DNA from: Jiangella alba
GTDB lineage: Bacteria > Actinomycetota > Actinomycetes > Jiangellales > Jiangellaceae
Reading direction: 5' to 3'
Assembly (NCBI RefSeq): GCF_900106035.1
Contig: NZ_FNUC01000003.1
Coordinates: 3,155,501 to 3,219,500, forward strand
DNA: 64,000 bases
The notes beneath the pieces were generated by a model that saw only the letters and a program-made list of their open reading frames with translations, had not been told where the DNA came from and did not search any database. The position numbers and the translations under genes are program-made. Shown here piece by piece: positions 1-64,000 of this stretch (position 1 is the first letter of the stretch; each line of letters opens with the position of its first letter).

Positions 1-65
1 AACCGGCCGCCGAGGCCGACACCATCGAGTCCGTGCTGGAGATCCGCGGGCCCGTTTCCACCTAG
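1..65 (+). CDS. C-terminal tail of a gene that starts before the window
   Basis: Only about 20 codons are visible, ending in TAG at 63-65. The tail reads PAAEADTIESVLEIRGPVST and has the GC-rich third positions of real genes here. No family can be assigned from so short a piece. The reading frame is inferred from composition and the clean stop; no other gene covers this stretch. Confidence 0.4.
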   Translation, partial: PAAEADTIESVLEIRGPVST

Positions 66-725
66 CCGGGCTCGCGTGGGTTTGGTTTGCCGCGTTGGCC
101 TGCCCCCTGCTGCTCTCGATGGTCGGGGGCGCGGGCGGTCGCCTCAAGCGGACCTCTTTGTTGGCGCTTCGCGCGGCGGAGGACCGCTTGACCCGGCCGC
201 CCGCGCCCCCGTTCAAGCAGCGTCAGGGGTCCGGCCGAACAATGGGCCCGGCTCTCACCTCTGCTGAGGTGCGGGTCCGCTGGCCTCTCGCCCTCGCTGG
301 GTGGCGTTCTGGCTACCGACTCCGCTGGTGGTCCCGGTCCGCTGGCCGCTCACTGGCCGCTTCGGGTGTGGCGACCGGCTCCGCTCGGCTTGGTGTTCGC
401 TGGCCGCTCGCTGGCCGGTGCTGCTCCAAGATCATCCAGGTTTCGGGGGGTGATAGCACCCCAAAACTTGGATGATCATGGCGCGAGCGCCGGAGCACGT
501 CGCCCAGCAGCCGGCCTGGGACCGGCGACCTGGCATGGAAGCGGCGCGGACCGCGGGCCAACGAGCGCGCTGCGCGAGCGTCGCCTTTGGGGTAGGCATG
601 ACCCGCCCCTCTAGGGAGGGTGCCCACCTTACGGGCGGGCACCGACAACGTCGCGCCGCGAACCGCGCCGCGACTGGCGCCGCCCGCCACCCCTGGCCGC
701 AGTCGGGGCTTCGGCCGGCGGTGGG
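66..725. other. Gene-free stretch with degenerate GCTGGCC-type repeats and one long hairpin
   Basis: No open frame here has convincing codon usage or a ribosome site. Between about 270 and 420 the sequence has loosely repeated CGCTGGCCGCTC-like words. A long hairpin lies at 430-477 (separate entry). The rest shows no RNA gene or clear promoter that I recognise. Confidence 0.5.
430..477. repeat. Long intergenic hairpin, ATAG tetraloop
   Basis: The arms GATCATCCAGGTTTCGG-GGGGTG (430-452) and CACCCC-AAAACTTGGATGATC (457-477) pair almost end to end. There is a two-base bulge, two positions that become G-U pairs in RNA, and an ATAG loop at 453-456. No T-tract follows, so a classical terminator is not obvious. 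The regular shape resembles a dispersed REP-like element. Copy number in the genome cannot be judged here. Confidence 0.6.
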
Positions 726-1487
726 TCAGCGGCCGCCGCTGATGCCGCGGTGGGCTTGGGCCAGCCGCTCCATGCCGTCGGCCAGTACCTCGACGCCGGT
801 GTGGTCGGACGAGCGCAGCAGCAGGCCCGCGGCCTCCCAGAGCGCCGTCTGCACCGCGTTGCCGGTCTGGTCGTCGGCCGCGGCGGTGGCGGCGGTCTCG
901 AGGCCGGTGGTGGCGTCGACGAGGCGGGACCAGGAGGTCGGGGCGTAGCGGCCGGTGACGACGCGGACGCGCTCGCCCTCCTTGAGGACGGCGTCGCGCT
1001 CGCGGTCGAACAGGTACTGGCCGAGGGCCGCGCCGCCCACGCCGCCGCCGGCGACGCCGATGAGCAGGCCGAGGATGGCGCCGATGGCGCCGAGGCCGAG
1101 GACCAGCGCCAGCACGATCAGCAGCACCGCGCCGGCCGCCGCGCCGGCGATGGCCGGGATCAGCTGGTGGCGGCGCAGCCCGATGCCGACCACCTGGAAC
1201 ATGGGGGCCGGCTGGGCGAGCGCCTCGGCGACGCGGTCACGCAGCGGCTGGTCGTTCAGCCCGGGCCGCAGCACGGCGAACGTCTCGGGGACCGCCTGAC
1301 CGGACGAGGCCGCATGCGTGGGCCGTCCCGAGGTCCACCGGACGGCGCCCCAGGGGCGCTTCTCGACGACGTTGGGCAGCCACGAGCCGCGCTTGGCGTG
1401 CAGCCGATCGACGATCTCCTGCTGCTGCTCCCATGCCTGCGACCACTCCCACTCCTTCATCGCGCTCAGCGGGTGCGGTCGGCTCAT
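726..1487 (-). CDS. Hypothetical glycine-rich membrane protein, 253 aa
   Basis: Function unknown. The first ~110 residues are soluble, with a Trp/Gln-rich start (EWEWSQAWEQQQEIVDRLHA). A Gly/Ala/Leu-rich hydrophobic stretch from about residue 112 to 160 is long enough for two close membrane helices. A soluble tail of about 90 residues follows. ATG at 1487 was chosen because GGAGAGAAG lies just upstream at good spacing. The gene is divergent from the SURF1 gene, with 186 bp between the two starts. No catalytic motif was recognised. Confidence 0.75.
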   Translation of the reverse strand: MSRPHPLSAMKEWEWSQAWEQQQEIVDRLHAKRGSWLPNVVEKRPWGAVRWTSGRPTHAASSGQAVPETFAVLRPGLNDQPLRDRVAEALAQPAPMFQVVGIGLRRHQLIPAIAGAAAGAVLLIVLALVLGLGAIGAILGLLIGVAGGGVGGAALGQYLFDRERDAVLKEGERVRVVTGRYAPTSWSRLVDATTGLETAATAAADDQTGNAVQTALWEAAGLLLRSSDHTGVEVLADGMERLAQAHRGISGGR

Positions 1488-1661
1488 CTCGATCTTCTCT
1501 CCATCGTGATCGTTCACCAGGGTGCACGTTGCCCGTCCCCCGAACGAGACTGTTCGAAGCCTACCCAACCGGCGACGGCGATCATTGGCCCATCCGGACA
1601 TAAATGTCTGATCTTGCCCAGCACGGCTCCCCCGCACGCACCGGGCCGCCCACCCGGCGGC

Positions 1662-1673
1662 TACGGTGTCAGT
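1662..1673 (+). promoter_or_regulatory. Leaderless-type -10 box of the SURF1 gene
   Basis: TACGGT (1662-1667) lies exactly six bases before GTG 1674. There is no Shine-Dalgarno sequence, so transcription probably starts at the start codon. No good -35 was found. Confidence 0.5.
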
Positions 1674-2486
1674 GTGTACCGGTTCCTGCTGACGCCCCGC
1701 TGGCTGCTGTTGCACGTCGCCGCGGTGGCGGCGGTCGCGGGTTGCCTGCTGCTCGGCTGGTGGCAGGCCGACGTCTACCAGGACAGCAGCGGACGGCACG
1801 AACTGCGCGACCGCGAGCCGGTCGCCGTCGCCGAGCTGGCCGCGCCCGGCGCCGAACTGGGCGACTCCGCCGACCGGCAGGCCGTCGCCACCGGCACGTA
1901 CGTCGCCGCCCAGCAGCAGCTGGTGCCCGGCCGGGTGCACGACGGCACGCTCGGCTCGTTCGTCGTCACGCCGCTGCAGACGGACGACGGCATGGTGGTG
2001 CCGGTGCTGCGCGGCTGGGTCGACGACCCCGACGACGCGGGCACGGCCGTCCCGTCCGGAGAGGTCACCGTCACCGGCTACCTGCTGCCGCCCGAGACGC
2101 CCGACCACGCGACCGTCCGCACCGGGCAGCAGGTCGACGAGGGCCGCGTCGCCTACATCGCGCCGGACCAGCTGGCCCAGCGGGCCGGCGTGAGCGAGGC
2201 CACCGCGCTGCACGGCTACCTGCTGCTGCGCGAGGAATCGCCCGAGCTGGCCGCCGCGCCCGTCACGCTCGACGTCGACGCCGTCGCGCCCATCCGCGAC
2301 GTCAGCCCGTGGCAGAACCTCTCCTACTGGGCCCAGTGGTGGGTGTTCGCGCTGGCGGCGGTGGTGTTCTGGGTGAGCATCGTCCGCAACGGGGTCCGCA
2401 CCCGGCGCAAGGCCGAGACCGCGGCGGCGGAGCAGAGCGGCGACGACGACGTCAGCGCACCCGCTCCGTCTCACGCGCCTTCCTGA
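1674..2486 (+). CDS. SURF1 family protein
   Basis: SURF1-like factor, a family linked to assembly of heme-copper (cytochrome c) oxidase in the membrane. The 270-aa protein has the family layout. One N-terminal membrane helix follows MYRFLLTPRWLLLH and ends in GCLLLGWWQ. A periplasmic domain carries the G-x-Y segment GTYVAAQQQLVPGR, the LRGWV block and the late NLSYWAQWW motif. The C-terminal helix FALAAVVFWVSIV then leads to a charged tail. GTG 1674 places the helix correctly and fits the -10 box six bases upstream. The 3' end overlaps the convergent DUF3817 gene by 35 bp; these two families are often neighbours in actinobacteria. Confidence 0.9.
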   Translation: MYRFLLTPRWLLLHVAAVAAVAGCLLLGWWQADVYQDSSGRHELRDREPVAVAELAAPGAELGDSADRQAVATGTYVAAQQQLVPGRVHDGTLGSFVVTPLQTDDGMVVPVLRGWVDDPDDAGTAVPSGEVTVTGYLLPPETPDHATVRTGQQVDEGRVAYIAPDQLAQRAGVSEATALHGYLLLREESPELAAAPVTLDVDAVAPIRDVSPWQNLSYWAQWWVFALAAVVFWVSIVRNGVRTRRKAETAAAEQSGDDDVSAPAPSHAPS

Positions 2487-2763
2487 CCACGAACCGCTCG
2501 GCGAAGAACGACGCGAACGGCACCGTGCCGGCCAGCCCGATGAGCACGGCCCAGCTGGCCTTCCAGCCGCGCTGGTGCACCAGCAGGCCGGTCGCGACCA
2601 GGTAGATGACGTACAGCCAGCCGTGGATCGGCGACACCGTGCGGCTCATGGTGGCGTCGCCGGGCGGGCCGTAGCGGACGAACATCGCCACGCAGAGCAG
2701 GAGCAGCACCACGCCGGTGGTGTAAGCCATGACGCGGTAGAAGGGCAGGGCATCTCGACGCAC
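2452..2763 (-). CDS. DUF3817 membrane protein
   Basis: Small integral membrane protein of 103 aa with about three helices: YTTGVVLLLLCVAMFVRY, IHGWLYVIYLVATGLLV and WAVLIGLAGTVPFASFF. The conserved HGWLY segment is typical of DUF3817 proteins, whose role is unknown. The C-terminus is basic (ERFVVRKARETERVR). Transcription converges on SURF1 and the coding ends overlap. GTG 2763 is supported by TACCCT six bases upstream, so the mRNA is probably leaderless. Confidence 0.85.
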   Translation of the reverse strand: MRRDALPFYRVMAYTTGVVLLLLCVAMFVRYGPPGDATMSRTVSPIHGWLYVIYLVATGLLVHQRGWKASWAVLIGLAGTVPFASFFAERFVVRKARETERVR

Positions 2764-2775
2764 CCTGCGAGGGTA
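2764..2775 (-). promoter_or_regulatory. Leaderless-type -10 box of the DUF3817 gene
   Basis: On the minus strand TACCCT (2775-2770) is followed by CGCAGG and then GTG 2763. The same six-base spacer occurs before tldD. Confidence 0.5.
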
Positions 2776-2785
2776 GCCCGGCCGT

Positions 2786-4162
2786 TCAGAGCCCCAGCAG
2801 GCGGTACGCCTCGACGACGCCGGTCTTGCCCTTGACCTCCAGGCCCTCGACCCGCTCGGTCCGCGCGCCGGACAACTGCCGGGCGGTCTCGGCGCCGATC
2901 AGCACGCCGCCGACGGGCGCGGCGCTCTCCAGCCGGGCGGCGAGGTTGACGGCGTCGCCGATGACGGTGAAGGTGCGGCCCCCGGCGGTGCCGAGGATCC
3001 CGACGGCGACCTCGCCGGTGTTGACGCCGACGCGGAACCGCGGCCAGCCGGGATGCGCGTCGGCCACCGTCGCCGTCGCCTCCTGGATCGCCAGTCCGGC
3101 CGCGGCCGCCTGCCGCGCGTGGTCGGGCTGGCCGCCGTCGCGGTTGAACGTCACCATGAGCGCGTCGCCGACCAGCCGGTCGACGGTGCCGCCGTACCGC
3201 TCGACGACCGGCGGGATGGCGCTGGTGAAGTACGCGTTGAGCATCTCGGTGACGTCCTCCGGCCGGTTCCGCTCGGAGAAGGACGTGAAGCCCTGCAGGT
3301 CGGCGAAGAGGATGGTCACCTCGCGGGTCGCCCGCGCGGTCTCGCCGAGGTAGAGGCCGGCGAAGCGCTCCTCGTACCACTGACGCTGCGCGCTGACGGC
3401 GACCAGCGCGAACGCGGCGAGCATCAGCAGGTGCCACTCCCACCAGCTGGCGTGCCAGTTGCGGCCGAGCGCCACCGCCACCGACGCCTCCGCCAGCAGC
3501 ACGAACGCGGACGCCATCGCCAGCAGCAGCGTCACCGAGCCGGGGTGGCTGGGCAGCCGCAGGTACCGGACGACGGCGAACAGGTACAGCACGAGCGCGG
3601 CCACCGCGAGCCACACCAGCGGCCCGGACGCCCGCTCCGGCGGCGCGGGGTCGTCCAGCGGGGCCAGCCCGCCCACCGACGCCACACCCCACAGCACCAT
3701 CACCGCCAGCAGGGCGCCGCGGATCAGCGCGGACCGGCGCATCACCGCGTGCGCCCGGCCGCCGGCCAGCTCCGTCGCCGACGCGGCCGCGAACGCCCCC
3801 GCCACCAGCAACCCGACCGGCGTCGCCAGCGCGAACCCGGCGTTCGAGCCGTCCAGCAGCACGCCGGGCGTGGCCAGCGCGTGCAGGCCGAGGAACCCGG
3901 CCGCGGCCAGGAACGCCAGCGAGACCAGGAACACCCGCGCGTCGTGGCGGCGCCGCGCCGCCGTCCCCGTCGCGTACGCCAGCGCGGCGCTGATCGCGGC
4001 CGCGCCGAGCACCAGCCAGAAGTGCGCCCGGTGGTGCTGCCACATCACGTCCCACGCCGGCCGCGCCAGCAGCACGACCAGACCCGCGACGGGCGCGACG
4101 AGCAGGACGGCCGCCCAGGGGCGCGGGACGGCGCGCGCCGACGGCTCGGCCGGGCCGGTCAC
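2786..4162 (-). CDS. Membrane-anchored class III adenylate/guanylate cyclase
   Basis: Predicted 458-aa nucleotide cyclase. Residues 15-260 hold about seven hydrophobic helices; the catalytic domain runs from 281 to 450. Both metal-binding aspartates are visible (D288 in ILFADLQGFT and D333 in RLVGDALMVTF), as are the transition-state residues N406 and R410 in IGDAVNLAARLES. The usual adenine-contacting lysine is Arg329, and the partner position is Thr399, as in class IIIb enzymes. Activity and base preference are therefore uncertain. GTG 4162 overlaps the stop of the upstream reductase-like gene (GTGA), so the two are translationally coupled. Confidence 0.9.
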   Translation of the reverse strand: MTGPAEPSARAVPRPWAAVLLVAPVAGLVVLLARPAWDVMWQHHRAHFWLVLGAAAISAALAYATGTAARRRHDARVFLVSLAFLAAAGFLGLHALATPGVLLDGSNAGFALATPVGLLVAGAFAAASATELAGGRAHAVMRRSALIRGALLAVMVLWGVASVGGLAPLDDPAPPERASGPLVWLAVAALVLYLFAVVRYLRLPSHPGSVTLLLAMASAFVLLAEASVAVALGRNWHASWWEWHLLMLAAFALVAVSAQRQWYEERFAGLYLGETARATREVTILFADLQGFTSFSERNRPEDVTEMLNAYFTSAIPPVVERYGGTVDRLVGDALMVTFNRDGGQPDHARQAAAAGLAIQEATATVADAHPGWPRFRVGVNTGEVAVGILGTAGGRTFTVIGDAVNLAARLESAAPVGGVLIGAETARQLSGARTERVEGLEVKGKTGVVEAYRLLGL

Positions 4163-5874
4163 GGGCGGTCCGCGGCGGCGAGCACCTGGTGCACCTGCTG
4201 GATCACCACCGACCCCTCCCCGACGGCGGACGCGACCCGCTTCACCGACCGGCGGCGGACGTCGCCGACGGCGAACACGCCCGGGACGCAGGTCTCGAGC
4301 ATCAGCGGCTGCCGTTCCAGCGGCCAGCGCCGCGCGGCGTGGCTGTCCATGACGTCGGCGCCGGTGAGCAGGTAGCCCCACTGGTCGCGTTCGATGCGCT
4401 CCGGCAGCCAGGCGGTGTGCGGTTCGGCGCCGATCAGCACGAACAGCCCGGCCGCCGGCTCGGTGCGGGTCTCGCCGGTCTCGCGGTCGCGCAGCTCCAG
4501 CCACGCCAGCCGGCCGGTGCCGCCGCCGTCGACGACCTCGGTGTGCAGCCGCACCCGCACGCCGGCCGCCTCGATGGCGTCGACGAGGTAGCGGGACATG
4601 CTGTCGGCCAGCGACGCGCCGCGGACCAGCAGCGTCACCGAGGCGGCGTAGCGGGACAGGTGCATGGCGGCCTGCCCGGCCGAGTTCCCGCCGCCGACGA
4701 CGTACACCGGCTGGCCCAGCATGGCCCGCGCCTCCGACACCGACGCGCCGTAGTAGACCCCGGCGCCCTCGAACGCGTCCAGCGCCGGCAGGCCGATGCG
4801 CCGGTAGCTGACGCCGGTGGCCAGGACGACGGCGCGGCCCCGCGCCTGCTGCCCGTCGGCCGCCGTCAGCACGTGCCAGCCGTCCTCGGACGTGAGCCCG
4901 ACCAGCTCGCGCATCAGCAGGAACGTCGTCCCGAAGACCCACGCCTGCTGGTAGGCGCGCTGGGCCAGCTCGGCGCCACTGATGCCGCGGGCGAAGCCGA
5001 GGTAGTTGCGGATCAGCGAGCTGGACCCGGCCTGGCCGCCGATCGATTCACGCTCCACCACCAGCGTGTGCAGACCCTCCGACGACGCGTAGACGGCGGC
5101 CGCGAGCCCGGCCGGCCCGGCGCCGACGACGATGACGTCGAAGTCGGTCTCGTCGCCGAGGGTCGTGCTCACCCCGTACGCGTCGGCGAGCTGGCTGTTC
5201 GTGGGGTCGACCAGCACCCGGCCGTCGTGCAGCAGCACCACCGGCGCCGTCACGTCGTCCAGGCCGGCCGCCGCGAGCGCCGCGCGCCCCTCGTCGGTGT
5301 CGGAGGGGTGGAACTGGTGCTGGACGCCGTTGCGGACCAGCAGGCTGCGCAGCTCGTGGGCGCGCGGCGACCAGCGCTGCGCGACGACCGTCACCTCGCG
5401 CGGGGCGGCGGAGACCGCCCGTTCCCACTCGAGCAGGAACTCGGTGACGGTGCGGTGGAAGTACTCGTCCGGCGAGTGCCACGGCCGCAACGCGTAGTAG
5501 TCGATGCGGCCCAGCGCGATCAGCCGGTGGATGGCCTCGGCGGTCTCGCGGTCGGCCCACGCGCCCCAGTCGACGACGAGCGCCCGCTTCGCCTCCGGGT
5601 AGAGCTGCTTGACCTGCGCGAAGACGGTGTCTGTGGCGGCCGCGCCGCCGGCCGGGCGGTCGCACAGGACCAGCGCGACCTGCAGCCCGCGGTCGCGCAG
5701 CGACTCCAGCGTCGTCAGGCCGGCGGCGTCGCCGCGCTCGTCGACGACGTCATAATCGCCGCCGTAGCGCCGCCGCAGCTGGTCGGCGATGCGGTCCTGC
5801 CCGGCGGCGTCGTGCTCGTGCTCGATGACCAGCAGCGCCGGCCGCCGGCGGTCAGGCTGGACGGACATGGCCAC
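4159..5874 (-). CDS. Receiver-like / glutaredoxin-like / thioredoxin-reductase-like FAD protein
   Basis: A 571-aa fusion. Residues ~11-150 resemble a response-regulator receiver. Residues ~160-235 resemble a glutaredoxin fold but lack CxxC. Residues 245-571 are a thioredoxin-reductase-type flavoprotein with an FAD site (VIVVGAGPAGLAAA, 247-260), an NADPH site (VVGGGNSAGQAA, 392-403) and the second FAD motif VFAVGDVRR. Where thioredoxin reductase has its redox CxxC this protein reads YYGASVSEA (374-382), so it cannot be a normal disulfide reductase. GTG 5874 follows GGAGGT by six bases. It is co-translated with the adenylate cyclase, which suggests a redox or signalling partnership (inference). 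Similar fused proteins are known in actinobacteria. Confidence 0.85.
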   Translation of the reverse strand: MAMSVQPDRRRPALLVIEHEHDAAGQDRIADQLRRRYGGDYDVVDERGDAAGLTTLESLRDRGLQVALVLCDRPAGGAAATDTVFAQVKQLYPEAKRALVVDWGAWADRETAEAIHRLIALGRIDYYALRPWHSPDEYFHRTVTEFLLEWERAVSAAPREVTVVAQRWSPRAHELRSLLVRNGVQHQFHPSDTDEGRAALAAAGLDDVTAPVVLLHDGRVLVDPTNSQLADAYGVSTTLGDETDFDVIVVGAGPAGLAAAVYASSEGLHTLVVERESIGGQAGSSSLIRNYLGFARGISGAELAQRAYQQAWVFGTTFLLMRELVGLTSEDGWHVLTAADGQQARGRAVVLATGVSYRRIGLPALDAFEGAGVYYGASVSEARAMLGQPVYVVGGGNSAGQAAMHLSRYAASVTLLVRGASLADSMSRYLVDAIEAAGVRVRLHTEVVDGGGTGRLAWLELRDRETGETRTEPAAGLFVLIGAEPHTAWLPERIERDQWGYLLTGADVMDSHAARRWPLERQPLMLETCVPGVFAVGDVRRRSVKRVASAVGEGSVVIQQVHQVLAAADRP

Positions 5875-5985
5875 GCCGGCACCTCCCCCGAAGGTGGCGG
5901 CCGGCCGTGCCCGGCGGCCGCATGGTGGCGAGTCTACGGCGCGCGGGTGCGGTTGCGGCCGGTCCCGGCGGGAGAGAATGGGCAG

Positions 5986-6411
5986 GTGGCGCCGGTCCGA
6001 GTCCGCGAGACGATCGTCATCCCCGACGACGAGCTGTCGTGGCGGTTCTCCCGGTCCAGCGGGCCCGGCGGCCAGGGCGTCAACACCACCGACTCGCGGG
6101 TCGAACTGTCCTTCTCCGTCGCGGACTCACGGGTGCTCAGCGCGACGGCGCGGGCCCGGCTGCTGGAGCGACTGTCGCACCGTCTGGTCGACGGCGTGCT
6201 GACGGTGGTCGCGTCGGAGCACCGGTCGCAGCTGCGCAACCGCGAGGCGGCCGCGGACCGGCTGGCCGCGCTGCTGGACGACGCGCTGCGCCCGCCCCCG
6301 CCGCCGCGCCGCCCCACGAAGCCGTCGCGGTCCGCCCGGGCCCGCCGGGTGGAGCAGAAGCGCCGCACCGGCGAGACCAAACGCCTGCGCCGCCGCCCCG
6401 ACGACGGCTGA
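5986..6411 (+). CDS. arfB: Peptidyl-tRNA hydrolase ArfB (ribosome rescue)
   Basis: ArfB/YaeJ-type factor of 141 aa that frees ribosomes stalled on truncated mRNAs by hydrolysing peptidyl-tRNA. The class I release-factor domain contains the catalytic GGQ in SSGPGGQGVNTTDSRVEL (about residues 22-39). The C-terminal tail is basic (RPTKPSRSARARRVEQKRR) and corresponds to the segment that enters the empty mRNA channel. GTG 5986 puts the usual short strand before the GGQ; GAGAAT lies six bases upstream and a GGGAGAG sequence slightly further. Transcription converges with nusB. Confidence 0.93.
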   Translation: MAPVRVRETIVIPDDELSWRFSRSSGPGGQGVNTTDSRVELSFSVADSRVLSATARARLLERLSHRLVDGVLTVVASEHRSQLRNREAAADRLAALLDDALRPPPPPRRPTKPSRSARARRVEQKRRTGETKRLRRRPDDG

Positions 6412-6452
6412 CCAGACGGCCCGGCCCGCTGTGACACGGGAGCAGGACGCGG

Positions 6453-6863
6453 TTACGCGCTCAGGCTGGGCTTGATCGCGACCAGCCGGCCGAGCAGGCC
6501 GTTCACGAACGTCGGGGACTGGTCGGTCGAGAGGTCGCGGGCCAGCGACACCGCTTCGTCCAGCGCCACCGGGTCGGGGACGTCGTCGCGGTAGAGGACC
6601 TCGTAGACGCCGATGCGCAGCACGTTGCGGTCGACCGCGGGCATGCGCTCCAGCGTCCAGCCCTCGGAATAGGTGGAGATCAGCTCGTCGATGCGGTCGC
6701 GGTGCGCGATGACGCCCTCGACCAGCTGGACGGTGTACTCGTGCAGCGGCTGCTCGGCGGTGGCCATGCGGTGCGCCAGGGTCGCGCCGAGCGTCAGCCC
6801 GCGCAGCTCGGACTCGTACAGGATGTCGAGCGCGCGCTTACGGGCACGGCTGCGGGCAGGCAT
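6453..6863 (-). CDS. nusB: Transcription antitermination protein NusB
   Basis: 136-aa all-helical NusB, which with NusE (S10) binds boxA RNA for rRNA antitermination. Family signatures include SRARKRALDILYESELRG at the N-terminus, the central RMPAVDRNVLRIGVYEVLY block, and the C-terminal DEAVSLARDLSTDQSPTFVNG segment. It is last in the run pepP-efp-nusB and begins 12 bases after efp, so it is probably co-transcribed. Confidence 0.95.
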   Translation of the reverse strand: MPARSRARKRALDILYESELRGLTLGATLAHRMATAEQPLHEYTVQLVEGVIAHRDRIDELISTYSEGWTLERMPAVDRNVLRIGVYEVLYRDDVPDPVALDEAVSLARDLSTDQSPTFVNGLLGRLVAIKPSLSA

Positions 6864-6875
6864 GCGTCGGCCTCG

Positions 6876-7436
6876 TCAGCCGGCGCGGCCGAGGTACGAA
6901 CCGTCGCGGGTGTCGACCTTGACCCTCTCGCCACTGGTGATGAACAGCGGCACCTGCACCTCGTAGCCGGTCTCGAGCCGGGCCGGCTTGTTGCCGCCGG
7001 TGGAGCGGTCGCCCTGCAGGCCCGGCTCGGTGTACTCGATGGTGAGCACGACCGACGCCGGGAGCTCGACGAACAGCGGGGTGCCGTCGTGCAGGCCGAC
7101 CGTGGCGTCCTGGTTCTCGAGCATGAAGTTCGCGGCGTCGCCGACGATGCCCGCGGCGACGTGCGTCTGCTCGTAGCTCTGGGTGTCCATGAACACGAAG
7201 TCGTCGGCGTCGCGGTAGAGGTAGGTCATCTCGCGGCGGTCGACGTTGGCGGTCTCGACCTTGACGCCCGCGTTGAACGTCTTGTCGACCACCTTCCCGG
7301 AGAGGACGTTCTTCAGCTTCGTCCGCACGAAGGCGCCACCCTTGCCGGGCTTGACGTGCTGGAACTCCACCACGCTCCACAGTTGCCCGTCGAGGTTGAG
7401 CACGATGCCGTTCTTGAGGTCGTTGGTCGTCGCCAC
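6876..7436 (-). CDS. efp: Elongation factor P
   Basis: 186-aa EF-P, which relieves ribosome stalling at polyproline stretches. The three beta-barrel domains are complete. The tip lysine of domain I is K32 in [10 protein letters not shown]. Many actinobacterial EF-Ps carry a PGKGP loop with an unmodified lysine; here the last residue is Gly. No EpmA, EarP or YmfI-type modification gene is nearby. ATG 7436 begins [10 protein letters not shown], the normal family start. It lies between pepP and nusB, the usual actinobacterial order. Confidence 0.97.
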
Positions 7437-7472
7437 GTCGTTCGATGCCTTCTCGTTCGGGTCCCGGCCGCG

Positions 7473-8582
7473 TCAGGCGTCCAGGATCAACAGGTCCTTG
7501 GTGGTGGGCGTGAACAGTTCGGATGCGCCGGAGGCCCGAACCGCCAGCGTGTCCTCGATGCGGACGCCGCCGCGGCCGGGCAGGTAGATCCCGGGCTCGA
7601 CGGTCACAGCCATGCGATCGGCCAGTGTACCCGCCGCCGAGTAACCGAGCGTCGGCGCCTCGTGCACCTCGAGGCCGACGCCGTGCCCGGTGCCGTGCCC
7701 GAAGTTCTCCTTGTACCCGGCGTCGTCGATGATCGCACGGCTCGCGTGATCGACGGACATGCACCCGGCGCCGACGGCGACGGCGTCGACGCCGGCCTGC
7801 TGGGCGGCGGCGACGAGGTCGTAGATCTCGCGCTGCCAGTCCTGCGGCTCGGCCCCGACGACGGAGGTGCGGGTGCAGTCGGCGTGGTAGCCGCGGTAGG
7901 CGGCGCCGAAGTCGATCTTCAGCAGGTCGCCGCGCTCGACGACGCGCTCGGTCGGCCGGTGGTGCGGGACGGCGCTGTTGGGGCCGGTCGCGACGATGGT
8001 CTCGAACGCGACGGCGTCGGCGCCGTGGCCGAACATGCGCCACTCGAGGTCGCGCGCGATCTCCTTCTCCGTCCGCCCGGCGAACCCGCCCGCGGCCCAG
8101 AGGTCCTCCAGCGCCCGGCAGGAGATGGCGCACGCCTGCGCCAGCAGGCCCAGCTCGTCCTCGTCCTTGACGGCGCGCAACTGCTCGACCGCCCGGCCCA
8201 GGTGGACGGTCTCGACGGCGCCCGCCTCGGCGTCGAGCGCCGCACGCATCGACTCCCACAGTTCGAGGGTGACGGCCTGCTCCTCGACGCCCAGCCGTAG
8301 ACTCCCCCCGGCCTTCGCCGCGCGCGTGGCGAGGGACGTCGCGACACCCCGCTCGACCATCAGCTCGACGTCTTCTGCGACGGCCTTCGCGGCCGTAGAA
8401 TAGCGGCTATCCGTGGCGAGCACGGCCGAACCGTCCGAGGCCAGGAGCAATGCCGCGTTACTGCTGTCGAGGCCGGTGAGATAGCGGACGTTGACCAAAC
8501 TTGTGACTAGCGCTGCGTCGAGCTTGTCATCAACCAGCCTCCGAGCCAGTTCAGCGCGTCGCCTCGCGTGGGTCTCCGCCAT
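7473..8582 (-). CDS. pepP: Xaa-Pro aminopeptidase / M24 metallopeptidase
   Basis: 369-aa pita-bread M24 peptidase, predicted to cut N-terminal residues before proline in the cytosol. A creatinase-like N-terminal domain (1-~125) is followed by the catalytic domain with the metal ligands in place: KIDFGAAYRGYHADCTRT, GHGTGHGVGLEVHEAP, VTVEPGIYLPG and GVRIEDT. ATG 8582 has GGAGAGGG upstream. It heads the pepP-efp-nusB run. The name pepQ would fit equally well on sequence alone. Confidence 0.9.
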   Translation of the reverse strand: MAETHARRRAELARRLVDDKLDAALVTSLVNVRYLTGLDSSNAALLLASDGSAVLATDSRYSTAAKAVAEDVELMVERGVATSLATRAAKAGGSLRLGVEEQAVTLELWESMRAALDAEAGAVETVHLGRAVEQLRAVKDEDELGLLAQACAISCRALEDLWAAGGFAGRTEKEIARDLEWRMFGHGADAVAFETIVATGPNSAVPHHRPTERVVERGDLLKIDFGAAYRGYHADCTRTSVVGAEPQDWQREIYDLVAAAQQAGVDAVAVGAGCMSVDHASRAIIDDAGYKENFGHGTGHGVGLEVHEAPTLGYSAAGTLADRMAVTVEPGIYLPGRGGVRIEDTLAVRASGASELFTPTTKDLLILDA

Positions 8583-8686
8583 CTCGTATCCCTCTCCATC
8601 CATTCTGACCTGCATCGATGCTGTCGCATTTCAATAATTGAGACGGGTGCTTCGCAGTTGATCACCGCTCGACTACGCTCATGATC

Positions 8687-9163
8687 ATGCTCATCCTAGG
8701 CCTTGTCGTCATCGTCATCCTGGCCCTCGTCATGAGCTTTCTCGTCATTCGGCGTGGGCCCGAGACAACCACCACCCGCACCTTGTCTTCGTCCTTGACG
8801 CCGCCCCCCGGTGTGCGCCTCCCCCGCGAGTTGCAGGACGAGGTTCGCGATGTCGCCTCACGCGGCAATACCGACCAAGCCGTCAAAAACCTGCAGAAGC
8901 GGGCACACCTCCCACACCCGCAGGCTACCGCCATCGTGTACGCCCTTCAGGCGGGCCAGGTGTTCCCGGAGCCCGAGCCCGACAGCACCGCACCGGCGGC
9001 CGCCCCGGCCCGCCGCCGCGGCGCCATCGACGCCGAGCTGCTGGCCACGCTGCGCCGGCTGGTCAGCCAGGACCGTCTGCGCCGCACGGCCGCCATCAGG
9101 CTGCTGCGCGAGCGCACCGGCATGAACAGCCGCGACGCCCGGCGGTTCCTCGACGCCCTCTGA
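8687..9163 (+). CDS. Membrane-anchored protein with one bL12 C-terminal-domain-like motif
   Basis: 158 aa, no established function. Residues 1-~20 form one membrane helix (LGLVVIVILALVMSFLV), followed by a charged linker and an Ala/Pro-rich hinge. The last ~40 residues (RLVSQDRLRRTAAIRLLRER then TGMNSRDARRFLDAL) resemble the helix-turn-helix of the ribosomal protein bL12 C-terminal domain. A longer relative lies at 9968, so the two flank the PIN toxin-antitoxin genes. ATG 8687 is preferred over ATG 8681 because TACGCT (8674-8679) sits seven bases before it and no ribosome site is present. Confidence 0.75.
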   Translation: MLILGLVVIVILALVMSFLVIRRGPETTTTRTLSSSLTPPPGVRLPRELQDEVRDVASRGNTDQAVKNLQKRAHLPHPQATAIVYALQAGQVFPEPEPDSTAPAAAPARRRGAIDAELLATLRRLVSQDRLRRTAAIRLLRERTGMNSRDARRFLDAL

Positions 9164-9165
9164 CC

Positions 9166-9202
9166 TTGCTATCACCGACCATGCCGGTGATATCATCCGG
9201 GC
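9166..9202 (+). promoter_or_regulatory. Leaderless promoter and palindromic operator of the toxin-antitoxin pair
   Basis: TATCAT (9191-9196) lies six bases before ATG 9203, with TTGCTA at 9166-9171 as a weak -35 (19-base spacer). A perfect inverted repeat, TATCACCG (9170-9177) / CGGTGATA (9185-9192), overlaps the -10. This is the expected place for antitoxin autorepression. It could also act as a hairpin terminator for the upstream gene. Confidence 0.55.
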
Positions 9203-9508
9203 ATGCGTCAGTTGCTGCTGCGGATCCCCGACGATCTCCACCGGCGGCTGGCCGCGCGCGCCCAGCGTGAAGGCGTCTCCATCAACGCGCTGGCCAACAA
9301 GGTGCTCTCCGCCGCCGCGCCGCCGCCTCCCCCGTCCGACGACGACATCGACGTGCGCCGCCTCGAGCTGCGCGAGAAGGCCCGCGACCTCGGCGTCCTC
9401 GTCGAGAGCCCGGCGCCGTCCGTCCCGCCGGCGCAGTTCGTCCGCGCGCTGAAGGACACCGAGGGCGTCGGCCCGGTGGTCGACGAGCTCTGGGCCGACG
9501 GCCGATGA
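9203..9508 (+). CDS. Ribbon-helix-helix antitoxin of a PIN module
   Basis: 101-aa VapB/FitA-type antitoxin. The N-terminus MRQLLLRIPDDLHRRLAARA followed by EGVSINALANKVLS is a classic Arc/CopG ribbon-helix-helix DNA-binding unit. The Asp- and Pro-rich second half would wrap the toxin. It overlaps the toxin by four bases (ATGA, 9505-9508). The palindrome just upstream is the probable operator. Confidence 0.85.
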   Translation: MRQLLLRIPDDLHRRLAARAQREGVSINALANKVLSAAAPPPPPSDDDIDVRRLELREKARDLGVLVESPAPSVPPAQFVRALKDTEGVGPVVDELWADGR

Positions 9509-9951
9509 GCATGCTCACCTACGTCGACTCCTCGGTGCTGGTGCGCTCCTACCTCGCCGACGAGCCGCGCCACGCCGTCGCGCGCGGGCTGATCGAGGGC
9601 CGCACGCTGCTCGTCACGTCCACACTGGCGCTGCTGGAGGCGTCGTCGGCGCTGGTCCGGGCCGCGCGCACCCGCCGCCTCGGCGACGTCGACACCCTGC
9701 TGGCGAAGCTGTACGAAGAGGTCTCGCCGACCGGGCCCATCGCGCTGATCCGGGCCGACGCCCTCGACACCGAGAACACCGCCCGGGTGCTGGTGCGCCG
9801 GTTCGGCATCCGCGCGTTCGACGCCATGCACCTGGCCATCGCCGACCTCGCGGCGCGGCCGCTGGTCCGTTCCGGCGAGCGGGTCGGTTTCGCGTCGCAC
9901 GATCCCGCCCAGCGCGCTGCGGCCGCGGATCTGGGGTTCGTCGCCGTCTGA
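9505..9951 (+). CDS. PIN-domain toxin (VapC-like ribonuclease)
   Basis: 148-aa PIN-domain protein, predicted to cleave RNA and be held inactive by the adjacent antitoxin. The acidic site is recognisable: D in TYVDSSVLVRSYL, E in LALLEASSALVRA, D in IRAFDAMHLAIADL and D in FASHDPAQR. ATG 9505 overlaps the antitoxin stop; ATG 9511 is an alternative. The module lies between two bL12-like membrane protein genes, inside a normally conserved aroQ-pepP interval. Confidence 0.88.
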   Translation: MSMLTYVDSSVLVRSYLADEPRHAVARGLIEGRTLLVTSTLALLEASSALVRAARTRRLGDVDTLLAKLYEEVSPTGPIALIRADALDTENTARVLVRRFGIRAFDAMHLAIADLAARPLVRSGERVGFASHDPAQRAAAADLGFVAV

Positions 9952-9955
9952 CCGG

Positions 9956-9967
9956 TACGGTCGTCGC
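9956..9967 (+). promoter_or_regulatory. Leaderless-type -10 box
   Basis: TACGGT (9956-9961) lies six bases before GTG 9968. The gene can therefore be expressed separately from the toxin that ends at 9951. Confidence 0.5.
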
Positions 9968-10630
9968 GTGGAATTCTGGCTGATCGTCGTCATCGCGTTC
10001 GGGGCCGCGCTGGTGCTCGGGTTCGGCATCGTCCTGCGGCGGGCCCGGGCCGACGCCGTCAGCGGCACCGCCACGACCACGCTGACCACGTCCTCGCCGG
10101 TCGCCGTACCGCCGGCCCCGACGCCGCCGGCCGGCCTGGACCGCGCGGCGCTCGACGACGCCGTCCGCGCCCTGCTCGCCGAGGGCAAGCTGATCCCCGC
10201 CGTCAAGCTGGTGCGCGAGCGGACCGGGTTCGGCCTCAAGGACGCCAAGGAGTACGTCGATCGGCTGCCCGCCGGGGCAAGCGCCCCGCCGCCGGCGCCG
10301 TCCCCGGACACCGTCACGCCCGAGGCGATGGCGCACATCCAGCAGCTGGTCGCGCAGGGCAGGAAGATCCAGGCCATCAAGGTGCTGCGCGAGCACACCG
10401 GCCTGGGGCTCAAGCAGGCCAAGGACACCGTCGAGCGCATGGAGGAGTCCGGCGTGGTCGCCGCGCTCGACGTCGCCGCGCCCGCCGCTCCCCCGTCGTC
10501 CGACGAGGTCATGGCGCGGGTGCGCGCGCTGGCGGCGCAGGGCAAGAAGATCCACGCCATCAAGGAGCTGCGCGATCACCGCCCCGGCCTGGGCCTCAAG
10601 GAGGCCAAGGACATCGTCGAGCGGCTCTGA
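9968..10630 (+). CDS. Membrane-anchored protein with three tandem bL12 C-terminal-domain-like motifs
   Basis: 220 aa. Residues 1-~24 are one membrane helix (MEFWLIVVIAFGAALVLGFG). Three repeats follow, separated by Pro/Ala linkers, at about 62-100, 121-158 and 180-220. Each contains a copy of the bL12 motif, for example IQAIKVLREHTGLGLKQAKD; the third copy has one extra residue (RDHRPGLGLKEAKD). In bL12 this surface recruits translational GTPases. A tethered array could bind such partners at the membrane, but that is inference. It is a longer relative of the gene at 8687 and ends five bases before the convergent aroQ. Confidence 0.85.
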   Translation: MEFWLIVVIAFGAALVLGFGIVLRRARADAVSGTATTTLTTSSPVAVPPAPTPPAGLDRAALDDAVRALLAEGKLIPAVKLVRERTGFGLKDAKEYVDRLPAGASAPPPAPSPDTVTPEAMAHIQQLVAQGRKIQAIKVLREHTGLGLKQAKDTVERMEESGVVAALDVAAPAAPPSSDEVMARVRALAAQGKKIHAIKELRDHRPGLGLKEAKDIVERL

Positions 10631-10635
10631 CCAGC

Positions 10636-11070
10636 TCAGACGAGGCCGGCGACGGCGCGCAGCGCGAGGTCGTACGAGCCCAGCCCGAAACCGGCGACAG
10701 TGCCGGTGGCGACGGCGGCGACGACGCTGGTGTGGCGGAACTCCTCGCGTGCCGCCGGGTTCGAGATGTGCACCTCGATCAGCGGCGCCCGCAGCTGCGC
10801 GCACGCGTCGCGCAGCGCGTAGGAGTAATGCGTGAACGCGGCCGGGTTGAGCACCACCGGCGTGCCCGCGTCGGCGGCCTCGTGCAGCCAGTGCACCAGC
10901 TCAGCCTCGTCGTCGGTCTGCCGCACGTCGGCGTCGAGGCCGAGGCCGGCGGCGGTCTCGCGGCACCGCTCGACCAGCCCGGCGAACGTCGTGCTGCCGT
11001 AGACGTCAGGCTCGCGGGACCCCAGGCGGCCGAGGTTGGGACCGTTGAGCACCAGTACGCGCGTCGTCAC
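10636..11070 (-). CDS. aroQ: Type II 3-dehydroquinate dehydratase
   Basis: 144-aa dodecameric-type dehydroquinase, third step of the shikimate pathway. Catalytic and substrate-binding segments are intact: [19 protein letters not shown] with the reactive Arg/Tyr loop, [24 protein letters not shown] written here as [15 protein letters not shown], and [16 protein letters not shown] 11070 is supported by TAGGGT six bases upstream, so aroQ has its own leaderless promoter and is not simply part of an aroC-aroK-aroB transcript. Confidence 0.96.
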
Positions 11071-11082
11071 GGCCCGACCCTA
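11071..11082 (-). promoter_or_regulatory. Leaderless-type -10 box of aroQ
   Basis: Minus strand TAGGGT (11082-11077), then CGGGCC, then GTG 11070. Confidence 0.5.
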
Positions 11083-11090
11083 TCGGTGCC

Positions 11091-12008
11091 TCACGGAAGC
11101 CGGTTGCCGGCCGCCCGGTAGAGCGCGTACCAGGTCTCGCGGTCGAGGTCGATCTCCGCCGCGCGGGCCAGCTCGGCGACCCGGGCCGGCTTCGTCGTGC
11201 CGACGACCGGCTGCATGCGGGCCGGGTGGCGCAGGATCCACGCGACGGCGATGGTGCCCGGCGTGGTGCCGTGCTCGGCGGCGACGGCGGCCAGCGCGTC
11301 GTTCAGCTCGCGGAAGCCGGGGTCGGTGAGGAACGTCCCGGCGATGTGGCCGTGCTGCAGCACCGACCACGGCTGGATGGTGATGCCGTGCAGCCGGCAG
11401 TACTCCAGCGCGCCGCCGTCGCGGACCACGCCGGTGTCGAAGCCGGTGTTGACGTTGAGGCCGGAGTCGACCAGCGCGGTGTGCGCGAGGCCGAACTGCA
11501 GCTGGTTCGCGATCAGCGGCTGCCGGACGTGCGCGCGCAGCAGCTCCAGCTGGGCCGGGTTCTGGTTGCTGACCCCGACGTGGCGCACCTTGCCCGCCGT
11601 CACGAGGTCGTCGAAGGCCGCCGCGACCTCGTCGGGCTCCATCAGGGTGTCCGGGCGGTGCAGGAGCAGCAGGTCGACGTAGTCGGTGCGCAGGCGGCGC
11701 AGCGACCCCTCGACGGAGGTGCGGATGTGCTCGGCGGAGAAGTCGAAGAAGCCGTCGCGGATGCCGCACTTCGTCTGGACGACGATGTCCTCGCGCCGCA
11801 CGCCCGTCTGCGCCAGCGCCGCGCCGAACACCTCCTCGCAGCGGCCGCCGCCGTAGATGTCGGCGTGGTCGAACATCGTGATGCCGGCGTCGGCGGCGGC
11901 GCCGACGAGGGTCGCGACCTCGCTCTCGGACAGCTGGTCGATGCGCATGCAGCCGAGCGTGACGGCCGAGCCGAGCAGCCCCGAGCCGCCGATGTCGATG
12001 TACTTCAC
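11091..12008 (-). CDS. Aldo/keto reductase
   Basis: 305-aa NADPH-dependent oxidoreductase of the aldo/keto reductase superfamily, close in type to E. coli YdhF. The catalytic tetrad is D47, Y52, K80 and H117, in MFDHADIYGGGRCEEV, VVQTKCGIR and LLLLHRPD. The cofactor end shows GVSNQNPAQLELL and VVGTTKPARV. The substrate is unknown. It sits between aroB and aroQ together with an AbiEi-like gene, so it is an insertion relative to the common aro order. GTG 12008 has TAGGCT six bases upstream. Confidence 0.92.
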   Translation of the reverse strand: MKYIDIGGSGLLGSAVTLGCMRIDQLSESEVATLVGAAADAGITMFDHADIYGGGRCEEVFGAALAQTGVRREDIVVQTKCGIRDGFFDFSAEHIRTSVEGSLRRLRTDYVDLLLLHRPDTLMEPDEVAAAFDDLVTAGKVRHVGVSNQNPAQLELLRAHVRQPLIANQLQFGLAHTALVDSGLNVNTGFDTGVVRDGGALEYCRLHGITIQPWSVLQHGHIAGTFLTDPGFRELNDALAAVAAEHGTTPGTIAVAWILRHPARMQPVVGTTKPARVAELARAAEIDLDRETWYALYRAAGNRLP

Positions 12009-12020
12009 CGGTCGAGCCTA
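12009..12020 (-). promoter_or_regulatory. Leaderless-type -10 box of the aldo/keto reductase gene
   Basis: Minus strand TAGGCT (12020-12015), then CGACCG, then GTG 12008. Confidence 0.5.
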
Positions 12021-12151
12021 ACCGCGCCGCCGGGTAACGAGGAGGCCCAATGCCGTGAGAACGACCATGTGGAAGCTTGGTGCGCGATAGTTGTCCACAG
12101 GGTCGGCACTCGGGATTTCGTGAGCCGGCCGACGCCTGTCACGATCTCGTC

Positions 12152-13072
12152 GTGCAGCTGCCCGCGAGCCTTCTCGAGCTGGCCGACGAGCAGGATGGTC
12201 TCCTGACTCGTCAGCAAGTCCTGGCGCACGGGCTGAGCAGGTCGGCGATCCGCCATGCGCTCGGAGCCGGGGGACGGTGGCAACGCGTGCTCCTCGGGGT
12301 GTACGCGACGTTCACCGGTCCGACCCAGAACCGGCACCGGGTCCGGGCCGCGCTCCTCCATGCGGGCCCGGAAGCCGTCGTGACCGGTGCGGTCGCGTGT
12401 CGTGGCTACGGCATGAGATACGTGCCCGCCGCTTCGGAGGTGATGCTGCTCGTCCCGCCACACGTTCGACGCGCTCACGTGCCGATCGCGACGATCCACC
12501 GCGTCCGGTCGGTGCCCGCGGCGCGGGTCGTTCGCGGCGTGCCGTGCGCGCCGCCGGAACGATCCGCGCTCGATGCCGTGCGCGGTTCCGACCGGCTCAG
12601 GGACACGAGGGCGACACTGTGCGAGGTCGTGCAGCGAGGCCTGTCGACGCCGTCGCGGCTCGTCGCCGAATACGACCGCATCGATCCGCGTGGATTGTCG
12701 CTGGCGCGCCGGGCCATCGACGACGTCCGCGCCGGCTGCCGCTCCGCGCCGGAATGCGAGCTGCGCGATCTCATCGGTGGCAGCCGGCTGCTCGGCGAAC
12801 CGGCATGGAACGTGCCGCTGCCGGACACGGCCGACATCGTGCCCGACGCCCAGTATCGGGAGGCTCGGCTGGCTCTGGAGGTCGAGTCCCAGGAATGGCA
12901 CCGGTACGGCGATGCGCCTGAGGCGACCGAGCGCCGCCGCGCCCGCTACGCGAGCCTGGGGTGGCGCGTCCTGCCGGTGTCCCCTCAGCGTCTCCGCGCG
13001 GAGCCGGAGGTCGTGCTCGCGGAGATCGAGGCCGCCGTTGTCGGTGTGACACAAGGAAGCACGGTGTCGTGA
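12152..13072 (+). CDS. AbiEi-like antitoxin-domain protein with nuclease-like C-terminus
   Basis: 306 aa. The N-terminus (LADEQDGLLTRQQVLAHGLS through GVYATFTG) matches the AbiEi-type winged-helix antitoxin domain of abortive-infection modules. The C-terminus (ALEVESQEWHRYG, then RRARYASLGWRVLPVSP) looks like a Vsr/DUF559 endonuclease fold with an acidic core. Many actinobacterial genomes carry stand-alone copies without an AbiEii toxin, and none is seen here. GTG 12152 starts just before the domain; a TTG at 12077 is possible but adds a non-family extension. Near-identical 15-mers lie on both sides (12069 and 13083). Confidence 0.75.
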   Translation: MQLPASLLELADEQDGLLTRQQVLAHGLSRSAIRHALGAGGRWQRVLLGVYATFTGPTQNRHRVRAALLHAGPEAVVTGAVACRGYGMRYVPAASEVMLLVPPHVRRAHVPIATIHRVRSVPAARVVRGVPCAPPERSALDAVRGSDRLRDTRATLCEVVQRGLSTPSRLVAEYDRIDPRGLSLARRAIDDVRAGCRSAPECELRDLIGGSRLLGEPAWNVPLPDTADIVPDAQYREARLALEVESQEWHRYGDAPEATERRRARYASLGWRVLPVSPQRLRAEPEVVLAEIEAAVVGVTQGSTVS

Positions 13073-13106
13073 CCGTGGCTTCGTGGAAGCTCGGTGCCCC
13101 TCTACA

Positions 13107-14687
<1,581 letters not shown>

Positions 14688-14688
<1 letters not shown>

Positions 14689-15884
14689 CAGCGCACGTCC
14701 AGCCGCGACGGGATGGCGTCGAGGTAGGCGCGCAGGTTGCGGGCAGTCTCGGCGACGGAGTCGCCGCCGAACTTCTCCAGCGCCAGTTCGGCCACGACCA
14801 GCGCGACCATGGCCTCGGCGACGACACCGGCGGCGGGCACCGCGGCGACGTCGGAGCGCTGGTGGTGCGCCGTCGCGACCTCGCCGGTGGCGGTGTCGAC
14901 GGTGCGCAGCGCGCGCGGCACCGTGGAGATCGGCTTCATCGCGGCCCGGACCCGCAGCGTCTCGCCGGTGGACATGCCGCCCTCGATGCCGCCGGAGCGC
15001 CCCGACGTGCGCCGCACGCCCCCGCCGTCGACGGGCACGATCTCGTCCTGTGCCTGGGACCCGCGGGTGCGGGCCAGCTCGAAGCCGTCGCCGACCTCGA
15101 CGCCCTTGATGGCCTGGATGCCCATCAGGGCGCCGGCCAGCCGCGCGTCGAGCTTGCGGTCGCCGTGCACGTAGCTGCCCACGCCCGGCGGCAGCCCGGT
15201 GACGACCACCTCGACGACGCCGCCCAGGGTGTCGCCCTCGTCCTTCGCGGCGTCGACCTCGGCCACCATGAGCTTGCTGGTGTCGGCGTCGAAGCAGCGC
15301 AGCGGGTCGGCGTCGAGGTGGTCGACGTCGTCGGGCCCGGGCAGCGGCGAGCCGGCCGGCACCGCGACCGTCCCCAGCTCGACCGTGTGGCTGACCAGCC
15401 GGACGCCGTAGGCCTGGCGCAGGAACGCCGACGCGACGGCGCCGAGGGCCACCCGGGCGGCGGTCTCGCGGGCGCTGGCCCGCTCGAGCACGGGGCGCGC
15501 TTCGTCGAAGCCGTACTTCTGCATGCCGGCGAGGTCGGCGTGGCCGGGACGCGGACGGGTCAGCGGCGCGTTGCGGGCGCTGCCCTCGAGGACGGCGGGA
15601 TCGACCGGGTCGGCCGACATGACCTGCTCCCACTTGGGCCACTCGGTGTTGCCCACCTCGATGGCGACGGGGCCGCCCATGGTCCGTCCGTGCCGCACGC
15701 CGCCGACCAGCGTGACCGCGTCGGCCTCGAACTTCATGCGGGCGCCGCGGCCGTACCCGAGCCGCCGCCGCGCCAGCGCCGCGTCGACGTCGGCGGTCGT
15801 GACCTCGACCCCGGCCGGAAGTCCTTCGAGGATCGCGACCAGGGCCGGGCCGTGCGACTCACCCGCTGTCAGCCATCTGAGCAT
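14688..15884 (-). CDS. aroC: Chorismate synthase
   Basis: 398-aa FMN-dependent enzyme of the last shikimate step. Family signatures are visible: [20 protein letters not shown] at the N-terminus, [20 protein letters not shown] with [14 protein letters not shown], and [14 protein letters not shown] near the FMN site. It is the first gene of aroC-aroK-aroB. ATG 15884 gives the canonical family start; GAGAAT lies seven bases upstream. Confidence 0.97.
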
Positions 15885-15942
15885 GACTCGAATTCTCCCA
15901 CGCCCGCCCCGCCGGCCCCGACCGGCGTCCGCCTGCCGGCGC

Positions 15943-15977
15943 TTGCCTGCCGGCCGGGTTCTGTCTAGTCTGTCTAG
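15943..15977 (+). promoter_or_regulatory. Leaderless promoter with tandem operator-like repeats
   Basis: TTGCCT (15943-15948), a 17-base spacer and TAGTCT (15966-15971) form a good promoter. The predicted start of transcription is the A of ATG 15978. A perfect direct repeat CTGTCTAG (15961-15968 and 15970-15977) covers the -10 and the start, so antitoxin binding there would block transcription. Confidence 0.65.
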
Positions 15978-16265
15978 ATGGAATCCCGATGGCCCGTCCA
16001 GGACGCCAAACAGCGGCTCAGCGAGCTGCTGCGCAAGGCGATCGACGAGGGGCCGCAGATCGTCACCCGCCACGGAGAGGAGCTGGCCGTCGTGATGGAC
16101 GTCGTGCGCTACCGCGAGCTCCTCGGCGTCGATCTTGCCTTCGACTTCAAGCACGCGCTCACCCATGGCGCGAGGTCCGACGAGGTCTCCGACATCGTCG
16201 ACGAGATCGTCGCCGAACGCGCGCACGAGCTGCCGCGCGACATCGAGCTCGCCGGGCGCGAATGA
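15978..16265 (+). CDS. Phd/YefM-type antitoxin
   Basis: 95-aa antitoxin. The N-terminal part ([20 protein letters not shown], then [18 protein letters not shown]) is the Phd/YefM DNA-binding fold. The acidic and helical C-terminus would bind the toxin. It overlaps the PIN toxin by four bases. The repeat directly upstream is the likely operator, and no ribosome site exists because the mRNA is predicted to be leaderless. Confidence 0.9.
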
Positions 16266-16675
16266 CGTATCTGCTCGACACCAACGTCGTCTCCGAGCTC
16301 CGGCGGCCTCGTCCCGATCAGCGCGTGCTGCGGTGGTGGTCCGACGTACCGGCCGGTCGCCTCTACCTCAGTTGCCTGACCGTCGGCGAGCTGGGCCGCG
16401 GCGTCGGCCGGCTGCGCGAGCGCGGCGACCACGCGCAGGCCGAGTCGCTGTCCGGCTGGCTCGACGGTCTGGCGCGTCAGTTCGCCGACCGCATCCTCCC
16501 CATCGACGCCGAGGTCACCGAGCTCTGGGGCCGGCTCCCGCAGCGGCGGCCGGTCCCCGTCGTCGACGGGCTCATCGCGGCCACGGCGCTGCGGCACGGC
16601 CTCACCGTGGTGACCCGCAACGTGCGCGACTTCTCGGCCACCGGGGTGGGCGTCCTCGACCCGTTCGCGGGCTGA
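16262..16675 (+). CDS. PIN-domain toxin (VapC/FitB-like)
   Basis: 137-aa ribonuclease-type toxin. The acidic active site is intact: [15 protein letters not shown], the E of [26 protein letters not shown] and [15 protein letters not shown] 16262 overlaps the antitoxin stop (ATGA). This is the second PIN module within 7 kb and also lies at the edge of the aro cluster. Confidence 0.92.
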
Positions 16676-16710
16676 CGGCAATGCCCGTGCTCGCCGCCGG
16701 GGCGCTGGTC

Positions 16711-16722
16711 TAGGCTCGCAGG
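16711..16722 (+). promoter_or_regulatory. Leaderless-type -10 box of tldD
   Basis: TAGGCT (16711-16716), then CGCAGG, then GTG 16723. The spacer also looks weakly like a ribosome site. Confidence 0.45.
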
Positions 16723-18249
16723 GTGCCGCACGAGATCGATCCAGCCTTCATCGCCCTGCCGATGCGCTCGCTGGCCGACGCCGCGTTGCAGCGGGCCCGC
16801 GAGCTCGGCGTCGAGCACGCCGACTTCCGGCTCGAGCGCATCCGCTCCCAGGACCTCTCCTTCCGCGACGGCAAGCTCGAGGGCAGCCGCGACGGCGAGG
16901 ACGTCGGGTTCGCGGTGCGCGTCCTGCACGAGGGGACGTGGGGGTTCGCCGCCACCGTCGACCTCACCACCGACGACGCCGCGAAGACGGCCGAGAAGGC
17001 GGTCGACCTCGCGAAGGTCTCGCGCCGGCTCAGCCCGGCCCGCACCGAGTTGGCCGACGAGCCGGTCCACCCCGACGTCATGTGGGTGTCGGCGTACGAG
17101 ATCAACCCGTTCGAGGTCGCCGACACCGAGAAGATCGACCGCATGGTCGGCCAGTCCGTCCGCGTCCTCGCCCAGGACGACGTCGACCACGTCACCGCGC
17201 AGCTGCAGCAGGTGCAGGAGAACAAGTTCTACGCCGACACCCGCGGCACCGTCACCACCCAGCAGCGGGTCCGGCTGCACCCCGTCTTCGAGGCGGTGAA
17301 GGTCGACCCGCGAACGGGCCGGTTCGAGTCCATGCGCACGCTCGCCGCGCCCGCCGGCCGCGGCTGGGAGTACGCCACCGGCGCCGACGGCATCGTCGAC
17401 TGGGGCGCCGCGCTCGACGAGCTGGGGCCGCTGCTGGCGGAGAAGTTCGCCGCGCCGAGCGTCCGGTCCGGCCGCTACGACCTCGTCATCGACCCCACGA
17501 ACCTGTGGCTGACGATCCACGAGTCCATCGGGCACGCCACCGAGCTCGACCGCGCGCTCGGCTACGAGGCCAACTACGCCGGCACCTCGTTCGCCACGCT
17601 CGACCAGCTGTGGACGCTGCGCTACGGCTCCCCCGTCATGCACGTCACCGGCGACCGCACCACCCCGCACGGCCTGTCCACCATCGGCTACGACGACGAG
17701 GGCGTCGAGGCGCAGCGGTGGGACATCGTCAGCGGCGGCACCCTCGTCGGCTACCAGCTCGACCGCGCCATGGCCGCCGCCAACGCCAGCGCGCTGGGCA
17801 CCAGCCGGTCCAACGGCTGCGCGTTCGCCGACTCTCCCGGCCACGTGCCGGTGCAGCGCATGGCGAACGTGTCGCTGCAGCCGTCCGACGGCGGCCCGTC
17901 GACGGAGGAGCTGATCGGGCAGGTCGACGACGGCGTCTACGTCGTCGGCGACAAGTCGTGGTCCATCGACATGCAGCGCTACAACTTCCAGTTCACCGGC
18001 CAGCGGTTCTACCGCATCCGCGGCGGTGAGCTGGACGGCCAGCTGCGCGACGTCGCCTACCAGGCCACGACGACCGACTTCTGGGGCTCCATGGCCGCGG
18101 TCGGCGGTCCGCAGACGTACGTGCTGGGCGGGGCGTTCAACTGCGGCAAGGCCCAGCCGGGCCAGATCGCGCCGGTCTCGCACGGCGCGCCGTCCGCCCT
18201 GTTCCGCGACATCCGCGTGCTCAACACCGCCGAGGAGGGTGGCCAGTGA
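16723..18249 (+). CDS. tldD: TldD family metalloprotease
   Basis: 508-aa TldD subunit of the TldD/TldE zinc peptidase, which trims unfolded peptides and matures some RiPPs such as microcin B17. The zinc motif is HESIGH (H266-H270) in LTIHESIGHATELDRAL. The cysteine-containing block FNCGKAQPGQIAPVSHGAP occurs near the C-terminus. It overlaps the next gene by four bases (GTGA), and the pair is predicted to form the usual heterodimer. Confidence 0.95.
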   Translation: MPHEIDPAFIALPMRSLADAALQRARELGVEHADFRLERIRSQDLSFRDGKLEGSRDGEDVGFAVRVLHEGTWGFAATVDLTTDDAAKTAEKAVDLAKVSRRLSPARTELADEPVHPDVMWVSAYEINPFEVADTEKIDRMVGQSVRVLAQDDVDHVTAQLQQVQENKFYADTRGTVTTQQRVRLHPVFEAVKVDPRTGRFESMRTLAAPAGRGWEYATGADGIVDWGAALDELGPLLAEKFAAPSVRSGRYDLVIDPTNLWLTIHESIGHATELDRALGYEANYAGTSFATLDQLWTLRYGSPVMHVTGDRTTPHGLSTIGYDDEGVEAQRWDIVSGGTLVGYQLDRAMAAANASALGTSRSNGCAFADSPGHVPVQRMANVSLQPSDGGPSTEELIGQVDDGVYVVGDKSWSIDMQRYNFQFTGQRFYRIRGGELDGQLRDVAYQATTTDFWGSMAAVGGPQTYVLGGAFNCGKAQPGQIAPVSHGAPSALFRDIRVLNTAEEGGQ

Positions 18250-19625
18250 CGCCCCAGGAGATCGTCGAGCGCTGCCTCGAGCTGTCGAAGGCCAGCGGCA
18301 CGATCGTGCTGGTCGACGAGGGGTCGACGGCGAACCTGCGCTGGGCCACCAACGCGCTGACGACGAACGGCGTCACCCGCGACCGGTCGGTCACCGTCAT
18401 CGCGACCGTCGACGGCGGCAGCGGCACCGCGTCCGGCGTGGTCGCCCGCAGCGCCGTCACGCCCGAGGGCCTCGAGCCGCTGGTCCGCGCCGCCGAGCAG
18501 GCCGCCCGCGACAACGGCCCGGCCGAGGACGCCCAGCCGCTGGTGCCCGGCGACGCCGGCCCGGGCTGGGCCGACCCGCCCGGCGAGACGTCGCCCGACG
18601 TGTTCGCGCACATCGCGCCGGCCCTCGGCGACGCGTTCAGCCGCGCCGACGACGAGCGGCGGCTGCTCTACGGCTACCTCGAGCACGGCGTGCGCACCAC
18701 GTACCTCGGCTCGTCGACGGGGCTGCGGGCCCGGCACGAGCAGCCGACCGGGCACATCGGCATCACCGGCAAGTCCGCCGACAAGACCCGCTCGGCGTGG
18801 GTCGGCCAGTCCTCGCGCGACCTCACCGACGTCGACGTCACCGCGCTCGACGCCGAGCTGACCAAGCGGCTGGGCTGGGCGCAGCGGACGGTCGAGCTGC
18901 CGGCCGGCCGCTACGACACCGTGCTGCCGCCGACCGCCGTCGCGGACCTGATGATCTACGCCTACTGGACGATGAGCGCCCGCGACGCCGCCGACGGCCA
19001 GTCGGTGTACTCCGCGCCGGGCGGCGCCACGCGGGTCGGCGAACGGCTGTCGAAGCACCCGGTGTCGCTGTGGTCCGACCCCGCCGCGCCGGGCCTGGAG
19101 TGCGCGTCGTCGGTGTACGCGCACGCGTCGTCGGCCGAGTCGAGCGTGTTCGACAACGGCCTGCCGGTCGGGCGCACCTCCTGGATCGACGACGGCACGC
19201 TGCGGGCGCTGCTGCAGACCCGCCACTCCGCCGGGCTGACCGGCCTGCCCGTCACGCCCGCCATCGACAACCTCGGCCTCACCGTCGACGGCGCCACCGG
19301 CGGCGTCGACGACCTCGCGGCCGGCCTCGAGCGCGGCCTGCTGCTCACCTGCCTCTGGTACATCCGCGCCGTCGACCCGCAGACGCTGCTGCTCACCGGC
19401 CTCACCCGCGACGGCGTCTACCTGGTCGAGAACGGCGAGGTCACCGGCGCGGTGAACAACTACCGGTTCAACGAGAGCCCGGTGGCGCTGCTCGACCGCT
19501 TCACCGCGGCCGGCGCCACGGTGCCGACGTTCAGCCGCGAGTGGGGCGACTACTTCCCGCGCACGGCCATGCCGGCGCTGCGCGTTCCCGACTTCAACAT
19601 GTCGTCGGTGTCGCAGGCCTCCTGA
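18246..19625 (+). CDS. pmbA: TldE/PmbA family partner subunit
   Basis: 459-aa TldE/PmbA protein, the partner of TldD without the HExxH zinc motif. Family traits include SGTIVLVDEGSTANLRWATN at the N-terminus, the central DRSVTVIATVDGGSG block, and the late LTGLTRDGVYLVENGEVTGA with the following RFNESPVALLDR. GTG 18246 overlaps the tldD stop. Substrates of the pair are unknown; the lanthipeptide locus is over 40 kb away, so a link is only speculation. Confidence 0.94.
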   Translation: MTPQEIVERCLELSKASGTIVLVDEGSTANLRWATNALTTNGVTRDRSVTVIATVDGGSGTASGVVARSAVTPEGLEPLVRAAEQAARDNGPAEDAQPLVPGDAGPGWADPPGETSPDVFAHIAPALGDAFSRADDERRLLYGYLEHGVRTTYLGSSTGLRARHEQPTGHIGITGKSADKTRSAWVGQSSRDLTDVDVTALDAELTKRLGWAQRTVELPAGRYDTVLPPTAVADLMIYAYWTMSARDAADGQSVYSAPGGATRVGERLSKHPVSLWSDPAAPGLECASSVYAHASSAESSVFDNGLPVGRTSWIDDGTLRALLQTRHSAGLTGLPVTPAIDNLGLTVDGATGGVDDLAAGLERGLLLTCLWYIRAVDPQTLLLTGLTRDGVYLVENGEVTGAVNNYRFNESPVALLDRFTAAGATVPTFSREWGDYFPRTAMPALRVPDFNMSSVSQAS

Positions 19626-19632
19626 GCCGGCC

Positions 19633-20139
19633 GTGCGACTCGTCCTGCTGGGCGGCGCCCCGGGCGTCGGCAAGACCTCGGTCGCCCGGCGGCTGCTGCT
19701 GCGGCATGCCGCAGCCGGGACGACGCTGGTGCAGTGGGTCGACGTCGACGCGCTCTGGTGGCACCAGCCGTGGCGGGTCGACGAGCACACCACCGGCCTG
19801 GCGAAGAGCAACCTCGCCGCCGTCCTGGCCAACGCGGCGGCGGCCGGCGTCGAGATCGTCGTCGTCACCTGGGTGTTCCAGTCCGCGGACCTGCACGAGC
19901 TGGTGCGGTCGCTGGCCCCGTCCGGCACCCCGACGACCACGGTGCAGCTGCTGGCCGGCGAGCCGGGATGGCGGCAGCGGTTCACCGCCGATCCCGACCG
20001 GCCTCCGGTCGACGACTTCTACCTCGGCCGCTACGCCGGCGCGCAGGCGACGCCGGCCGACCATCGCATCGACACCGACGGGCGCGATATCGCCGCCGTC
20101 GCCGCCGAGCTCGCGGCGTTGGTGGGGCTCCCGGGCTAG
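19633..20139 (+). CDS. Small P-loop ATPase/kinase-like protein
   Basis: 168 aa. A clear Walker A, LLGGAPGVGKTSVARRLLLR, lies at residues 5-24, followed by a possible acid pair in WVDVDALWW. The layout resembles small nucleotide kinases or adenylylate-type P-loop proteins, but no substrate signature is evident. It begins eight bases after pmbA and may be in the same transcript. Its end overlaps the convergent phosphoesterase gene by four bases. Confidence 0.75.
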   Translation: MRLVLLGGAPGVGKTSVARRLLLRHAAAGTTLVQWVDVDALWWHQPWRVDEHTTGLAKSNLAAVLANAAAAGVEIVVVTWVFQSADLHELVRSLAPSGTPTTTVQLLAGEPGWRQRFTADPDRPPVDDFYLGRYAGAQATPADHRIDTDGRDIAAVAAELAALVGLPG

Positions 20140-21839
20140 GGGCGCCCGTCCACCACGGTGACGGTCTCGTCGGTGGTCGAGACCTTGCCGTACGGGTCGG
20201 TGCTGCGGACGGTGACGGTGTGCTCGCCGAGGCGCAGGCCGCGGGGCAGCTCGTACGACCACAGGTGCGACGACGGCTCGGGGGCGGCCGGGCGCAGGCT
20301 GCCGGTGAGCGTCGAGCGGAGCACCGAGACGTACGGGTCGTTCTGCGGCGCCAGGTGCGTCATCGGCACGAACCGGCCGCCGTCGACGCTCACCTCGACG
20401 GTGTGCCGCGAGCCGCCGTCGAACACGTTGGCCGTCACCGTCGGCCGCGGCACGGCCGAGCCCGCCCAGTCACGGGCGTGGAACCGCACCGCGCCCGGCG
20501 CGAAGCCGTCCACCCCGCTGACACCGCCGGGGATGCGGACCTCGTCGCCCCAGCCGCCGTCGAAGGTGAGCCGGATCTGGTAGTCCTCCGGCAGGCTGGC
20601 CGGCTTGAACTGGGCCCGGTAGGCGTTGCCGGTGAAGAACAGCTCGTAGTGCCCGTTCGGGTTGCCGTCGGACATGTCCGCCGCCTGAATGCCCCGCGAG
20701 TCGCGCGGGCCGGTGTTCCAGCCGCTGCCGCGCACCTCGGCCAGCACCTGGTGGTGGAAGTCCTTCGGGCCGTACCAGCCGTGCTCCTCGCCCATGTACA
20801 TCTGCCAACTGTTGCTGGTGTCGTGGCCGGAGATCGTGTAGACGTGCTCGCGGTCCTCGAGGACGTCGAACAGCTCGGTCAGGTTGGTGGTGTTGACGCC
20901 GTCGGACGCGGTGGCGTCGGTGGCCAGCGGGATGTGCGTGCCGATGACGATGAGCCGGTCGGCCGGCACGTGGCGCAGGTCGTTCTGCAGCCACTGCAGC
21001 TGCTCGTCGTTCAGGTACCCGATGTAGCCGTGGTCGGGGCCCTGGTGCCTGACGTTGTCCATCAGCACGAAGTGCACCCGGCCGTAGTCGAACGAGTAGT
21101 CCGTCGGCCCGAACGTCTCCTTGTAGGTGTCGGTGGCGTTCGCGTCGGTGGGCGCGTCGTAGTCCTGGTCGTGGTTGCCGGGCGTGTTCCACCACGGGAT
21201 CCCGATCGCCGACACCGCCTGGTTGTGCGGCGCGAACAGGTCCAGCGGGTCGTTGACGATGTCGCCGACGGTGAGGCCGAAGCGGGCGTCGGTGTTGCCG
21301 ACGATGCCGGCGATGACGTCGATCGCCATGGTGTCGATCTGACCGGTGTTCGACGTCTGCGGGTCGGCGAAGGCCAGTGCCGAGAACTGCTCGTCGACGG
21401 AGTCGTCGCGGTGCAGCGGGAAGTCGACGGACGCGGGCAGCGGGCCGGTCGGCTCGACGCCGCCGTAGCGCAGCTCGTACGGGCTGCCGTCCGGGAAGTG
21501 CTTGTAGTAGAACTGCGGCAGCTGCACGTCGTTGACCGGCACCATCCAGCCGGCCGGCTTGCTCACGAAGATCACGGTCTCGTCGTCGACGCCCAGGTGG
21601 TAACGGCCCTGCGCGTCGGTGCGCACGACGTCGCGGCCGTTCGACACCGACACGTCCGGCACGCCGGCCTCGCCGTCGTCGCGCTGGCCGTTGCGGTTGG
21701 TGTCCTCGTAGACGACGCCGGTGGCCGTCTCGGTCTCGGGTGCGGTCTCGGCGCCGGCCAGGCCGAGGCCGGTCGCGCCGAGCCCGGCCACGGTCGCCGT
21801 GATGCCGGCGCCGATCAGCCGTCCGCTGCGTCTCGCCAT
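20136..21839 (-). CDS. Secreted calcineurin-like phosphoesterase
   Basis: 567 aa. An N-terminal signal (MARRSGRLIGAGITATVAGL onward, ending near AGAETA) exports it. An SdrD-like beta domain follows (TGVVYEDTNRNGQRDDGEAG), then the binuclear-metal catalytic domain with ALAFADPQTS, LTVGDIVND, TPGNHDQDYD, IVIGTHIPL and ISGHDTSNS. The C-terminal beta domain completes the MetallophosN/MetallophosC architecture. ATG 21839 follows GGAGGACACC. It lies 102 bp downstream of the sulfatase on the same strand, so it may belong to that scavenging operon. Confidence 0.9.
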   Translation of the reverse strand: MARRSGRLIGAGITATVAGLGATGLGLAGAETAPETETATGVVYEDTNRNGQRDDGEAGVPDVSVSNGRDVVRTDAQGRYHLGVDDETVIFVSKPAGWMVPVNDVQLPQFYYKHFPDGSPYELRYGGVEPTGPLPASVDFPLHRDDSVDEQFSALAFADPQTSNTGQIDTMAIDVIAGIVGNTDARFGLTVGDIVNDPLDLFAPHNQAVSAIGIPWWNTPGNHDQDYDAPTDANATDTYKETFGPTDYSFDYGRVHFVLMDNVRHQGPDHGYIGYLNDEQLQWLQNDLRHVPADRLIVIGTHIPLATDATASDGVNTTNLTELFDVLEDREHVYTISGHDTSNSWQMYMGEEHGWYGPKDFHHQVLAEVRGSGWNTGPRDSRGIQAADMSDGNPNGHYELFFTGNAYRAQFKPASLPEDYQIRLTFDGGWGDEVRIPGGVSGVDGFAPGAVRFHARDWAGSAVPRPTVTANVFDGGSRHTVEVSVDGGRFVPMTHLAPQNDPYVSVLRSTLTGSLRPAAPEPSSHLWSYELPRGLRLGEHTVTVRSTDPYGKVSTTDETVTVVDGRP

Positions 21840-21941
21840 GGTGTCCTCCGGTCAGGTGGGGGTGCACGGAGTGCTGCGAGACTCAACCTGGACGACGTTT
21901 CCGAACGCCAGGTGACCGGCCACGGGACACTGGCCGAAGGT

Positions 21942-23375
21942 TCAGTGCGGGGGCTGGTGGCCGAGCCGGGCCGGCGGCCACGGCAGCGTCCGGACCGACG
22001 GGTCGACGTCGCGCTGGACGGCGGGCGGCGCGGCCGGCGCGGGGTCGATGACCGGCTCGGCCTCCCCCGCCGCGACCATCCGCTCGGCCAGCCGTCGCCG
22101 CAGCTCGGCGGCGACGCCGCGGTGCGACTCGGCGCCGGCGAGGTTGACCAGCTCGTACGGGTCGTGCGTGAGGTCGTGCAGGGCGGCCTCGACGTAGCGC
22201 CCGGCGGCGGCGTCGTGCCACGGGTCGGCGCCGGGCGCGACGACGTAGTACTTCCACCGCGACGTACGCAGCACCCGGCCCACCTCTGACTCGCTGACCT
22301 GCACGAACACGTCGTCGGGCCAGTCGGCGGCGGCGCCGGGGTCGCGCAGCAGCGGCAGGAACGAGCGCCCCTGCATGGTGTCCGGCACCGGCAGCCCGGC
22401 CGCGTCGAGCAGCGTCGGCGCGAGGTCCACGCCGCTGACCGGCCGCGACACCCGCCCGCCGCCGTCGAACCCGGGCCCGCGCAGCGCCAGCGGCACCCGG
22501 ATCGAGGCGTCGTGGCAGGACCGCTTGTACTCGCCGTTGCGGGTCTTGAAGTGGCAGCCGTGGTCGGAGGTGAACGCCACGATGGTGTCGTCGAGCAGGT
22601 CGAGGCTGCGCAGCGCGTCGAGCAGCCGGCCGAGTCCCTCGTCGACCCGCCGGATCTGCCCCCAGTAGCCGCCGAGGTGCTGGTGCGCGGTGCCGCCGGC
22701 GCCGGACAGCGCGGCGAGGTCGGGCGGCACCCAGCGGCCCTGGTAGCGCTCCTCGTACCCCTCCGGCGCCGGGTAGGAGTCGACCTCGTTCTGGTGGTGC
22801 GGCTCGATCAGCGACAGGAACAGGAAGAACGGGTCGCGCTGCGCCGGCCCGCCGAGCGACGGCGGCACCCCGGCGCGGTCGCCGACGAACCGGATGGCGG
22901 CGTCGACCAGCGCGTCGGACCGGTACCCGGGCAGCAGCACCGGCACGCCGTCGTCGTCGAACACGACCGTGCGGTGGTCGTCGGAGCTGAACTCCAGCAG
23001 GTTGGCGCCCAGCCAGGACCCGTAGCCGCCGCGCTGCTCCGGCGGGACGGGCTCGGCGCCGGCCAGGTGCCACTTGCCGATGTAACCGGTGCGGTACCCG
23101 GCCGCGCCGAAGTGGCTCGCCAGCGTCCGGGTGTCCGCGGGCAGCGGCAGCGCGTTGCGGTAGACGCCGGACGCGGTGCCGTACCGCCCGGTCTGCAGTG
23201 CCGCCCGCGACGGCGCGCACACCGGGTTGGCGGCGAACGCCTGCGCGACGTGCGTGCCGTGGGTGGCCAGCCGGTCGAACTCCGGGGTCAGGCCGAGCGG
23301 GTTGCCGTGCACCCCGGTGGAGTCCCAGCGCTGCTGGTCGGTGAGGACGACCACGACGTTCGGACGAGGGCGCAT
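21942..23375 (-). CDS. Sulfatase (type I, formylglycine-dependent)
   Basis: 477-aa arylsulfatase-type hydrolase. The core N-terminal metal residues are in PNVVVVLTDQQRWDS. The active-site motif CAPSR in AANPVCAPSRAALQTGRYG would be converted to formylglycine by a sulfatase-modifying enzyme. Further conserved parts are GYIGKWHLAG, FTSDHGCHFKTRNGEYK and DLAPTLLDAAG. No signal peptide is seen, so it probably acts on imported sulfated substrates. It is the last gene of the lacI-ABC transporter run, starting 13 bases after the permease. Confidence 0.92.
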   Translation of the reverse strand: MRPRPNVVVVLTDQQRWDSTGVHGNPLGLTPEFDRLATHGTHVAQAFAANPVCAPSRAALQTGRYGTASGVYRNALPLPADTRTLASHFGAAGYRTGYIGKWHLAGAEPVPPEQRGGYGSWLGANLLEFSSDDHRTVVFDDDGVPVLLPGYRSDALVDAAIRFVGDRAGVPPSLGGPAQRDPFFLFLSLIEPHHQNEVDSYPAPEGYEERYQGRWVPPDLAALSGAGGTAHQHLGGYWGQIRRVDEGLGRLLDALRSLDLLDDTIVAFTSDHGCHFKTRNGEYKRSCHDASIRVPLALRGPGFDGGGRVSRPVSGVDLAPTLLDAAGLPVPDTMQGRSFLPLLRDPGAAADWPDDVFVQVSESEVGRVLRTSRWKYYVVAPGADPWHDAAAGRYVEAALHDLTHDPYELVNLAGAESHRGVAAELRRRLAERMVAAGEAEPVIDPAPAAPPAVQRDVDPSVRTLPWPPARLGHQPPH

Positions 23376-23388
23376 CGGCAGGGACTCC

Positions 23389-24219
23389 TCATTTCAGGCC
23401 GCTGAGCGTGATGCCGCGGACGAAGTAGCGCTGACTGAACAGGAACAGCAGCACGGTCGGGACGAACAGGATGACCGATCCGGCCGCGGTGAGGTGCCAG
23501 AGCGTGAAGTACTCCTGGTTGAACAGCGTCAGCCCGACCGGGATCGTCCGCATCTCCTCGCTCGACGTCGCCACCAGCGGCCACAGGAACTCGTTCCACT
23601 GGAACACGAACGTGAACAGGCCCAGCACCGCCAGCGCCGGCTTCACCTGCGGCAGGATCACCCGCAGGTAGATCCGCAGCTCGGACGCGCCGTCGATGCG
23701 GGCGGCGTGGATGAGGTCGTCCGGGATCGGCTGGATGAACTGGCGCATGAGGAAGATGCCGAACGCGTCCATCAGGAACGGCACGATCAGCGCCTGGTGG
23801 GTGTCCAGCCAGCCGAGGTCCGACATCATGACGTACAGCGGGATCATCCGCACGAACAGCGGGATCATCAGGGTCGTCAGCAGCAGTAGGAACAGCGTGT
23901 TGCGCAGCGGGAAGCGGAACTTGGCGAACACGTACCCGATCAGCGGGTCGAACACCAGGTGCGCCACGGTGATGCCGCCGGCCACGATCAGGCTGTTCGC
24001 GATGAAGTGCGCGAACGGCGCCCGCTCGAACAGCTCGGCGTAGTTGCCCCACTGCGGCGACTCCGGCCACAGCACCGGGTTCGCGGCCAGCGTCTCGGCC
24101 TCGGTCTGCAGCGACAGCGCCGCCATGTACAGCAGCGGCAGGACGGTGACCGCGGCGGCCACCGTCAGGACGACGTAGCCCGCCACCCGCGCGGCCGGCC
24201 GGGACTGCGTCGCGGCCAT
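23389..24219 (-). CDS. Carbohydrate ABC transporter permease (MalG type)
   Basis: 276 aa with six membrane helices. The EAA loop that contacts the ATPase is recognisable as IPDDLIHAARIDGASELRIY. The C-terminus QRYFVRGITLSGLK is the usual ending of MalG-like permeases. ATG 24219 shares a base with the stop of the partner permease (TGATG). No ATPase gene is in the operon, as is common in actinobacteria where a shared MsiK-type ATPase serves many importers. Confidence 0.93.
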   Translation of the reverse strand: MAATQSRPAARVAGYVVLTVAAAVTVLPLLYMAALSLQTEAETLAANPVLWPESPQWGNYAELFERAPFAHFIANSLIVAGGITVAHLVFDPLIGYVFAKFRFPLRNTLFLLLLTTLMIPLFVRMIPLYVMMSDLGWLDTHQALIVPFLMDAFGIFLMRQFIQPIPDDLIHAARIDGASELRIYLRVILPQVKPALAVLGLFTFVFQWNEFLWPLVATSSEEMRTIPVGLTLFNQEYFTLWHLTAAGSVILFVPTVLLFLFSQRYFVRGITLSGLK

Positions 24220-25157
24220 CAGTACTGCACCTCGCCCTTGCGCCCGGCCCGCAACTGCACCACCGTCGCGACGACGATGACGAGGAACAGCAGGAACGAC
24301 AGCGCCGACGCGTAGCCGAAGTCGCGCGAGGTGAACGCGACGTTGAAGACGTGGAAGATGTAGAGGTCGGTGCGCCCGGCCGGCCCGCCGCCGGTGATGA
24401 TGTACGCCTGCCCGAACGCCTGCAGCCCGCTGATCACCGCCATCACCGACACGAACAGCGTCGTCGGCGCCAGCAGCGGCAGCGTGATGCGCCAGAACCG
24501 CTGCCACGGCCCGGCGCCGTCGACCAGCGCGGCCTCGTGGTACTCCTCCGGGATGCCCTGCAGCCCGGCCAGGAACAGCACCATCGTGTAGCCGACCGTC
24601 ATCCAGAGCGTGACGCCGACGATGGTGGCCAGCGGGTGCGTGTTCAGCCAGGTCTGGGTGGGCAGCCCGAGGTCGGCGAGCACCCGGTTGAGGACGCCCA
24701 GCTGCGGGTCCAGGATGTTGCGCCACAGCAGGCCGATGATCGCCACCGACGTCAGGTACGGCACCAGCAGCGCGGCCCGGAACACCACCCGCCCGCGCAG
24801 CTTCTGGTTCAGCAGCAGCGCCAGCGCCAGCCCGATGACGATGGCGCCGACCGTCGTCGCCACCCCGAAGACCAGCGTGACGGTGAACGAGTTGCGCACC
24901 GCCGCGTCCTCGAACGCCCGCGTGTAGTTGTCCAGCCCGGCGTACTCGTCGGCCTGCGGGCCGGTGCGGAACGAGTTGGCCAGGATGTTCCCGATGGGCA
25001 GGTAGAACATCAGCCCGAAGAACGCGAACGCCGGCAGCAGGAAGAGGTACGCGGTGACGACGTAGCGGCGGTGCAGCGACCGCGCGAACGGCCCGCGACG
25101 GCGCACCGGTGGCGGGGCGCCGGCCGCCGCGGGCGCCGTCGTGGCGGGGGCACTCAT
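24219..25157 (-). CDS. Carbohydrate ABC transporter permease (MalF type)
   Basis: 312 aa with six helices after an Ala/Pro-rich N-terminus. The EAA loop is IPEEYHEAALVDGAGPWQRF. It pairs with the permease downstream. Its start (ATG 25157) overlaps the end of the binding-protein gene by four bases, so binding protein and permeases are translated as a unit. Confidence 0.93.
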   Translation of the reverse strand: MSAPATTAPAAAGAPPPVRRRGPFARSLHRRYVVTAYLFLLPAFAFFGLMFYLPIGNILANSFRTGPQADEYAGLDNYTRAFEDAAVRNSFTVTLVFGVATTVGAIVIGLALALLLNQKLRGRVVFRAALLVPYLTSVAIIGLLWRNILDPQLGVLNRVLADLGLPTQTWLNTHPLATIVGVTLWMTVGYTMVLFLAGLQGIPEEYHEAALVDGAGPWQRFWRITLPLLAPTTLFVSVMAVISGLQAFGQAYIITGGGPAGRTDLYIFHVFNVAFTSRDFGYASALSFLLFLVIVVATVVQLRAGRKGEVQY

Positions 25158-26452
25158 CCGGCGATGGCCTTCTCCGCCGCGGCGGTGAACGTCTCGAGCG
25201 CCTGCGCGGCGGGCGTGTTGTTCATGACGACGTCCTGGTAGAGCACCGTGAACAGCTCGACGACCTCGCCGCTCTTCCCGGTCAGCCGCAGCTCCTCGCT
25301 GGTGTCGACGGCGTACTCGAAGCCCTGCGCGAACGCCGCCAGCCGCTCGTCGTCCTGCACCACCGGGTCGGCCGCCCACGAGAGCCGCGGCATCAGCATG
25401 CCGACCTCCTCGGTGGCCGCCCGCTCGACGTCGAGGGCGGTGATGCGCTTGACGAAGTCCCAGGACAGGTCCGGGTTCTTCGCCTTCGCCGGCACGAACA
25501 CGCTGGTGCCGGCCTGCACCGTCGCCTGGACGTCGTTCGTCAGCGCGGGCGCGATGCCGAGGTCGAGGTCGGGGCTGGCCTCCTGGATCGGGCCGAGGTC
25601 CCACGGCCCGGTGAGGTTCATCGCGGCGCGGCCGGCCGACAGCAGCTTCTGCGGGCCGGAGTAGTCGGTGCCCGGCGTCGGCACCGGCGCGACGCCGTGC
25701 ACGTGCACGAGGTCGGCCTGGAACTGCAGCGCCTCGACGGCCTTCTCGTTCGGCACCAGCACCCCGCCGCTGCTCTCGTCGAAGTACTTCACGCCGCTCT
25801 GCAGCAGCCACGGCCAGGCGTAGGTGGAGTCCTGGTTGAGCGCGACACCGTGCACGCCGTCGCCGGTCAGCGCCTGCGCCGCGGTGAGGAAGTCGTCCCA
25901 CGTGGTCGGGACCTCGACGCCGGCGGCGTCCAGCAGCGCGCGGTTGTACAGCAGCATGGTGCAGGTGAGGTGCAGCTGTACCCCGTACACCTCGCCCTCG
26001 TAGGAGTTGCGCGAGATGGTCCGCGGCTGCCAGTCGTCCGGGTAGCCCATCTCCGCGCCGTCGGCGTCGACGTAGGACTGCAGCGAGAGCGCGTCGCCGC
26101 TGATCGCGAACTCCTGGACCCAGCCGCCCGGCTCCTCGACGACGTCCGGCGCGTTGCCGGAGGCGAGGTCGGACAGCAGCCGGGTGCGCAGGTCGTCCCA
26201 CTGGTACTTCTGGAAGTTGACGGTGACGCCGTGCTCCTCCTCGAACGCCGCGATGACCTCGTCGTACGCGGCGTAGGCGTGGCCGGCGTTCCAGTAGACG
26301 GTGAAGTCGCCGCCGCCCGCGTCGCCGCCCGCGGACGCGTCGGACGACGGCGCGCCGGAGCAGCCGCTCAGCCAGGGCGCGGTCAGCCCGGCGACCGCGC
26401 CCGCGCCGGTCCAGTGCAGCAGTTGACGTCGGGTGGGTCGGGGTGTCGCCAT
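25154..26452 (-). CDS. Extracellular solute-binding lipoprotein (sugar ABC transporter)
   Basis: 432-aa family 1 binding protein. The N-terminus has twin arginines (PTRRQLLHWTG) and a lipobox around APWLSGC, so it is probably exported by Tat and lipid-anchored. The mature part shows VYWNAGHAYAAYDEVIAAFE and the late RAAMNLTGPWDLG typical of sugar-binding proteins. The ligand is unknown; the sulfatase in the operon suggests a sulfated glycan or oligosaccharide. GGAGACC precedes ATG 26452. Confidence 0.92.
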   Translation of the reverse strand: MATPRPTRRQLLHWTGAGAVAGLTAPWLSGCSGAPSSDASAGGDAGGGDFTVYWNAGHAYAAYDEVIAAFEEEHGVTVNFQKYQWDDLRTRLLSDLASGNAPDVVEEPGGWVQEFAISGDALSLQSYVDADGAEMGYPDDWQPRTISRNSYEGEVYGVQLHLTCTMLLYNRALLDAAGVEVPTTWDDFLTAAQALTGDGVHGVALNQDSTYAWPWLLQSGVKYFDESSGGVLVPNEKAVEALQFQADLVHVHGVAPVPTPGTDYSGPQKLLSAGRAAMNLTGPWDLGPIQEASPDLDLGIAPALTNDVQATVQAGTSVFVPAKAKNPDLSWDFVKRITALDVERAATEEVGMLMPRLSWAADPVVQDDERLAAFAQGFEYAVDTSEELRLTGKSGEVVELFTVLYQDVVMNNTPAAQALETFTAAAEKAIAG

Positions 26453-26488
26453 TGATGGTCTCCTCTCTGGGGAGGCGGCCGGGAGGGC

Positions 26489-27511
26489 TCAGCTGGAGCC
26501 GCGGGGGTGGAACGCCCAGGGGTCGCTCAGCTCGCGCCCCCGCTCCGGCACGCCGGCGTCGATGCGGTCGAACAGCAGGCGGGCGACCTCGGTGAAGTCG
26601 TCCTCCGTGGCCGGCCCGACGGTGCTCAGGGCCGGGCGGGTGATGAGGCTCTCGGGCAGGTTGCCGGCGCCGACGACGGCCAGCTCGCCGGGCACGTCGG
26701 CCCCGGCGTCGCGGGCCGCCCAGATGGCGCTGACGCCGGCCCGGGCCGACGCGGCGAACACCGCGTCGGGCGGGTCGGGACGGTCGAGCAGGGCGGTGAC
26801 GGCGTGGTAGGCGGCGACGCGGTCGTCGGCGCCGGTGACGACGAGCGAGGGGTCGGGCTCGGCGTCGTGGCGGCCGAGCGCGGCGAGGTAGGCGGTCAGC
26901 CGCTCGGACGTGCTCGGGTCGTCGACCTCGTAGCGGTGGCCGACGAACGCGACCCGGCGGCGGCCGGTCGCGAAGAGGTGGTCGAACGCGGCGTCGCAGG
27001 CCGGGGTCTGCGGCGCCCGGACGACGTCGAAGCCGTCGGGTGGCGCGGTGTTGCTCATGACGACCATCGGCAGGCCGCCGCGGGCGAGGCCGGTCAGCTC
27101 GGCCCCGTCGAGGAACCGGATGTCGGGCGCGATGACGGCGCCGTCGGCGATGCGCTGCTGCAGCAGCTCGACCGCCTTGGCCGCCCGGGCCGGCGAGTTC
27201 ACGACGATGGTGAGCACGCCGTAGCCGGCGTCGTCGGCGCGGTCGTGGATGTCCTGGGCCAGCTGGTCGTAGGCCGGCACGCCGATGGAGCCGACGACGA
27301 GGCAGACCTGCTCGGTGCGCCGGTTGCGCAGGCTGCGCGCGGACCGGTTGGGCGCGTACGCGAGCCGGCCGGCCGCCTCGAGCACGCGGTCGCGCGTCTC
27401 GGCCGGGATGCGGCGGTCGGTGCGCCCGTTCATGACGTACGAGACGGTCGCGACCGAGACGCCGGCCAGCGCGGCCACGTCGCGGGAGGTGGGTTGTCTC
27501 GAACGCGTCAT
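26489..27511 (-). CDS. LacI family transcriptional regulator
   Basis: 340 aa. The N-terminal helix-turn-helix and hinge are textbook: TSRDVAALAGVSVATVSYVM, then IPAETRDRVLEAAGRLAYAP. Residues 60-340 form the periplasmic-binding-protein-like sensor domain. It is the first gene of the run lacI - binding protein - two permeases - sulfatase and probably represses it when substrate is absent. ATG 27511 places the HTH at residue 8. The promoter contains two palindromes (next entry). Confidence 0.95.
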   Translation of the reverse strand: MTRSRQPTSRDVAALAGVSVATVSYVMNGRTDRRIPAETRDRVLEAAGRLAYAPNRSARSLRNRRTEQVCLVVGSIGVPAYDQLAQDIHDRADDAGYGVLTIVVNSPARAAKAVELLQQRIADGAVIAPDIRFLDGAELTGLARGGLPMVVMSNTAPPDGFDVVRAPQTPACDAAFDHLFATGRRRVAFVGHRYEVDDPSTSERLTAYLAALGRHDAEPDPSLVVTGADDRVAAYHAVTALLDRPDPPDAVFAASARAGVSAIWAARDAGADVPGELAVVGAGNLPESLITRPALSTVGPATEDDFTEVARLLFDRIDAGVPERGRELSDPWAFHPRGSS

Positions 27512-27549
27512 GCTTATACGTTTAACCACGTGACCCGGGTCACCGTCAA
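27512..27549 (-). promoter_or_regulatory. lacI promoter with two palindromic operator candidates
   Basis: On the minus strand TTGACG (27549-27544) and TTAAAC form an 18-base-spaced promoter. TTAAACGTATAA (27525-27514), a near palindrome centred on CG as LacI proteins prefer, overlaps the -10. A perfect 14-base palindrome GTGACCCGGGTCAC (27530-27543) fills the spacer. Both placements would block RNA polymerase. Confidence 0.65.
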
Positions 27550-27567
27550 GGGGCGGGGCAGATTTCG

Positions 27568-28194
27568 TCAGGCGACCGCCACGAGGGCCAGACCGGCCAC
27601 GCCGATGGCGCCCGTCACGACGGCCGAGACCACCGAGGCGAGGCACAGAGAGCCGGTGAACTGCAACGACGGGGGCAGGAAGGGAGCCACGCGAGGGAGC
27701 TCGGAGAACCGTTCGAACAGGTCCCTGGACAGCTGGAAGCCGGCCCACAGGCCGCGAGCCGCCTGCCGGGCGCCGCGAAGCCCCGGGCCGGCCGTCTGCA
27801 CCTGCTCCAGCGCGTAGCCCGCCCGCGCCCACGCCCCGGCGATGTCGTAGGCCTCGCCGAGCTCGGCCGCCAGTTCCTCGGGCGGGTCGGTGGCGCGCAC
27901 CAGCCGGCGCCGGCGCCACAGCAGCGCCAGCCCGGGCGACGCGCCGGCGACCGCGACGGCCAGGAACACCAGGCCGGGGTAGCCGCCCAGCACCGTCGCC
28001 TCGATCGCCACCAGCAGCGCCGGGATCAGCGGCAGCAGTCCCACGATCAGCAACGGGATGCGCGCCCGCCGCACCACACCGGACAGCCCCTCGGCCAGTT
28101 CGCGCGACAGCGTCTCCCGAGCCTCACCGGCCGACGAGGCGGCGTCCGCCGCGATGCGCAGCCACCGGTCGGACCGGCTCTCCTCCGTGGTCAT
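27568..28194 (-). CDS. Hypothetical membrane protein, 208 aa
   Basis: No family recognised. The N-terminal ~45 residues are charged. Two strong helices follow (IPLLIVGLLPLIPALLVAI and LVFLAVAVAGASPGLALLW). A cytosolic stretch of about 80 residues and a final hydrophobic segment (VVSAVVTGAIGVAGLALVAV) complete it. ATG 28194 begins MTTEESRSDRW. It starts seven bases after the helix-hairpin-helix gene and is probably co-transcribed with it. Confidence 0.75.
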   Translation of the reverse strand: MTTEESRSDRWLRIAADAASSAGEARETLSRELAEGLSGVVRRARIPLLIVGLLPLIPALLVAIEATVLGGYPGLVFLAVAVAGASPGLALLWRRRRLVRATDPPEELAAELGEAYDIAGAWARAGYALEQVQTAGPGLRGARQAARGLWAGFQLSRDLFERFSELPRVAPFLPPSLQFTGSLCLASVVSAVVTGAIGVAGLALVAVA

Positions 28195-28201
28195 CGGCTC
28201 C

Positions 28202-28879
28202 TCACTTCGTTCGGTACGGCAGGACGACGATCCGCTCGGCGTCGCGGTCGAGCAGCGCCGGCGCCAGACCGGACAGCGCCGCCACCTCGTCCGCCGACGC
28301 GTACCCGCCGCGCAGATCACGCGCCAGCACGAACTCCTCGGCCGTCTCGCGCGGCCAGCCCAGCGCCGTCGCCAGCTCGCCGGCGCCCGCGTTGTTGAGG
28401 TCGACCAGCCCGCCGTCGTCGTAGTCGGGGCCGGCGCCCGGGCGCCCGATGCCCAGCTCGTGCGCCATGGCCGGGTCGCGGGTGACGATCTCGCGGGCCT
28501 GCCGGCGCCGCTCCCGTCCGGCGAGGACCTCGCGCACGGCCGGATGGTCCTCGATGGCGGCGGCGCCGTCGTACGGCGGCAGCTCGACAGTCTCCTCGCG
28601 GCGGCGGAACACGACCGGGCGGGCCTTCAGCGCCGCCCCGACCCCGGCGACGGTGGTCGCCAGGAAGATCATCACGAACACGTCGTTCTCCGAGCCCAGC
28701 GCGTACTTCAGCAGCATGCCGGCACCGCCGGCCGCCAGCGCGGCGGTCGCCGCCAGCCAGCCGGACGTCCGGGTGCGCCACCATGCCTGGGCCGCGGGCA
28801 GCCAGCCGAGGATCCCGACGGTGTACACCGGCATGAGCACCCAGAGGGCCTGGCCGATCACCCGGAAGACGCGCCGCAC
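28202..28879 (-). CDS. Membrane protein with C-terminal helix-hairpin-helix domain
   Basis: 225 aa. Two or three helices lie in residues 8-85. A cytosolic part contains EIVTRDPAMAHELGIGRPG (130-148). A ComEA-like helix-hairpin-helix unit at 158-213 (LVDLNNAGAGELATALGW ... GGYASADEVAALSG) could bind DNA or another ligand. Related actinobacterial proteins share the DPAMAHELGIGRP and DDGGLVDLN segments. A decayed partial copy lies just upstream at 28951-29109. Confidence 0.82.
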   Translation of the reverse strand: MRRVFRVIGQALWVLMPVYTVGILGWLPAAQAWWRTRTSGWLAATAALAAGGAGMLLKYALGSENDVFVMIFLATTVAGVGAALKARPVVFRRREETVELPPYDGAAAIEDHPAVREVLAGRERRRQAREIVTRDPAMAHELGIGRPGAGPDYDDGGLVDLNNAGAGELATALGWPRETAEEFVLARDLRGGYASADEVAALSGLAPALLDRDAERIVVLPYRTK

Positions 28880-28950
28880 GGGCGCAAGGATGCCATATGA
28901 CGGCCAGTGATCACCGCGGTCGCGGCGGCAACAGGGTCAGCCGGTCGGCA

Positions 28951-29109
28951 TCGCGCGATGGCACGATCCCAGTGCAGGACGCTCACGAGTCCGTCCGCCG
29001 TGACGTTGTTCAGGTCGACCGGACCGCCGTCGTCGAACGACCTCGGCAGGTCCGGCCTGCCGATGGCCGGCTCGTACGCCATGGCCAGATCGTGGGTCGC
29101 GATCTCTCG
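28951..29109 (-). pseudogene. Decayed partial duplicate of the helix-hairpin-helix gene
   Basis: Minus-strand translation reads REIATHDLAMAYEPAIGRPD, then SFDDGGPVDLNNVTADGL and LHWDR. It aligns with REIVTRDPAMAHELGIGRPG, DDGGLVDLNNAGAGEL and LGWPR of the intact gene downstream. Similarity stops after the tryptophan, and neither the membrane part nor the second hairpin helix is present. An ATG within it could start a 74-aa peptide, but the tail is unrelated. I read this as a gene remnant. Confidence 0.6.
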
Positions 29110-29154
29110 CGGCGGCGCCCCCCATGGTCATGCCGGTCAGCGTGCCACAGACTC

Positions 29155-29961
29155 TCAGCCGCGGGGAAGGACGAACTCGTAGCCGGCGGCGCGCAGGGTC
29201 TCGATGATCGCCGGCAGCGCCGCCACCGTGCCCGCGCGGTCGCCGCCGCCGTCGTGCAGGAGGACGATCGCGCCCGGGTGGATGTGCTCGGCCACGTAGT
29301 CGTGGATGGCTCGGGCGCCGGGTTTGCGCCAGTCGCCCGGGTCGACGCTCCAGCCGAGGGGGACCTGGTCGTGCCCGGCGGCGATCTCGTTGACGTTGGC
29401 GGCGAAGTTGCCGCCCGGCGCGCGGAAGAACGGCACCGCGACGCCCGGGACGGCGTCGTCGATGGCGGCGAGAGTGCCGGCGATCTCGTCGTCGATGACG
29501 CCGGGGTCGCGGTCGGGCAGCGAGGTGTCGTGGCTGACGGTGTGGTCGCAGAGCCGGTGGCCCTCGTCGGCGATCTCCTGGACGAGCTTCGGGTACAGCC
29601 GCGCCATCTCGCCGACCAGGCAGAACGTCGCCTTGATCTCGTACTGGCGGAGGATGCGCAGCACCTGCGGGGTCTGCTCGGGATGCGGGCCGTCGTCGAA
29701 GGTGAGGGCGACGGTGGCGCCGTCGCGGCCGGTGAGGCGGCGGGTGCCGGCCTTGTCGACCTCGGCGACCGGGGGCTTGCCGCCCTCGGCGGCCGGGACC
29801 AGCGACAACACCCGGTCCGGCGTCTTCGGCGCGGCCTGCTGGGCGGTCTCGGCGGCGGCGGACGTGCTGCCGGGCGGCTCGCTGCGGGCGGCGCCGACGA
29901 TGACCCCGACGATGAGGCAGAGAATCAGGGCAGCACGGAGCTCTCGGGACACCGGCACCAC
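29155..29961 (-). CDS. Polysaccharide deacetylase (NodB domain), membrane-anchored or secreted
   Basis: 268 aa. An N-terminal hydrophobic segment (LRAALILCLIVGVIVGAA) is a signal or anchor, followed by a Ser/Ala-rich linker. The NodB homology domain shows motif 1 VALTFDDGPHPEQT (catalytic Asp pair), motif 2 HTVSHD (metal histidines), motif 3 FRAPGGNF, motif 4 SVDPGDWRKPG and motif 5 IVLLHDGGGDR. It probably removes acetyl groups from cell-wall glycans. It is divergent from the DedA gene at 30152. Confidence 0.93.
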   Translation of the reverse strand: MVPVSRELRAALILCLIVGVIVGAARSEPPGSTSAAAETAQQAAPKTPDRVLSLVPAAEGGKPPVAEVDKAGTRRLTGRDGATVALTFDDGPHPEQTPQVLRILRQYEIKATFCLVGEMARLYPKLVQEIADEGHRLCDHTVSHDTSLPDRDPGVIDDEIAGTLAAIDDAVPGVAVPFFRAPGGNFAANVNEIAAGHDQVPLGWSVDPGDWRKPGARAIHDYVAEHIHPGAIVLLHDGGGDRAGTVAALPAIIETLRAAGYEFVLPRG

Positions 29962-30074
29962 CCCACCTCAGTCAGGACGAATCCATCAGAACCCGGCAGG
30001 TGCGACGGTACCGGCGCAGCACCGCAGACCCGGTGAGGCGCGCCGAATGCGCTTTCCCTCCCAGACCGCCCACC

Positions 30075-30094
30075 CCCTGCGGAAAGCCGCAGGG
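30075..30094. repeat. Perfect 8-bp hairpin in a divergent intergenic region
   Basis: CCCTGCGG, AAAG loop, CCGCAGGG. It lies between the divergent deacetylase and DedA genes, so it is a regulatory dyad candidate rather than a terminator. Confidence 0.45.
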
Positions 30095-30139
30095 CGATCC
30101 CGGCGGTGACCTTCATCGCGCCGCCCCGCCCGAATCCCG

Positions 30140-30151
30140 TACCTTCGAGTC
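30140..30151 (+). promoter_or_regulatory. Leaderless-type -10 box of the DedA gene
   Basis: TACCTT (30140-30145), then CGAGTC, then GTG 30152. Confidence 0.45.
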
Positions 30152-30835
30152 GTGAACATCCGCCTCTCCCCGGAAACCGAGCTGACCGGCCTGGCCGGCT
30201 GGGCCGTCGACCTCATGGACACCATGGGGGCGGTCGGCGCCGGCCTCGCCATCGCCGCCGAGAACCTGTTCCCGCCGCTGCCCAGCGAGGTCATCCTGCC
30301 GCTGGCGGGCTTCACCGCGAGCCGCGGCGACATGAACCTGGCGGCGGCGATCATCTGGACGACGGTCGGCTCGGTGGTCGGCGCGCTGATCTGGTACGCC
30401 GTGGGCGCGGCGGTGGGGCGCGACCGCACCCGCTCCATCCTGGCGGCGCTGCCGCTGGTGAAGATGAGCGACGTCGACAAGGCGGAGGCGTGGTTCGGCA
30501 AGCACGGCGTGAAGACCATCTTCTTCGGCCGCATGATCCCGATCTTCCGCAGCTTCATCTCCATCCCGGCCGGCGTCGAACGCATGTCGCTGCCGATCTT
30601 CCTGGCCTTCACCGCGCTCGGCAGCGCCATCTGGAACACGGTGTTCATCCTGCTCGGCTACCAGCTGGGGCAGAACTGGGACTCCGTCGAGCAGTACATC
30701 GGCATCCTGCAGTACGCGGTCATCGCCGCGGTGGTCGTCGCGGTGGCGGCGTTCGTGATCCTGCGGGTCCGGTCCAACCGGCGCGACGACCGCGAGCGGG
30801 CCCGGTACCGCGCCCGCCGTCAGGACCCGAGGTAG
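30152..30835 (+). CDS. DedA family membrane protein
   Basis: 227 aa, DedA/SNARE-associated family; several members act in undecaprenyl-phosphate or phospholipid recycling. Conserved elements are AENLFPPLPSEVILPLAGF near the N-terminus and FFGRMIPIFRSFISIPAGV, with the arginines needed in this family, before the last helices. The C-terminus is very basic. It is convergent with the response regulator and overlaps it by 16 bases. A second DedA gene lies at 32633. Confidence 0.92.
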   Translation: MNIRLSPETELTGLAGWAVDLMDTMGAVGAGLAIAAENLFPPLPSEVILPLAGFTASRGDMNLAAAIIWTTVGSVVGALIWYAVGAAVGRDRTRSILAALPLVKMSDVDKAEAWFGKHGVKTIFFGRMIPIFRSFISIPAGVERMSLPIFLAFTALGSAIWNTVFILLGYQLGQNWDSVEQYIGILQYAVIAAVVVAVAAFVILRVRSNRRDDRERARYRARRQDPR

Positions 30836-31464
30836 CGCAGCACCGCCAGCACCCGGCGGCTGTAGCCGCCGGCGGACGTCAGCTCCAGCTTGTCGAAGAT
30901 CGCGTTGGCGTGCTTCTCGACGGCGCTCTGCGAAACATGCAGCCGGCCGGCGATCGCCGCGTTGGTGTGGCCCTGCGCCATCAGCTCCAGCACGTCCCGC
31001 TCGCGCGGGGTGAGCCGCCGCAGCGGGTCGCCGTGGGAGGTGCGGGCGATCAGCCGGCGGACCACCTCGGCGTCGTAGGCCGCTCCCCCGCCGCCCACCC
31101 GCTCCAGCGCGTCGAGGAAGTCGCCGACGTGCGCGACGCGGTCCTTGAGCAGGTAGCCGACGCCGTCGGTGTGCGTCTCGAACAGCTCGGTGGCGTAGCG
31201 CCGCTCGACGTACTGCGACAGCACCAGGATCGCGACCTCCGGCCACTCGGTCTTGATCCGCAGCGCCGCCCGCAGCCCCTCGTCGGTGTGCGACGGCGGC
31301 ATCCGGACGTCGGCGACCACGACGTCGGGCCGGTCGGCGGCGACGGCGGCCAGCAGCGCGTCCGCGTCGCCCACCGACGCGACCACCTCGTGGCCCTCGT
31401 CGCGCAGCAGTTTCGCCAGGCCCACGCGCAGCAGCACGGAGTCCTCGGCCAGGATCACCCGCAC
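30820..31464 (-). CDS. NarL/LuxR-type response regulator
   Basis: 214 aa. The receiver domain has its acidic pocket (AEDS near residue 7) and phospho-acceptor D52 in VVVADVRMPP. The C-terminal LuxR helix-turn-helix is LTPRERDVLELMAQGHTNAA, then LHVSQSAVEKHANAIFDKL. GTG 31464 overlaps the end of the sensor kinase by ten bases, so they form one two-component system. The target genes are unknown. Confidence 0.94.
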   Translation of the reverse strand: MRVILAEDSVLLRVGLAKLLRDEGHEVVASVGDADALLAAVAADRPDVVVADVRMPPSHTDEGLRAALRIKTEWPEVAILVLSQYVERRYATELFETHTDGVGYLLKDRVAHVGDFLDALERVGGGGAAYDAEVVRRLIARTSHGDPLRRLTPRERDVLELMAQGHTNAAIAGRLHVSQSAVEKHANAIFDKLELTSAGGYSRRVLAVLRYLGS

Positions 31465-32636
31465 GGCAGCTCCGCCTCGACGACGGTCCCGCGCCCGGGC
31501 GGCGACTCGACAGCGAACCGGCCGTCCAGCGCGGCGACCCGGCGGCGCAGCCCGGCCAGTCCGCCGCCGTCCGGGTCGGCGCCGCCCGCGCCGTCGTCGG
31601 TCACCCGCACCCGCACCGCCGCGCCCGAGCGCCACACGTCGAGGTGCAGCGACGACGCGCCGGCGTGCTTGACGGCGTTGGTGGCGGCCTCGGCGACGAC
31701 GAAGTAGACCGCGGTCGCGACGGGTTCCGGCGGTGAGCCGGCCGCGTACGACAGCTTCGCCCCGGCGCCGTCGGCGACCGCCGCCAGCGCCTCCTCCAGC
31801 CCGAGGCTGTCCAGCGCCGCCGGATACACCCGCCAGGCGACGGCGCGGAGGTCGGCCAGCACCCGTTGCGACTCCTCGTGCGCCGCCCGCAGCAGCTCGT
31901 CGCCGCGCTCCCGGTCCGCCGCCCGCCGCGCCCGCCCCAGCAGCAGGCCGAGCGCGACCAGCCGCTGCTGGACGCCGTCGTGCAGGTCACGCTCGATGCG
32001 CCGGCGCTCCGCGTCGACCACCGCGACGACGCCGGCCCGCGACTCGGCCAGTTCGTCGATGCGCCGCCGCAGCACCTCGGACTCCGTCGGCCCGAGGAAC
32101 CGCCGCGCCGCCCGCCGGTCCAGCCCGACGACGCCGGCCAGTCCCTGCACGGCGATGTAGAGCAGCACGGCGCCGGGCAGGATCAGCGACAGGATGGTCA
32201 GCCCGGAGACCTGCTCACCCTCGCCGTTGAACGGGCTGCCGACCAGCCACATCCGCATCGTCACCGCGACCGTCACCACGCCCCAGACGACCAGCAGCAG
32301 GATCGCCGCGCCCAGCAGCCCGACGACGGTGCGCGCGGCGAGGTAGGCCAGTGGCCGGCCGGTGTGGTCCGGCGTCGGCGTCGCCAGCCAGTCGCGCAGC
32401 CGCCGCCGCTCCCAGCCGGTCAACCGGTGCGCGGGCCGCGCGGCCGCCGTCAGCACCCGGCCGCGGGCGCCCCGTGCCGCCACGACCGGCAGCAGCGCCA
32501 CCCCGGTGACCAGCAGCAGCCCGAGCGACGCGAACGCCGACACCGCGCCCAGGCTGATCCCGACGGTGCGCCGCCACGCGACGTCGACGACGCCGCGCAG
32601 CCACGGCCGCAGCGGCGCCGCGGCCGTGCTGCTCAG
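31455..32636 (-). CDS. Sensor histidine kinase (HisKA_3), apparent CTG start
   Basis: 393 aa if translation begins at CTG 32636. An N-terminal integral-membrane sensor domain (~20-210, about four helices) is followed by the phospho-acceptor helix AERRRIERDLHDGVQQRLVA and an ATPase domain with VVAEAATNAVKHAG and DDGAGGADPDGGGLAGLRRR. No ATG, GTG or TTG occurs in frame before codon 32 (GTG 32543), which would cut the first helix. AGGAG lies five bases before the CTG, and the CTG overlaps the stop of the preceding DedA gene (CTGA). A CTG start by translational coupling is therefore likely; GTG 32543 is the alternative. Confidence 0.85.
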   Translation of the reverse strand: MSSTAAAPLRPWLRGVVDVAWRRTVGISLGAVSAFASLGLLLVTGVALLPVVAARGARGRVLTAAARPAHRLTGWERRRLRDWLATPTPDHTGRPLAYLAARTVVGLLGAAILLLVVWGVVTVAVTMRMWLVGSPFNGEGEQVSGLTILSLILPGAVLLYIAVQGLAGVVGLDRRAARRFLGPTESEVLRRRIDELAESRAGVVAVVDAERRRIERDLHDGVQQRLVALGLLLGRARRAADRERGDELLRAAHEESQRVLADLRAVAWRVYPAALDSLGLEEALAAVADGAGAKLSYAAGSPPEPVATAVYFVVAEAATNAVKHAGASSLHLDVWRSGAAVRVRVTDDGAGGADPDGGGLAGLRRRVAALDGRFAVESPPGRGTVVEAELPCG

Positions 32637-33313
32637 ACCAGCTCCTGCGGCTTCTCGTCCGGTGACCCCTCCGCGCCGGGCGCCGACCCGGCCGACTCGG
32701 CCTCGGCCCGGCGCCGGTTGCGCACGCCGATGCGGTGCCGGATCAGCTCGATCAGGCCGGTGATGGTCAGCGCGATGCCGAGCCCGACCCCGAGGCCGAG
32801 CAGCGGGTTGTCCTCGAACGCGTGCCCGCCGACGTAGCCGATCATGCCGGAGTAGACGCCCCACGACAGCGTCGCGATGGCGTCGAAGAAGGTGAACTTG
32901 CGCAGCGGGTACTCGACGGTGCCGCAGGTGAGCGTGACCGCCGTACGCCCGCCGGGGATGTACCGCGCGACGATGAGGATGACGCCGCCGCGCTCGTTCA
33001 GCTGGCGTTCGGCCCAGTCGAACATGGCACCGGACTTCTTGCCGGTGGCGCGGTGGCGCAGCTTGGTGCCGGCGGTACGCCCGATGAAGTACGAGATGTG
33101 GTCGCCGACGAACGCGCCGGCCGCGCCCGCCAGGATGACGAACAGCAGGTTCGGCACCCCGTCGGCGGCCGCGAACACCCCGCCGGTGATGACCAGGGTC
33201 TCGCTCGGCACGGCCGGGAAGAACCCGTCGAGCAGGGCGACGCCGAAGATGACCGCATAGACCCAGGGCGAGCCCATGACCTCGCGGGCGAGGTCGATGA
33301 TCGCGTCGTTCAT
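32633..33313 (-). CDS. DedA family membrane protein
   Basis: 226 aa, second DedA protein in the window. Conserved parts are GFFPAVPSETLVITGGVFAA, GDHISYFIGRTAG and VARYIPGGRTAVTLTCGTV, with the paired arginine/proline signature. Five or six hydrophobic segments are present. It is upstream of and coupled to the histidine kinase, which suggests that the kinase system responds to envelope state (inference). Confidence 0.92.
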   Translation of the reverse strand: MNDAIIDLAREVMGSPWVYAVIFGVALLDGFFPAVPSETLVITGGVFAAADGVPNLLFVILAGAAGAFVGDHISYFIGRTAGTKLRHRATGKKSGAMFDWAERQLNERGGVILIVARYIPGGRTAVTLTCGTVEYPLRKFTFFDAIATLSWGVYSGMIGYVGGHAFEDNPLLGLGVGLGIALTITGLIELIRHRIGVRNRRRAEAESAGSAPGAEGSPDEKPQELV

Positions 33314-33420
33314 GGTCTCCCGTGTTCCCGTCGCCGACTCGTCATCTCCGACCCTACGTGGCGCGGGGGCGCGGTACGTACGACCTCAGTCGGACGCCGA
33401 CCCTGGACTTGGGGTGGGGG

Positions 33421-36270
<2,850 letters not shown>

Positions 36271-36330
36271 CGGCGGAGCTCCTCGGACACGTATGGGCGA
36301 GTTCGCTCCCCCTCTGTCGCCGTCGATGAC

Positions 36331-36430
36331 GACTTCAGAGTGGCCTCGCCCGACCGGTCCTTGATGCCTGAGAGGTTGGCGGGGATGTTGCCCCTTCGGC
36401 GCCTCGCGTACGAGGACTCTCCCGGCCCGG
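36331..36430 (-). promoter_or_regulatory. Glycine riboswitch upstream of gcvP
   Basis: On the minus strand the leader contains GGGAGAGTCCTCG, GCGCCGAAGGGGCAA, CCAACCTCTCAGGCA, AAGGACCG and GGCCACTCTGAAG. In this order they match the conserved core of the glycine aptamer. One aptamer is evident; a second tandem copy was not found. About 60 bases separate it from gcvP, enough for an expression platform. Glycine binding is expected to raise gcvP expression. Confidence 0.9.
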
Positions 36431-36486
36431 GTCCACAGCTCGCCGTCAGCATAGCTCGCCACCGCCCGGGCTGCGACGCCGACGCG

Positions 36487-36521
36487 CGAACGCCCGTCCC
36501 GATGGCAGGGGCGGGCGTTCG
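36487..36521 (-). terminator. Hairpin terminator after the MerR gene
   Basis: CGAACGCCCGTCCC (36487-36500) pairs with GGGGCGGGCGTTCG (36508-36521), one G-U pair, seven-base loop. It lies just past the merR stop at 36543 and separates it from the gcvP leader. It lacks a T-tract, as is usual at this GC content. Confidence 0.65.
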
Positions 36522-36542
36522 TTCGTCGCGGTGTTCGGCGGG

Positions 36543-37154
36543 CTACTCCCCCGCGGCGCGAGCCCGGCGGCGGGCGGCGAGCTGGTCGCCGGGGTGTTCG
36601 GCCGGCGGCTCGCCGGGCTTCTCGGCCGGCAGCTCGACGAGGGTGGCCTCGATCTCGCGCCACACCCGGCCGACGGCGATGCCGAAGACGCCCTGGCCGC
36701 CCTGCACGAGGTCGACCACCTCGTCGGCGGACGTGCACTCGTAGACGCTGGCGCCGTCGCTCATCAGTGTGATGCCGGCGAGGTCCTCGACGCCGCGGTC
36801 GCGCAGGTGCTGCACCGCCTGGCGGATCTGCTGCAGCGAGACGCCGGTGTCGAGCAGCCGCTTCACGATCTTGAGGACCAGGATGTCGCGGAACGAGTAC
36901 AGCCGCTGGCTGCCGGACCCGGCGGCGCTGCGGATGCTCGGCTCGACCAGCCCGGTGCGGGCCCAGTAGTCGAGCTGGCGGTACGTGATGCCGGCGGCGC
37001 TGCACGCCGTCGGACCGCGGTAGCCGACGTCCTCGGGGACCGGGCCGACCATGCCCTCGAACAGCAGGCCCTGCCGGGTGGCGGCGCGGCCCGCGGCGGC
37101 GGTACGACCGGCGTCACCTGCCGTGCCGGTACCGGATGTGCTGTCTGCGCTCAC
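36543..37154 (-). CDS. MerR family regulator (Rv1830-like)
   Basis: 203-aa regulator. The MerR helix-turn-helix is visible as [20 protein letters not shown] then [10 protein letters not shown], followed by [20 protein letters not shown]. The C-terminal part ([20 protein letters not shown]) matches the family found next to gcvP in actinobacteria; the M. tuberculosis member regulates cell division genes. GTG 37154 is chosen because AAGGGG precedes it; ATG 37175 has no ribosome site. A terminator follows and a strong promoter lies upstream. Confidence 0.9.
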
Positions 37155-37204
37155 GCCGACCCCTTCGTGGTCCATGCCGATTGCGACGTCGTGTTACACC
37201 AGTG

Positions 37205-37233
37205 ACGTTAGGGCCGGGCCCCACGGCGGTCAA
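37205..37233 (-). promoter_or_regulatory. Promoter of the MerR gene
   Basis: Minus strand TTGACC (37233-37228), 17-base spacer, TAACGT (37210-37205). CACCAGTSAC-type words recur nearby on the plus strand (about 37197 and 37285) and may be regulator sites. Confidence 0.65.
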
Positions 37234-37410
37234 TGCAACACGCGGCAAGTCTCAAGCTCGACTTCAGCTCTAGACAGAAATCACACCAGTCACACGAGTA
37301 ACACCCGCACCCGGGGTGTCGCCCGCCCCGCAGTCCTGTCGTGCGGTCCGGTCGTGCAGTCCGGCCCCGCCGCCCGGTCTCGCCGCCCGGTCGTGCGGTC
37401 CGGCCCCGCT

Positions 37411-37769
37411 GGCCCGGCCACCCCACCGCGGGCGGTGACACCAGCGCCAACTGTTGGCCACCACGTCAACACGCCCGCACCACCACCCACCGCCACCGAC
37501 CACCCGGCGCCGACCACCGGTCACCCGCGCCCACCGACCACCCAGCCTCGGCCGGTAGCGACCGACCCACGGGCGCACACCGCCCCGCCGGCCCGACCAC
37601 CCCACCGCGCGCGGTGACACCAGCGCCACCTGTTGGCCACCACGTCAACACGCCCGCACCACCACCCACAGCCACTCACCGCACCGGGCACCCGCGCCCA
37701 CCGACCACCCAGCACCGGCCGACACGACCGGCCCACGGCCGCACACCGCCCAGCACCGACCAGCCCGCG
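37411..37769. repeat. Two-copy tandem duplication, unit about 179 bp, in a gene-free region
   Basis: The unit starting at 37411 recurs at 37590 (offset 179). The first ~88 bases, including GGTGACACCAGCGCCA and TGTTGGCCACCACGTCAACA, differ at only a few positions; the second half is more diverged. Copy 1 holds the palindrome-like CACCGCGGGCGGTG and GCCAACTGTTGGC. The whole interval 37176-37797 has no supported gene; its shifting frames are Pro/Thr-rich noise. Confidence 0.7.
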
Positions 37770-37797
37770 GCCACACACCGGCGTGGGCGGGTCGGGC

Positions 37798-38274
37798 TCA
37801 ACCGCTGAAGTCCTCCGGGGTGACTTCGTCGAGGAACTGGCGGAACCGGGCGACCTCGTCCTCCTGCTCCTCGGAGTCGGGGTCGGCCATGAGGACGCCG
37901 GCTTCGTCGAGCAGCGGCTCGGACGCGTAGATGGGCGACCCGGTGCGCAGCGCCAGCGCGATGGAATCGGACGGGCGCGAGCTGACCTCGAGCCCGCCGG
38001 ACAGCACGAGCTCGGCGTAGTAGGTGTTGTCGCGCACCTCGGTGATGCGGACCTGCTCGAGCGTGATGCCGGCGGCGTCGAGCACGTCCTTGAACAGATC
38101 GTGTGTCATCGGCCGCGGCGGCACGACGCCCTGCTGGGCGAACGCGATGGCCGTGGCCTCGACGGCGCCGATCCAGATGGGCAGGAAACGGTCACCACCC
38201 ACTTCACGCAGAAGGACGATGGGCTGGTTGGAGGGCATCTCCACTCGGACGCCCACGACGTCTAGCTCGCGCAC
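37798..38274 (-). CDS. Bifunctional nuclease family protein (DUF151)
   Basis: 158-aa DUF151 protein. The family core is complete: LREVGGDRFLPIWIGAVEAT, PRPMTHDLFKDVLDAAGI and SSRPSDSIALALRTGSPIYA. Plant relatives have RNase and DNase activity; the role of the actinobacterial form is not settled. It has the same neighbours as Rv1829. GTG 38274 has TAGTGT seven bases upstream, suggesting a leaderless message. Confidence 0.93.
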   Translation of the reverse strand: MRELDVVGVRVEMPSNQPIVLLREVGGDRFLPIWIGAVEATAIAFAQQGVVPPRPMTHDLFKDVLDAAGITLEQVRITEVRDNTYYAELVLSGGLEVSSRPSDSIALALRTGSPIYASEPLLDEAGVLMADPDSEEQEDEVARFRQFLDEVTPEDFSG

Positions 38275-38335
38275 GCCTTCAACACTACCCCCGCAACGGG
38301 CCGCCGCCCGAGCCAGAACCGGCCCGTGGACGGCC

Positions 38336-39076
38336 TCAGCGCGACAGCCGGCGCGTGCCCGCGTCGACGAGCGCCGCGTGCAGCCGGACGGTGAGCCGGG
38401 CGACGTCGGCGGCGGTCTCTTCGGCGCGGCCGCGGGAGTCGGCGCTGCGCTGGCGGAACATCGGCGCCACGACCTGCTCGACCAGCCCGACCTGCCGTTC
38501 GGCGGCGGTTCGGACGGAGCGCAGGTGCCGCGGCTGCAGCCCGTACTGGGCCAGCTCGGCGGCCGTGCGGGCGACCAGCAGGGCGTCGGCGTCGTAGGTG
38601 CCGCCGCGGCGCGCCGTCACCATGCCGTAGGACTCGAGCTCGGCCAGCAGCTCGTCGGAGATGGCGGCGGCCTCCAGCAGCGACGCACGCGGCAGCAGCA
38701 CCTCGTCGTTGGCCGCCGTGGCCGCGGTGTACGGCGTGACGGTACTGCCCTCGGTGACCAGCTCCATGCCTCGGTCGAGCTGCTCGAGCTGCTCCTTGAT
38801 GACCCGCAGCGGCAGGTAGTGGTCGCGCTGGACGGTGAGGACGTAGCGCAGCCGGGCGACGTCGTCGTGGGTGAAGCGGCGGTAGCCCGACGGCGAGCGC
38901 TGCGGCTCGACCAGGCCCTCGGTCTCGAGGAACCGGATCTTGGAGATGCTGACGTCGGCGAAGTCGGGCCGCAGCTGGGCGAGCACTTCGCCGATGCTCA
39001 TCGTCTGTCCGGCCGGCGCGGCGTCGCGCCGCGCCGGCCCGGAGGCACGCGCCGAGTTCCCCTCGGCGGGACTCAC
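38336..39076 (-). CDS. ftsR: MerR family regulator FtsR-like (Rv1828 orthologue by context)
   Basis: 246 aa. The MerR DNA-binding domain is SIGEVLAQLRPDFADVSISK, then FLETEGLVEPQRSPSGYRRF. A helical C-terminal domain covers residues 110-246. The Corynebacterium homologue FtsR controls ftsZ. Position between garA and the DUF151 gene supports the assignment. GTG 39076 overlaps the garA stop by four bases, so the two are co-translated. Confidence 0.9.
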   Translation of the reverse strand: MSPAEGNSARASGPARRDAAPAGQTMSIGEVLAQLRPDFADVSISKIRFLETEGLVEPQRSPSGYRRFTHDDVARLRYVLTVQRDHYLPLRVIKEQLEQLDRGMELVTEGSTVTPYTAATAANDEVLLPRASLLEAAAISDELLAELESYGMVTARRGGTYDADALLVARTAAELAQYGLQPRHLRSVRTAAERQVGLVEQVVAPMFRQRSADSRGRAEETAADVARLTVRLHAALVDAGTRRLSR

Positions 39077-39609
39077 CTGGGCCCGCCTCCGAACCCGTGC
39101 TGGCTGGAGTAGTAGACCAGGCGGTACTTGCCGATCTGGACCTCGTCGCCGTTGCTCAGCGCGACCTCGTCGATGCGGTCGCGGTTGACGTAGGTGCCGT
39201 TGAGGCTGCCGACGTCGGAGACGACGAAGCCGCCGGGCATGCGCCGGAACTCCGCGTGCCGCCGCGAGACGGTGACGTCGTCGAGGAAGATGTCGGAGTC
39301 GGGGTGCCGGCCGGCGCTGACGACGTCGGTGTCGAGCAGGAACCGGCTGCCCGCGTTGGGGCCGCGCAGCACCACGAGCAGGGCGCTGCCCTCGGGCAGG
39401 GCGTCGACGGCGGCCTGGTCGGCCGCCGCGAGGTCGCTGGAGTCGTCCCGCTCGACCTGCGCGGTCTCCTCGCGCACCATGGCCATGGTGCTCGTGGCGT
39501 CACCCCCCGTCTCGGCCGGCTGCATGGGCCGGACCAGCGGGGTTCCGCAATTGGAGCAGAACTTCGCGTCGGACGGGTTTTGGTGCCCGCACTGGGTGCA
39601 GAACGGCAT
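39073..39609 (-). CDS. garA: FHA-domain regulator GarA/OdhI with zinc ribbon
   Basis: 178 aa. An N-terminal zinc ribbon (MPFCTQCGHQ and FCSNCGTPL, two CxxC) precedes the phospho-acceptor segment with T49 in REETAQVERD and a C-terminal FHA domain (R101 in GRHPDSD, S115 in TVSRRH, N137 in SLNGTYVN). In mycobacteria and corynebacteria, phosphorylation by PknB/PknG closes the protein and releases inhibition of 2-oxoglutarate dehydrogenase. The zinc ribbon is absent from mycobacterial GarA. It has its own promoter upstream. Confidence 0.92.
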   Translation of the reverse strand: MPFCTQCGHQNPSDAKFCSNCGTPLVRPMQPAETGGDATSTMAMVREETAQVERDDSSDLAAADQAAVDALPEGSALLVVLRGPNAGSRFLLDTDVVSAGRHPDSDIFLDDVTVSRRHAEFRRMPGGFVVSDVGSLNGTYVNRDRIDEVALSNGDEVQIGKYRLVYYSSQHGFGGGPR

Positions 39610-39711
39610 CAGCTGGCCTCCCGCCGTGGGTCTCCCCCCGGCTTCGACTCGTCGGCGCTACGAGTGTCTCACTCACTCTCGACCAGCGCCTGAGGGTTTA
39701 CGGATGTTGGC

Positions 39712-39740
39712 AACCTAGAACCGGCCGCCGCCAGGGTCAA
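39712..39740 (-). promoter_or_regulatory. Promoter of garA-ftsR
   Basis: Minus strand TTGACC (39740-39735), 17-base spacer, TAGGTT (39717-39712). The leader before ATG 39609 is about 95 bases. Confidence 0.65.
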
Positions 39741-39748
39741 CCGGCGAC

Positions 39749-40135
39749 TCAGCCCTCTACCTGGGAACGGTAGTCGGCGGCCGTCAGCAGCTGATCGACG
39801 ACCCCTGGATCGGCCGGGACGATCTCGATCATCCAGCCGGCGCCGTAGGGGTCGGCGTTCACCTGCTCGGGTGCGGCGTCGAGCTCCTCGTTGCGGCCCA
39901 CGACGGTCCCGGTGACCGGCGCGAACAGCTCGCTGACGCTCTTGGTCGACTCGAGCTCGCCGCAGACGCCGCCCGCGGTGACGGCGTCACCGACGGCCGG
40001 CAGCTGGACGTACACGATGTCGCCGAGCTGCTCCTGGGCGAAGTGCGTGATGCCGACGCGGACGCTGCCCTCGGCCTCGCCGGGGCTGCGGACCCACTCG
40101 TGCTCCGCGGTGTACCTCAGATCGTCGGGATACAA
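39749..40135 (-). CDS. gcvH: Glycine cleavage system H protein
   Basis: 128-aa lipoyl carrier between GcvP and GcvT. The lipoylated lysine is K65 in GELESTKSVSEL. The N-terminus YPDDLRYTAEHEWVR is canonical. TTG 40135 was chosen because AGGAGG lies nine bases upstream and it begins exactly at the family start; an upstream TTG at 40159 would add eight non-conserved residues. Confidence 0.96.
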   Translation of the reverse strand: MYPDDLRYTAEHEWVRSPGEAEGSVRVGITHFAQEQLGDIVYVQLPAVGDAVTAGGVCGELESTKSVSELFAPVTGTVVGRNEELDAAPEQVNADPYGAGWMIEIVPADPGVVDQLLTAADYRSQVEG

Positions 40136-40169
40136 CGGGCTCTGCCTCCTCGGGGGCAACTGTGCGGGG

Positions 40170-41174
40170 TCATTCGTCGTCGCCGTCCTCGGGCGCCGGG
40201 CGAGCGTACTGAGGCGCCTGCGGCTCGTGCAACACGTCGACGGTGAGGTCGTCGTACTCGTCGACAGTGGCCTGCGCGCCGCCCTCGTCGTCGCCCTCGA
40301 TGCTGGCGACGACGCCGTTGGCGAACATCATCGAGCCGCTCAGTTCGCCCGGCTCGCCGATGGCGACGATCTCGTAGGGCGGCTCGAGCTCGACACCGCC
40401 GACGGTCAGGACGTCGCTGCTCGGGTTCTCGAACGAGGTGCTGGCGACCACCCGGACGGCGGCGTCGTTGCCGCCGCCGCGCATCTGGATGGCCTCGGCG
40501 CCGGCCACCCGCAGCTCGTTGATCGCGCGCAGCATGGTGTAGGCCTTGACGTCGTGGTCGGGGTCGCTGATCGTCATGATGATGCCGGGGCCGCTGGCGG
40601 CGATGGTGCCGGCCAGCACGCCGGTGCTGCGGGCCCGTTCCTCGGCCTGCTCCAGCGCGGCGGCCTCGGTGTCGGCGCCGCTGACGAGGTCGCGGCGGTC
40701 GGACTCGAGCTCGGCGACGTGGTCGTCGAGGCGGTCGGCCTGGCGGCGCAGGCCGTCGAGGATCTGCACGAGGTCGTCGCGGCGGGCGTTGGCGAGCGCG
40801 TCGTCGTCGTCGGCCCGCACCTGCAGGACGGCACCGAAGCCGAGCAGCGCGACCAGCACCGCCACCAGCACCTGGCCGCCGTCGGGCCGCTGCCGGACGG
40901 CGTTCCAGAGCCGCTTGGTGCCCGACGGCGCCGCCGGGGTGAACCGGCCGGCGCCCGGGACGAACGGCTGCGGCGCCGCGGGCGGGTCCGGCTCGGCCGT
41001 CTCGTCGACGGGCTCCGGCGGCTCCACCAGCTCGGGCGGCTCCACCAGCTCGGGCGACTCCACCGGCTCCACGGGCTCGGCCGGCGAGGCCGGAGAAGCC
41101 GGAGAAGCCGGGGAGGCCGGAGCGGCCGCGCCGTCGAGGTCGGTGTCGTCGGGGCCGGGGGTCGCGTCAGGCAT
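40170..41174 (-). CDS. DUF881 membrane protein with Pro-rich N-terminus (Rv1825-like)
   Basis: 334 aa. Residues 1-~85 are acidic and Pro-rich with simple repeats (ASPASPASP, ELVEPPELVEPPE). One membrane helix follows (VLVAVLVALLGFGAVLQV), then a coiled coil (~125-180) and an extracellular DUF881 domain with SGPGIIMTISDP and NELRVAGAEAIQM. DUF881 proteins cluster with division genes; their function is poorly known. The start overlaps the small basic protein gene by eight bases. Confidence 0.9.
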   Translation of the reverse strand: MPDATPGPDDTDLDGAAAPASPASPASPASPAEPVEPVESPELVEPPELVEPPEPVDETAEPDPPAAPQPFVPGAGRFTPAAPSGTKRLWNAVRQRPDGGQVLVAVLVALLGFGAVLQVRADDDDALANARRDDLVQILDGLRRQADRLDDHVAELESDRRDLVSGADTEAAALEQAEERARSTGVLAGTIAASGPGIIMTISDPDHDVKAYTMLRAINELRVAGAEAIQMRGGGNDAAVRVVASTSFENPSSDVLTVGGVELEPPYEIVAIGEPGELSGSMMFANGVVASIEGDDEGGAQATVDEYDDLTVDVLHEPQAPQYARPAPEDGDDE

Positions 41175-41499
41175 GGAAGATGTGCCGTCTGATCGTCGCG
41201 ACGTTGGTGAAGATGCGGATGCCCAGCACGACGATCACCGCCGTCGACAGCTGCGAGCCGACGCCGAGCTGGTCGCCGAGGAACACGATGAACGCGGCGA
41301 TCAGCACGTTGGCGATGAACGAGACGACGAACACCTTGTCGTTGAAGATGCCCTCGATGACCGCCCGGATGCCGCCGAACACCGCGTCGAGCGCGGCGAC
41401 GATGGCGATGGGCAGGTACGGCTGCAGTTCGAGCGGCACCGACACGTCGAAGACGAGGCCGGCCAGGATGCCGACGAGGAGCCCGGCGAGTGGGATCAC
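41167..41499 (-). CDS. sbp: Small basic protein Sbp (DUF1290)
   Basis: 110-aa membrane protein with three helices: IPLAGLLVGILAGLVFDV, YLPIAIVAALDAVFGGIRA and FIANVLIAAFIVFLGDQLG. It is always found between two DUF881 genes in this conserved block, near ftsZ-related genes in Firmicutes. GTG 41499 overlaps the upstream DUF881 gene by four bases. Confidence 0.93.
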   Translation of the reverse strand: MIPLAGLLVGILAGLVFDVSVPLELQPYLPIAIVAALDAVFGGIRAVIEGIFNDKVFVVSFIANVLIAAFIVFLGDQLGVGSQLSTAVIVVLGIRIFTNVATIRRHIFHA

Positions 41500-42353
41500 G
41501 AGCCCTCCCCCGGTACCGCGTAGGACAGCGGCGTGTTGCCGGCCGGCAGCGTCAGCGACTCCTCGGAGTCGACGTCGTACCGGATACCGCTGCTGGAGGC
41601 GACGTCGCGCAGCCACTGGCCGCCGCTGCCGTCGCCGAAGTCGCGGGCCAGCGTGCGCGGGTCGCCGATGGCGGAGACCTCGTACGGCGCGTTCATGGGC
41701 CGGTAGTTGATCTGGATGACGTTCTGCGCGGAGCGGATGGCCGTCAGCGCGGTGATGCGCTGGCCGTTGACGGCGACGGCCTCGGCTCCGGCCGACCAGA
41801 GCCCGTTCACCACCTGGCGCAGGTCGAGGTCGAGCACGCTGTCGGTGCCGTTCTCGGCGCTCTGCTCCTCGGCGTCGTCGACCGTGACCACCACCCCTGG
41901 CCCCGTCACGGCAATCGCCCCCGTTGTCGCCTGCAAGCTCTCGACTTCCTCCCGCGTCTGCTGCCCGGCCGCGGAGTTCTGCAGGAGGTCGCTCTCGAGC
42001 CGCCCGATCTCGGACTCCAGGGAGCTGACCTCGCCCTGCAGCCGGCTGACGCGCTCGTCCTCGTTGTGGATCTGTTCGATGAGCCCCTGCCGCTCCGAAG
42101 AGACAACACTAGCGGTGTTGCGCACCTGCAACACCGACATGGTCAGCAACAGGCCGAGCGCGACGAGCCCGATGGCGAGCGCGGGCGAGCGCCAGGTGCG
42201 CTTCGACGTCGGCCGTTCGCCCGCGGCCCGGCGGCGCGCGGCCGCGTCCTCGTAGCCGGGGTCGAGCGGCTTCGCGAACAGGTCGTTGAGCAGCGACATC
42301 GACTCGTCCGGCCGCCGCAGCGGACGGACCCGGGGAGCCTGCCCTGTCACCAC
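41496..42353 (-). CDS. DUF881 membrane protein (Rv1823-like)
   Basis: 285 aa. A short cytosolic part is followed by one helix (LAIGLVALGLLLTMSVLQV), a coiled coil (SSERQGLIEQIHNEDERVSR and on to ~135), and the DUF881 domain with GPGVVVTVDDAEE, VVNGLWSAGAEAVAVNGQR and YEVSAIGDPRTL. It is a paralogue of the gene at 40170. GTG 42353 is used; a second GTG three bases later is equally possible. Confidence 0.9.
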   Translation of the reverse strand: MVTGQAPRVRPLRRPDESMSLLNDLFAKPLDPGYEDAAARRRAAGERPTSKRTWRSPALAIGLVALGLLLTMSVLQVRNTASVVSSERQGLIEQIHNEDERVSRLQGEVSSLESEIGRLESDLLQNSAAGQQTREEVESLQATTGAIAVTGPGVVVTVDDAEEQSAENGTDSVLDLDLRQVVNGLWSAGAEAVAVNGQRITALTAIRSAQNVIQINYRPMNAPYEVSAIGDPRTLARDFGDGSGGQWLRDVASSSGIRYDVDSEESLTLPAGNTPLSYAVPGEGS

Positions 42354-42409
42354 GGTCCTATGCTCGCACGCACGTCACGACGTTCCGCTCAGACATCCGT
42401 GCCAGCCGC

Positions 42410-43012
42410 TCAGGAATTCCGGCCGGCGACCGGGGTGGCGAGCACCTTGCGGGTCTGTTCGGTGTAGAGGACCGCCGCCCACCAGTACAGCGCCACGCCC
42501 CAGATGACGAACGCCCAGCCGAACACCCGGGCCAGCATGGGGATGGTGCCGTCGCCGTCGCCCCACAGCAGCAGCGGGAAGGCGTACAGCAGGCAGGCCG
42601 TGGCGGACTTGCCGAGGAAGTGGACGGGCAGCCCGGTGATGCCGCGGCGGGCGCGCAGCAGCGCGACGATGCCCGCCATGTACACGTCGCGGGCGACCAG
42701 CAGCACCGCGAACCACAGCGGGATGATGTCGCGCAGCGTCAGCGCGACGATGGTGGTGAGGATGTAGAGCCGGTCGGCGAGCGGGTCGAGCAGCTGGCCG
42801 ACGCGGCTGATCTGGTTCCAGCGCCGGGCCAGGTAGCCGTCGAGGTAGTCGGTGAACCCGGAGACCGCGAGCAGCACGATCGCCAGGGTGTCGGCCTCCT
42901 TCACCAGCACCAGCCAGAGGAACACCGGCACGCCCAGCAGCCGCAGGAACGACAGGATGTTCGGAATCGTGAACACCCGGTCGGTCTGCACCGCCGTCTC
43001 CTGCGCCTTCAC
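42410..43012 (-). CDS. pgsA: CDP-alcohol phosphatidyltransferase (PgsA-like)
   Basis: 200 aa, integral membrane. The catalytic motif D-x2-D-G-x2-A-R-x8-G-x3-D-x3-D is present in FTDYLDGYLARRWNQ and GQLLDPLADRLY. N-terminal TIPNILSFLRLLGVPVFLWL is typical. It sits where M. tuberculosis has pgsA2. The exact product (phosphatidylglycerophosphate or cardiolipin) cannot be decided. GTG 43012 begins MKAQETAVQTDRVFTIPN. Confidence 0.93.
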   Translation of the reverse strand: MKAQETAVQTDRVFTIPNILSFLRLLGVPVFLWLVLVKEADTLAIVLLAVSGFTDYLDGYLARRWNQISRVGQLLDPLADRLYILTTIVALTLRDIIPLWFAVLLVARDVYMAGIVALLRARRGITGLPVHFLGKSATACLLYAFPLLLWGDGDGTIPMLARVFGWAFVIWGVALYWWAAVLYTEQTRKVLATPVAGRNS

Positions 43013-43227
43013 AGCCCGTCCTCCCCCGTCGATCGCGGCCCGGCTGGGCCAAGCGTACGCGTCACAATCCGGCGGGGTCGTACGTCTCGGATGTACGGGG
43101 GCCGGAGGAGGGGCGGGAAAATGCCATGCGCGACGGGGTCCGGCGGGGTCATGCTTGCTCGCGTGGACGGGGACCGGGGGACGTGCGAGCGTGATCGCTC
43201 TCACACCCGCAATGGTTGCAGGTGCGT

Positions 43228-43239
43228 TAGTATCTTCGG
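43228..43239 (+). promoter_or_regulatory. Leaderless-type -10 box of the MarR-MFS pair
   Basis: TAGTAT (43228-43233), then CTTCGG, then GTG 43240. Just upstream is the dyad GCAA-TGG-TTGC (43210-43220), a possible MarR operator. Confidence 0.55.
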
Positions 43240-43704
43240 GTGCCCGCCTCCGAGCTCGAGCTCGTCACCGCCCTGGAGGCGTTCCTCCAGCGGCTGGCGT
43301 GCACCAAGGCCGACTCCGACCTGCGATCCATGGTCGAGCTGGATCTGTCCATCTCGCAGTTCCGCTGCCTCATCCTGCTCGGCCAGCACGCCGAGGCGCT
43401 GCCGATCAACGAACTGGCCGACCGGCTCGACCTCACCCTGGCCACGGCGGGCCGCAACGTCGACCGCCTGGTCGCCCACGGCCTGGTCGAACGGCGTGAG
43501 GACCCGCAGGACCGCCGCGTCCGGCTGGTCTCGCTGTCCGATACCGGCCGGGCGATCATGACCGAGATCGACGACGCCCGCCACAACGCCGTGCGGGCCT
43601 TCGCCCGGTCGCTGGATCCGGCCGACCGCGACCGGCTCGCGGCCGCGCTCGCTCCGATCGTCGAACCATCCGCACCATCTCGCCTGGAGGAACAACTCTC
43701 ATGA
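43240..43704 (+). CDS. MarR family transcriptional regulator
   Basis: 154 aa. The winged helix is recognisable: LPINELADRLDLTLATAGRN, then VDRLVAHGLVERREDPQDRR with the wing arginines. It is co-translated with the downstream multidrug transporter (ATGA overlap at 43701), so it probably represses its own transcript until a ligand binds. A dyad lies before the start. Confidence 0.94.
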   Translation: MPASELELVTALEAFLQRLACTKADSDLRSMVELDLSISQFRCLILLGQHAEALPINELADRLDLTLATAGRNVDRLVAHGLVERREDPQDRRVRLVSLSDTGRAIMTEIDDARHNAVRAFARSLDPADRDRLAAALAPIVEPSAPSRLEEQLS

Positions 43705-45266
43705 GTGCACCGGCCGGACCCCCCGACACCGGGTCCGACGACAAGCTCGATCGCGGCGTCCTGAAGGTCGCCGGTGTGGTGGTGCTCGGCGCCATCATGT
43801 CGATCCTCGACGTCACGGTCGTCAGCGTCGCGCTGCCGACCTTCCAGTCCGAGTTCAACACGACGGTCGCCACCGCGGCGTGGACGATGACGGCGTACAC
43901 GCTGGCGCTGGCCGCGGTCATCCCCATCACCGGCTGGGCGGCGGACCGCTTCGGCACCAAGCGGCTGTACCTGACGTCGCTCGTCCTGTTCGTGCTGGGC
44001 TCGGTGCTGTGTGCGTTCGCCTGGGACATCGGCCCGCTCATCGGCGCGCGCATCCTGCAGGGCCTGGGCGGCGGCATGCTGATGCCGCTGGGCATGACGA
44101 TCATGACCCGCGCCGCCGGCCCCGACCGCGTCGGCCGCGTCATGGCCGTCCTCGGCATCCCGATGCTGCTCGGCCCGATCGGCGGCCCGATCCTGGGCGG
44201 CTGGCTGATCGACGTCGCGTCCTGGCACTGGATCTTCCTGATCAACCTGCCCATCGGCATCTTCGCGTTCATCGCGGCGTTCCGGGTGCTGCCGAAGGAC
44301 CAGCCGCAGCCCTCGGAGAGCTTCGACTTCGTCGGCATGGCGCTGCTCTCCCCCGGTCTGGCGGCCTTCCTCTACGGCGTCTCGTCCATCCCGGAGCACG
44401 GCACCGTCCGCAACGCCGAGGTGCTGGCGCCGGCCATCATCGGCCTGGTCCTCGTCGTCGCGTTCGTCTTCCACGCGCTGCGCAAGGACCACCCGCTGAT
44501 CGACCTGCACCTGTTCCTCAACCGGCACCTCACCATCGCCGTCGTGACGATGTCGCTGTTCATCGTGGCGTTCATGGGCGCCGGCCTGCTGTTCCCCAGC
44601 TACTTCCTGCAGGTCCGCGGCGAGACCACGACGATGGCCGGCATCCTGCTGGCGCCGCAGGGCATCGGCGCCATGGTCACCATGCCGATCGCCGGCCGGC
44701 TCACCGACAAGACCGGGCCCGGCAAGCTGGTGCTCGGCGGCATCGTGCTGATCGCCATCGGCATGACGACGTTCACCCAGCTCGAGGCCGACACGTCGTA
44801 CTGGCTGCTGCTGAGCTCGCTGTTCGTCATGGGCCTCGGCATGGGCATGACGATGATGCCGATCATGACCGCGGCGCTGGCCAGCCTCACCCACGGCGAG
44901 GTGGCCCGCGGGTCGACGCTGATGAACATCGTCCAGCAGACCGGCGGCTCCATCGGCACCGCCGTCATGTCGGTCATCCTGACCAACCACATCCTCAACA
45001 ACCAGGCGGCCACCGCGTACTACGGCGGGGTGCAGACCGGCACCGCCGACCAGCTGCCGCCCGACATCTTCGAGGCCGGCCGGTCCGCGTTGGCCGAGGC
45101 GTTCGGCAACACCTACCTGGTGGCGATCGTGCTCGTGGTCCTCTGCATCATCCCGGCGCTGTTCCTGCCGCGGTCGAAGCAGGAGCTGCGCACCGATCCC
45201 CGCGAGGAGGGCGAAGGCGAGGGCGAGGGCGACGTCGACCAGGCGCCGCCGGTCATGCTGCACTGA
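43701..45266 (+). CDS. MFS multidrug efflux transporter, DHA2 (EmrB/QacA) family
   Basis: 521 aa with 14 hydrophobic helices. DHA2 traits include SILDVTVVSVALPTFQSEF in helix 1, motif A-like GWAADRFGTKRLYL, and motif C-like GIPMLLGPIGGPILGGWL. The C-terminus is acidic and cytosolic. GGAGGA lies before ATG 43701. It is paired with a MarR regulator, the usual layout for drug-inducible export. A strong hairpin terminator follows. Confidence 0.94.
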   Translation: MSAPAGPPDTGSDDKLDRGVLKVAGVVVLGAIMSILDVTVVSVALPTFQSEFNTTVATAAWTMTAYTLALAAVIPITGWAADRFGTKRLYLTSLVLFVLGSVLCAFAWDIGPLIGARILQGLGGGMLMPLGMTIMTRAAGPDRVGRVMAVLGIPMLLGPIGGPILGGWLIDVASWHWIFLINLPIGIFAFIAAFRVLPKDQPQPSESFDFVGMALLSPGLAAFLYGVSSIPEHGTVRNAEVLAPAIIGLVLVVAFVFHALRKDHPLIDLHLFLNRHLTIAVVTMSLFIVAFMGAGLLFPSYFLQVRGETTTMAGILLAPQGIGAMVTMPIAGRLTDKTGPGKLVLGGIVLIAIGMTTFTQLEADTSYWLLLSSLFVMGLGMGMTMMPIMTAALASLTHGEVARGSTLMNIVQQTGGSIGTAVMSVILTNHILNNQAATAYYGGVQTGTADQLPPDIFEAGRSALAEAFGNTYLVAIVLVVLCIIPALFLPRSKQELRTDPREEGEGEGEGDVDQAPPVMLH

Positions 45267-45279
45267 CGCACCACGCACC

Positions 45280-45313
45280 AAGGCCCCGTCCGGCGCACGC
45301 CGGGCGGGGCCTT
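45280..45313 (+). terminator. Terminator after the MFS gene
   Basis: AAGGCCCCGTCCGGC (45280-45294), GCAC loop, GCCGGGCGGGGCCTT (45299-45313): 15-bp stem with one G-U pair, ending in TT. Confidence 0.8.
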
Positions 45314-45379
45314 CCCGCGTCCGGGCGCCGACGCCCAGGCAGCCGGCGCGGGTCACCGTCGGCGGGACGAAGACCGGCA

Positions 45380-45435
45380 CGCTTTGCAATGAGCACCGAC
45401 ACGCACCGTTGCGTATCTGTGCTCATTGCAAAGCG
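45380..45435. repeat. Perfect 17-bp inverted repeat with nested hairpin
   Basis: CGCTTTGCAATGAGCAC (45380-45396) and GTGCTCATTGCAAAGCG (45419-45435) are exact complements. The 22-base interior holds a second stem (ACGCA-CCGT-TGCGT). It lies between the MFS terminator and the glyoxalase-like gene. It is AT-richer than its surroundings and may be a dispersed element or a protein-binding site. Confidence 0.7.
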
Positions 45436-45568
45436 GCCGGATCACCGCGTCGCCGCCGCCGCCGTCGCGGGCCCGGCGTTCCCGGCTGTTCAGCTCCGTC
45501 GGCCTGCTCGCCTGTCCGCTCCGGGTCTAGTGTCGAACGCGGAAGGTCCCTCGACGAGGAGGACGGTC

Positions 45569-45988
45569 ATGAGCACGCGCCTCAACCCGTACATCGGGTT
45601 CCGCGACAACGCCCGGCAGGCGATGGAGTTCTACCAGTCCGTCTTCGGCGGCGAGCTCCAGCTCAGCACGTTCGCCGACTTCGGCGCCGGCGACGACCCG
45701 GCCGAGGCGGGCAAGATCATGCACGCCCAGCTGGAGGCCGAGAACGGCCTGGTCCTGATGGGCGCCGACACCCCCAACGACCTGGAGCACTCCCCCGGCG
45801 GCAACGTCTCGATCTCGCTCAGCGGCGACGACGAGCCCACGCTGCGCGGCTACTGGGAGAAGCTGGCCGACGGCGGCACCGTCACCGAGCCGCTCATGGT
45901 CGCGCCGTGGGGCGACGCCTTCGGCATGTGCACCGACCGCTTCGGCGTCGCCTGGCTGGTCAACATCAGCGGGACGCCGCGGCAGTAG
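45569..45988 (+). CDS. VOC family (PhnB/glyoxalase-like) protein
   Basis: 139 aa of the vicinal-oxygen-chelate superfamily, PhnB-like. Typical features are LNPYIGFRDNARQAMEFYQS, VFGGELQLSTFADFG and the late APWGDAFGMCTDRFGVAW. Metal ligands are not all evident, as is common in PhnB-like proteins, and the substrate is unknown. GAGGAGG precedes ATG 45569. The 3' end overlaps the convergent DUF4037 gene by 23 bases. Confidence 0.92.
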   Translation: MSTRLNPYIGFRDNARQAMEFYQSVFGGELQLSTFADFGAGDDPAEAGKIMHAQLEAENGLVLMGADTPNDLEHSPGGNVSISLSGDDEPTLRGYWEKLADGGTVTEPLMVAPWGDAFGMCTDRFGVAWLVNISGTPRQ

Positions 45989-47048
45989 CCAGCTCGGCGC
46001 GGTAGGCCTCGGCCAGCCGGCCGGGCCAGCCCGAGAACGTCACCAGGGTGTCGTCGCCGTGGGTGAGCTGGTCGAGCGCGCCGACGGGCAGCAGCGCGCG
46101 CAGCGCCGGGTCGGCGACGGCGTCCAGCGTCGCGCGGGCGTAGGCGCCGGCGTTGCTCACCCGGTACGGCCGGACGGCGTCGTTGATGCCGACGTCGAAG
46201 TCGCCGGCCGCGGGACCGACGGGGACGCTGACGGCGGCCGCGTCGTGGCGGCGGCCCAGCTCGGCCAGCGCCGCGAGGAGCGGGTCGTCCGGCCCGGCGG
46301 CCGCGGCCGCGGGCGCCGCCAGCGCGGCGTCCAGCAACGGCCCGACGACGGCGGCGGCGTCGAGCCGGGCGAACGCCGTCCCGAACCACTTGTCGTAGGG
46401 TCGGTAGCGCCGCTCCAGCAGGAACGCCAACTCCATCGCCAGCCCGGCCAGCCGGGCGGTCAGCAGCGCCGCGCCCCGGGCGTCGCCGAGTTCCCGGCAG
46501 CGGGCCCGCAGCGGCTCGGTGGTGCCGACCTGGTGCCACTGGACGGCGATCATCCAGCGCCACACGTCGTCGGGGTACCAGGCCAGCGCCGCGCGGGCCG
46601 CCGTCAGCTCCCCGAGGTCGTCGCGGAACACCCGCCCAGCGGTGACGTGCAGCAGCCGCTGCTGCGGCAGCGCCAGCCACGCGGCGGTGTCGAGGCCGTC
46701 CGGCGGCCGCCCGAGCGCCGCCGTCAGCCACTCCGCGGCCGTCGTGACCTCGACGTGGTGGTCGACGCCGCCGCTGGCCAGCGAGAACCAGGCCGTCGGG
46801 TGACCACGGAACTCGGCCGGCAGGCCGGCGCCGATGCGGGCCCGCACCGCCTCGACCCGCCCGGCCGGGACGAAGACCTGCGCCCGCGGCCCCCACTCGT
46901 GGTCGGTCGACCGCTCGGTGTCGAAGCCGAGCACCTCCGACCCCTCGCCGAGCAGGGCGGCCGCGTGCGGCTCGCCGGCCAGCGGCGCCAGCACCTCGCG
47001 GTAGAAGGCCTCGGCGAGGTCGAGCCCGGGTACGAAGGCGGCCGTCAT
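45966..47048 (-). CDS. DUF4037 domain protein
   Basis: 360 aa. The N-terminal FVPGLDLAEAFYREVLAPLA and SEVLGFDTERSTDHEWGPR are signatures of DUF4037 proteins, which look like nucleotidyltransferase-fold enzymes (SEVLG then a DHEWG acid pair). The function is unknown. The C-terminal DUF4037 half includes RRYRPYDKWFGTAF. No operon partner is seen. Confidence 0.88.
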   Translation of the reverse strand: MTAAFVPGLDLAEAFYREVLAPLAGEPHAAALLGEGSEVLGFDTERSTDHEWGPRAQVFVPAGRVEAVRARIGAGLPAEFRGHPTAWFSLASGGVDHHVEVTTAAEWLTAALGRPPDGLDTAAWLALPQQRLLHVTAGRVFRDDLGELTAARAALAWYPDDVWRWMIAVQWHQVGTTEPLRARCRELGDARGAALLTARLAGLAMELAFLLERRYRPYDKWFGTAFARLDAAAVVGPLLDAALAAPAAAAAGPDDPLLAALAELGRRHDAAAVSVPVGPAAGDFDVGINDAVRPYRVSNAGAYARATLDAVADPALRALLPVGALDQLTHGDDTLVTFSGWPGRLAEAYRAELATAAASR

Positions 47049-47149
47049 CGGGTGTCACGGTAGCGCATGGCCGCACCGTGCGATCCGCCCGGCCGGGAGG
47101 TGACGACGCGCATCTACGACCGTGCGCGGATCGGCCCGACGCTGCTGGT

Positions 47150-47563
47150 ATGACGTTCACACACAGCACACACACCCACCACGGCCACGGGCGGCGCCCG
47201 TTCGTCCGCCACTACCTCGAGATGCTGGCCGCGATGGTCGCCGGCATGATCATCGGCCCACTGCTGCGCTCGGCCGCCGGGCTGGCGGCACCCGCCGACC
47301 CCGGCGTCGGCGCCGTCCTCATGGCCGCCGACATGACCGTCGCGATGGTCCTCTGGATGCGGATCCGCGGCCACGGCTGGCCGGCGTCGCTGGAGATGGC
47401 CGCCGTCATGATCGCGCCGGTCGCCGTCCTCGCCCCGCTGCACTGGCTCGGCCTGTTCGGCGGGGACGTCCTGCTGGTCGCCGAGCACGTCGTCATGCTG
47501 CCGCTGATGTGGCTGGCCATGCTGCGCCGGCCGGCCGAGTACGGCCGGTGGTCGACGTCGTGA
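47150..47563 (+). CDS. Small membrane protein with histidine-rich N-terminus
   Basis: 137 aa, no family recognised. The N-terminus MTFTHSTHTHHGHGRRPFVR has six histidines in 14 residues, a possible metal-binding tail. Three or four helices follow (LEMLAAMVAGMIIGPLLRSA; VGAVLMAADMTVAMVLWM; LEMAAVMIAPVAVLAPLHWL; VLLVAEHVVMLPLMWLAML). They are unusually rich in methionine and histidine. ATG 47150 is chosen because the upstream extension is not membrane-like; no good ribosome site is seen. Confidence 0.7.
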   Translation: MTFTHSTHTHHGHGRRPFVRHYLEMLAAMVAGMIIGPLLRSAAGLAAPADPGVGAVLMAADMTVAMVLWMRIRGHGWPASLEMAAVMIAPVAVLAPLHWLGLFGGDVLLVAEHVVMLPLMWLAMLRRPAEYGRWSTS

Positions 47564-47636
47564 TCGCGGCCGCCGGCAGGTGCTCCAAATCCCGGTATCT
47601 GGGGTAAGACTGTGCTGACGAACCGCTGGAGGTCAC

Positions 47637-49115
47637 ATGGGCGAGGACGTCGGCCGGCAGGAGTTCACCCGGGCGGACCGCACGCAGTACCGCGCCAAGG
47701 TCCGCCGGTGCCTCGACGCCTTCGAGCGCATGCTCCGCGAGGCCCAGTTCGAGTTCGACCGGCCGCTGACCGGGCTGGAGATCGAGCTGAACCTCGTCGA
47801 CGACCGGCACGACCCGGCCATGCGCAACGCCGAGGCGCTGGCGGCCATCGCCGACCCCGCCTTCCAGACCGAGCTGGGCCAGTGGAACCTGGAGATCAAC
47901 CTCGCGCCGCGCGAGCTCGACGGCAGCGGCGTCACGGCGTTCGAGGACGACGTCCGGGCCTCCCTGAACGCCGCCGAGCAGAAGGCGGGAGCCGTCGGCG
48001 CGCACCTTGCGATGATCGGGATCCTGCCGACGCTGCGGCTGGAGCACCTGTCCGGGCAGTCGCTGTCGGTGAACCCGCGCTACGAGCTGCTGAACGACCA
48101 GATCCTGGCCGCCCGCGGCGAGGACCTGCACCTGGCCATCGACGGCGCCGAGCGGCTGCGCGTCTCGTGCGACACCATCCTCCCCGAGGCCGCCTGCACG
48201 AGCACGCAGTTCCACCTGCAGGTCAGCCCCGAGCAGTTCCCCGCCATCTGGAACGCCGCCCAGGCCGTCGCGGGCGTCCAGATCGCCGTCGGCGCGAACT
48301 CGCCGTTCCTGCTCGGCAAGCAGCTGTGGGCCGAGACCCGCGTCGCGCTGTTCGAGCAGGCCACCGACACCCGCAGCGAGGAGCTCAAGGCGCAGGGCGT
48401 GCGGCCGCGGGTGTGGTTCGGCGAGCGGTGGATCACGTCGATCTTCGACCTGTTCGAGGAGAACGTGCGGTACTTCCCCGCGCTGCTGCCGATCGTCGCC
48501 GACGAGGACCCGATCGCGGTGCTGGACCGCGGCGACACCCCGGAGCTGGCCGAGCTGCGGCTGCACAACGGCACCATCTACCGCTGGAACCGGCCCGTGT
48601 ACGACGTCGTCCGCGACCGCGCGCACCTGCGGGTCGAGAACCGCGTCCTGCCGGCCGGGCCGACGGTCGCCGACACGCTGGCCAACGGCGCGTTCTACTA
48701 CGGGCTGGTGCGGCGGCTCGCCGCCGAGGACCGTCCGGTGTGGACGCAGATGTCGTTCAGCGCGGCGGAGGAGAACTTCCACGCCTGCGCCCGTGAGGGC
48801 CTCGACGCCCAGGTGTACTGGCCGGGGCTGGGGCACGTCCCGGTCGCCGAGCTGGTGCTGCGGCGGCTGCTGCCGCTGGCCTACGACGGCCTGCGCGACT
48901 GGGGCGTCGACACCGCCGTGCAGGAGCGGCTGCTCGGCATCGTCGAGCGGCGCTGCGCCGAACACCGCAACGGCGCCGACTGGCAGGTCGCCGCCTTCCA
49001 CCGTCGCTTCGACGGCACCTCCGCCGAGCGCCACGACGCGCTGCGCGGCATGCTCCGCTCCTACGTCGAGCACATGCACAGCAACGAGCCCGTCCACACC
49101 TGGGCCGTCGACTGA
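47637..49115 (+). CDS. Glutamate-cysteine ligase family (GCS2-like) protein
   Basis: 492 aa, related to the GCS2/YbdK carboxylate-amine ligases. Acidic ATP/metal residues occur in LTGLEIELNLVD and GQWNLEINLAPREL. Later blocks are ACTSTQFHLQVSPEQFPAIW, GANSPFLLGKQLWAETR and HNGTIYRWNRPVYD. Actinobacteria make mycothiol rather than glutathione, so the substrate pair is unknown. GGAGG precedes ATG 47637. It is followed by a perfect palindrome (49126-49137). Confidence 0.85.
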   Translation: MGEDVGRQEFTRADRTQYRAKVRRCLDAFERMLREAQFEFDRPLTGLEIELNLVDDRHDPAMRNAEALAAIADPAFQTELGQWNLEINLAPRELDGSGVTAFEDDVRASLNAAEQKAGAVGAHLAMIGILPTLRLEHLSGQSLSVNPRYELLNDQILAARGEDLHLAIDGAERLRVSCDTILPEAACTSTQFHLQVSPEQFPAIWNAAQAVAGVQIAVGANSPFLLGKQLWAETRVALFEQATDTRSEELKAQGVRPRVWFGERWITSIFDLFEENVRYFPALLPIVADEDPIAVLDRGDTPELAELRLHNGTIYRWNRPVYDVVRDRAHLRVENRVLPAGPTVADTLANGAFYYGLVRRLAAEDRPVWTQMSFSAAEENFHACAREGLDAQVYWPGLGHVPVAELVLRRLLPLAYDGLRDWGVDTAVQERLLGIVERRCAEHRNGADWQVAAFHRRFDGTSAERHDALRGMLRSYVEHMHSNEPVHTWAVD

Positions 49116-49125
49116 GCGCCGCCCG

Positions 49126-49137
49126 CCGGTTAACCGG
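49126..49137. promoter_or_regulatory. Perfect palindrome before the ABC exporter genes
   Basis: CCGGTTAACCGG, 12 bases. It lies between the GCS2-like gene and the ABC exporter, a plausible repressor site. It is too short to act as a terminator alone. Confidence 0.4.
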
Positions 49138-49175
49138 ATGAGGTCTGTCGGTGCCACGTGCTAGAACTGCCGACG

Positions 49176-50954
49176 ATGACACTGGCACGCACCGAATTCA
49201 CCGTCGCCGGTCGCCCGGAGTTCGACCGGCGCGGCCCGGTGCGCTGGATCGTGTCGCACCAGCTGCGCCACCCGTGGCACCTCGCCGGCTTCCTCGTCGG
49301 CTCGGTCACCATGGTGGTGCTCAATTCCATGGTGCCGGGGCTGGTCGGCGACGCCTTCGACGCGGTGCTCGACGACCGCACCGACCGGCAGGCGGCGCTC
49401 ACGGCCATCGTCGTCACGCTGCTGGTGGTGGTCATCGGGCGGTCGGTGCTCGACTTCGTGGCCCGCCTGTGCACCGAGGTGCTGGCCAAGCGCATCGAGC
49501 GCGACACCCGCGACGAGCTGTACGTCAGCCTGCTGGGCAAGAGCCAGACGTTCCACAACCGGCAACGGGTCGGCGACCTCATGGCCCGCGGCGCCAACGA
49601 CGTCCGGCAGCTCGGCACCATGTTCAGCCCGGGCATCGACCTCCTGGTCGACTCCCTGTCGCAGGGCATCGTCCCCATCGTCTTCATCGCCTTCCTCGAC
49701 CCCCGGCTGCTGGTGGCGCCGCTGATCTTCGCGGTCGCGTTCGTGTGGTCGATCCGGCGGTTCATGCGCCGGCTGGCGCCGGTGTCGGCGCAGCTGCGCG
49801 AGAACTACGGCACCCTGAACGCGGGGCTGAACGAGACCATCCGCGGCATCGAGGTGGTCAAGGCGACCGGCCAGGAGAAGCAGGAGCTGGCCAGGTTCGG
49901 CCGCAACGCCCGCCGCTACCGCGACGCCTACGTCCAGCAGGGCCTCATCCAGGCCCGCTACCTGCCCACCCTGCTGCTGGCGGTGGCGACGGCCGGCGGG
50001 CTGCTGCACGGGCTGTGGCTGCTCGACGCCGGCGAGCTGAGCGTCGGCGGACTCATCACCTACATCGGACTGCTCGGCCTGCTCGGCTTCCCGGCGTTCA
50101 TCTCGATCTTCTCCTTCTCGCTGGTGCAGAACGGCATCGCCAGCGCCAACCGGCTGCTGACGCTCATGCGCGAAGAGACCGAGCTCGACCACAACGAGGC
50201 CGGCCACGTCGCGCCCATGCGCGGGGCCATCGAGTTCCAGGACGTCACGTTCGGCTACGGCGGCCAGCCGGTGCTCGAGAACCTGTCGTTCCGCATCGAG
50301 CCGGGCCAGACGGTGGCCGTCGTCGGCGAGACCGGCTCCGGCAAGACCACGCTGACGAAGCTGGTCAACCGCATCTACGACACCGGCTCCGGCCGGGTCC
50401 TGGTCGACGGTACCGACGTCCGCACGTGGAACCTCGACTCCCTGCGCTCCCAGATCTCCACCATCGAACAGGACATCGTGCTGTTCAGCCGCTCGGTGCA
50501 CGAGAACATCGCGTTCAGCCTCGGCCAGCAGGCCCACCGCGACGACGTCGTGCGCGCGGCCAAGGACGCCCAGGCGCACGAGTTCGTCACCGCCCTCGAC
50601 GACGGCTACGACACCGTCATCGGCGAGCGCGGCGTCACGCTCTCCGGCGGGCAGCGGCAGCGGCTGGCCATCGCCCGGGCGCTGCTCACCGACCCCGCCA
50701 TCCTGGTCCTCGACGACTCCACCAGCGCCATCGACAGCGCCACCGAGGACGAGATCCAGCGGGCCATCCAGCGCGTCCTCGAGGGCCGCACCACGCTGCT
50801 CATCACGCACCGGCTGTCGCAGATCCGCTGGGCCGACAAGGTCCTGCTGCTGCAGCGCGGCCGGCTGGTCGACGAAGGCACGCACGACGAACTGCTCGGC
50901 CGCTGCGCGCTCTACCGGCGCATCTTCGCCCACTACGACGAGGTGAGCGGCTGA
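49176..50954 (+). CDS. ABC exporter half-transporter, subunit 1 (degenerate catalytic site)
   Basis: 592 aa: six helices (~25-330) and a nucleotide-binding domain with Walker A VVGETGSGKTTLTKL (~residue 382), signature LSGGQRQRLAIARALL and Walker B AILVLDDSTSAID. The catalytic glutamate after Walker B is aspartate. In heterodimeric exporters this marks the subunit whose ATP site is inactive. ATG 49176 is used; GTG 49158 is also possible. The stop overlaps the next gene's ATG by one base. Confidence 0.93.
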   Translation: MTLARTEFTVAGRPEFDRRGPVRWIVSHQLRHPWHLAGFLVGSVTMVVLNSMVPGLVGDAFDAVLDDRTDRQAALTAIVVTLLVVVIGRSVLDFVARLCTEVLAKRIERDTRDELYVSLLGKSQTFHNRQRVGDLMARGANDVRQLGTMFSPGIDLLVDSLSQGIVPIVFIAFLDPRLLVAPLIFAVAFVWSIRRFMRRLAPVSAQLRENYGTLNAGLNETIRGIEVVKATGQEKQELARFGRNARRYRDAYVQQGLIQARYLPTLLLAVATAGGLLHGLWLLDAGELSVGGLITYIGLLGLLGFPAFISIFSFSLVQNGIASANRLLTLMREETELDHNEAGHVAPMRGAIEFQDVTFGYGGQPVLENLSFRIEPGQTVAVVGETGSGKTTLTKLVNRIYDTGSGRVLVDGTDVRTWNLDSLRSQISTIEQDIVLFSRSVHENIAFSLGQQAHRDDVVRAAKDAQAHEFVTALDDGYDTVIGERGVTLSGGQRQRLAIARALLTDPAILVLDDSTSAIDSATEDEIQRAIQRVLEGRTTLLITHRLSQIRWADKVLLLQRGRLVDEGTHDELLGRCALYRRIFAHYDEVSG

Positions 50955-52777
50955 TGGCCTTCATCATGAACGGTCTCGACGCCGAGGCGTACGACCGCAC
51001 GTACGGCGACCGCGAGCTGCTGCGCCGCATCCTGCGCTACTTCCGGCCCAAGACGCGGGTCATGGCGTTCATCGCCGTCGCCATCGTGCTGCAGGCGCTC
51101 ATGCAGGCGGCGTTCCCCATCGTCGTCAGCGAGGGCCTCGACCGCGTCGTCGACGACCGCACCACCGGCCTGGTGGTCGCGCTGGTGTCGGCGGTGCTGG
51201 TCACCGGTGTGCTGGGCTGGGTGTTCAACTTCGTGCAGCGCTGGTACACCGCCACGGTGGTCGGCGACGTCGTGCTCGGCCTGCGCGAGGACGCCTTCGA
51301 CGCCGTCCTCGACCGCGACATGTCCTTCTACGACGAGCACTCGTCGGGCAAGGTGGTCAGCCGGGTCACGTCCGACACCGAGGACTTCGCCACCGTCGTC
51401 ACGCTGACGCTGAACCTCATCAGCCAGGTGCTCATGGTCGGGCTCATCACCGTGCTGCTGTTCACCCGCAACGTCGGGCTGGCGCTGCTGGTCATGGCGG
51501 TCGTGCCGATCATCGTCGCGATGGCGCTGGGGTTCCGGCGCATCGCCCGCGAGACCACGCGGCACCAGCAGCGCTCGCTCGCCAAGGTCAACGCGACGCT
51601 GCAAGAGACCATGGGCGGCATCTCGGTGGCGAAGAACTTCCGCCAGGAGCACACCGTCTACGGCGAGTTCCAGCCGATCAACGGGCAGAACTACCGGGTC
51701 ACGCTCAAGCAGGGCTTCGTCTTCGGCGCCATCTTCCCGGCACTGTTCGCGGTGGCCGGGCTGGCCACCGTCATGCTGGTGCAGGTCGGCGGCGGGCGGG
51801 TGCTCGACGGCTCCATCTCGGCCGGCGACTGGTACCTCTTCCTGCAGAGCGTCGCGCTGTTCTGGCTGCCGCTGACGTCCATCGCGTCGTTCTGGTCGCA
51901 GTTCCAGCAGGGGCTGTCGGCGTCCGAGCGGGTGTTCGCGCTGATCGACGCCGAGCCGCTGGTGGTGCAGCGCGACCCCCGGCCGGTCGGGCGGCTGGCC
52001 GGGCGCATCGAGTTCCGCTCGGTGCGGTTCGGGTACGCGCCGGAGCACCCGGTGCTCGACGGGTTCGACCTCACCATCGCGGCCGGCGAGACCATCGCGC
52101 TGGTCGGCCACACCGGCGCCGGCAAGTCGACCATCGGCCGGCTGCTGGTGCGGTTCTACGAGTTCCAGGGCGGGCAGATCCTCATCGACGGCACCGACAT
52201 CCGCTCCGTCGAGCTGACGTCGTACCGCCACCAGCTGGGCGTCGTGCCGCAGTCGCCGTTCCTGTTCTCCGGCACGGTGGCCGACAACATCCGCTATCCG
52301 CGGCCGGACGCCTCGGAGTCCGACGTGCGGGCGGCGGCCGCCACGGTGGCCGGCGGCGACTGGCTCGACGCCCTGCCCGACGGCCTCGCCACCGAGGTCG
52401 GCGAGCACGGCTCGGCGCTGTCGATGGGCCAGCGGCAGCTGGTGGCGCTGGCCCGGCTGCTGCTGCAGGACCCCGCCATCGTCATCCTCGACGAAGCCAC
52501 CGCCAGCGTCGATCCCCTCACCGAGGCGCAGATCTCCGAGGGCCTCGACGTCGCGCTGGCCGGGCGCACGTCCATCGTCATCGCGCACCGGCTGTCCACC
52601 ATCGAGCACGCCGACCGCATCATCGTCATGCGCGACGGCGGCATCGTCGAGCAGGGCACCCACGACTCCCTGCTGCGGGCCGGCGGCGCCTACTGCGACG
52701 TCTACAACACCTACTTCCGGCACCAGTCCCCCGACTACCGGCCCGGCACCGGCTTCGTCGGCGTCGAGGTCAGCTGA
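50954..52777 (+). CDS. ABC exporter half-transporter, subunit 2 (intact Walker B, altered signature)
   Basis: 607 aa with the same TMD-NBD layout. Walker A is LVGHTGAGKSTIGRL and Walker B IVILDEATASVD with the catalytic Glu. The signature reads LSMGQRQLVALARLLL instead of LSGGQ. The aspartate of subunit 1 and this altered signature meet in the same composite site, leaving one active and one degenerate site. That is the pattern of TM287/288-like heterodimers. GAGGTGAG lies before ATG 50954. The substrate is unknown. Confidence 0.94.
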   Translation: MAFIMNGLDAEAYDRTYGDRELLRRILRYFRPKTRVMAFIAVAIVLQALMQAAFPIVVSEGLDRVVDDRTTGLVVALVSAVLVTGVLGWVFNFVQRWYTATVVGDVVLGLREDAFDAVLDRDMSFYDEHSSGKVVSRVTSDTEDFATVVTLTLNLISQVLMVGLITVLLFTRNVGLALLVMAVVPIIVAMALGFRRIARETTRHQQRSLAKVNATLQETMGGISVAKNFRQEHTVYGEFQPINGQNYRVTLKQGFVFGAIFPALFAVAGLATVMLVQVGGGRVLDGSISAGDWYLFLQSVALFWLPLTSIASFWSQFQQGLSASERVFALIDAEPLVVQRDPRPVGRLAGRIEFRSVRFGYAPEHPVLDGFDLTIAAGETIALVGHTGAGKSTIGRLLVRFYEFQGGQILIDGTDIRSVELTSYRHQLGVVPQSPFLFSGTVADNIRYPRPDASESDVRAAAATVAGGDWLDALPDGLATEVGEHGSALSMGQRQLVALARLLLQDPAIVILDEATASVDPLTEAQISEGLDVALAGRTSIVIAHRLSTIEHADRIIVMRDGGIVEQGTHDSLLRAGGAYCDVYNTYFRHQSPDYRPGTGFVGVEVS

Positions 52778-53387
52778 CGACCACCGCCAGGTGCCGCGGG
52801 TCGTCGGCCCGCACCACGATGTCGGCGACCGCCTCCGGGCTGGTCTCGGCGGCGTACCGCTCGTACGCCGGCAGCGTCCACGCGTCGGCCGGCGGGGTCA
52901 CCCGGCGCAGCGTGTCCTCGCGCAGCGCCAGGTGCACCGACAGGTCGACGTCCAGCCCGCGGCCCAGCGTCAGCGCACCGTCCAGCACGACGACCAGCCC
53001 GGGTGGCGCCGCGACGTACGCCGCCCGGGTCGACCGGTCGGTGTCCGGGTCGCGCAGCGTCGGCAGGTAGCGGCCGGTGCCGCCGGGCCCCACCGCCACC
53101 AGCACCTCGCGGTTCAGCGCGCTGGTGTCGATCCACGCGTCCAGCAGCGAGTCGGGGTCGTGCGCGCCGTGCTCCAGTCGCAGCGACCGCGGCCGCAGGA
53201 AGTCGCGGACCCGGACGCGCGCCACCGGCCGGCCCGCCGTCCGCAACGGCTCGGCGAGCGCGTCGGCCAGCCGCTCCGGCCGCGCCGCCGGGTGACCGTC
53301 CACCACCAGGCGCCGGGCGCCGGTCGCGAGAACCCGCTCGACGACGCGCGTCACCAGCACGTCCTCGGTCACCGGCTGCACCCGCAC
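52770..53387 (-). CDS. Uridine-kinase-like protein with degenerate P-loop
   Basis: 205 aa. The layout follows uridine kinase/phosphoribulokinase-like proteins: LVVDGHPAARPERLADALAE where the P-loop should be, VRVRDFLRPRSLRLEHG with the substrate-region RDFLRP-RS block, then DSLLDAWIDTSALNREVL and LVVVLDGALTLGRGL. The Walker A Gly-Lys-Thr/Ser is missing, so nucleotide binding is doubtful. It is convergent with the ABC exporter (8-base overlap). The start is uncertain. Confidence 0.75.
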   Translation of the reverse strand: MRVQPVTEDVLVTRVVERVLATGARRLVVDGHPAARPERLADALAEPLRTAGRPVARVRVRDFLRPRSLRLEHGAHDPDSLLDAWIDTSALNREVLVAVGPGGTGRYLPTLRDPDTDRSTRAAYVAAPPGLVVVLDGALTLGRGLDVDLSVHLALREDTLRRVTPPADAWTLPAYERYAAETSPEAVADIVVRADDPRHLAVVVS

Positions 53388-53419
53388 CCGGCCATGCTGC
53401 CACCGTCCGGCCCGTGCCC

Positions 53420-53431
53420 TACTGTGACCGC
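53420..53431 (+). promoter_or_regulatory. Leaderless-type -10 box of the SDR gene
   Basis: TACTGT (53420-53425), then GACCGC, then ATG 53432. Confidence 0.5.
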
Positions 53432-54274
53432 ATGCGGCTGACCGGATCGACGATCGTGCTGACCGGCGCGACGTCGGGTATCGGGCGGGCGACGGCCCTG
53501 GAACTGGCCGCGCTGCGGCCGCGGCGGCTGGTCGTACACGGCCCGCAGCCGCCCGGCGAGGTGACCACGCTCGTCGGCGAGCTGTCCGCGGCGGCCGGGC
53601 GGGGCGGCGAGGTCGTGTACCTGGCGGCCGACTACGGCGTGCTGGACGACGTCGCGGCGCTGGCGTCCGCGGTGCGCGCGGCCTGCCCCGAGGGCGTCGA
53701 CCTGCTGGTGAACAACGCGGCGCGGCCCGGCCCGCGCACCCGCACGCTGACCGGCGACGGCCACGAGGCGACGTGGCAGACCAACTACCTCGCGCCGGTC
53801 GCGCTGACGACGCTGCTGCTCGACGCGGTCGGGGCGGGGCGTGCCGGGCGCATCGTCAACGTCGCGTCGGCCACGCACTTCTCCGCCGAGCTGCGGCTGG
53901 ACGACCTCGAGCTGGCCGGGCCGGGCTACTCCCCCGCGTCGGCCTACGCGCGGTCGAAGCTGGCGCTGGTGACGTGGAGCTGCCGGCTCGCCGGGCACCG
54001 GCCGCGGCCGACCGTCGAGGTCGTCAGCGCGCACCCGGGCGTCATCGCGACGCCGCTGCTGCACGCGATGTTCTCCATCGGCGGCGACACCCCGGAGCAC
54101 GCGGCCGGCAACCTGCTCGCCGTCGCCCGGGCCGACGGCGACAACGGCACCTACTACGACGAGCGGCGCCCGGTCACGCCGAACCCCATCGCGCTCGACT
54201 CCGTCGCGCAGGAGCTACTCGACCAGCTCACCCGGCGCGCGCTGGCCCCCGTCCTGCCGGCCGCCACCGCATGA
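53432..54274 (+). CDS. Short-chain dehydrogenase/reductase
   Basis: 280 aa. The cofactor motif is TGATSGIG (residues 11-18), the structural NNAA is in DLLVNNAARPGP, and the catalytic Ser and YxxxK are in NVASATHF and ASAYARSKLAL. The length and the C-terminal NPIALDSVAQELLDQLTRRA resemble retinol-dehydrogenase-like SDRs. The substrate is unknown. It overlaps the nucleosidase gene by four bases (ATGA). Confidence 0.93.
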   Translation: MRLTGSTIVLTGATSGIGRATALELAALRPRRLVVHGPQPPGEVTTLVGELSAAAGRGGEVVYLAADYGVLDDVAALASAVRAACPEGVDLLVNNAARPGPRTRTLTGDGHEATWQTNYLAPVALTTLLLDAVGAGRAGRIVNVASATHFSAELRLDDLELAGPGYSPASAYARSKLALVTWSCRLAGHRPRPTVEVVSAHPGVIATPLLHAMFSIGGDTPEHAAGNLLAVARADGDNGTYYDERRPVTPNPIALDSVAQELLDQLTRRALAPVLPAATA

Positions 54275-54822
54275 CCCGTCATCTCGTCGTCAGCGCGACC
54301 GCGGCCGAGGCCCGGTACGTGCCCGCCGGGCTGCCCGTCATCGTCACCGGCATCGGCAAGACGGCCGCCGCCACGGCGACGACGCAGGCGCTGGCCGGGC
54401 GGGCGCCGGACGACCTCGTCGTCGTCAACATCGGCACCGCCGGCGCGCTGCGCCCCGGGCTGACCGGCCTGTTCACGCCGGGGCGGGTGCTCAACCACGA
54501 CCTCGACGCGGCGCTGATCCGGGCGCTCGGGTTCGACCCGGAGGAGCTGATCGAGCTGCCCGGCGGCGACGACGTCACGCTCGCGACCGGAGACCGGTTC
54601 GTCGCCGACGCGGACCTGCGCGACGCCCTCGCGCTGCGGGCCGACCTCGTCGACATGGAGGGCTACGCGGTCGCGTACGCGTGCCGGCGGCTGGGCGTGC
54701 CGGTGCGGCTGGTCAAGCACGTCTCCGACGCCGCGGACGAGTCCGCGCTGGACTGGCCGTCGGTGGTCGACGCGAGCGCCCGCGTGCTGGGCGCCTGGCT
54801 GGCGGCGGAGCTCGGCGGCTGA
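54271..54822 (+). CDS. Nucleosidase (PNP/MTA-SAH phosphorylase superfamily)
   Basis: 183 aa, shorter than typical MTA/SAH nucleosidases (~230). Recognisable parts are VIVTGIGKTAAATATTQALA, VVNIGTAGALRPGLTGLF and LVDMEGYAVAYACRRLGVPV, where the glutamate of DMEGYA normally binds the ribose. KHVSDAADE holds the catalytic-region Asp. The product is probably a base freed from a nucleoside; the exact substrate is unknown. It is translationally coupled to the SDR. Confidence 0.88.
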   Translation: MTRHLVVSATAAEARYVPAGLPVIVTGIGKTAAATATTQALAGRAPDDLVVVNIGTAGALRPGLTGLFTPGRVLNHDLDAALIRALGFDPEELIELPGGDDVTLATGDRFVADADLRDALALRADLVDMEGYAVAYACRRLGVPVRLVKHVSDAADESALDWPSVVDASARVLGAWLAAELGG

Positions 54823-54901
54823 GCTGCCTTGGGACGATGGTCCCGCGATTCGGAGTCTTTCCGGCCCTATGGTGGCGAAACGGGCGACCCGATGCTGAGG
54901 T

Positions 54902-55552
54902 ATGAGCACCTATGTGAGGCCGGTGCCGGCCGTCCGCACCCTCGTCGTGGTGTGCGCGCATCCCTACGACGCGACGTTCGCGCTGGGCGGCGTCATCGCC
55001 GCGTTCGCCGGCGCGCGGACGTCCGTCCACATCCTCTGCCTCACGCACGGCCGTGCGCCCGATCCACGGCCACGGCGCCGGCTGGAGCGGGCCCGCGACC
55101 TCGGCCGCGCCACCCGCCACCTCGGCGCCGACGACGTCACGCTGCTCGACCACGCGCCCGGCACGCTGGCGCTGACCAGCCTGGACACGCTGGCCGACGA
55201 GATCCTGGCGGCGCACCAGGGCGCCGACGCCATGCTCACCGTCGACGCGACGGCCGACGACGCCCACCCGGACCATGTCCGCGCGATGCGGGCCGCCTAC
55301 CGCGCGGCGACGAAGCAGGGCAGCACGCTCTACGCCTGGACGCTGCGGCCCGGCGACGCCTTCCGCGGCCGCCAGGTCCTCGTCGTCGACGTCGACCGCG
55401 AACGGCAGCGCGCGGCCACCGCCTGCCACACCGGCCTCCCCGCCGACGACCCGCTGCGCCGCCGCTGGCAGCGCGTCCACGACCGCACCGAGCGGCTGGT
55501 CGTGCTGCGCTCCGAGCGCACCGCCACCCCGGTGTTCGCCCGCAACCCCTGA
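54902..55552 (+). CDS. PIG-L/LmbE family protein with altered catalytic motif
   Basis: 216 aa of the LmbE-like N-acetylglucosaminyl deacetylase family. The first metal motif, normally AHPDDE, reads AHPYDA, so the histidine and second aspartate are kept but the catalytic-base aspartate is tyrosine. The second histidine motif is ATADDAHPDHVRAMRAA. Catalysis of deacetylation is therefore doubtful, or a different reaction is carried out. GAGG lies just before ATG 54902. Confidence 0.85.
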   Translation: MSTYVRPVPAVRTLVVVCAHPYDATFALGGVIAAFAGARTSVHILCLTHGRAPDPRPRRRLERARDLGRATRHLGADDVTLLDHAPGTLALTSLDTLADEILAAHQGADAMLTVDATADDAHPDHVRAMRAAYRAATKQGSTLYAWTLRPGDAFRGRQVLVVDVDRERQRAATACHTGLPADDPLRRRWQRVHDRTERLVVLRSERTATPVFARNP

Positions 55553-55556
55553 GCGC

Positions 55557-57614
55557 CTACGCCGTCAGCGCGTCGGTGAGCAGCGCGACCAGCGCCTCCA
55601 GCTGGATGTCCGCCGCCGACGAGATCTCCTCGTCCGAGCCGTCGAGCGCCCGGGCGGCCAGCCCCGCCTTGCCGTCGATCAGCTCCGCGATGCGGGTGTC
55701 GACGGTCTGGGCGGCGATGATGCGCCACGCCGTGACCGGCTCGGCCTGGCCTATGCGGTGGACGCGGTCGATGGCCTGAGTCTGCTCGGCCGCCGACCAG
55801 GACAGCTCGGCCAGCACGAGGTTGGACGCGACCTGCAGGTTGATGCCGACGCCGGCCGCCGTCAGCGAGCAGACCGCGACCGCGACGTCGGGGTCGTTGA
55901 CGAACGCGTCGATGTTCTGCTGCCGCTTGCGCGTCGTCTGCTCGCCGCGGATGGACGAGTAGCGCAGGCCGCGTTCGGCGAACAGCTCCTCGGCCGCGTC
56001 CATGACGTCGATGTGCTTGGCGAAGAACACGACCTTGCCGACGCTGCGGGCCAGCTGGGCCGCGTAGTCGGCGGCCAGCCCGGCCTTGGCCTGCCCGATG
56101 CGGCGGATCATGCTGAACACGTTCTCGCCGGTCTTCGCCGACTTGTCGGCCAGCTCGGCCCCGGCGACGCGGCGGATGAGGTCGGCGTCGAGGCCCGCGG
56201 CGGTGGCGCCGTCGCCGCGCGCCTCGAGGGCGGCGTGGTAGCGGGCGACGAGACGGTCGGCCAGCTCGCGCTCGGCCGCGCGGATGGACCGGCCGGCGGC
56301 GTCGTCGAGCTCGACCGGGAGGTCGGCGACCCGGCGAGCGGGAATGTCGGCCGCGACGTCGGCCTTGCGGCGGCGGACGATGCCGAGGTCGATGACGCAG
56401 CCGCGGGCGGCCGAGGAGAACCCGGGGTCGACGGGCGTCAGGCCGGTCTCCTCCAGCGCCTCCATCAGCTCGGAGCCGGGCTTGCGGTCGTCGATCCAGC
56501 CGAGGAACTGCCAGATGGCGCGGAAGTCGTCGATGTCGTTGATCAGCGGCGTGCCGGTGAGCGCCATGAGCAGCGGGCGGACGGCGCGCGAGCGCAGCTG
56601 CTCGGACAGTTGCAGGACGTGCTGCGAGCGCTGCGACTTCTTGTTCTTGATGAAGTGCGCCTCGTCGACGACCATGCCGCGGAAGCCGAGGTCGCCGAGC
56701 CAGCCGACGTGGCGGTCGAGCACCTCGTAGTTGACGACGATGATGTCGGCGAACCCGTCGATGGTGTCACCGTCGCCGTGGATGACCGTCGCCGGGTGGC
56801 GGGGCGTCCAGAGATCGGCCTCGCGCGCCCAGTTCGTCTTCACCACGTTCGGGACGACCACGAGCAGCGGGAAGGCGTTCGCGGCCTGCGCGGCCAGCAG
56901 CGCCTGCGCCGTCTTGCCCAGGCCGGGCTCGTCGGCGAGCAGGAAGGTCCGGTGCCCCTCCTCGGCGGCGGCGACCAGGCGGGCCTGGTGCGGCATCAGC
57001 TCGAGGCCGTCGGGCAGCCGGACCGGGACGGCGTCGGGCAGCGCCATGGAGGCGGTCGTGCCGTCGGTGGCGTTCTCGAACGAGCTGAGCAGCGGCCCGA
57101 TCAGCTCCCAGTTCACCAGCCGCCGGGGCCGCGCCGCGCTCTTCTGCGCCGGACGGGACGCGGCGGCGGCCTCGTAGTCGGGGGCGAGGAACGGGTTGGC
57201 CAGCTGCCGTGAGACGACGGACTGCGGCACGACCCGCCGCTTCGGCGCCGTGACGGCGGCCGCCGTGGGCGCCGCGACCGGCACCTCGTCCTCGGCCGGC
57301 GCACGGCCGGCGGCGACCAGCATCTCGCGCCGCAGCGCCCTGGCCGCGTCGCTGACCGGCGCGTCCTCGGCCAGCAGCCCCAGCAGCGACGCGTCGCGCA
57401 CGGCGACCTTCGCGAGGATGGTGGCGATGCCGTCGAGCCGCTTCAGCTGCTCGGCGCGGTAGGCCTCGCTGCGGGAGTCGTCGCCCTTCACCTGGGCCCG
57501 CTCTTCGCGCACCAGCAGGGCGATGACCTGGAACTTCGTTCGTACGGACGGCTTGATCGAGCCGCGCTGCACGCTGCCCTCGACCTCGCGCACAGCGCGC
57601 GCGAGCACCGACAT
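55557..57614 (-). CDS. SNF2-type DEAD/DEAH-box helicase
   Basis: 685 aa. The first ~190 residues are specific to this actinobacterial group. The helicase core shows motif I ADEPGLGKTAQALLAAQA, motif II VVDEAHFIKNKKSQRS, motif III LMALTGTPLIND, and in the second RecA domain motif V SLTAAGVGINLQ and motif VI QAIDRVHRIGQAEP. It is predicted to translocate on double-stranded DNA or remodel nucleoprotein. ATG 57614 (MSVLARAVREVEGS) has AAGG upstream; an extension to 57812 is low-complexity and unlikely. Confidence 0.93.
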   Translation of the reverse strand: MSVLARAVREVEGSVQRGSIKPSVRTKFQVIALLVREERAQVKGDDSRSEAYRAEQLKRLDGIATILAKVAVRDASLLGLLAEDAPVSDAARALRREMLVAAGRAPAEDEVPVAAPTAAAVTAPKRRVVPQSVVSRQLANPFLAPDYEAAAASRPAQKSAARPRRLVNWELIGPLLSSFENATDGTTASMALPDAVPVRLPDGLELMPHQARLVAAAEEGHRTFLLADEPGLGKTAQALLAAQAANAFPLLVVVPNVVKTNWAREADLWTPRHPATVIHGDGDTIDGFADIIVVNYEVLDRHVGWLGDLGFRGMVVDEAHFIKNKKSQRSQHVLQLSEQLRSRAVRPLLMALTGTPLINDIDDFRAIWQFLGWIDDRKPGSELMEALEETGLTPVDPGFSSAARGCVIDLGIVRRRKADVAADIPARRVADLPVELDDAAGRSIRAAERELADRLVARYHAALEARGDGATAAGLDADLIRRVAGAELADKSAKTGENVFSMIRRIGQAKAGLAADYAAQLARSVGKVVFFAKHIDVMDAAEELFAERGLRYSSIRGEQTTRKRQQNIDAFVNDPDVAVAVCSLTAAGVGINLQVASNLVLAELSWSAAEQTQAIDRVHRIGQAEPVTAWRIIAAQTVDTRIAELIDGKAGLAARALDGSDEEISSAADIQLEALVALLTDALTA

Positions 57615-58102
57615 GATGCCTTCGTTCTCCTGTGCCCGGCCGCCGCGTCGCCGCGTCCGGTTCGCCGTCCGGCTGGCGCCGGGACGGCGCCTGGCGTCTC
57701 TCGCCAAGTGCTCCTCCTCTGGAGTGGCCACGATGTGGAGCCGCGGCCACCGGGACGTCACACCGCTCTCGTCCCGGTTCGGGGACGCCTGTGCTGGATG
57801 ACGCCGGGTCACCGTCCCATGGTGTGACCCGGCCCCCCTTGGCTCGGCAGGCTCGAATGCCCTGCCGACACGAGCGCGTCCGACCTGCGCCGGACACTCG
57901 CGTCCCCGTCGTAGTGGGAGATCCCGTTCCGCGGGCTCCCCACCTGCCGGGGCGGCTTCTCGCCGAGTCTAACGCCTCAGGGCCCGATGGGCCCCGGTTC
58001 GCGTGCGCGTTGCCGCATTTTCTCCTCTATTGCAGCCGTTCGGCCCCGCCGGCTATTCCCGGCGCGGCCCGACTAGACTGGGAACCGGCGAGGAGTCTGC
58101 CG
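57615..58102. other. Divergent intergenic region with a 9-bp inverted repeat
   Basis: No supported gene. CCGGGTCAC (57804-57812) and GTGACCCGG (57824-57832) form a perfect inverted repeat with an 11-base loop. TAGACT at 58074-58079 is a -10 candidate for the DJ-1-like gene, followed by GAGGAG before its ATG. Confidence 0.5.
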
Positions 58103-58825
58103 ATGGATGCCAGTTCGACCACCGCGATCGTCGCGTACCAGGGAGTCTCCGCCGACGAGGCCGAGATCTTCCGCTTCGCGCTGTCCCAGTTGCCCGATTT
58201 CCGCACCGTCACCGTCGGCACCGCCCGCGGCCAGGTGGCCGGACCGGGCGGCGTCCAGACCATCGACGCCACCCTCGACGAGGTCAACGCACCCGCCGTC
58301 GTCGCCGTCCCGGGTGGCGTCGGCACCGACCGGCAGCCCGAGATCGCCGCCTGGCTGCGCCGGGTGTCGCCGCGCTGGCTGCTCGCGAGCTCGACCGGGT
58401 CGACGCTGCTGGCGGCGGCCGGCCTGCTCGACGACGCCACCGTGGCGACGCACTGGCTGGCCGGCCCGCTGCTCGAGCACTACGGCGCCCACGCCTCGCA
58501 CGACCGCCTGGTCGTCAACGGCCGCGTCATCACCTGCTCGGGTGGCCCGACGGCGTTCCACGCGGCGCTCGTCGTGGCGCGCGCCTACGGCGGGGCCGAT
58601 CTCGTCGCCCAGATCAGCGCCAGCGCCGTCACCGCTCGTGAGCAGCGCCGCGCCCAGCCGCCCCGTCATCGCAGCCTGTGGGCCCGCCTCGGCGGCGCGG
58701 TCCGCGGCCACGATCCCGCGCCGCCTGAGCTCGGCCCGCTCGACCGCGCCCTCGACGACCTCGGCCCGCTCGACCTCGGGCCGGTCGGGCCGCCGCCGGT
58801 GGCGCCGCCACACGAGCGTCGCTGA
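58103..58825 (+). CDS. DJ-1/PfpI-like (GATase1) protein lacking the nucleophile cysteine
   Basis: 240 aa. The DJ-1/PfpI fold is clear: VVAVPGGVGTDRQPEIAAWL, then ASSTGSTLLAAAGLLDD and ATHWLAGPLLEHYG. Family members normally have VCTG at the elbow; here the cysteine is serine. The pattern AAAGLLD-ATHW resembles the ligand-sensing half of GlxA-type AraC regulators, but no AraC domain follows. Instead a Pro- and Leu-rich tail of ~50 residues ends the protein. The function is unknown. Confidence 0.85.
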   Translation: MDASSTTAIVAYQGVSADEAEIFRFALSQLPDFRTVTVGTARGQVAGPGGVQTIDATLDEVNAPAVVAVPGGVGTDRQPEIAAWLRRVSPRWLLASSTGSTLLAAAGLLDDATVATHWLAGPLLEHYGAHASHDRLVVNGRVITCSGGPTAFHAALVVARAYGGADLVAQISASAVTAREQRRAQPPRHRSLWARLGGAVRGHDPAPPELGPLDRALDDLGPLDLGPVGPPPVAPPHERR

Positions 58826-58834
58826 ACCCGCCGC

Positions 58835-59857
58835 CTACTCGGTGCGCGACGTGCGCTGCTGGAGGACGTAGGCCGCGGTCAGGGCGATCGATCGCTCGTC
58901 GCTGCGGGCGAGGTCGGCGAGCGCGCTGGTGGCCGCGTCGCCGGGGAGGTCCGCCAGCGCCTGCACGATGCGCTGCCGCACCGGCGTCGTGGCGTCGTCG
59001 AGCTGGGCGACGAGGTCGGCGGCGACGCGGTCGGCCAGGTCGCGGTCGCGCGCCAGCGTGCCCAGCGCGTCCGCGGCGTCGACGTCGTTCACGCCGTCGA
59101 CCACCATGGCGACCAGCGTCGGGACCGCGTCGGCGACGCCCCGCGCGCCGAGCGCCAGCGCCACGGACCTGCGCACGGCGACGTCGGGGTCGGCGAGCGC
59201 GTCGCCGAGCAGGGCCGTCGCCTCGTCGTCCGGGATCTGCGCGATCAGCGCGACGGCGCGCCCGCGTACCTCGGCGTCGGCGGCGGTGAGCCCGGCGGCC
59301 AGTTCCGCGAGGCCGTCGCCGCCGGATCGGCGCAGCGCCCACCGCAGCGCGCCGGCGACGTTGGGGTCGGTCTCGGCGAGCGCCGCCTCGACCAGCAGTT
59401 CGACGGGCGCGGCCGCGCCGCCGGCGGTCGTCGTGCCACCGGCCGCGGCCAGGGCGGCGCGCTGCCGGACGCGCGCGCTCTCGGAGCCCAGCCCCTGCAG
59501 CAGCGCGACGACCCCCAGCGCCGCCTCCCAGTCGGCCGGCTCGGCGGCGTCGAGGTGGCGCAGCCGGGTGAGCAGCTCCCGCTCGCGGCCGATGCGCTCC
59601 TCCGTCTGCCGGATCAGCTCCTCGACGATGCCGGACGGGTCGAACTCCGGGTCGTCCAGGGCGCGGCCGACCTCGCGCAGCGTCAGGCCCAGCGAACGGA
59701 GGCTCTCGACGTGCAGGATGCGCCGGATGTCGTCGCCGGAGTACTCCCGGTACCCACCCACGCTCCGCCCCGTCGGCCGCACCAGCCCCAGCGCGTCGTA
59801 GTGCCGGAGCATGCGCGCGCTGACGCCGGACCTGCGGGCCACCTCACCGATCAGCAC
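58835..59857 (-). CDS. MerR regulator fused to HEAT repeats
   Basis: 340 aa. Residues 1-~110 are a MerR DNA-binding domain and dimer helix (LIGEVARRSGVSARMLRHYD, then LGLVRPTGRSVGGYREYS). Residues ~115-335 are HEAT-like helical repeats, for example DPDVAVRRSVALALGARGV and VRQRIVQALADLPGDAATSA. The repeats replace the usual ligand-binding domain, so the sensor is probably another protein. GTG 59857 overlaps the upstream HEAT gene by 14 bases. Confidence 0.9.
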   Translation of the reverse strand: MLIGEVARRSGVSARMLRHYDALGLVRPTGRSVGGYREYSGDDIRRILHVESLRSLGLTLREVGRALDDPEFDPSGIVEELIRQTEERIGRERELLTRLRHLDAAEPADWEAALGVVALLQGLGSESARVRQRAALAAAGGTTTAGGAAAPVELLVEAALAETDPNVAGALRWALRRSGGDGLAELAAGLTAADAEVRGRAVALIAQIPDDEATALLGDALADPDVAVRRSVALALGARGVADAVPTLVAMVVDGVNDVDAADALGTLARDRDLADRVAADLVAQLDDATTPVRQRIVQALADLPGDAATSALADLARSDERSIALTAAYVLQQRTSRTE

Positions 59858-60521
59858 GCCTCAGGGCCTCCTCCCTCTCCGGACCGAGCGCGACGACCCG
59901 CTTCGCCTCGTCGATGGCCGCCTCGAAGCCCGTGTCCGGATCGTGCCACAGCCGCTCGGTGGCGATGGCGTGCGCACGCACTTCGGGCGCCGTGTTCCTG
60001 CTCGCCGCGGCCAGCACCGGCGGCGCGGCGTCGCCGAGCGCGATCAGGGCCCGGCTCAGGCTCAGCTGCAGGTCCCGCCCGCCCCGTCCGAGCTGCGTGG
60101 CCAGCCGCGCGGCCAGCGCGCCCCGCTCCCCGTCCGGCACCAGCACGACGGCGGCCCGCCAGGCGCTGCGCGCCACCTCCTCGTCGGTGTCGGACAGCAG
60201 CGACCGGGTGATCGCCCGCCACGCCCTGCCGTCGCCGATCTTGGACAGCGTGTGCAGCGCCTGGCTCCGCCCCTGCGCGACGTCCGAGCCCAGCTCCTCG
60301 ACCAGCCGCGGCACGGTGACGCTCGCCGGGTGCCGGGTCAGCGCCCACGTCAGCATGTCGCGCACATAGAAGTCCGCCTCGACGCCGCACCGCTCCACGA
60401 GCGTCCCGACCTGGTCCGCGTCGGGCCGGCTGCCCGCCGCGAGCGCCGCCCGCAACCGCACCGACGCACGCGGGTGCGCCAGCGCCTCCACCAGTCCAGC
60501 GCTCTGCCGCGCCACGGTCAT
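59844..60521 (-). CDS. HEAT-repeat protein
   Basis: 225 aa made almost wholly of HEAT-like helix pairs, for example AHPRASVRLRAALAAGSRP and DTDEEVARSAWRAAVVLVPD. It starts just before, and overlaps, the MerR-HEAT gene on the same strand. The two proteins probably bind each other. ATG 60521 is chosen because GAGGAGG precedes it; GTG 60530 is possible. Confidence 0.85.
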   Translation of the reverse strand: MTVARQSAGLVEALAHPRASVRLRAALAAGSRPDADQVGTLVERCGVEADFYVRDMLTWALTRHPASVTVPRLVEELGSDVAQGRSQALHTLSKIGDGRAWRAITRSLLSDTDEEVARSAWRAAVVLVPDGERGALAARLATQLGRGGRDLQLSLSRALIALGDAAPPVLAAASRNTAPEVRAHAIATERLWHDPDTGFEAAIDEAKRVVALGPEREEALRRADR

Positions 60522-60568
60522 CACGACCACCTCCTCGACCCAGTGGACGGCTTGTCACCGTGTCAAGG

Positions 60569-60961
60569 TCAAGCGGGAGCGATGCCGAACTTCTCGATCA
60601 TGAAACGCCAGAACAGCGGGACGGCCTCCGCGGCCGGGCGCTCGACGATGTCGTCGTGACCGGTCACCGACTGCTCCTCGATGACCACGTTCCCGGCGCG
60701 CGGAGCACGGCGGAGCGAGCTGGGCGCCCGCACCACCACGACGCCGTACGGTGGTTCCGGAACCGGGCGCGGCACGACGAGGATGTCGTGCATCGAGGTG
60801 CAGCCGGCCAACGCCTCGGACCGTCCCGATGCGATGACGCTGCGCACGATGTCCGTGAGATGGCCGAACCCCGGCGTGCTGCCCACGGATTCGTCGAGGA
60901 ACTGCTCGATCTCTCGCCAGTCCCTCGCGACGAACGGCGTCGTCCGCCCATGGGTGCACAC
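60569..60961 (-). CDS. Hypothetical protein, 130 aa
   Basis: Not recognised. It is soluble, with a central beta-rich part (SMHDILVVPRPVPEPPYGVV and on) and a conserved-looking end FWRFMIEKFGIAPA. Codon use matches real genes here. GTG 60961 is the first in-frame start and lacks a strong ribosome site. It is 47 bases upstream of the HEAT genes on the same strand. Confidence 0.6.
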   Translation of the reverse strand: MCTHGRTTPFVARDWREIEQFLDESVGSTPGFGHLTDIVRSVIASGRSEALAGCTSMHDILVVPRPVPEPPYGVVVVRAPSSLRRAPRAGNVVIEEQSVTGHDDIVERPAAEAVPLFWRFMIEKFGIAPA

Positions 60962-61075
60962 CGGCCGAGCATGGCACGCCGCTCCCCCGGCGTCGAGGAT
61001 GCCGCGGCTCCGCGTTGTCGGGGGGCGATCCGGGTTGTTGCGATGGGTAGGAGATGGAGCAGGTGGGGCACCGTC

Positions 61076-61685
61076 TCAGTCGAGGGCCACGCCGGCCGAC
61101 TCCAGCAGAGGTGTCATCCTGGCGGCCGCTATGGGGGCACCGGCACGCTCCAGCGCCGCGATGGTCGATGCGTCCGTGGCGCCGCGCAGCCGGGCAACGG
61201 CGGTCGCGTGTACGGCAAGCAGCTGGACCGGGTACTCGGCGATCAGAACGCTCAACAGCGCTTCGGGCGTCATCACCTCGAATCCGAGCGGCCCCGCCAC
61301 GTCGTCCGGGAAGTCATTCGTGTTCGCCGTGCACAGGACCGTGGCCTCTGCAGCGACGGCAGCGGCGATCACATGACGGTCGTCCTCGTCAGGCAGCGCC
61401 AGCTCGGACAGTCGCTCGTGATCCCCGGGTGTCGGCTCGACCTCGGCATAGGGGAACGCACGGTTCATCGCAGCCACAAGGCGCACACCGGACTCGATGG
61501 TGAAGCCAGCGACATTCGCCACCAGATGTTCGGTGACCTCGCTCAGGATCTCCCGGCTCCACGCGATGGCGATGATCTCCTCATCAGCGGCGTAGAGCAG
61601 GTAGTCACGCAGGACGCGCGAGGACGTTGGCGTCGACCAGGACGACCCGGACCGTGCCGGGCAGGTCGAGATCCCCTTCGGTCAC
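61076..61685 (-). pseudogene. PIN-domain toxin gene broken by a frameshift
   Basis: The N-terminus starts at GTG 61685 (VTEGDLDLPGTVRVVLVDAN) and carries the first PIN aspartate, but the frame ends at TGA 61607-61605. In the +1 frame the domain continues as RVLRDYLLYAADEEIIAIAW and runs to 61076 with ALPDEDDRHVIAAAV and CTANTNDF. A single inserted or missing base near 61615 explains this. The region GTCCTCGCGCGTCCTGCG is repetitive. An isolated C-terminal ORF can start at GTG 61522. It may be a true inactivation, a sequencing error or, less likely, programmed. Confidence 0.75.
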
Positions 61686-62065
61686 TCCGTGAGGCCCAGC
61701 TCATCCTGAAGATCGGCCAGATCCTCCAGGGCTGCCTGACGCCGGGGACGCTCGGCATCGAGGAACGCCCGGATCGAGGAGACCCGGATGCGGTGGTGGG
61801 CACCAACCTTGCGGAAGTCGAGGACGCCCTGGTCCATCAGCTTGCGGACCTGTGGCCGCGACATCCCCAGCAGTTCGGCTGCCTCGCTCGGCGTGACCTC
61901 AGCATGCCCACGGGTCACGAGAACCTGCTGACCACGAGCACGCGCGTCAACGACGCGCGCCAGCAACTCAGCGGTCTCACGCGAAAGCGACACCTGCACG
62001 TCGTCGCCGCCGGCGTCCAGAGCACGGTGGACCGCCTCGACGTCGCGAGCGAGCATCTCTGTCAT
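61682..62065 (-). CDS. Excisionase-type HTH antitoxin of the PIN module
   Basis: 127 aa. A helical N-terminus is followed by a MerR/excisionase-like DNA-binding unit (VTPSEAAELLGMSRPQVRKL, then GAHHRIRVSSIRAFLD). The C-terminal helix (LEDLADLQDELGLTE) would bind the toxin. It overlaps the broken PIN gene by four bases (GTGA). Upstream, the word GCAGAT occurs twice near the start, a possible operator. With the toxin frameshifted it may persist as an orphan regulator. Confidence 0.85.
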   Translation of the reverse strand: MTEMLARDVEAVHRALDAGGDDVQVSLSRETAELLARVVDARARGQQVLVTRGHAEVTPSEAAELLGMSRPQVRKLMDQGVLDFRKVGAHHRIRVSSIRAFLDAERPRRQAALEDLADLQDELGLTE

Positions 62066-62445
62066 CTCGCCACCCTATCTGCTTTAACTGAACCATCTGC
62101 AACAACTATGCGTGTTCCCGCCCACGTGGCCAGGCATCACTCTCGGCAGGCTCGGCGGAGAGCGGAGCGGCCGACGGACGCCGAACCCAGCCGCCCGGCG
62201 CCGTCGTACCCAGCCTGCCCCAGTCTCACGAGCAAGATCGTCACGGCGATCGCACACGATCTCGGGCGTCGAATCCCAAGTCCTGCCTGAGCCACGGTGA
62301 AGCGGCTCAGCGATGCTTCGAGACCTCCGCTCGCCGGGGCGACTTCGGCGGGTCAGGCCGCCTTCGCCGCAGGGTTCCAGACCATCCCCCGACGCCAGAC
62401 ATCGCGCCTGGGCTGGATTCGTTGTGACCCACGGCCGCAACCGTA
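62066..62445. other. Gene-free divergent region
   Basis: No supported CDS. Short frames on both strands have poor codon usage and no ribosome sites. It separates the toxin-antitoxin module (minus) from the lanthipeptide genes (plus). Confidence 0.5.
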
Positions 62446-62508
62446 TTGTCAACCCCCTGTCCCAGGCCTACGATCGAATTGTCGATCATGTCAACGGGGG
62501 GTTTGATC
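62446..62508 (+). promoter_or_regulatory. Promoter, dyad and ribosome site of the lanthipeptide precursor gene
   Basis: TTGTCA (62446-62451), 17-base spacer, TACGAT (62469-62474). A perfect dyad GATCGA-ATTG-TCGATC (62472-62487) overlaps the predicted start of transcription and may bind a regulator. GGGGGG (62496-62501) is the ribosome site before ATG 62509. Confidence 0.75.
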
Positions 62509-62703
62509 ATGGCAGACAACGACCTCAGCGCTCGCCTGGACAGGCTCGAGCAGTTGCTGGGACTACAGCGCATGAACGTCTCCGCCGACGCCGAGGGCGG
62601 CAGGGGGTTCGCCAACAGCGGTGTCTCCGATCACTGCGGCAACAGCACGTTCAGCAACCACTGCGCCGTCATGCGTGCCGAGCCCGAGGTCGCACCGCAG
62701 TAG
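62509..62703 (+). CDS. Class III-type lanthipeptide precursor (LanA)
   Basis: 64 aa. The leader has the class III-like amphipathic motif LDRLEQLLGLQRM (residues 10-22). The core contains two copies of Ser-x-x-Ser-x-x-Cys: SGVSDHC (37-43) and STFSNHC (46-52), fitting the Ser-(x)2-Ser-(x)2-5-Cys pattern for labionin or (methyl)lanthionine rings. A 12-residue tail without Cys follows. ATG 62509 is preferred because of the G-rich ribosome site; ATG 62488 and TTG 62446 overlap the promoter or dyad. The synthetase gene begins 42 bases downstream. Leader cleavage site and ring type are inferred only. Confidence 0.85.
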   Translation: MADNDLSARLDRLEQLLGLQRMNVSADAEGGRGFANSGVSDHCGNSTFSNHCAVMRAEPEVAPQ

Positions 62704-62745
62704 CCGTAGCGCGCCCGGCATCCACAACAGAACACCGCTCTCGCG

Positions 62746-64000
62746 ATGCGCGCGCCGCAGTTCTTCTGGCACCCGTACTTCTTCGAGCCGCTGGCCACGC
62801 GCCCGCCGACGCAGGAGTACCGCGACCACCTCGCGCAACTGCTCCCGGACACGTGGCTGATCAGCCGCCACGACGTCTGGCTGTACGCCGCGCCTGAGAA
62901 GGCCCCGGACACGACGCAGCGGCAACAGGGTTTCAAGATCCACCTGTCCGCCGTGCCGCAGACCGCCTCGGCCGTCCTCGACGTCGCCGTGCCGATCTGC
63001 GCCGAGCGGCAGGTCGACTTCAAGGTCGCGGGTGATCCCGTGATCGTGCAGATCCTGAACTCCAAGCGGCAGTCCCGCGGCGGATCGGGCAAGTTCATGA
63101 CGATCTACCCGCCGGACGACGACACGTTCCGGGACCTGATCGAGCGGCTGCACCAGGCCACCCGGACGGCGAAGCTGGCCGGACCGCGCATCCTGTCCGA
63201 TCGGCCGTACAAGGGCAGCTCGATCGTCCATTACCGCTATGGCGGGTTCGCCTCGCCCAGGCGGGTCAACCTCGACGGCACCCACACGCCGTGCCTGGTG
63301 TCGCCGAGCGGCGAGTACGAACCGGACGACCGGCGGCCCTACTTCCGGCTGCCCGGCTGGATCGAGGACCCGTTCGGCGGCAGCGGCGAGATCGACGTCG
63401 ACTCCTCGCTCACCCTGAACGGCCGGTACTCCATCCAGTCGGCCGTCAGCTTCTCGAACGCGGGCGGCGTCTACGCCGGCACCGACACGACCACGGGGAC
63501 GCCGGTGATCCTCAAGGAGGCCCGCCCCTGCACACATCAGTGGAGCATCGGCGACACCACCTGGGACGCCGTCGACCTGCTGCGCCGGGAACACGCCGTC
63601 CTGCGGCGGCTCGCCGGCCTGCCATTCGTCCCCGCGGCCGTCGAACTGTTCGAGGACAGCGGGCACACGTTCCTCGCCGAGCAGCGGCTGCCCGGCCAGG
63701 ACCTACGCGGCTACTGGGCACGGAACGAGATCATCCTGGCGCCCTACATCCGCCGGCCGCAGCGCTTGGCCCGTTGGCTGCCGCAGTTCCGGCACGTGGC
63801 GGAACGACTCGTCGCGATGGTGCTCACGGTGCACGAGCGGGGCGTGCTCATCGGCGACCTGTCGCCTGCGAACGTCCTGATCGACGACGCCGGCCGGCGG
63901 CTGGGTCTGATCGACTTCGAGAGCGCGATCACGGCCGACGACGGACCGGAGATGCGCGGGTTCGCGGCAGCCTGGCGCACACCGGGGTTCGCCGCGCCGG
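62746..64000 (+). CDS. Class III/IV lanthipeptide synthetase (LanKC/LanL), cut by the window edge
   Basis: 418 codons are visible and the gene runs past 64000. The phospho-Ser/Thr lyase domain (~1-215) shows GFKIHLSA, RGGSGKFMTIYPP and GPRILSDRPY followed by VHYRYGGF. The kinase domain has VILKEARP (Lys257), the catalytic loop GDLSPANVLI (Asp371, Asn376) and the metal-binding DFE (Asp390). The cyclase domain is outside the window, so LanKC (no zinc ligands) and LanL (zinc ligands) cannot be told apart; the precursor favours class III. ATG 62746 is the only in-frame start after the upstream stop at 62707. Confidence 0.92.
   Translation, partial: MRAPQFFWHPYFFEPLATRPPTQEYRDHLAQLLPDTWLISRHDVWLYAAPEKAPDTTQRQQGFKIHLSAVPQTASAVLDVAVPICAERQVDFKVAGDPVIVQILNSKRQSRGGSGKFMTIYPPDDDTFRDLIERLHQATRTAKLAGPRILSDRPYKGSSIVHYRYGGFASPRRVNLDGTHTPCLVSPSGEYEPDDRRPYFRLPGWIEDPFGGSGEIDVDSSLTLNGRYSIQSAVSFSNAGGVYAGTDTTTGTPVILKEARPCTHQWSIGDTTWDAVDLLRREHAVLRRLAGLPFVPAAVELFEDSGHTFLAEQRLPGQDLRGYWARNEIILAPYIRRPQRLARWLPQFRHVAERLVAMVLTVHERGVLIGDLSPANVLIDDAGRRLGLIDFESAITADDGPEMRGFAAAWRTPGFAAP

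Follow-up and report, generated by a model that had tools for sequence, protein, structure and literature searches.

A probable natural split of a class III-type lanthipeptide synthetase in Jiangella alba and related loci

RamC and LabKC are class III LanKC synthetases. The window analyzed here, a stretch of 64,000 nucleotides from the genome of the soil bacterium Jiangella alba, ends within a synthetase gene that the initial annotation described as "LanKC or LanL", which raises the question of which of the two the enzyme is and of where its cyclase lies.

Precursor and synthetase genes of the cassette

The assignment of the locus to the class III/IV lanthipeptide family is right. Matches to RamC_N, Pkinase, and a LanC-like family were obtained. 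The lyase-kinase matches RamC_N (PF25816, E = 3.9e-56) and Pkinase (PF00069, E = 1.9e-12, 47.6 bits with a cut-off of 31.7), and it also passes APH (32.8 bits with a cut-off of 23.2), over residues 340–394 only. It is the one RamC_N gene found in the J. alba genome. The LanC-like part that had been expected past position 64000 is absent from the synthetase itself, whose frame stops just after the kinase, but the next gene, with a start codon within the ATGA overlap with the lyase-kinase stop, encodes a complete LANC_like protein (PF05147, E = 8.3e-22). On the 833-position LanKC model NF038151, the lyase-kinase covers positions 8–453 with 420 bits and the cyclase covers positions 485–832 with 259 bits, so that only the linker is divided; both halves miss the model's cut-off of 575 bits. 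We read the cassette as three genes (precursor, lyase-kinase, and cyclase) with a synthetase that is probably split naturally into two proteins, a judgment that extends jointly to the two-ring product discussed below.

The lyase and kinase residues had been annotated as intact, and they are. Lys64, His66, Lys93, Lys116, and Arg164, which we take to be the catalytic residues of the lyase, and Lys257, Glu282, Asp371, Asn376, and Asp390, presumably those of the kinase, are invariant in 53 aligned sequences (own included) of about 80. In the cyclase, by contrast with a class IV enzyme, the zinc ligands are absent. The positions concerned are Leu246, Phe290, and Asp291, which correspond in our reading of the alignment to Ser726, Phe770, and Asp771 of ThurKC, the offset of the ThurKC PDB-chain numbering having been worked out by us. 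The cyclase is therefore class III-like and not class IV, and the open choice between LanKC and LanL is decided in favor of a LanKC-like enzyme, the LanL reading falling away.

Class III cyclases are described as lacking zinc ligands (PMC10604976). The two ThurKC residues needed for labionin formation, R610 and D667 (PMC10604976), are not kept and align with Ala127 and Tyr187; according to the same paper they are not conserved in sequence among labionin producers either. The AlphaFold2 model of the cyclase (pLDDT 95.1, pTM 0.93) has ThurKC (8sam, TMq 0.81) as its best PDB match, and the model of the lyase-kinase (pLDDT 92.2, pTM 0.91), in which a helix is predicted at residues 485–500, is closest to CuvL (8cav, TMq 0.75) and then to ThurKC.

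Table 1. Features of the cassette, numbered from the first letter of the window
Feature	Position	Strand	Remarks
Promoter TTGTCA-N17-TACGAT	62446..62474	+	hexamers 62446-62451 and 62469-62474
Lanthipeptide precursor gene, 64 aa	62509..62703	+	ATG 62509, 64 codons, stop TAG 62701-62703
First ring motif (predicted) SGVSDHC, residues 37-43	62617..62637	+	
Second ring motif (predicted) STFSNHC, residues 46-52	62644..62664	+	
Cys-free tail AVMRAEPEVAPQ, residues 53-64 (12 residues)	62665..62700	+	
Lyase-kinase gene, RamC_N + protein kinase, 501 aa	62746..64251 (L003:3746-5251)	+	passes window end at 64000
Separate LanC-like cyclase gene, 390 aa	64248-65420 by window counting (L003:5248-6420)		outside window

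The precursor, annotated as a 64-residue peptide with two SxxSxxC motifs and a 12-residue Cys-free tail, is present as described (Table 1), and the promoter that had been called good holds up as well. The latter is the sole match to its pattern in L003 3100-6700, where shuffled sequences give a mean of 0.1 (sd 0.4, n = 50), and identical hexamers with the 17-base spacing kept precede the precursor of Jiangella endophytica. Among the in-frame ATGs we chose the one at 62509, 8 bases 5′ of which lies a run of six G, as the probable start; the alternative at 62488 has no in-frame counterpart in J. endophytica, where a different in-frame ATG falls within the G run. The leader carries LEQLLGLQ and the predicted core spans about residues 33–64, so that the peptide shows the class III pattern of a hydrophobic leader motif followed by S-x2-S-x2-5-C. 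A search of the precursor families does return the class III lanthipeptide model NF038159, yet at 22.5 bits, under the cut-off of 30. The annotation had treated the motif as distinctive, which is overstated; tandem SxxSxxC is ordinary for class III, known class III peptides commonly carrying two or three S-x2-S-x2-5-C motifs (PMC8960859), and it also occurs beside fused synthetases. The peptide as such appears typical of class III lanthipeptides.

Both motifs are unchanged in J. endophytica, as is the tail, and their counterparts in Nonomuraea cypriaca are SGASDHC and SAYSNHC, with only LEAQK in place of the tail. The combined pattern NSG[VA]SDHCGNS[TA][FY]SNHC is found only in these two Jiangella species and N. 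cypriaca, in all of which His42 and His51 are conserved. Thr47 is replaced by Ala in the complete N. cypriaca precursor. This locus has an apparent second precursor (L045:4691-4894) with the tail GNSTISNHCLEAQK, which is broken by an N run in the record and has Thr at this position.

Conservation and phylogeny of the split loci

J. endophytica KE2-3 (G007, L043) has the same three genes and the same split, here with a GTGA overlap. Its lyase-kinase and cyclase are 77% and 80% identical to those of J. alba, and the comparison of the two species gives dN 0.14 and dS 0.49 for the lyase-kinase and dN 0.12 and dS 0.41 for the cyclase; the resulting dN/dS of about 0.3 indicates that both halves are under purifying selection. 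Core codons 33–64 differ by 10 synonymous and 0 nonsynonymous changes, leaving the 32-residue core identical, a pattern with a chance of about 2e-7, as a rough figure, if changes fell randomly over sites. The leader has 9 synonymous and 3 nonsynonymous changes. Among the 12 Jiangella genomes searched, the split form is found in two (J. alba, G000, and J. endophytica), a fused form in three (G003, G005, and G006, with a fragment in addition in G005), and neither in seven.

In both split Jiangella loci, a secreted protein with what we read as a Tat-like signal is encoded 3′ of the cassette on the opposite strand (L003:6664-8634 (-) and L043:10097-11488 (-)); the J. alba copy has no Pfam match. 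On the other side, divergent from the cassette, lie a gene for an HTH_17 DNA-binding protein (E = 6e-12; 61682-62065 (-)) and then one with a weak, below-cut-off match to a PIN domain (61076-61522 (-)), which by their domain matches look like a toxin-antitoxin or excisionase-type pair.

A contig scan with the lyase-kinase alignment yielded 467 relatives, the best 80 of which were examined. Ten of these 80 are clean splits: J. endophytica, a Caldilineaceae MAG (L044), N. cypriaca (L045), an Anderseniella MAG (L046), Nonomuraea sediminis (L048), two Corallococcus loci (L049 and L050), a Gemmatimonadetes MAG (L051), a Streptosporangium locus (L052), and, outside the clade that holds the other nine, an Acetofilamentum MAG of the Bacteroidota (L054). 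The rest of the 80 are fused, bar L117 and L069, which are broken, and L092 and L118, which are cut by contig ends. RamC_N matches occur in 77 of 393 class-sampled genomes, and the listed frames under 650 aa among them are those of G000, G007, G742, G658, G089, G622, and G005:C35; G742 adds one more clean split, and the matches of G622 and G005:C35 are partial, with frame lengths of 220 and 134 aa. G089 (L041) and G658 (L127) were rejected as extra splits, being frameshifts with breaks inside the kinase, as were L117, with a frameshift inside the cyclase, and L069, with a stop inside the lyase.

With the cassette of J. alba included and L054 left out, 11 split loci thus fall into one clade that spans the Actinomycetota, Chloroflexota, Pseudomonadota, Myxococcota, and Gemmatimonadota. 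The cyclase query (E 1e-30, 396 phylum-sampled genomes) returned the own genome only, from a sample evidently without G007, and the precursor query (E 1e-3, 393 class genomes) returned G000 and G007 only; G742, from a class sample of the same size, has such a precursor and was missed, so the precursor query reaches close kin only. The matches of one homologue survey (190/198) were mostly plain kinases.

All 11 loci are cut at the kinase-cyclase border, and the position of the cyclase gene varies from downstream to upstream of the precursor (N. sediminis) or on the opposite strand (N. cypriaca). Most other members of the clade have Glu or Ser in place of the Asp of GLFDG, a point that counts against the reading preferred here. 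In each of the 11 lyase-kinases, a Trp lies 3–7 residues from the C terminus, which we consider a candidate docking element; in J. alba it is Trp495. The C-terminal Trp is absent in L054 and in L047, the latter a fused locus from a MAG; a Trp lies further on in the sequence in the fused L053, L065, and Streptomyces rows, and the residue is for this reason not claimed to be specific to split enzymes.

A transporter or protease gene was looked for around the split loci, and none is common to at least three of them. In flanks of about 5 kb, shorter at some contig ends and with G742 left out, the only families shared by at least three of 12 split loci among ORFs of at least 120 aa are the lyase-kinase, the cyclase, and their antisense frames. 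The flanks of L045 and L054 end about 0.3 kb and about 3 kb after the lyase-kinase match, and that of L051 starts 2.5 kb before it. A second LanC-like match after a class III synthetase was observed at L037:6916-11592, L051:7020-8933, L062:7606-8913, and L066:7612-8937.

The same clade is recovered from both parts of the synthetase. In trees built from 28 rows, the ten split loci that include J. alba but not L054 group with fused L047 with support of 99/99 for the lyase-kinase and 99/97 for the cyclase, and a tree of 22 rows from the joined lyase-kinase and cyclase with G742 added unites the 11 split loci and L047 with support of 100/100. A quick lyase-kinase tree of 81 rows, from whose rows the smaller trees were picked, contains the clade as well (SH-aLRT 95); L069, L117, and L118 were left out at this stage, and L092 entered without a cyclase. 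A group of all 11 split loci that excludes L047 is rejected by the AU test (p-AU 0.0013; the group was defined after inspection of a tree). The nesting of L047 with the splits probably means either that L047 was re-fused or that the split arose more than once, and with one fused member, the clade does not keep the enzyme strictly split. L054 represents a split of its own outside the clade.

A short ORF that combines a class III-like leader with S..S..C motifs is present at all 11 split loci; 10 of these ORFs carry two motifs, as does that of fused L047, and the L051 ORF carries a single one. When Cys is barred from the interior of the motif, seven loci retain two, three (L046, L049, and L050) retain one, and L051 retains none. 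Some precursor stretches in these counts and in the cut-off scan begin one codon off Met. In that scan, of ten relatives' precursors (nine split loci and fused L064), only that of L064 passes an NCBIfam precursor cut-off. The precursor scan of 43 loci gave no candidate in L047, L054, L055, L061, L067, L075, L081, L083, and L084, and a separate scan gave the L047 precursor and a possible one in L054. Tandem SxxSxxC precursors also lie beside the fused synthetases of Rheinheimera (L063, L064, and L068) and Undibacterium (L071), so that the motif is no hallmark of the split clade.

Experimentally identified class III clusters are exemplified in a 2025 review by Actinobacteria, Firmicutes, and Myxobacteria (PMC12328550). 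Here, fused synthetases of class III accompanied by SxxSxxC or SxxSxxxC precursor candidates were seen in Pseudomonadota and Acidobacteriota at L053, L057, L059, L062–L064, L066, L068, L070–L072, L077, and L082.

Proposed mechanism and alternative explanations

Gene structure, conservation, domain identity, predicted folds, and phylogeny are the observations from which we start, and the explanation that we consider likely is a natural two-protein synthetase of class III type that makes a peptide with two rings, of labionin or lanthionine. From these observations we infer complex formation, the chemistry, the type of ring, export, and leader removal. The lyase-kinase would bind the leader of the precursor, phosphorylate Ser37, Ser40, Ser46, and Ser49 and perhaps Thr47 of the core, and then eliminate phosphate, which would turn Ser into dehydroalanine. 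By analogy with ThurKC, the separate zinc-free cyclase would dock transiently on the lyase-kinase, and it would add Cys43 and Cys52 each within its own SxxSxxC motif to give two labionins or two lanthionines. The lyase-kinase of ThurKC excised at the same domain border is inactive alone; with the cyclase added in trans, a shortened precursor was modified and no stable complex was seen, and most ThurKC cyclase mutants lose dehydration as well (PMC10604976). If the analogy holds, a transient complex is probably needed here, and the cyclase may be needed for dehydration too.

Broken LanKC genes do exist, as the frameshifts in L041, L117, and L127 and the stop in the lyase of L069 illustrate. For the split described here, a LanKC gene that decayed or was mis-sequenced, with a frameshift or nonsense mutation, is nevertheless so improbable an explanation as to be negligible, given that two Jiangella species share the split with both halves under purifying selection, that 11 loci of one clade are each cut at the kinase-cyclase border, and that two Nonomuraea species have the cyclase upstream or on the opposite strand. 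Alternatively, translation might join the two frames into an ordinary fused LanKC, by read-through or by a programmed frameshift at the ATGA. The Jiangella frames would be united by a shift of −1 at the overlap, and in L044 and L046 a single TAG separates two frames that share one register. However, the nine junctions that were inspected have frame offsets of 0, 1, or 2 and stops of TGA or TAG (TAA in L054), and in both Jiangella species the overlap contains a start codon for the cyclase. In L045 and L048 the rearranged genes make joining impossible, so frameshifting or read-through is not the general explanation, and we hold it to be very improbable for this cassette.

A further alternative concerns the role of the LanC-like protein, which might activate or scaffold the lyase-kinase and not close the rings; these would then close without an enzyme, or the product would stay dehydrated or take other nucleophiles, such as the His beside each Cys. 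The absent zinc ligands, the loss of the ThurKC labionin residues, and the dehydration defect of most ThurKC cyclase mutants (PMC10604976) are consistent with such a role, and the conserved His42 and His51 of both Jiangella species and N. cypriaca, together with the existence of LanKC_Hbt enzymes and of histidinobutyrine in noursin (PMC10206099), with a His nucleophile. Yet zinc ligands are lacking in class III cyclases in general (PMC10604976), and Phe290 and Asp291 match Phe770 and Asp771 of ThurKC. Against a His cross-link stand the other eight split loci of the clade, which have no His inside the motifs, and the change of Thr47 to Ala in the complete N. cypriaca precursor, though the interrupted second copy has Thr. 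We consider the activator role unlikely and retain the ring-closing two-protein synthetase.

Within that reading, a wider proposal is possible but tentative: two-protein class III synthetases may form an ancient lineage that extends over at least five phyla and whose stand-alone zinc-free cyclase serves as an obligate trans-activator, docking on the C-terminal helix of the lyase-kinase, where the Trp lies near the end in 11 of 11 split clade members. If so, having the cyclase on its own would allow the cell to regulate it, or to use it again, independently of dehydration.

Relation to known lanthipeptide synthetases

Reviews present the synthetase of class III as a single protein, three-domain or multifunctional (PMC12328550, PMC10676316), and in the article texts of the open-access literature searched we found no description of a natural split LanKC. 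Stand-alone kinases and lyases have been claimed in lanthipeptide-like clusters (PMC4159009), and dehydration and cyclization domains are said to be sometimes on separate proteins, in a statement that does not name class III (PMC11251773). The class III sorting of a large survey demanded LanC and kinase on one protein (PMC7268733), a rule that would leave split loci unclassified. There is accordingly a blind spot, as each half of the synthetase lies below the LanKC cut-off and the precursor below that of its family. A natural, conserved split also offers separable enzymes for the questions posed by ThurKC, namely what makes the lyase-kinase dependent on the cyclase and by what means a LanC protein without zinc forms labionin.

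The cassette agrees with class III LanKC enzymes such as ThurKC and CuvL in its RamC_N lyase, Ser/Thr kinase, zinc-free LanC-like domain, and predicted folds, and with class III precursors in a leader followed by SxxSx2-5C. It differs from them in that separate genes encode the lyase-kinase and the cyclase as two proteins, with ORFs of 501 and 390 aa in place of three domains on one polypeptide, and in that the precursor and both halves fall under the NCBIfam cut-offs. Class IV (LanL) was rejected because the cyclase lacks the Cys-Cys-His zinc ligands. Class V (LanK, LanY, and LanX) likewise uses separate proteins, but with a HopA1-like lyase and an Aph-like kinase (PMC10604976); here the lyase is RamC_N fused to a kinase that passes both Pkinase and APH, alongside a PF05147 cyclase, and class V was rejected. 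The streptococcal class VI LanKCb also departs from the three-domain plan but is one protein whose lyase and cyclase domains are both truncated (PMC10676316), whereas the domains here are complete, two proteins covering nearly the whole of NF038151, and class VI was rejected. As for the Dhb-His feature of LanKC_Hbt enzymes of the noursin type, Thr47 and His51 are present, with Thr47 being Ala in the complete N. cypriaca precursor. The split LanB of pinensin-type class I systems is another fused lanthipeptide enzyme found as two polypeptides (PMC7268733), although it is a different enzyme with a different chemistry, glutamylation. The engineered split ThurKC (Met1–Gln486 and Thr487–Ile872; PMC10604976) is divided at the same domain border and regains activity in trans in vitro; that split was made in the laboratory, whereas the one in Jiangella is natural and conserved.
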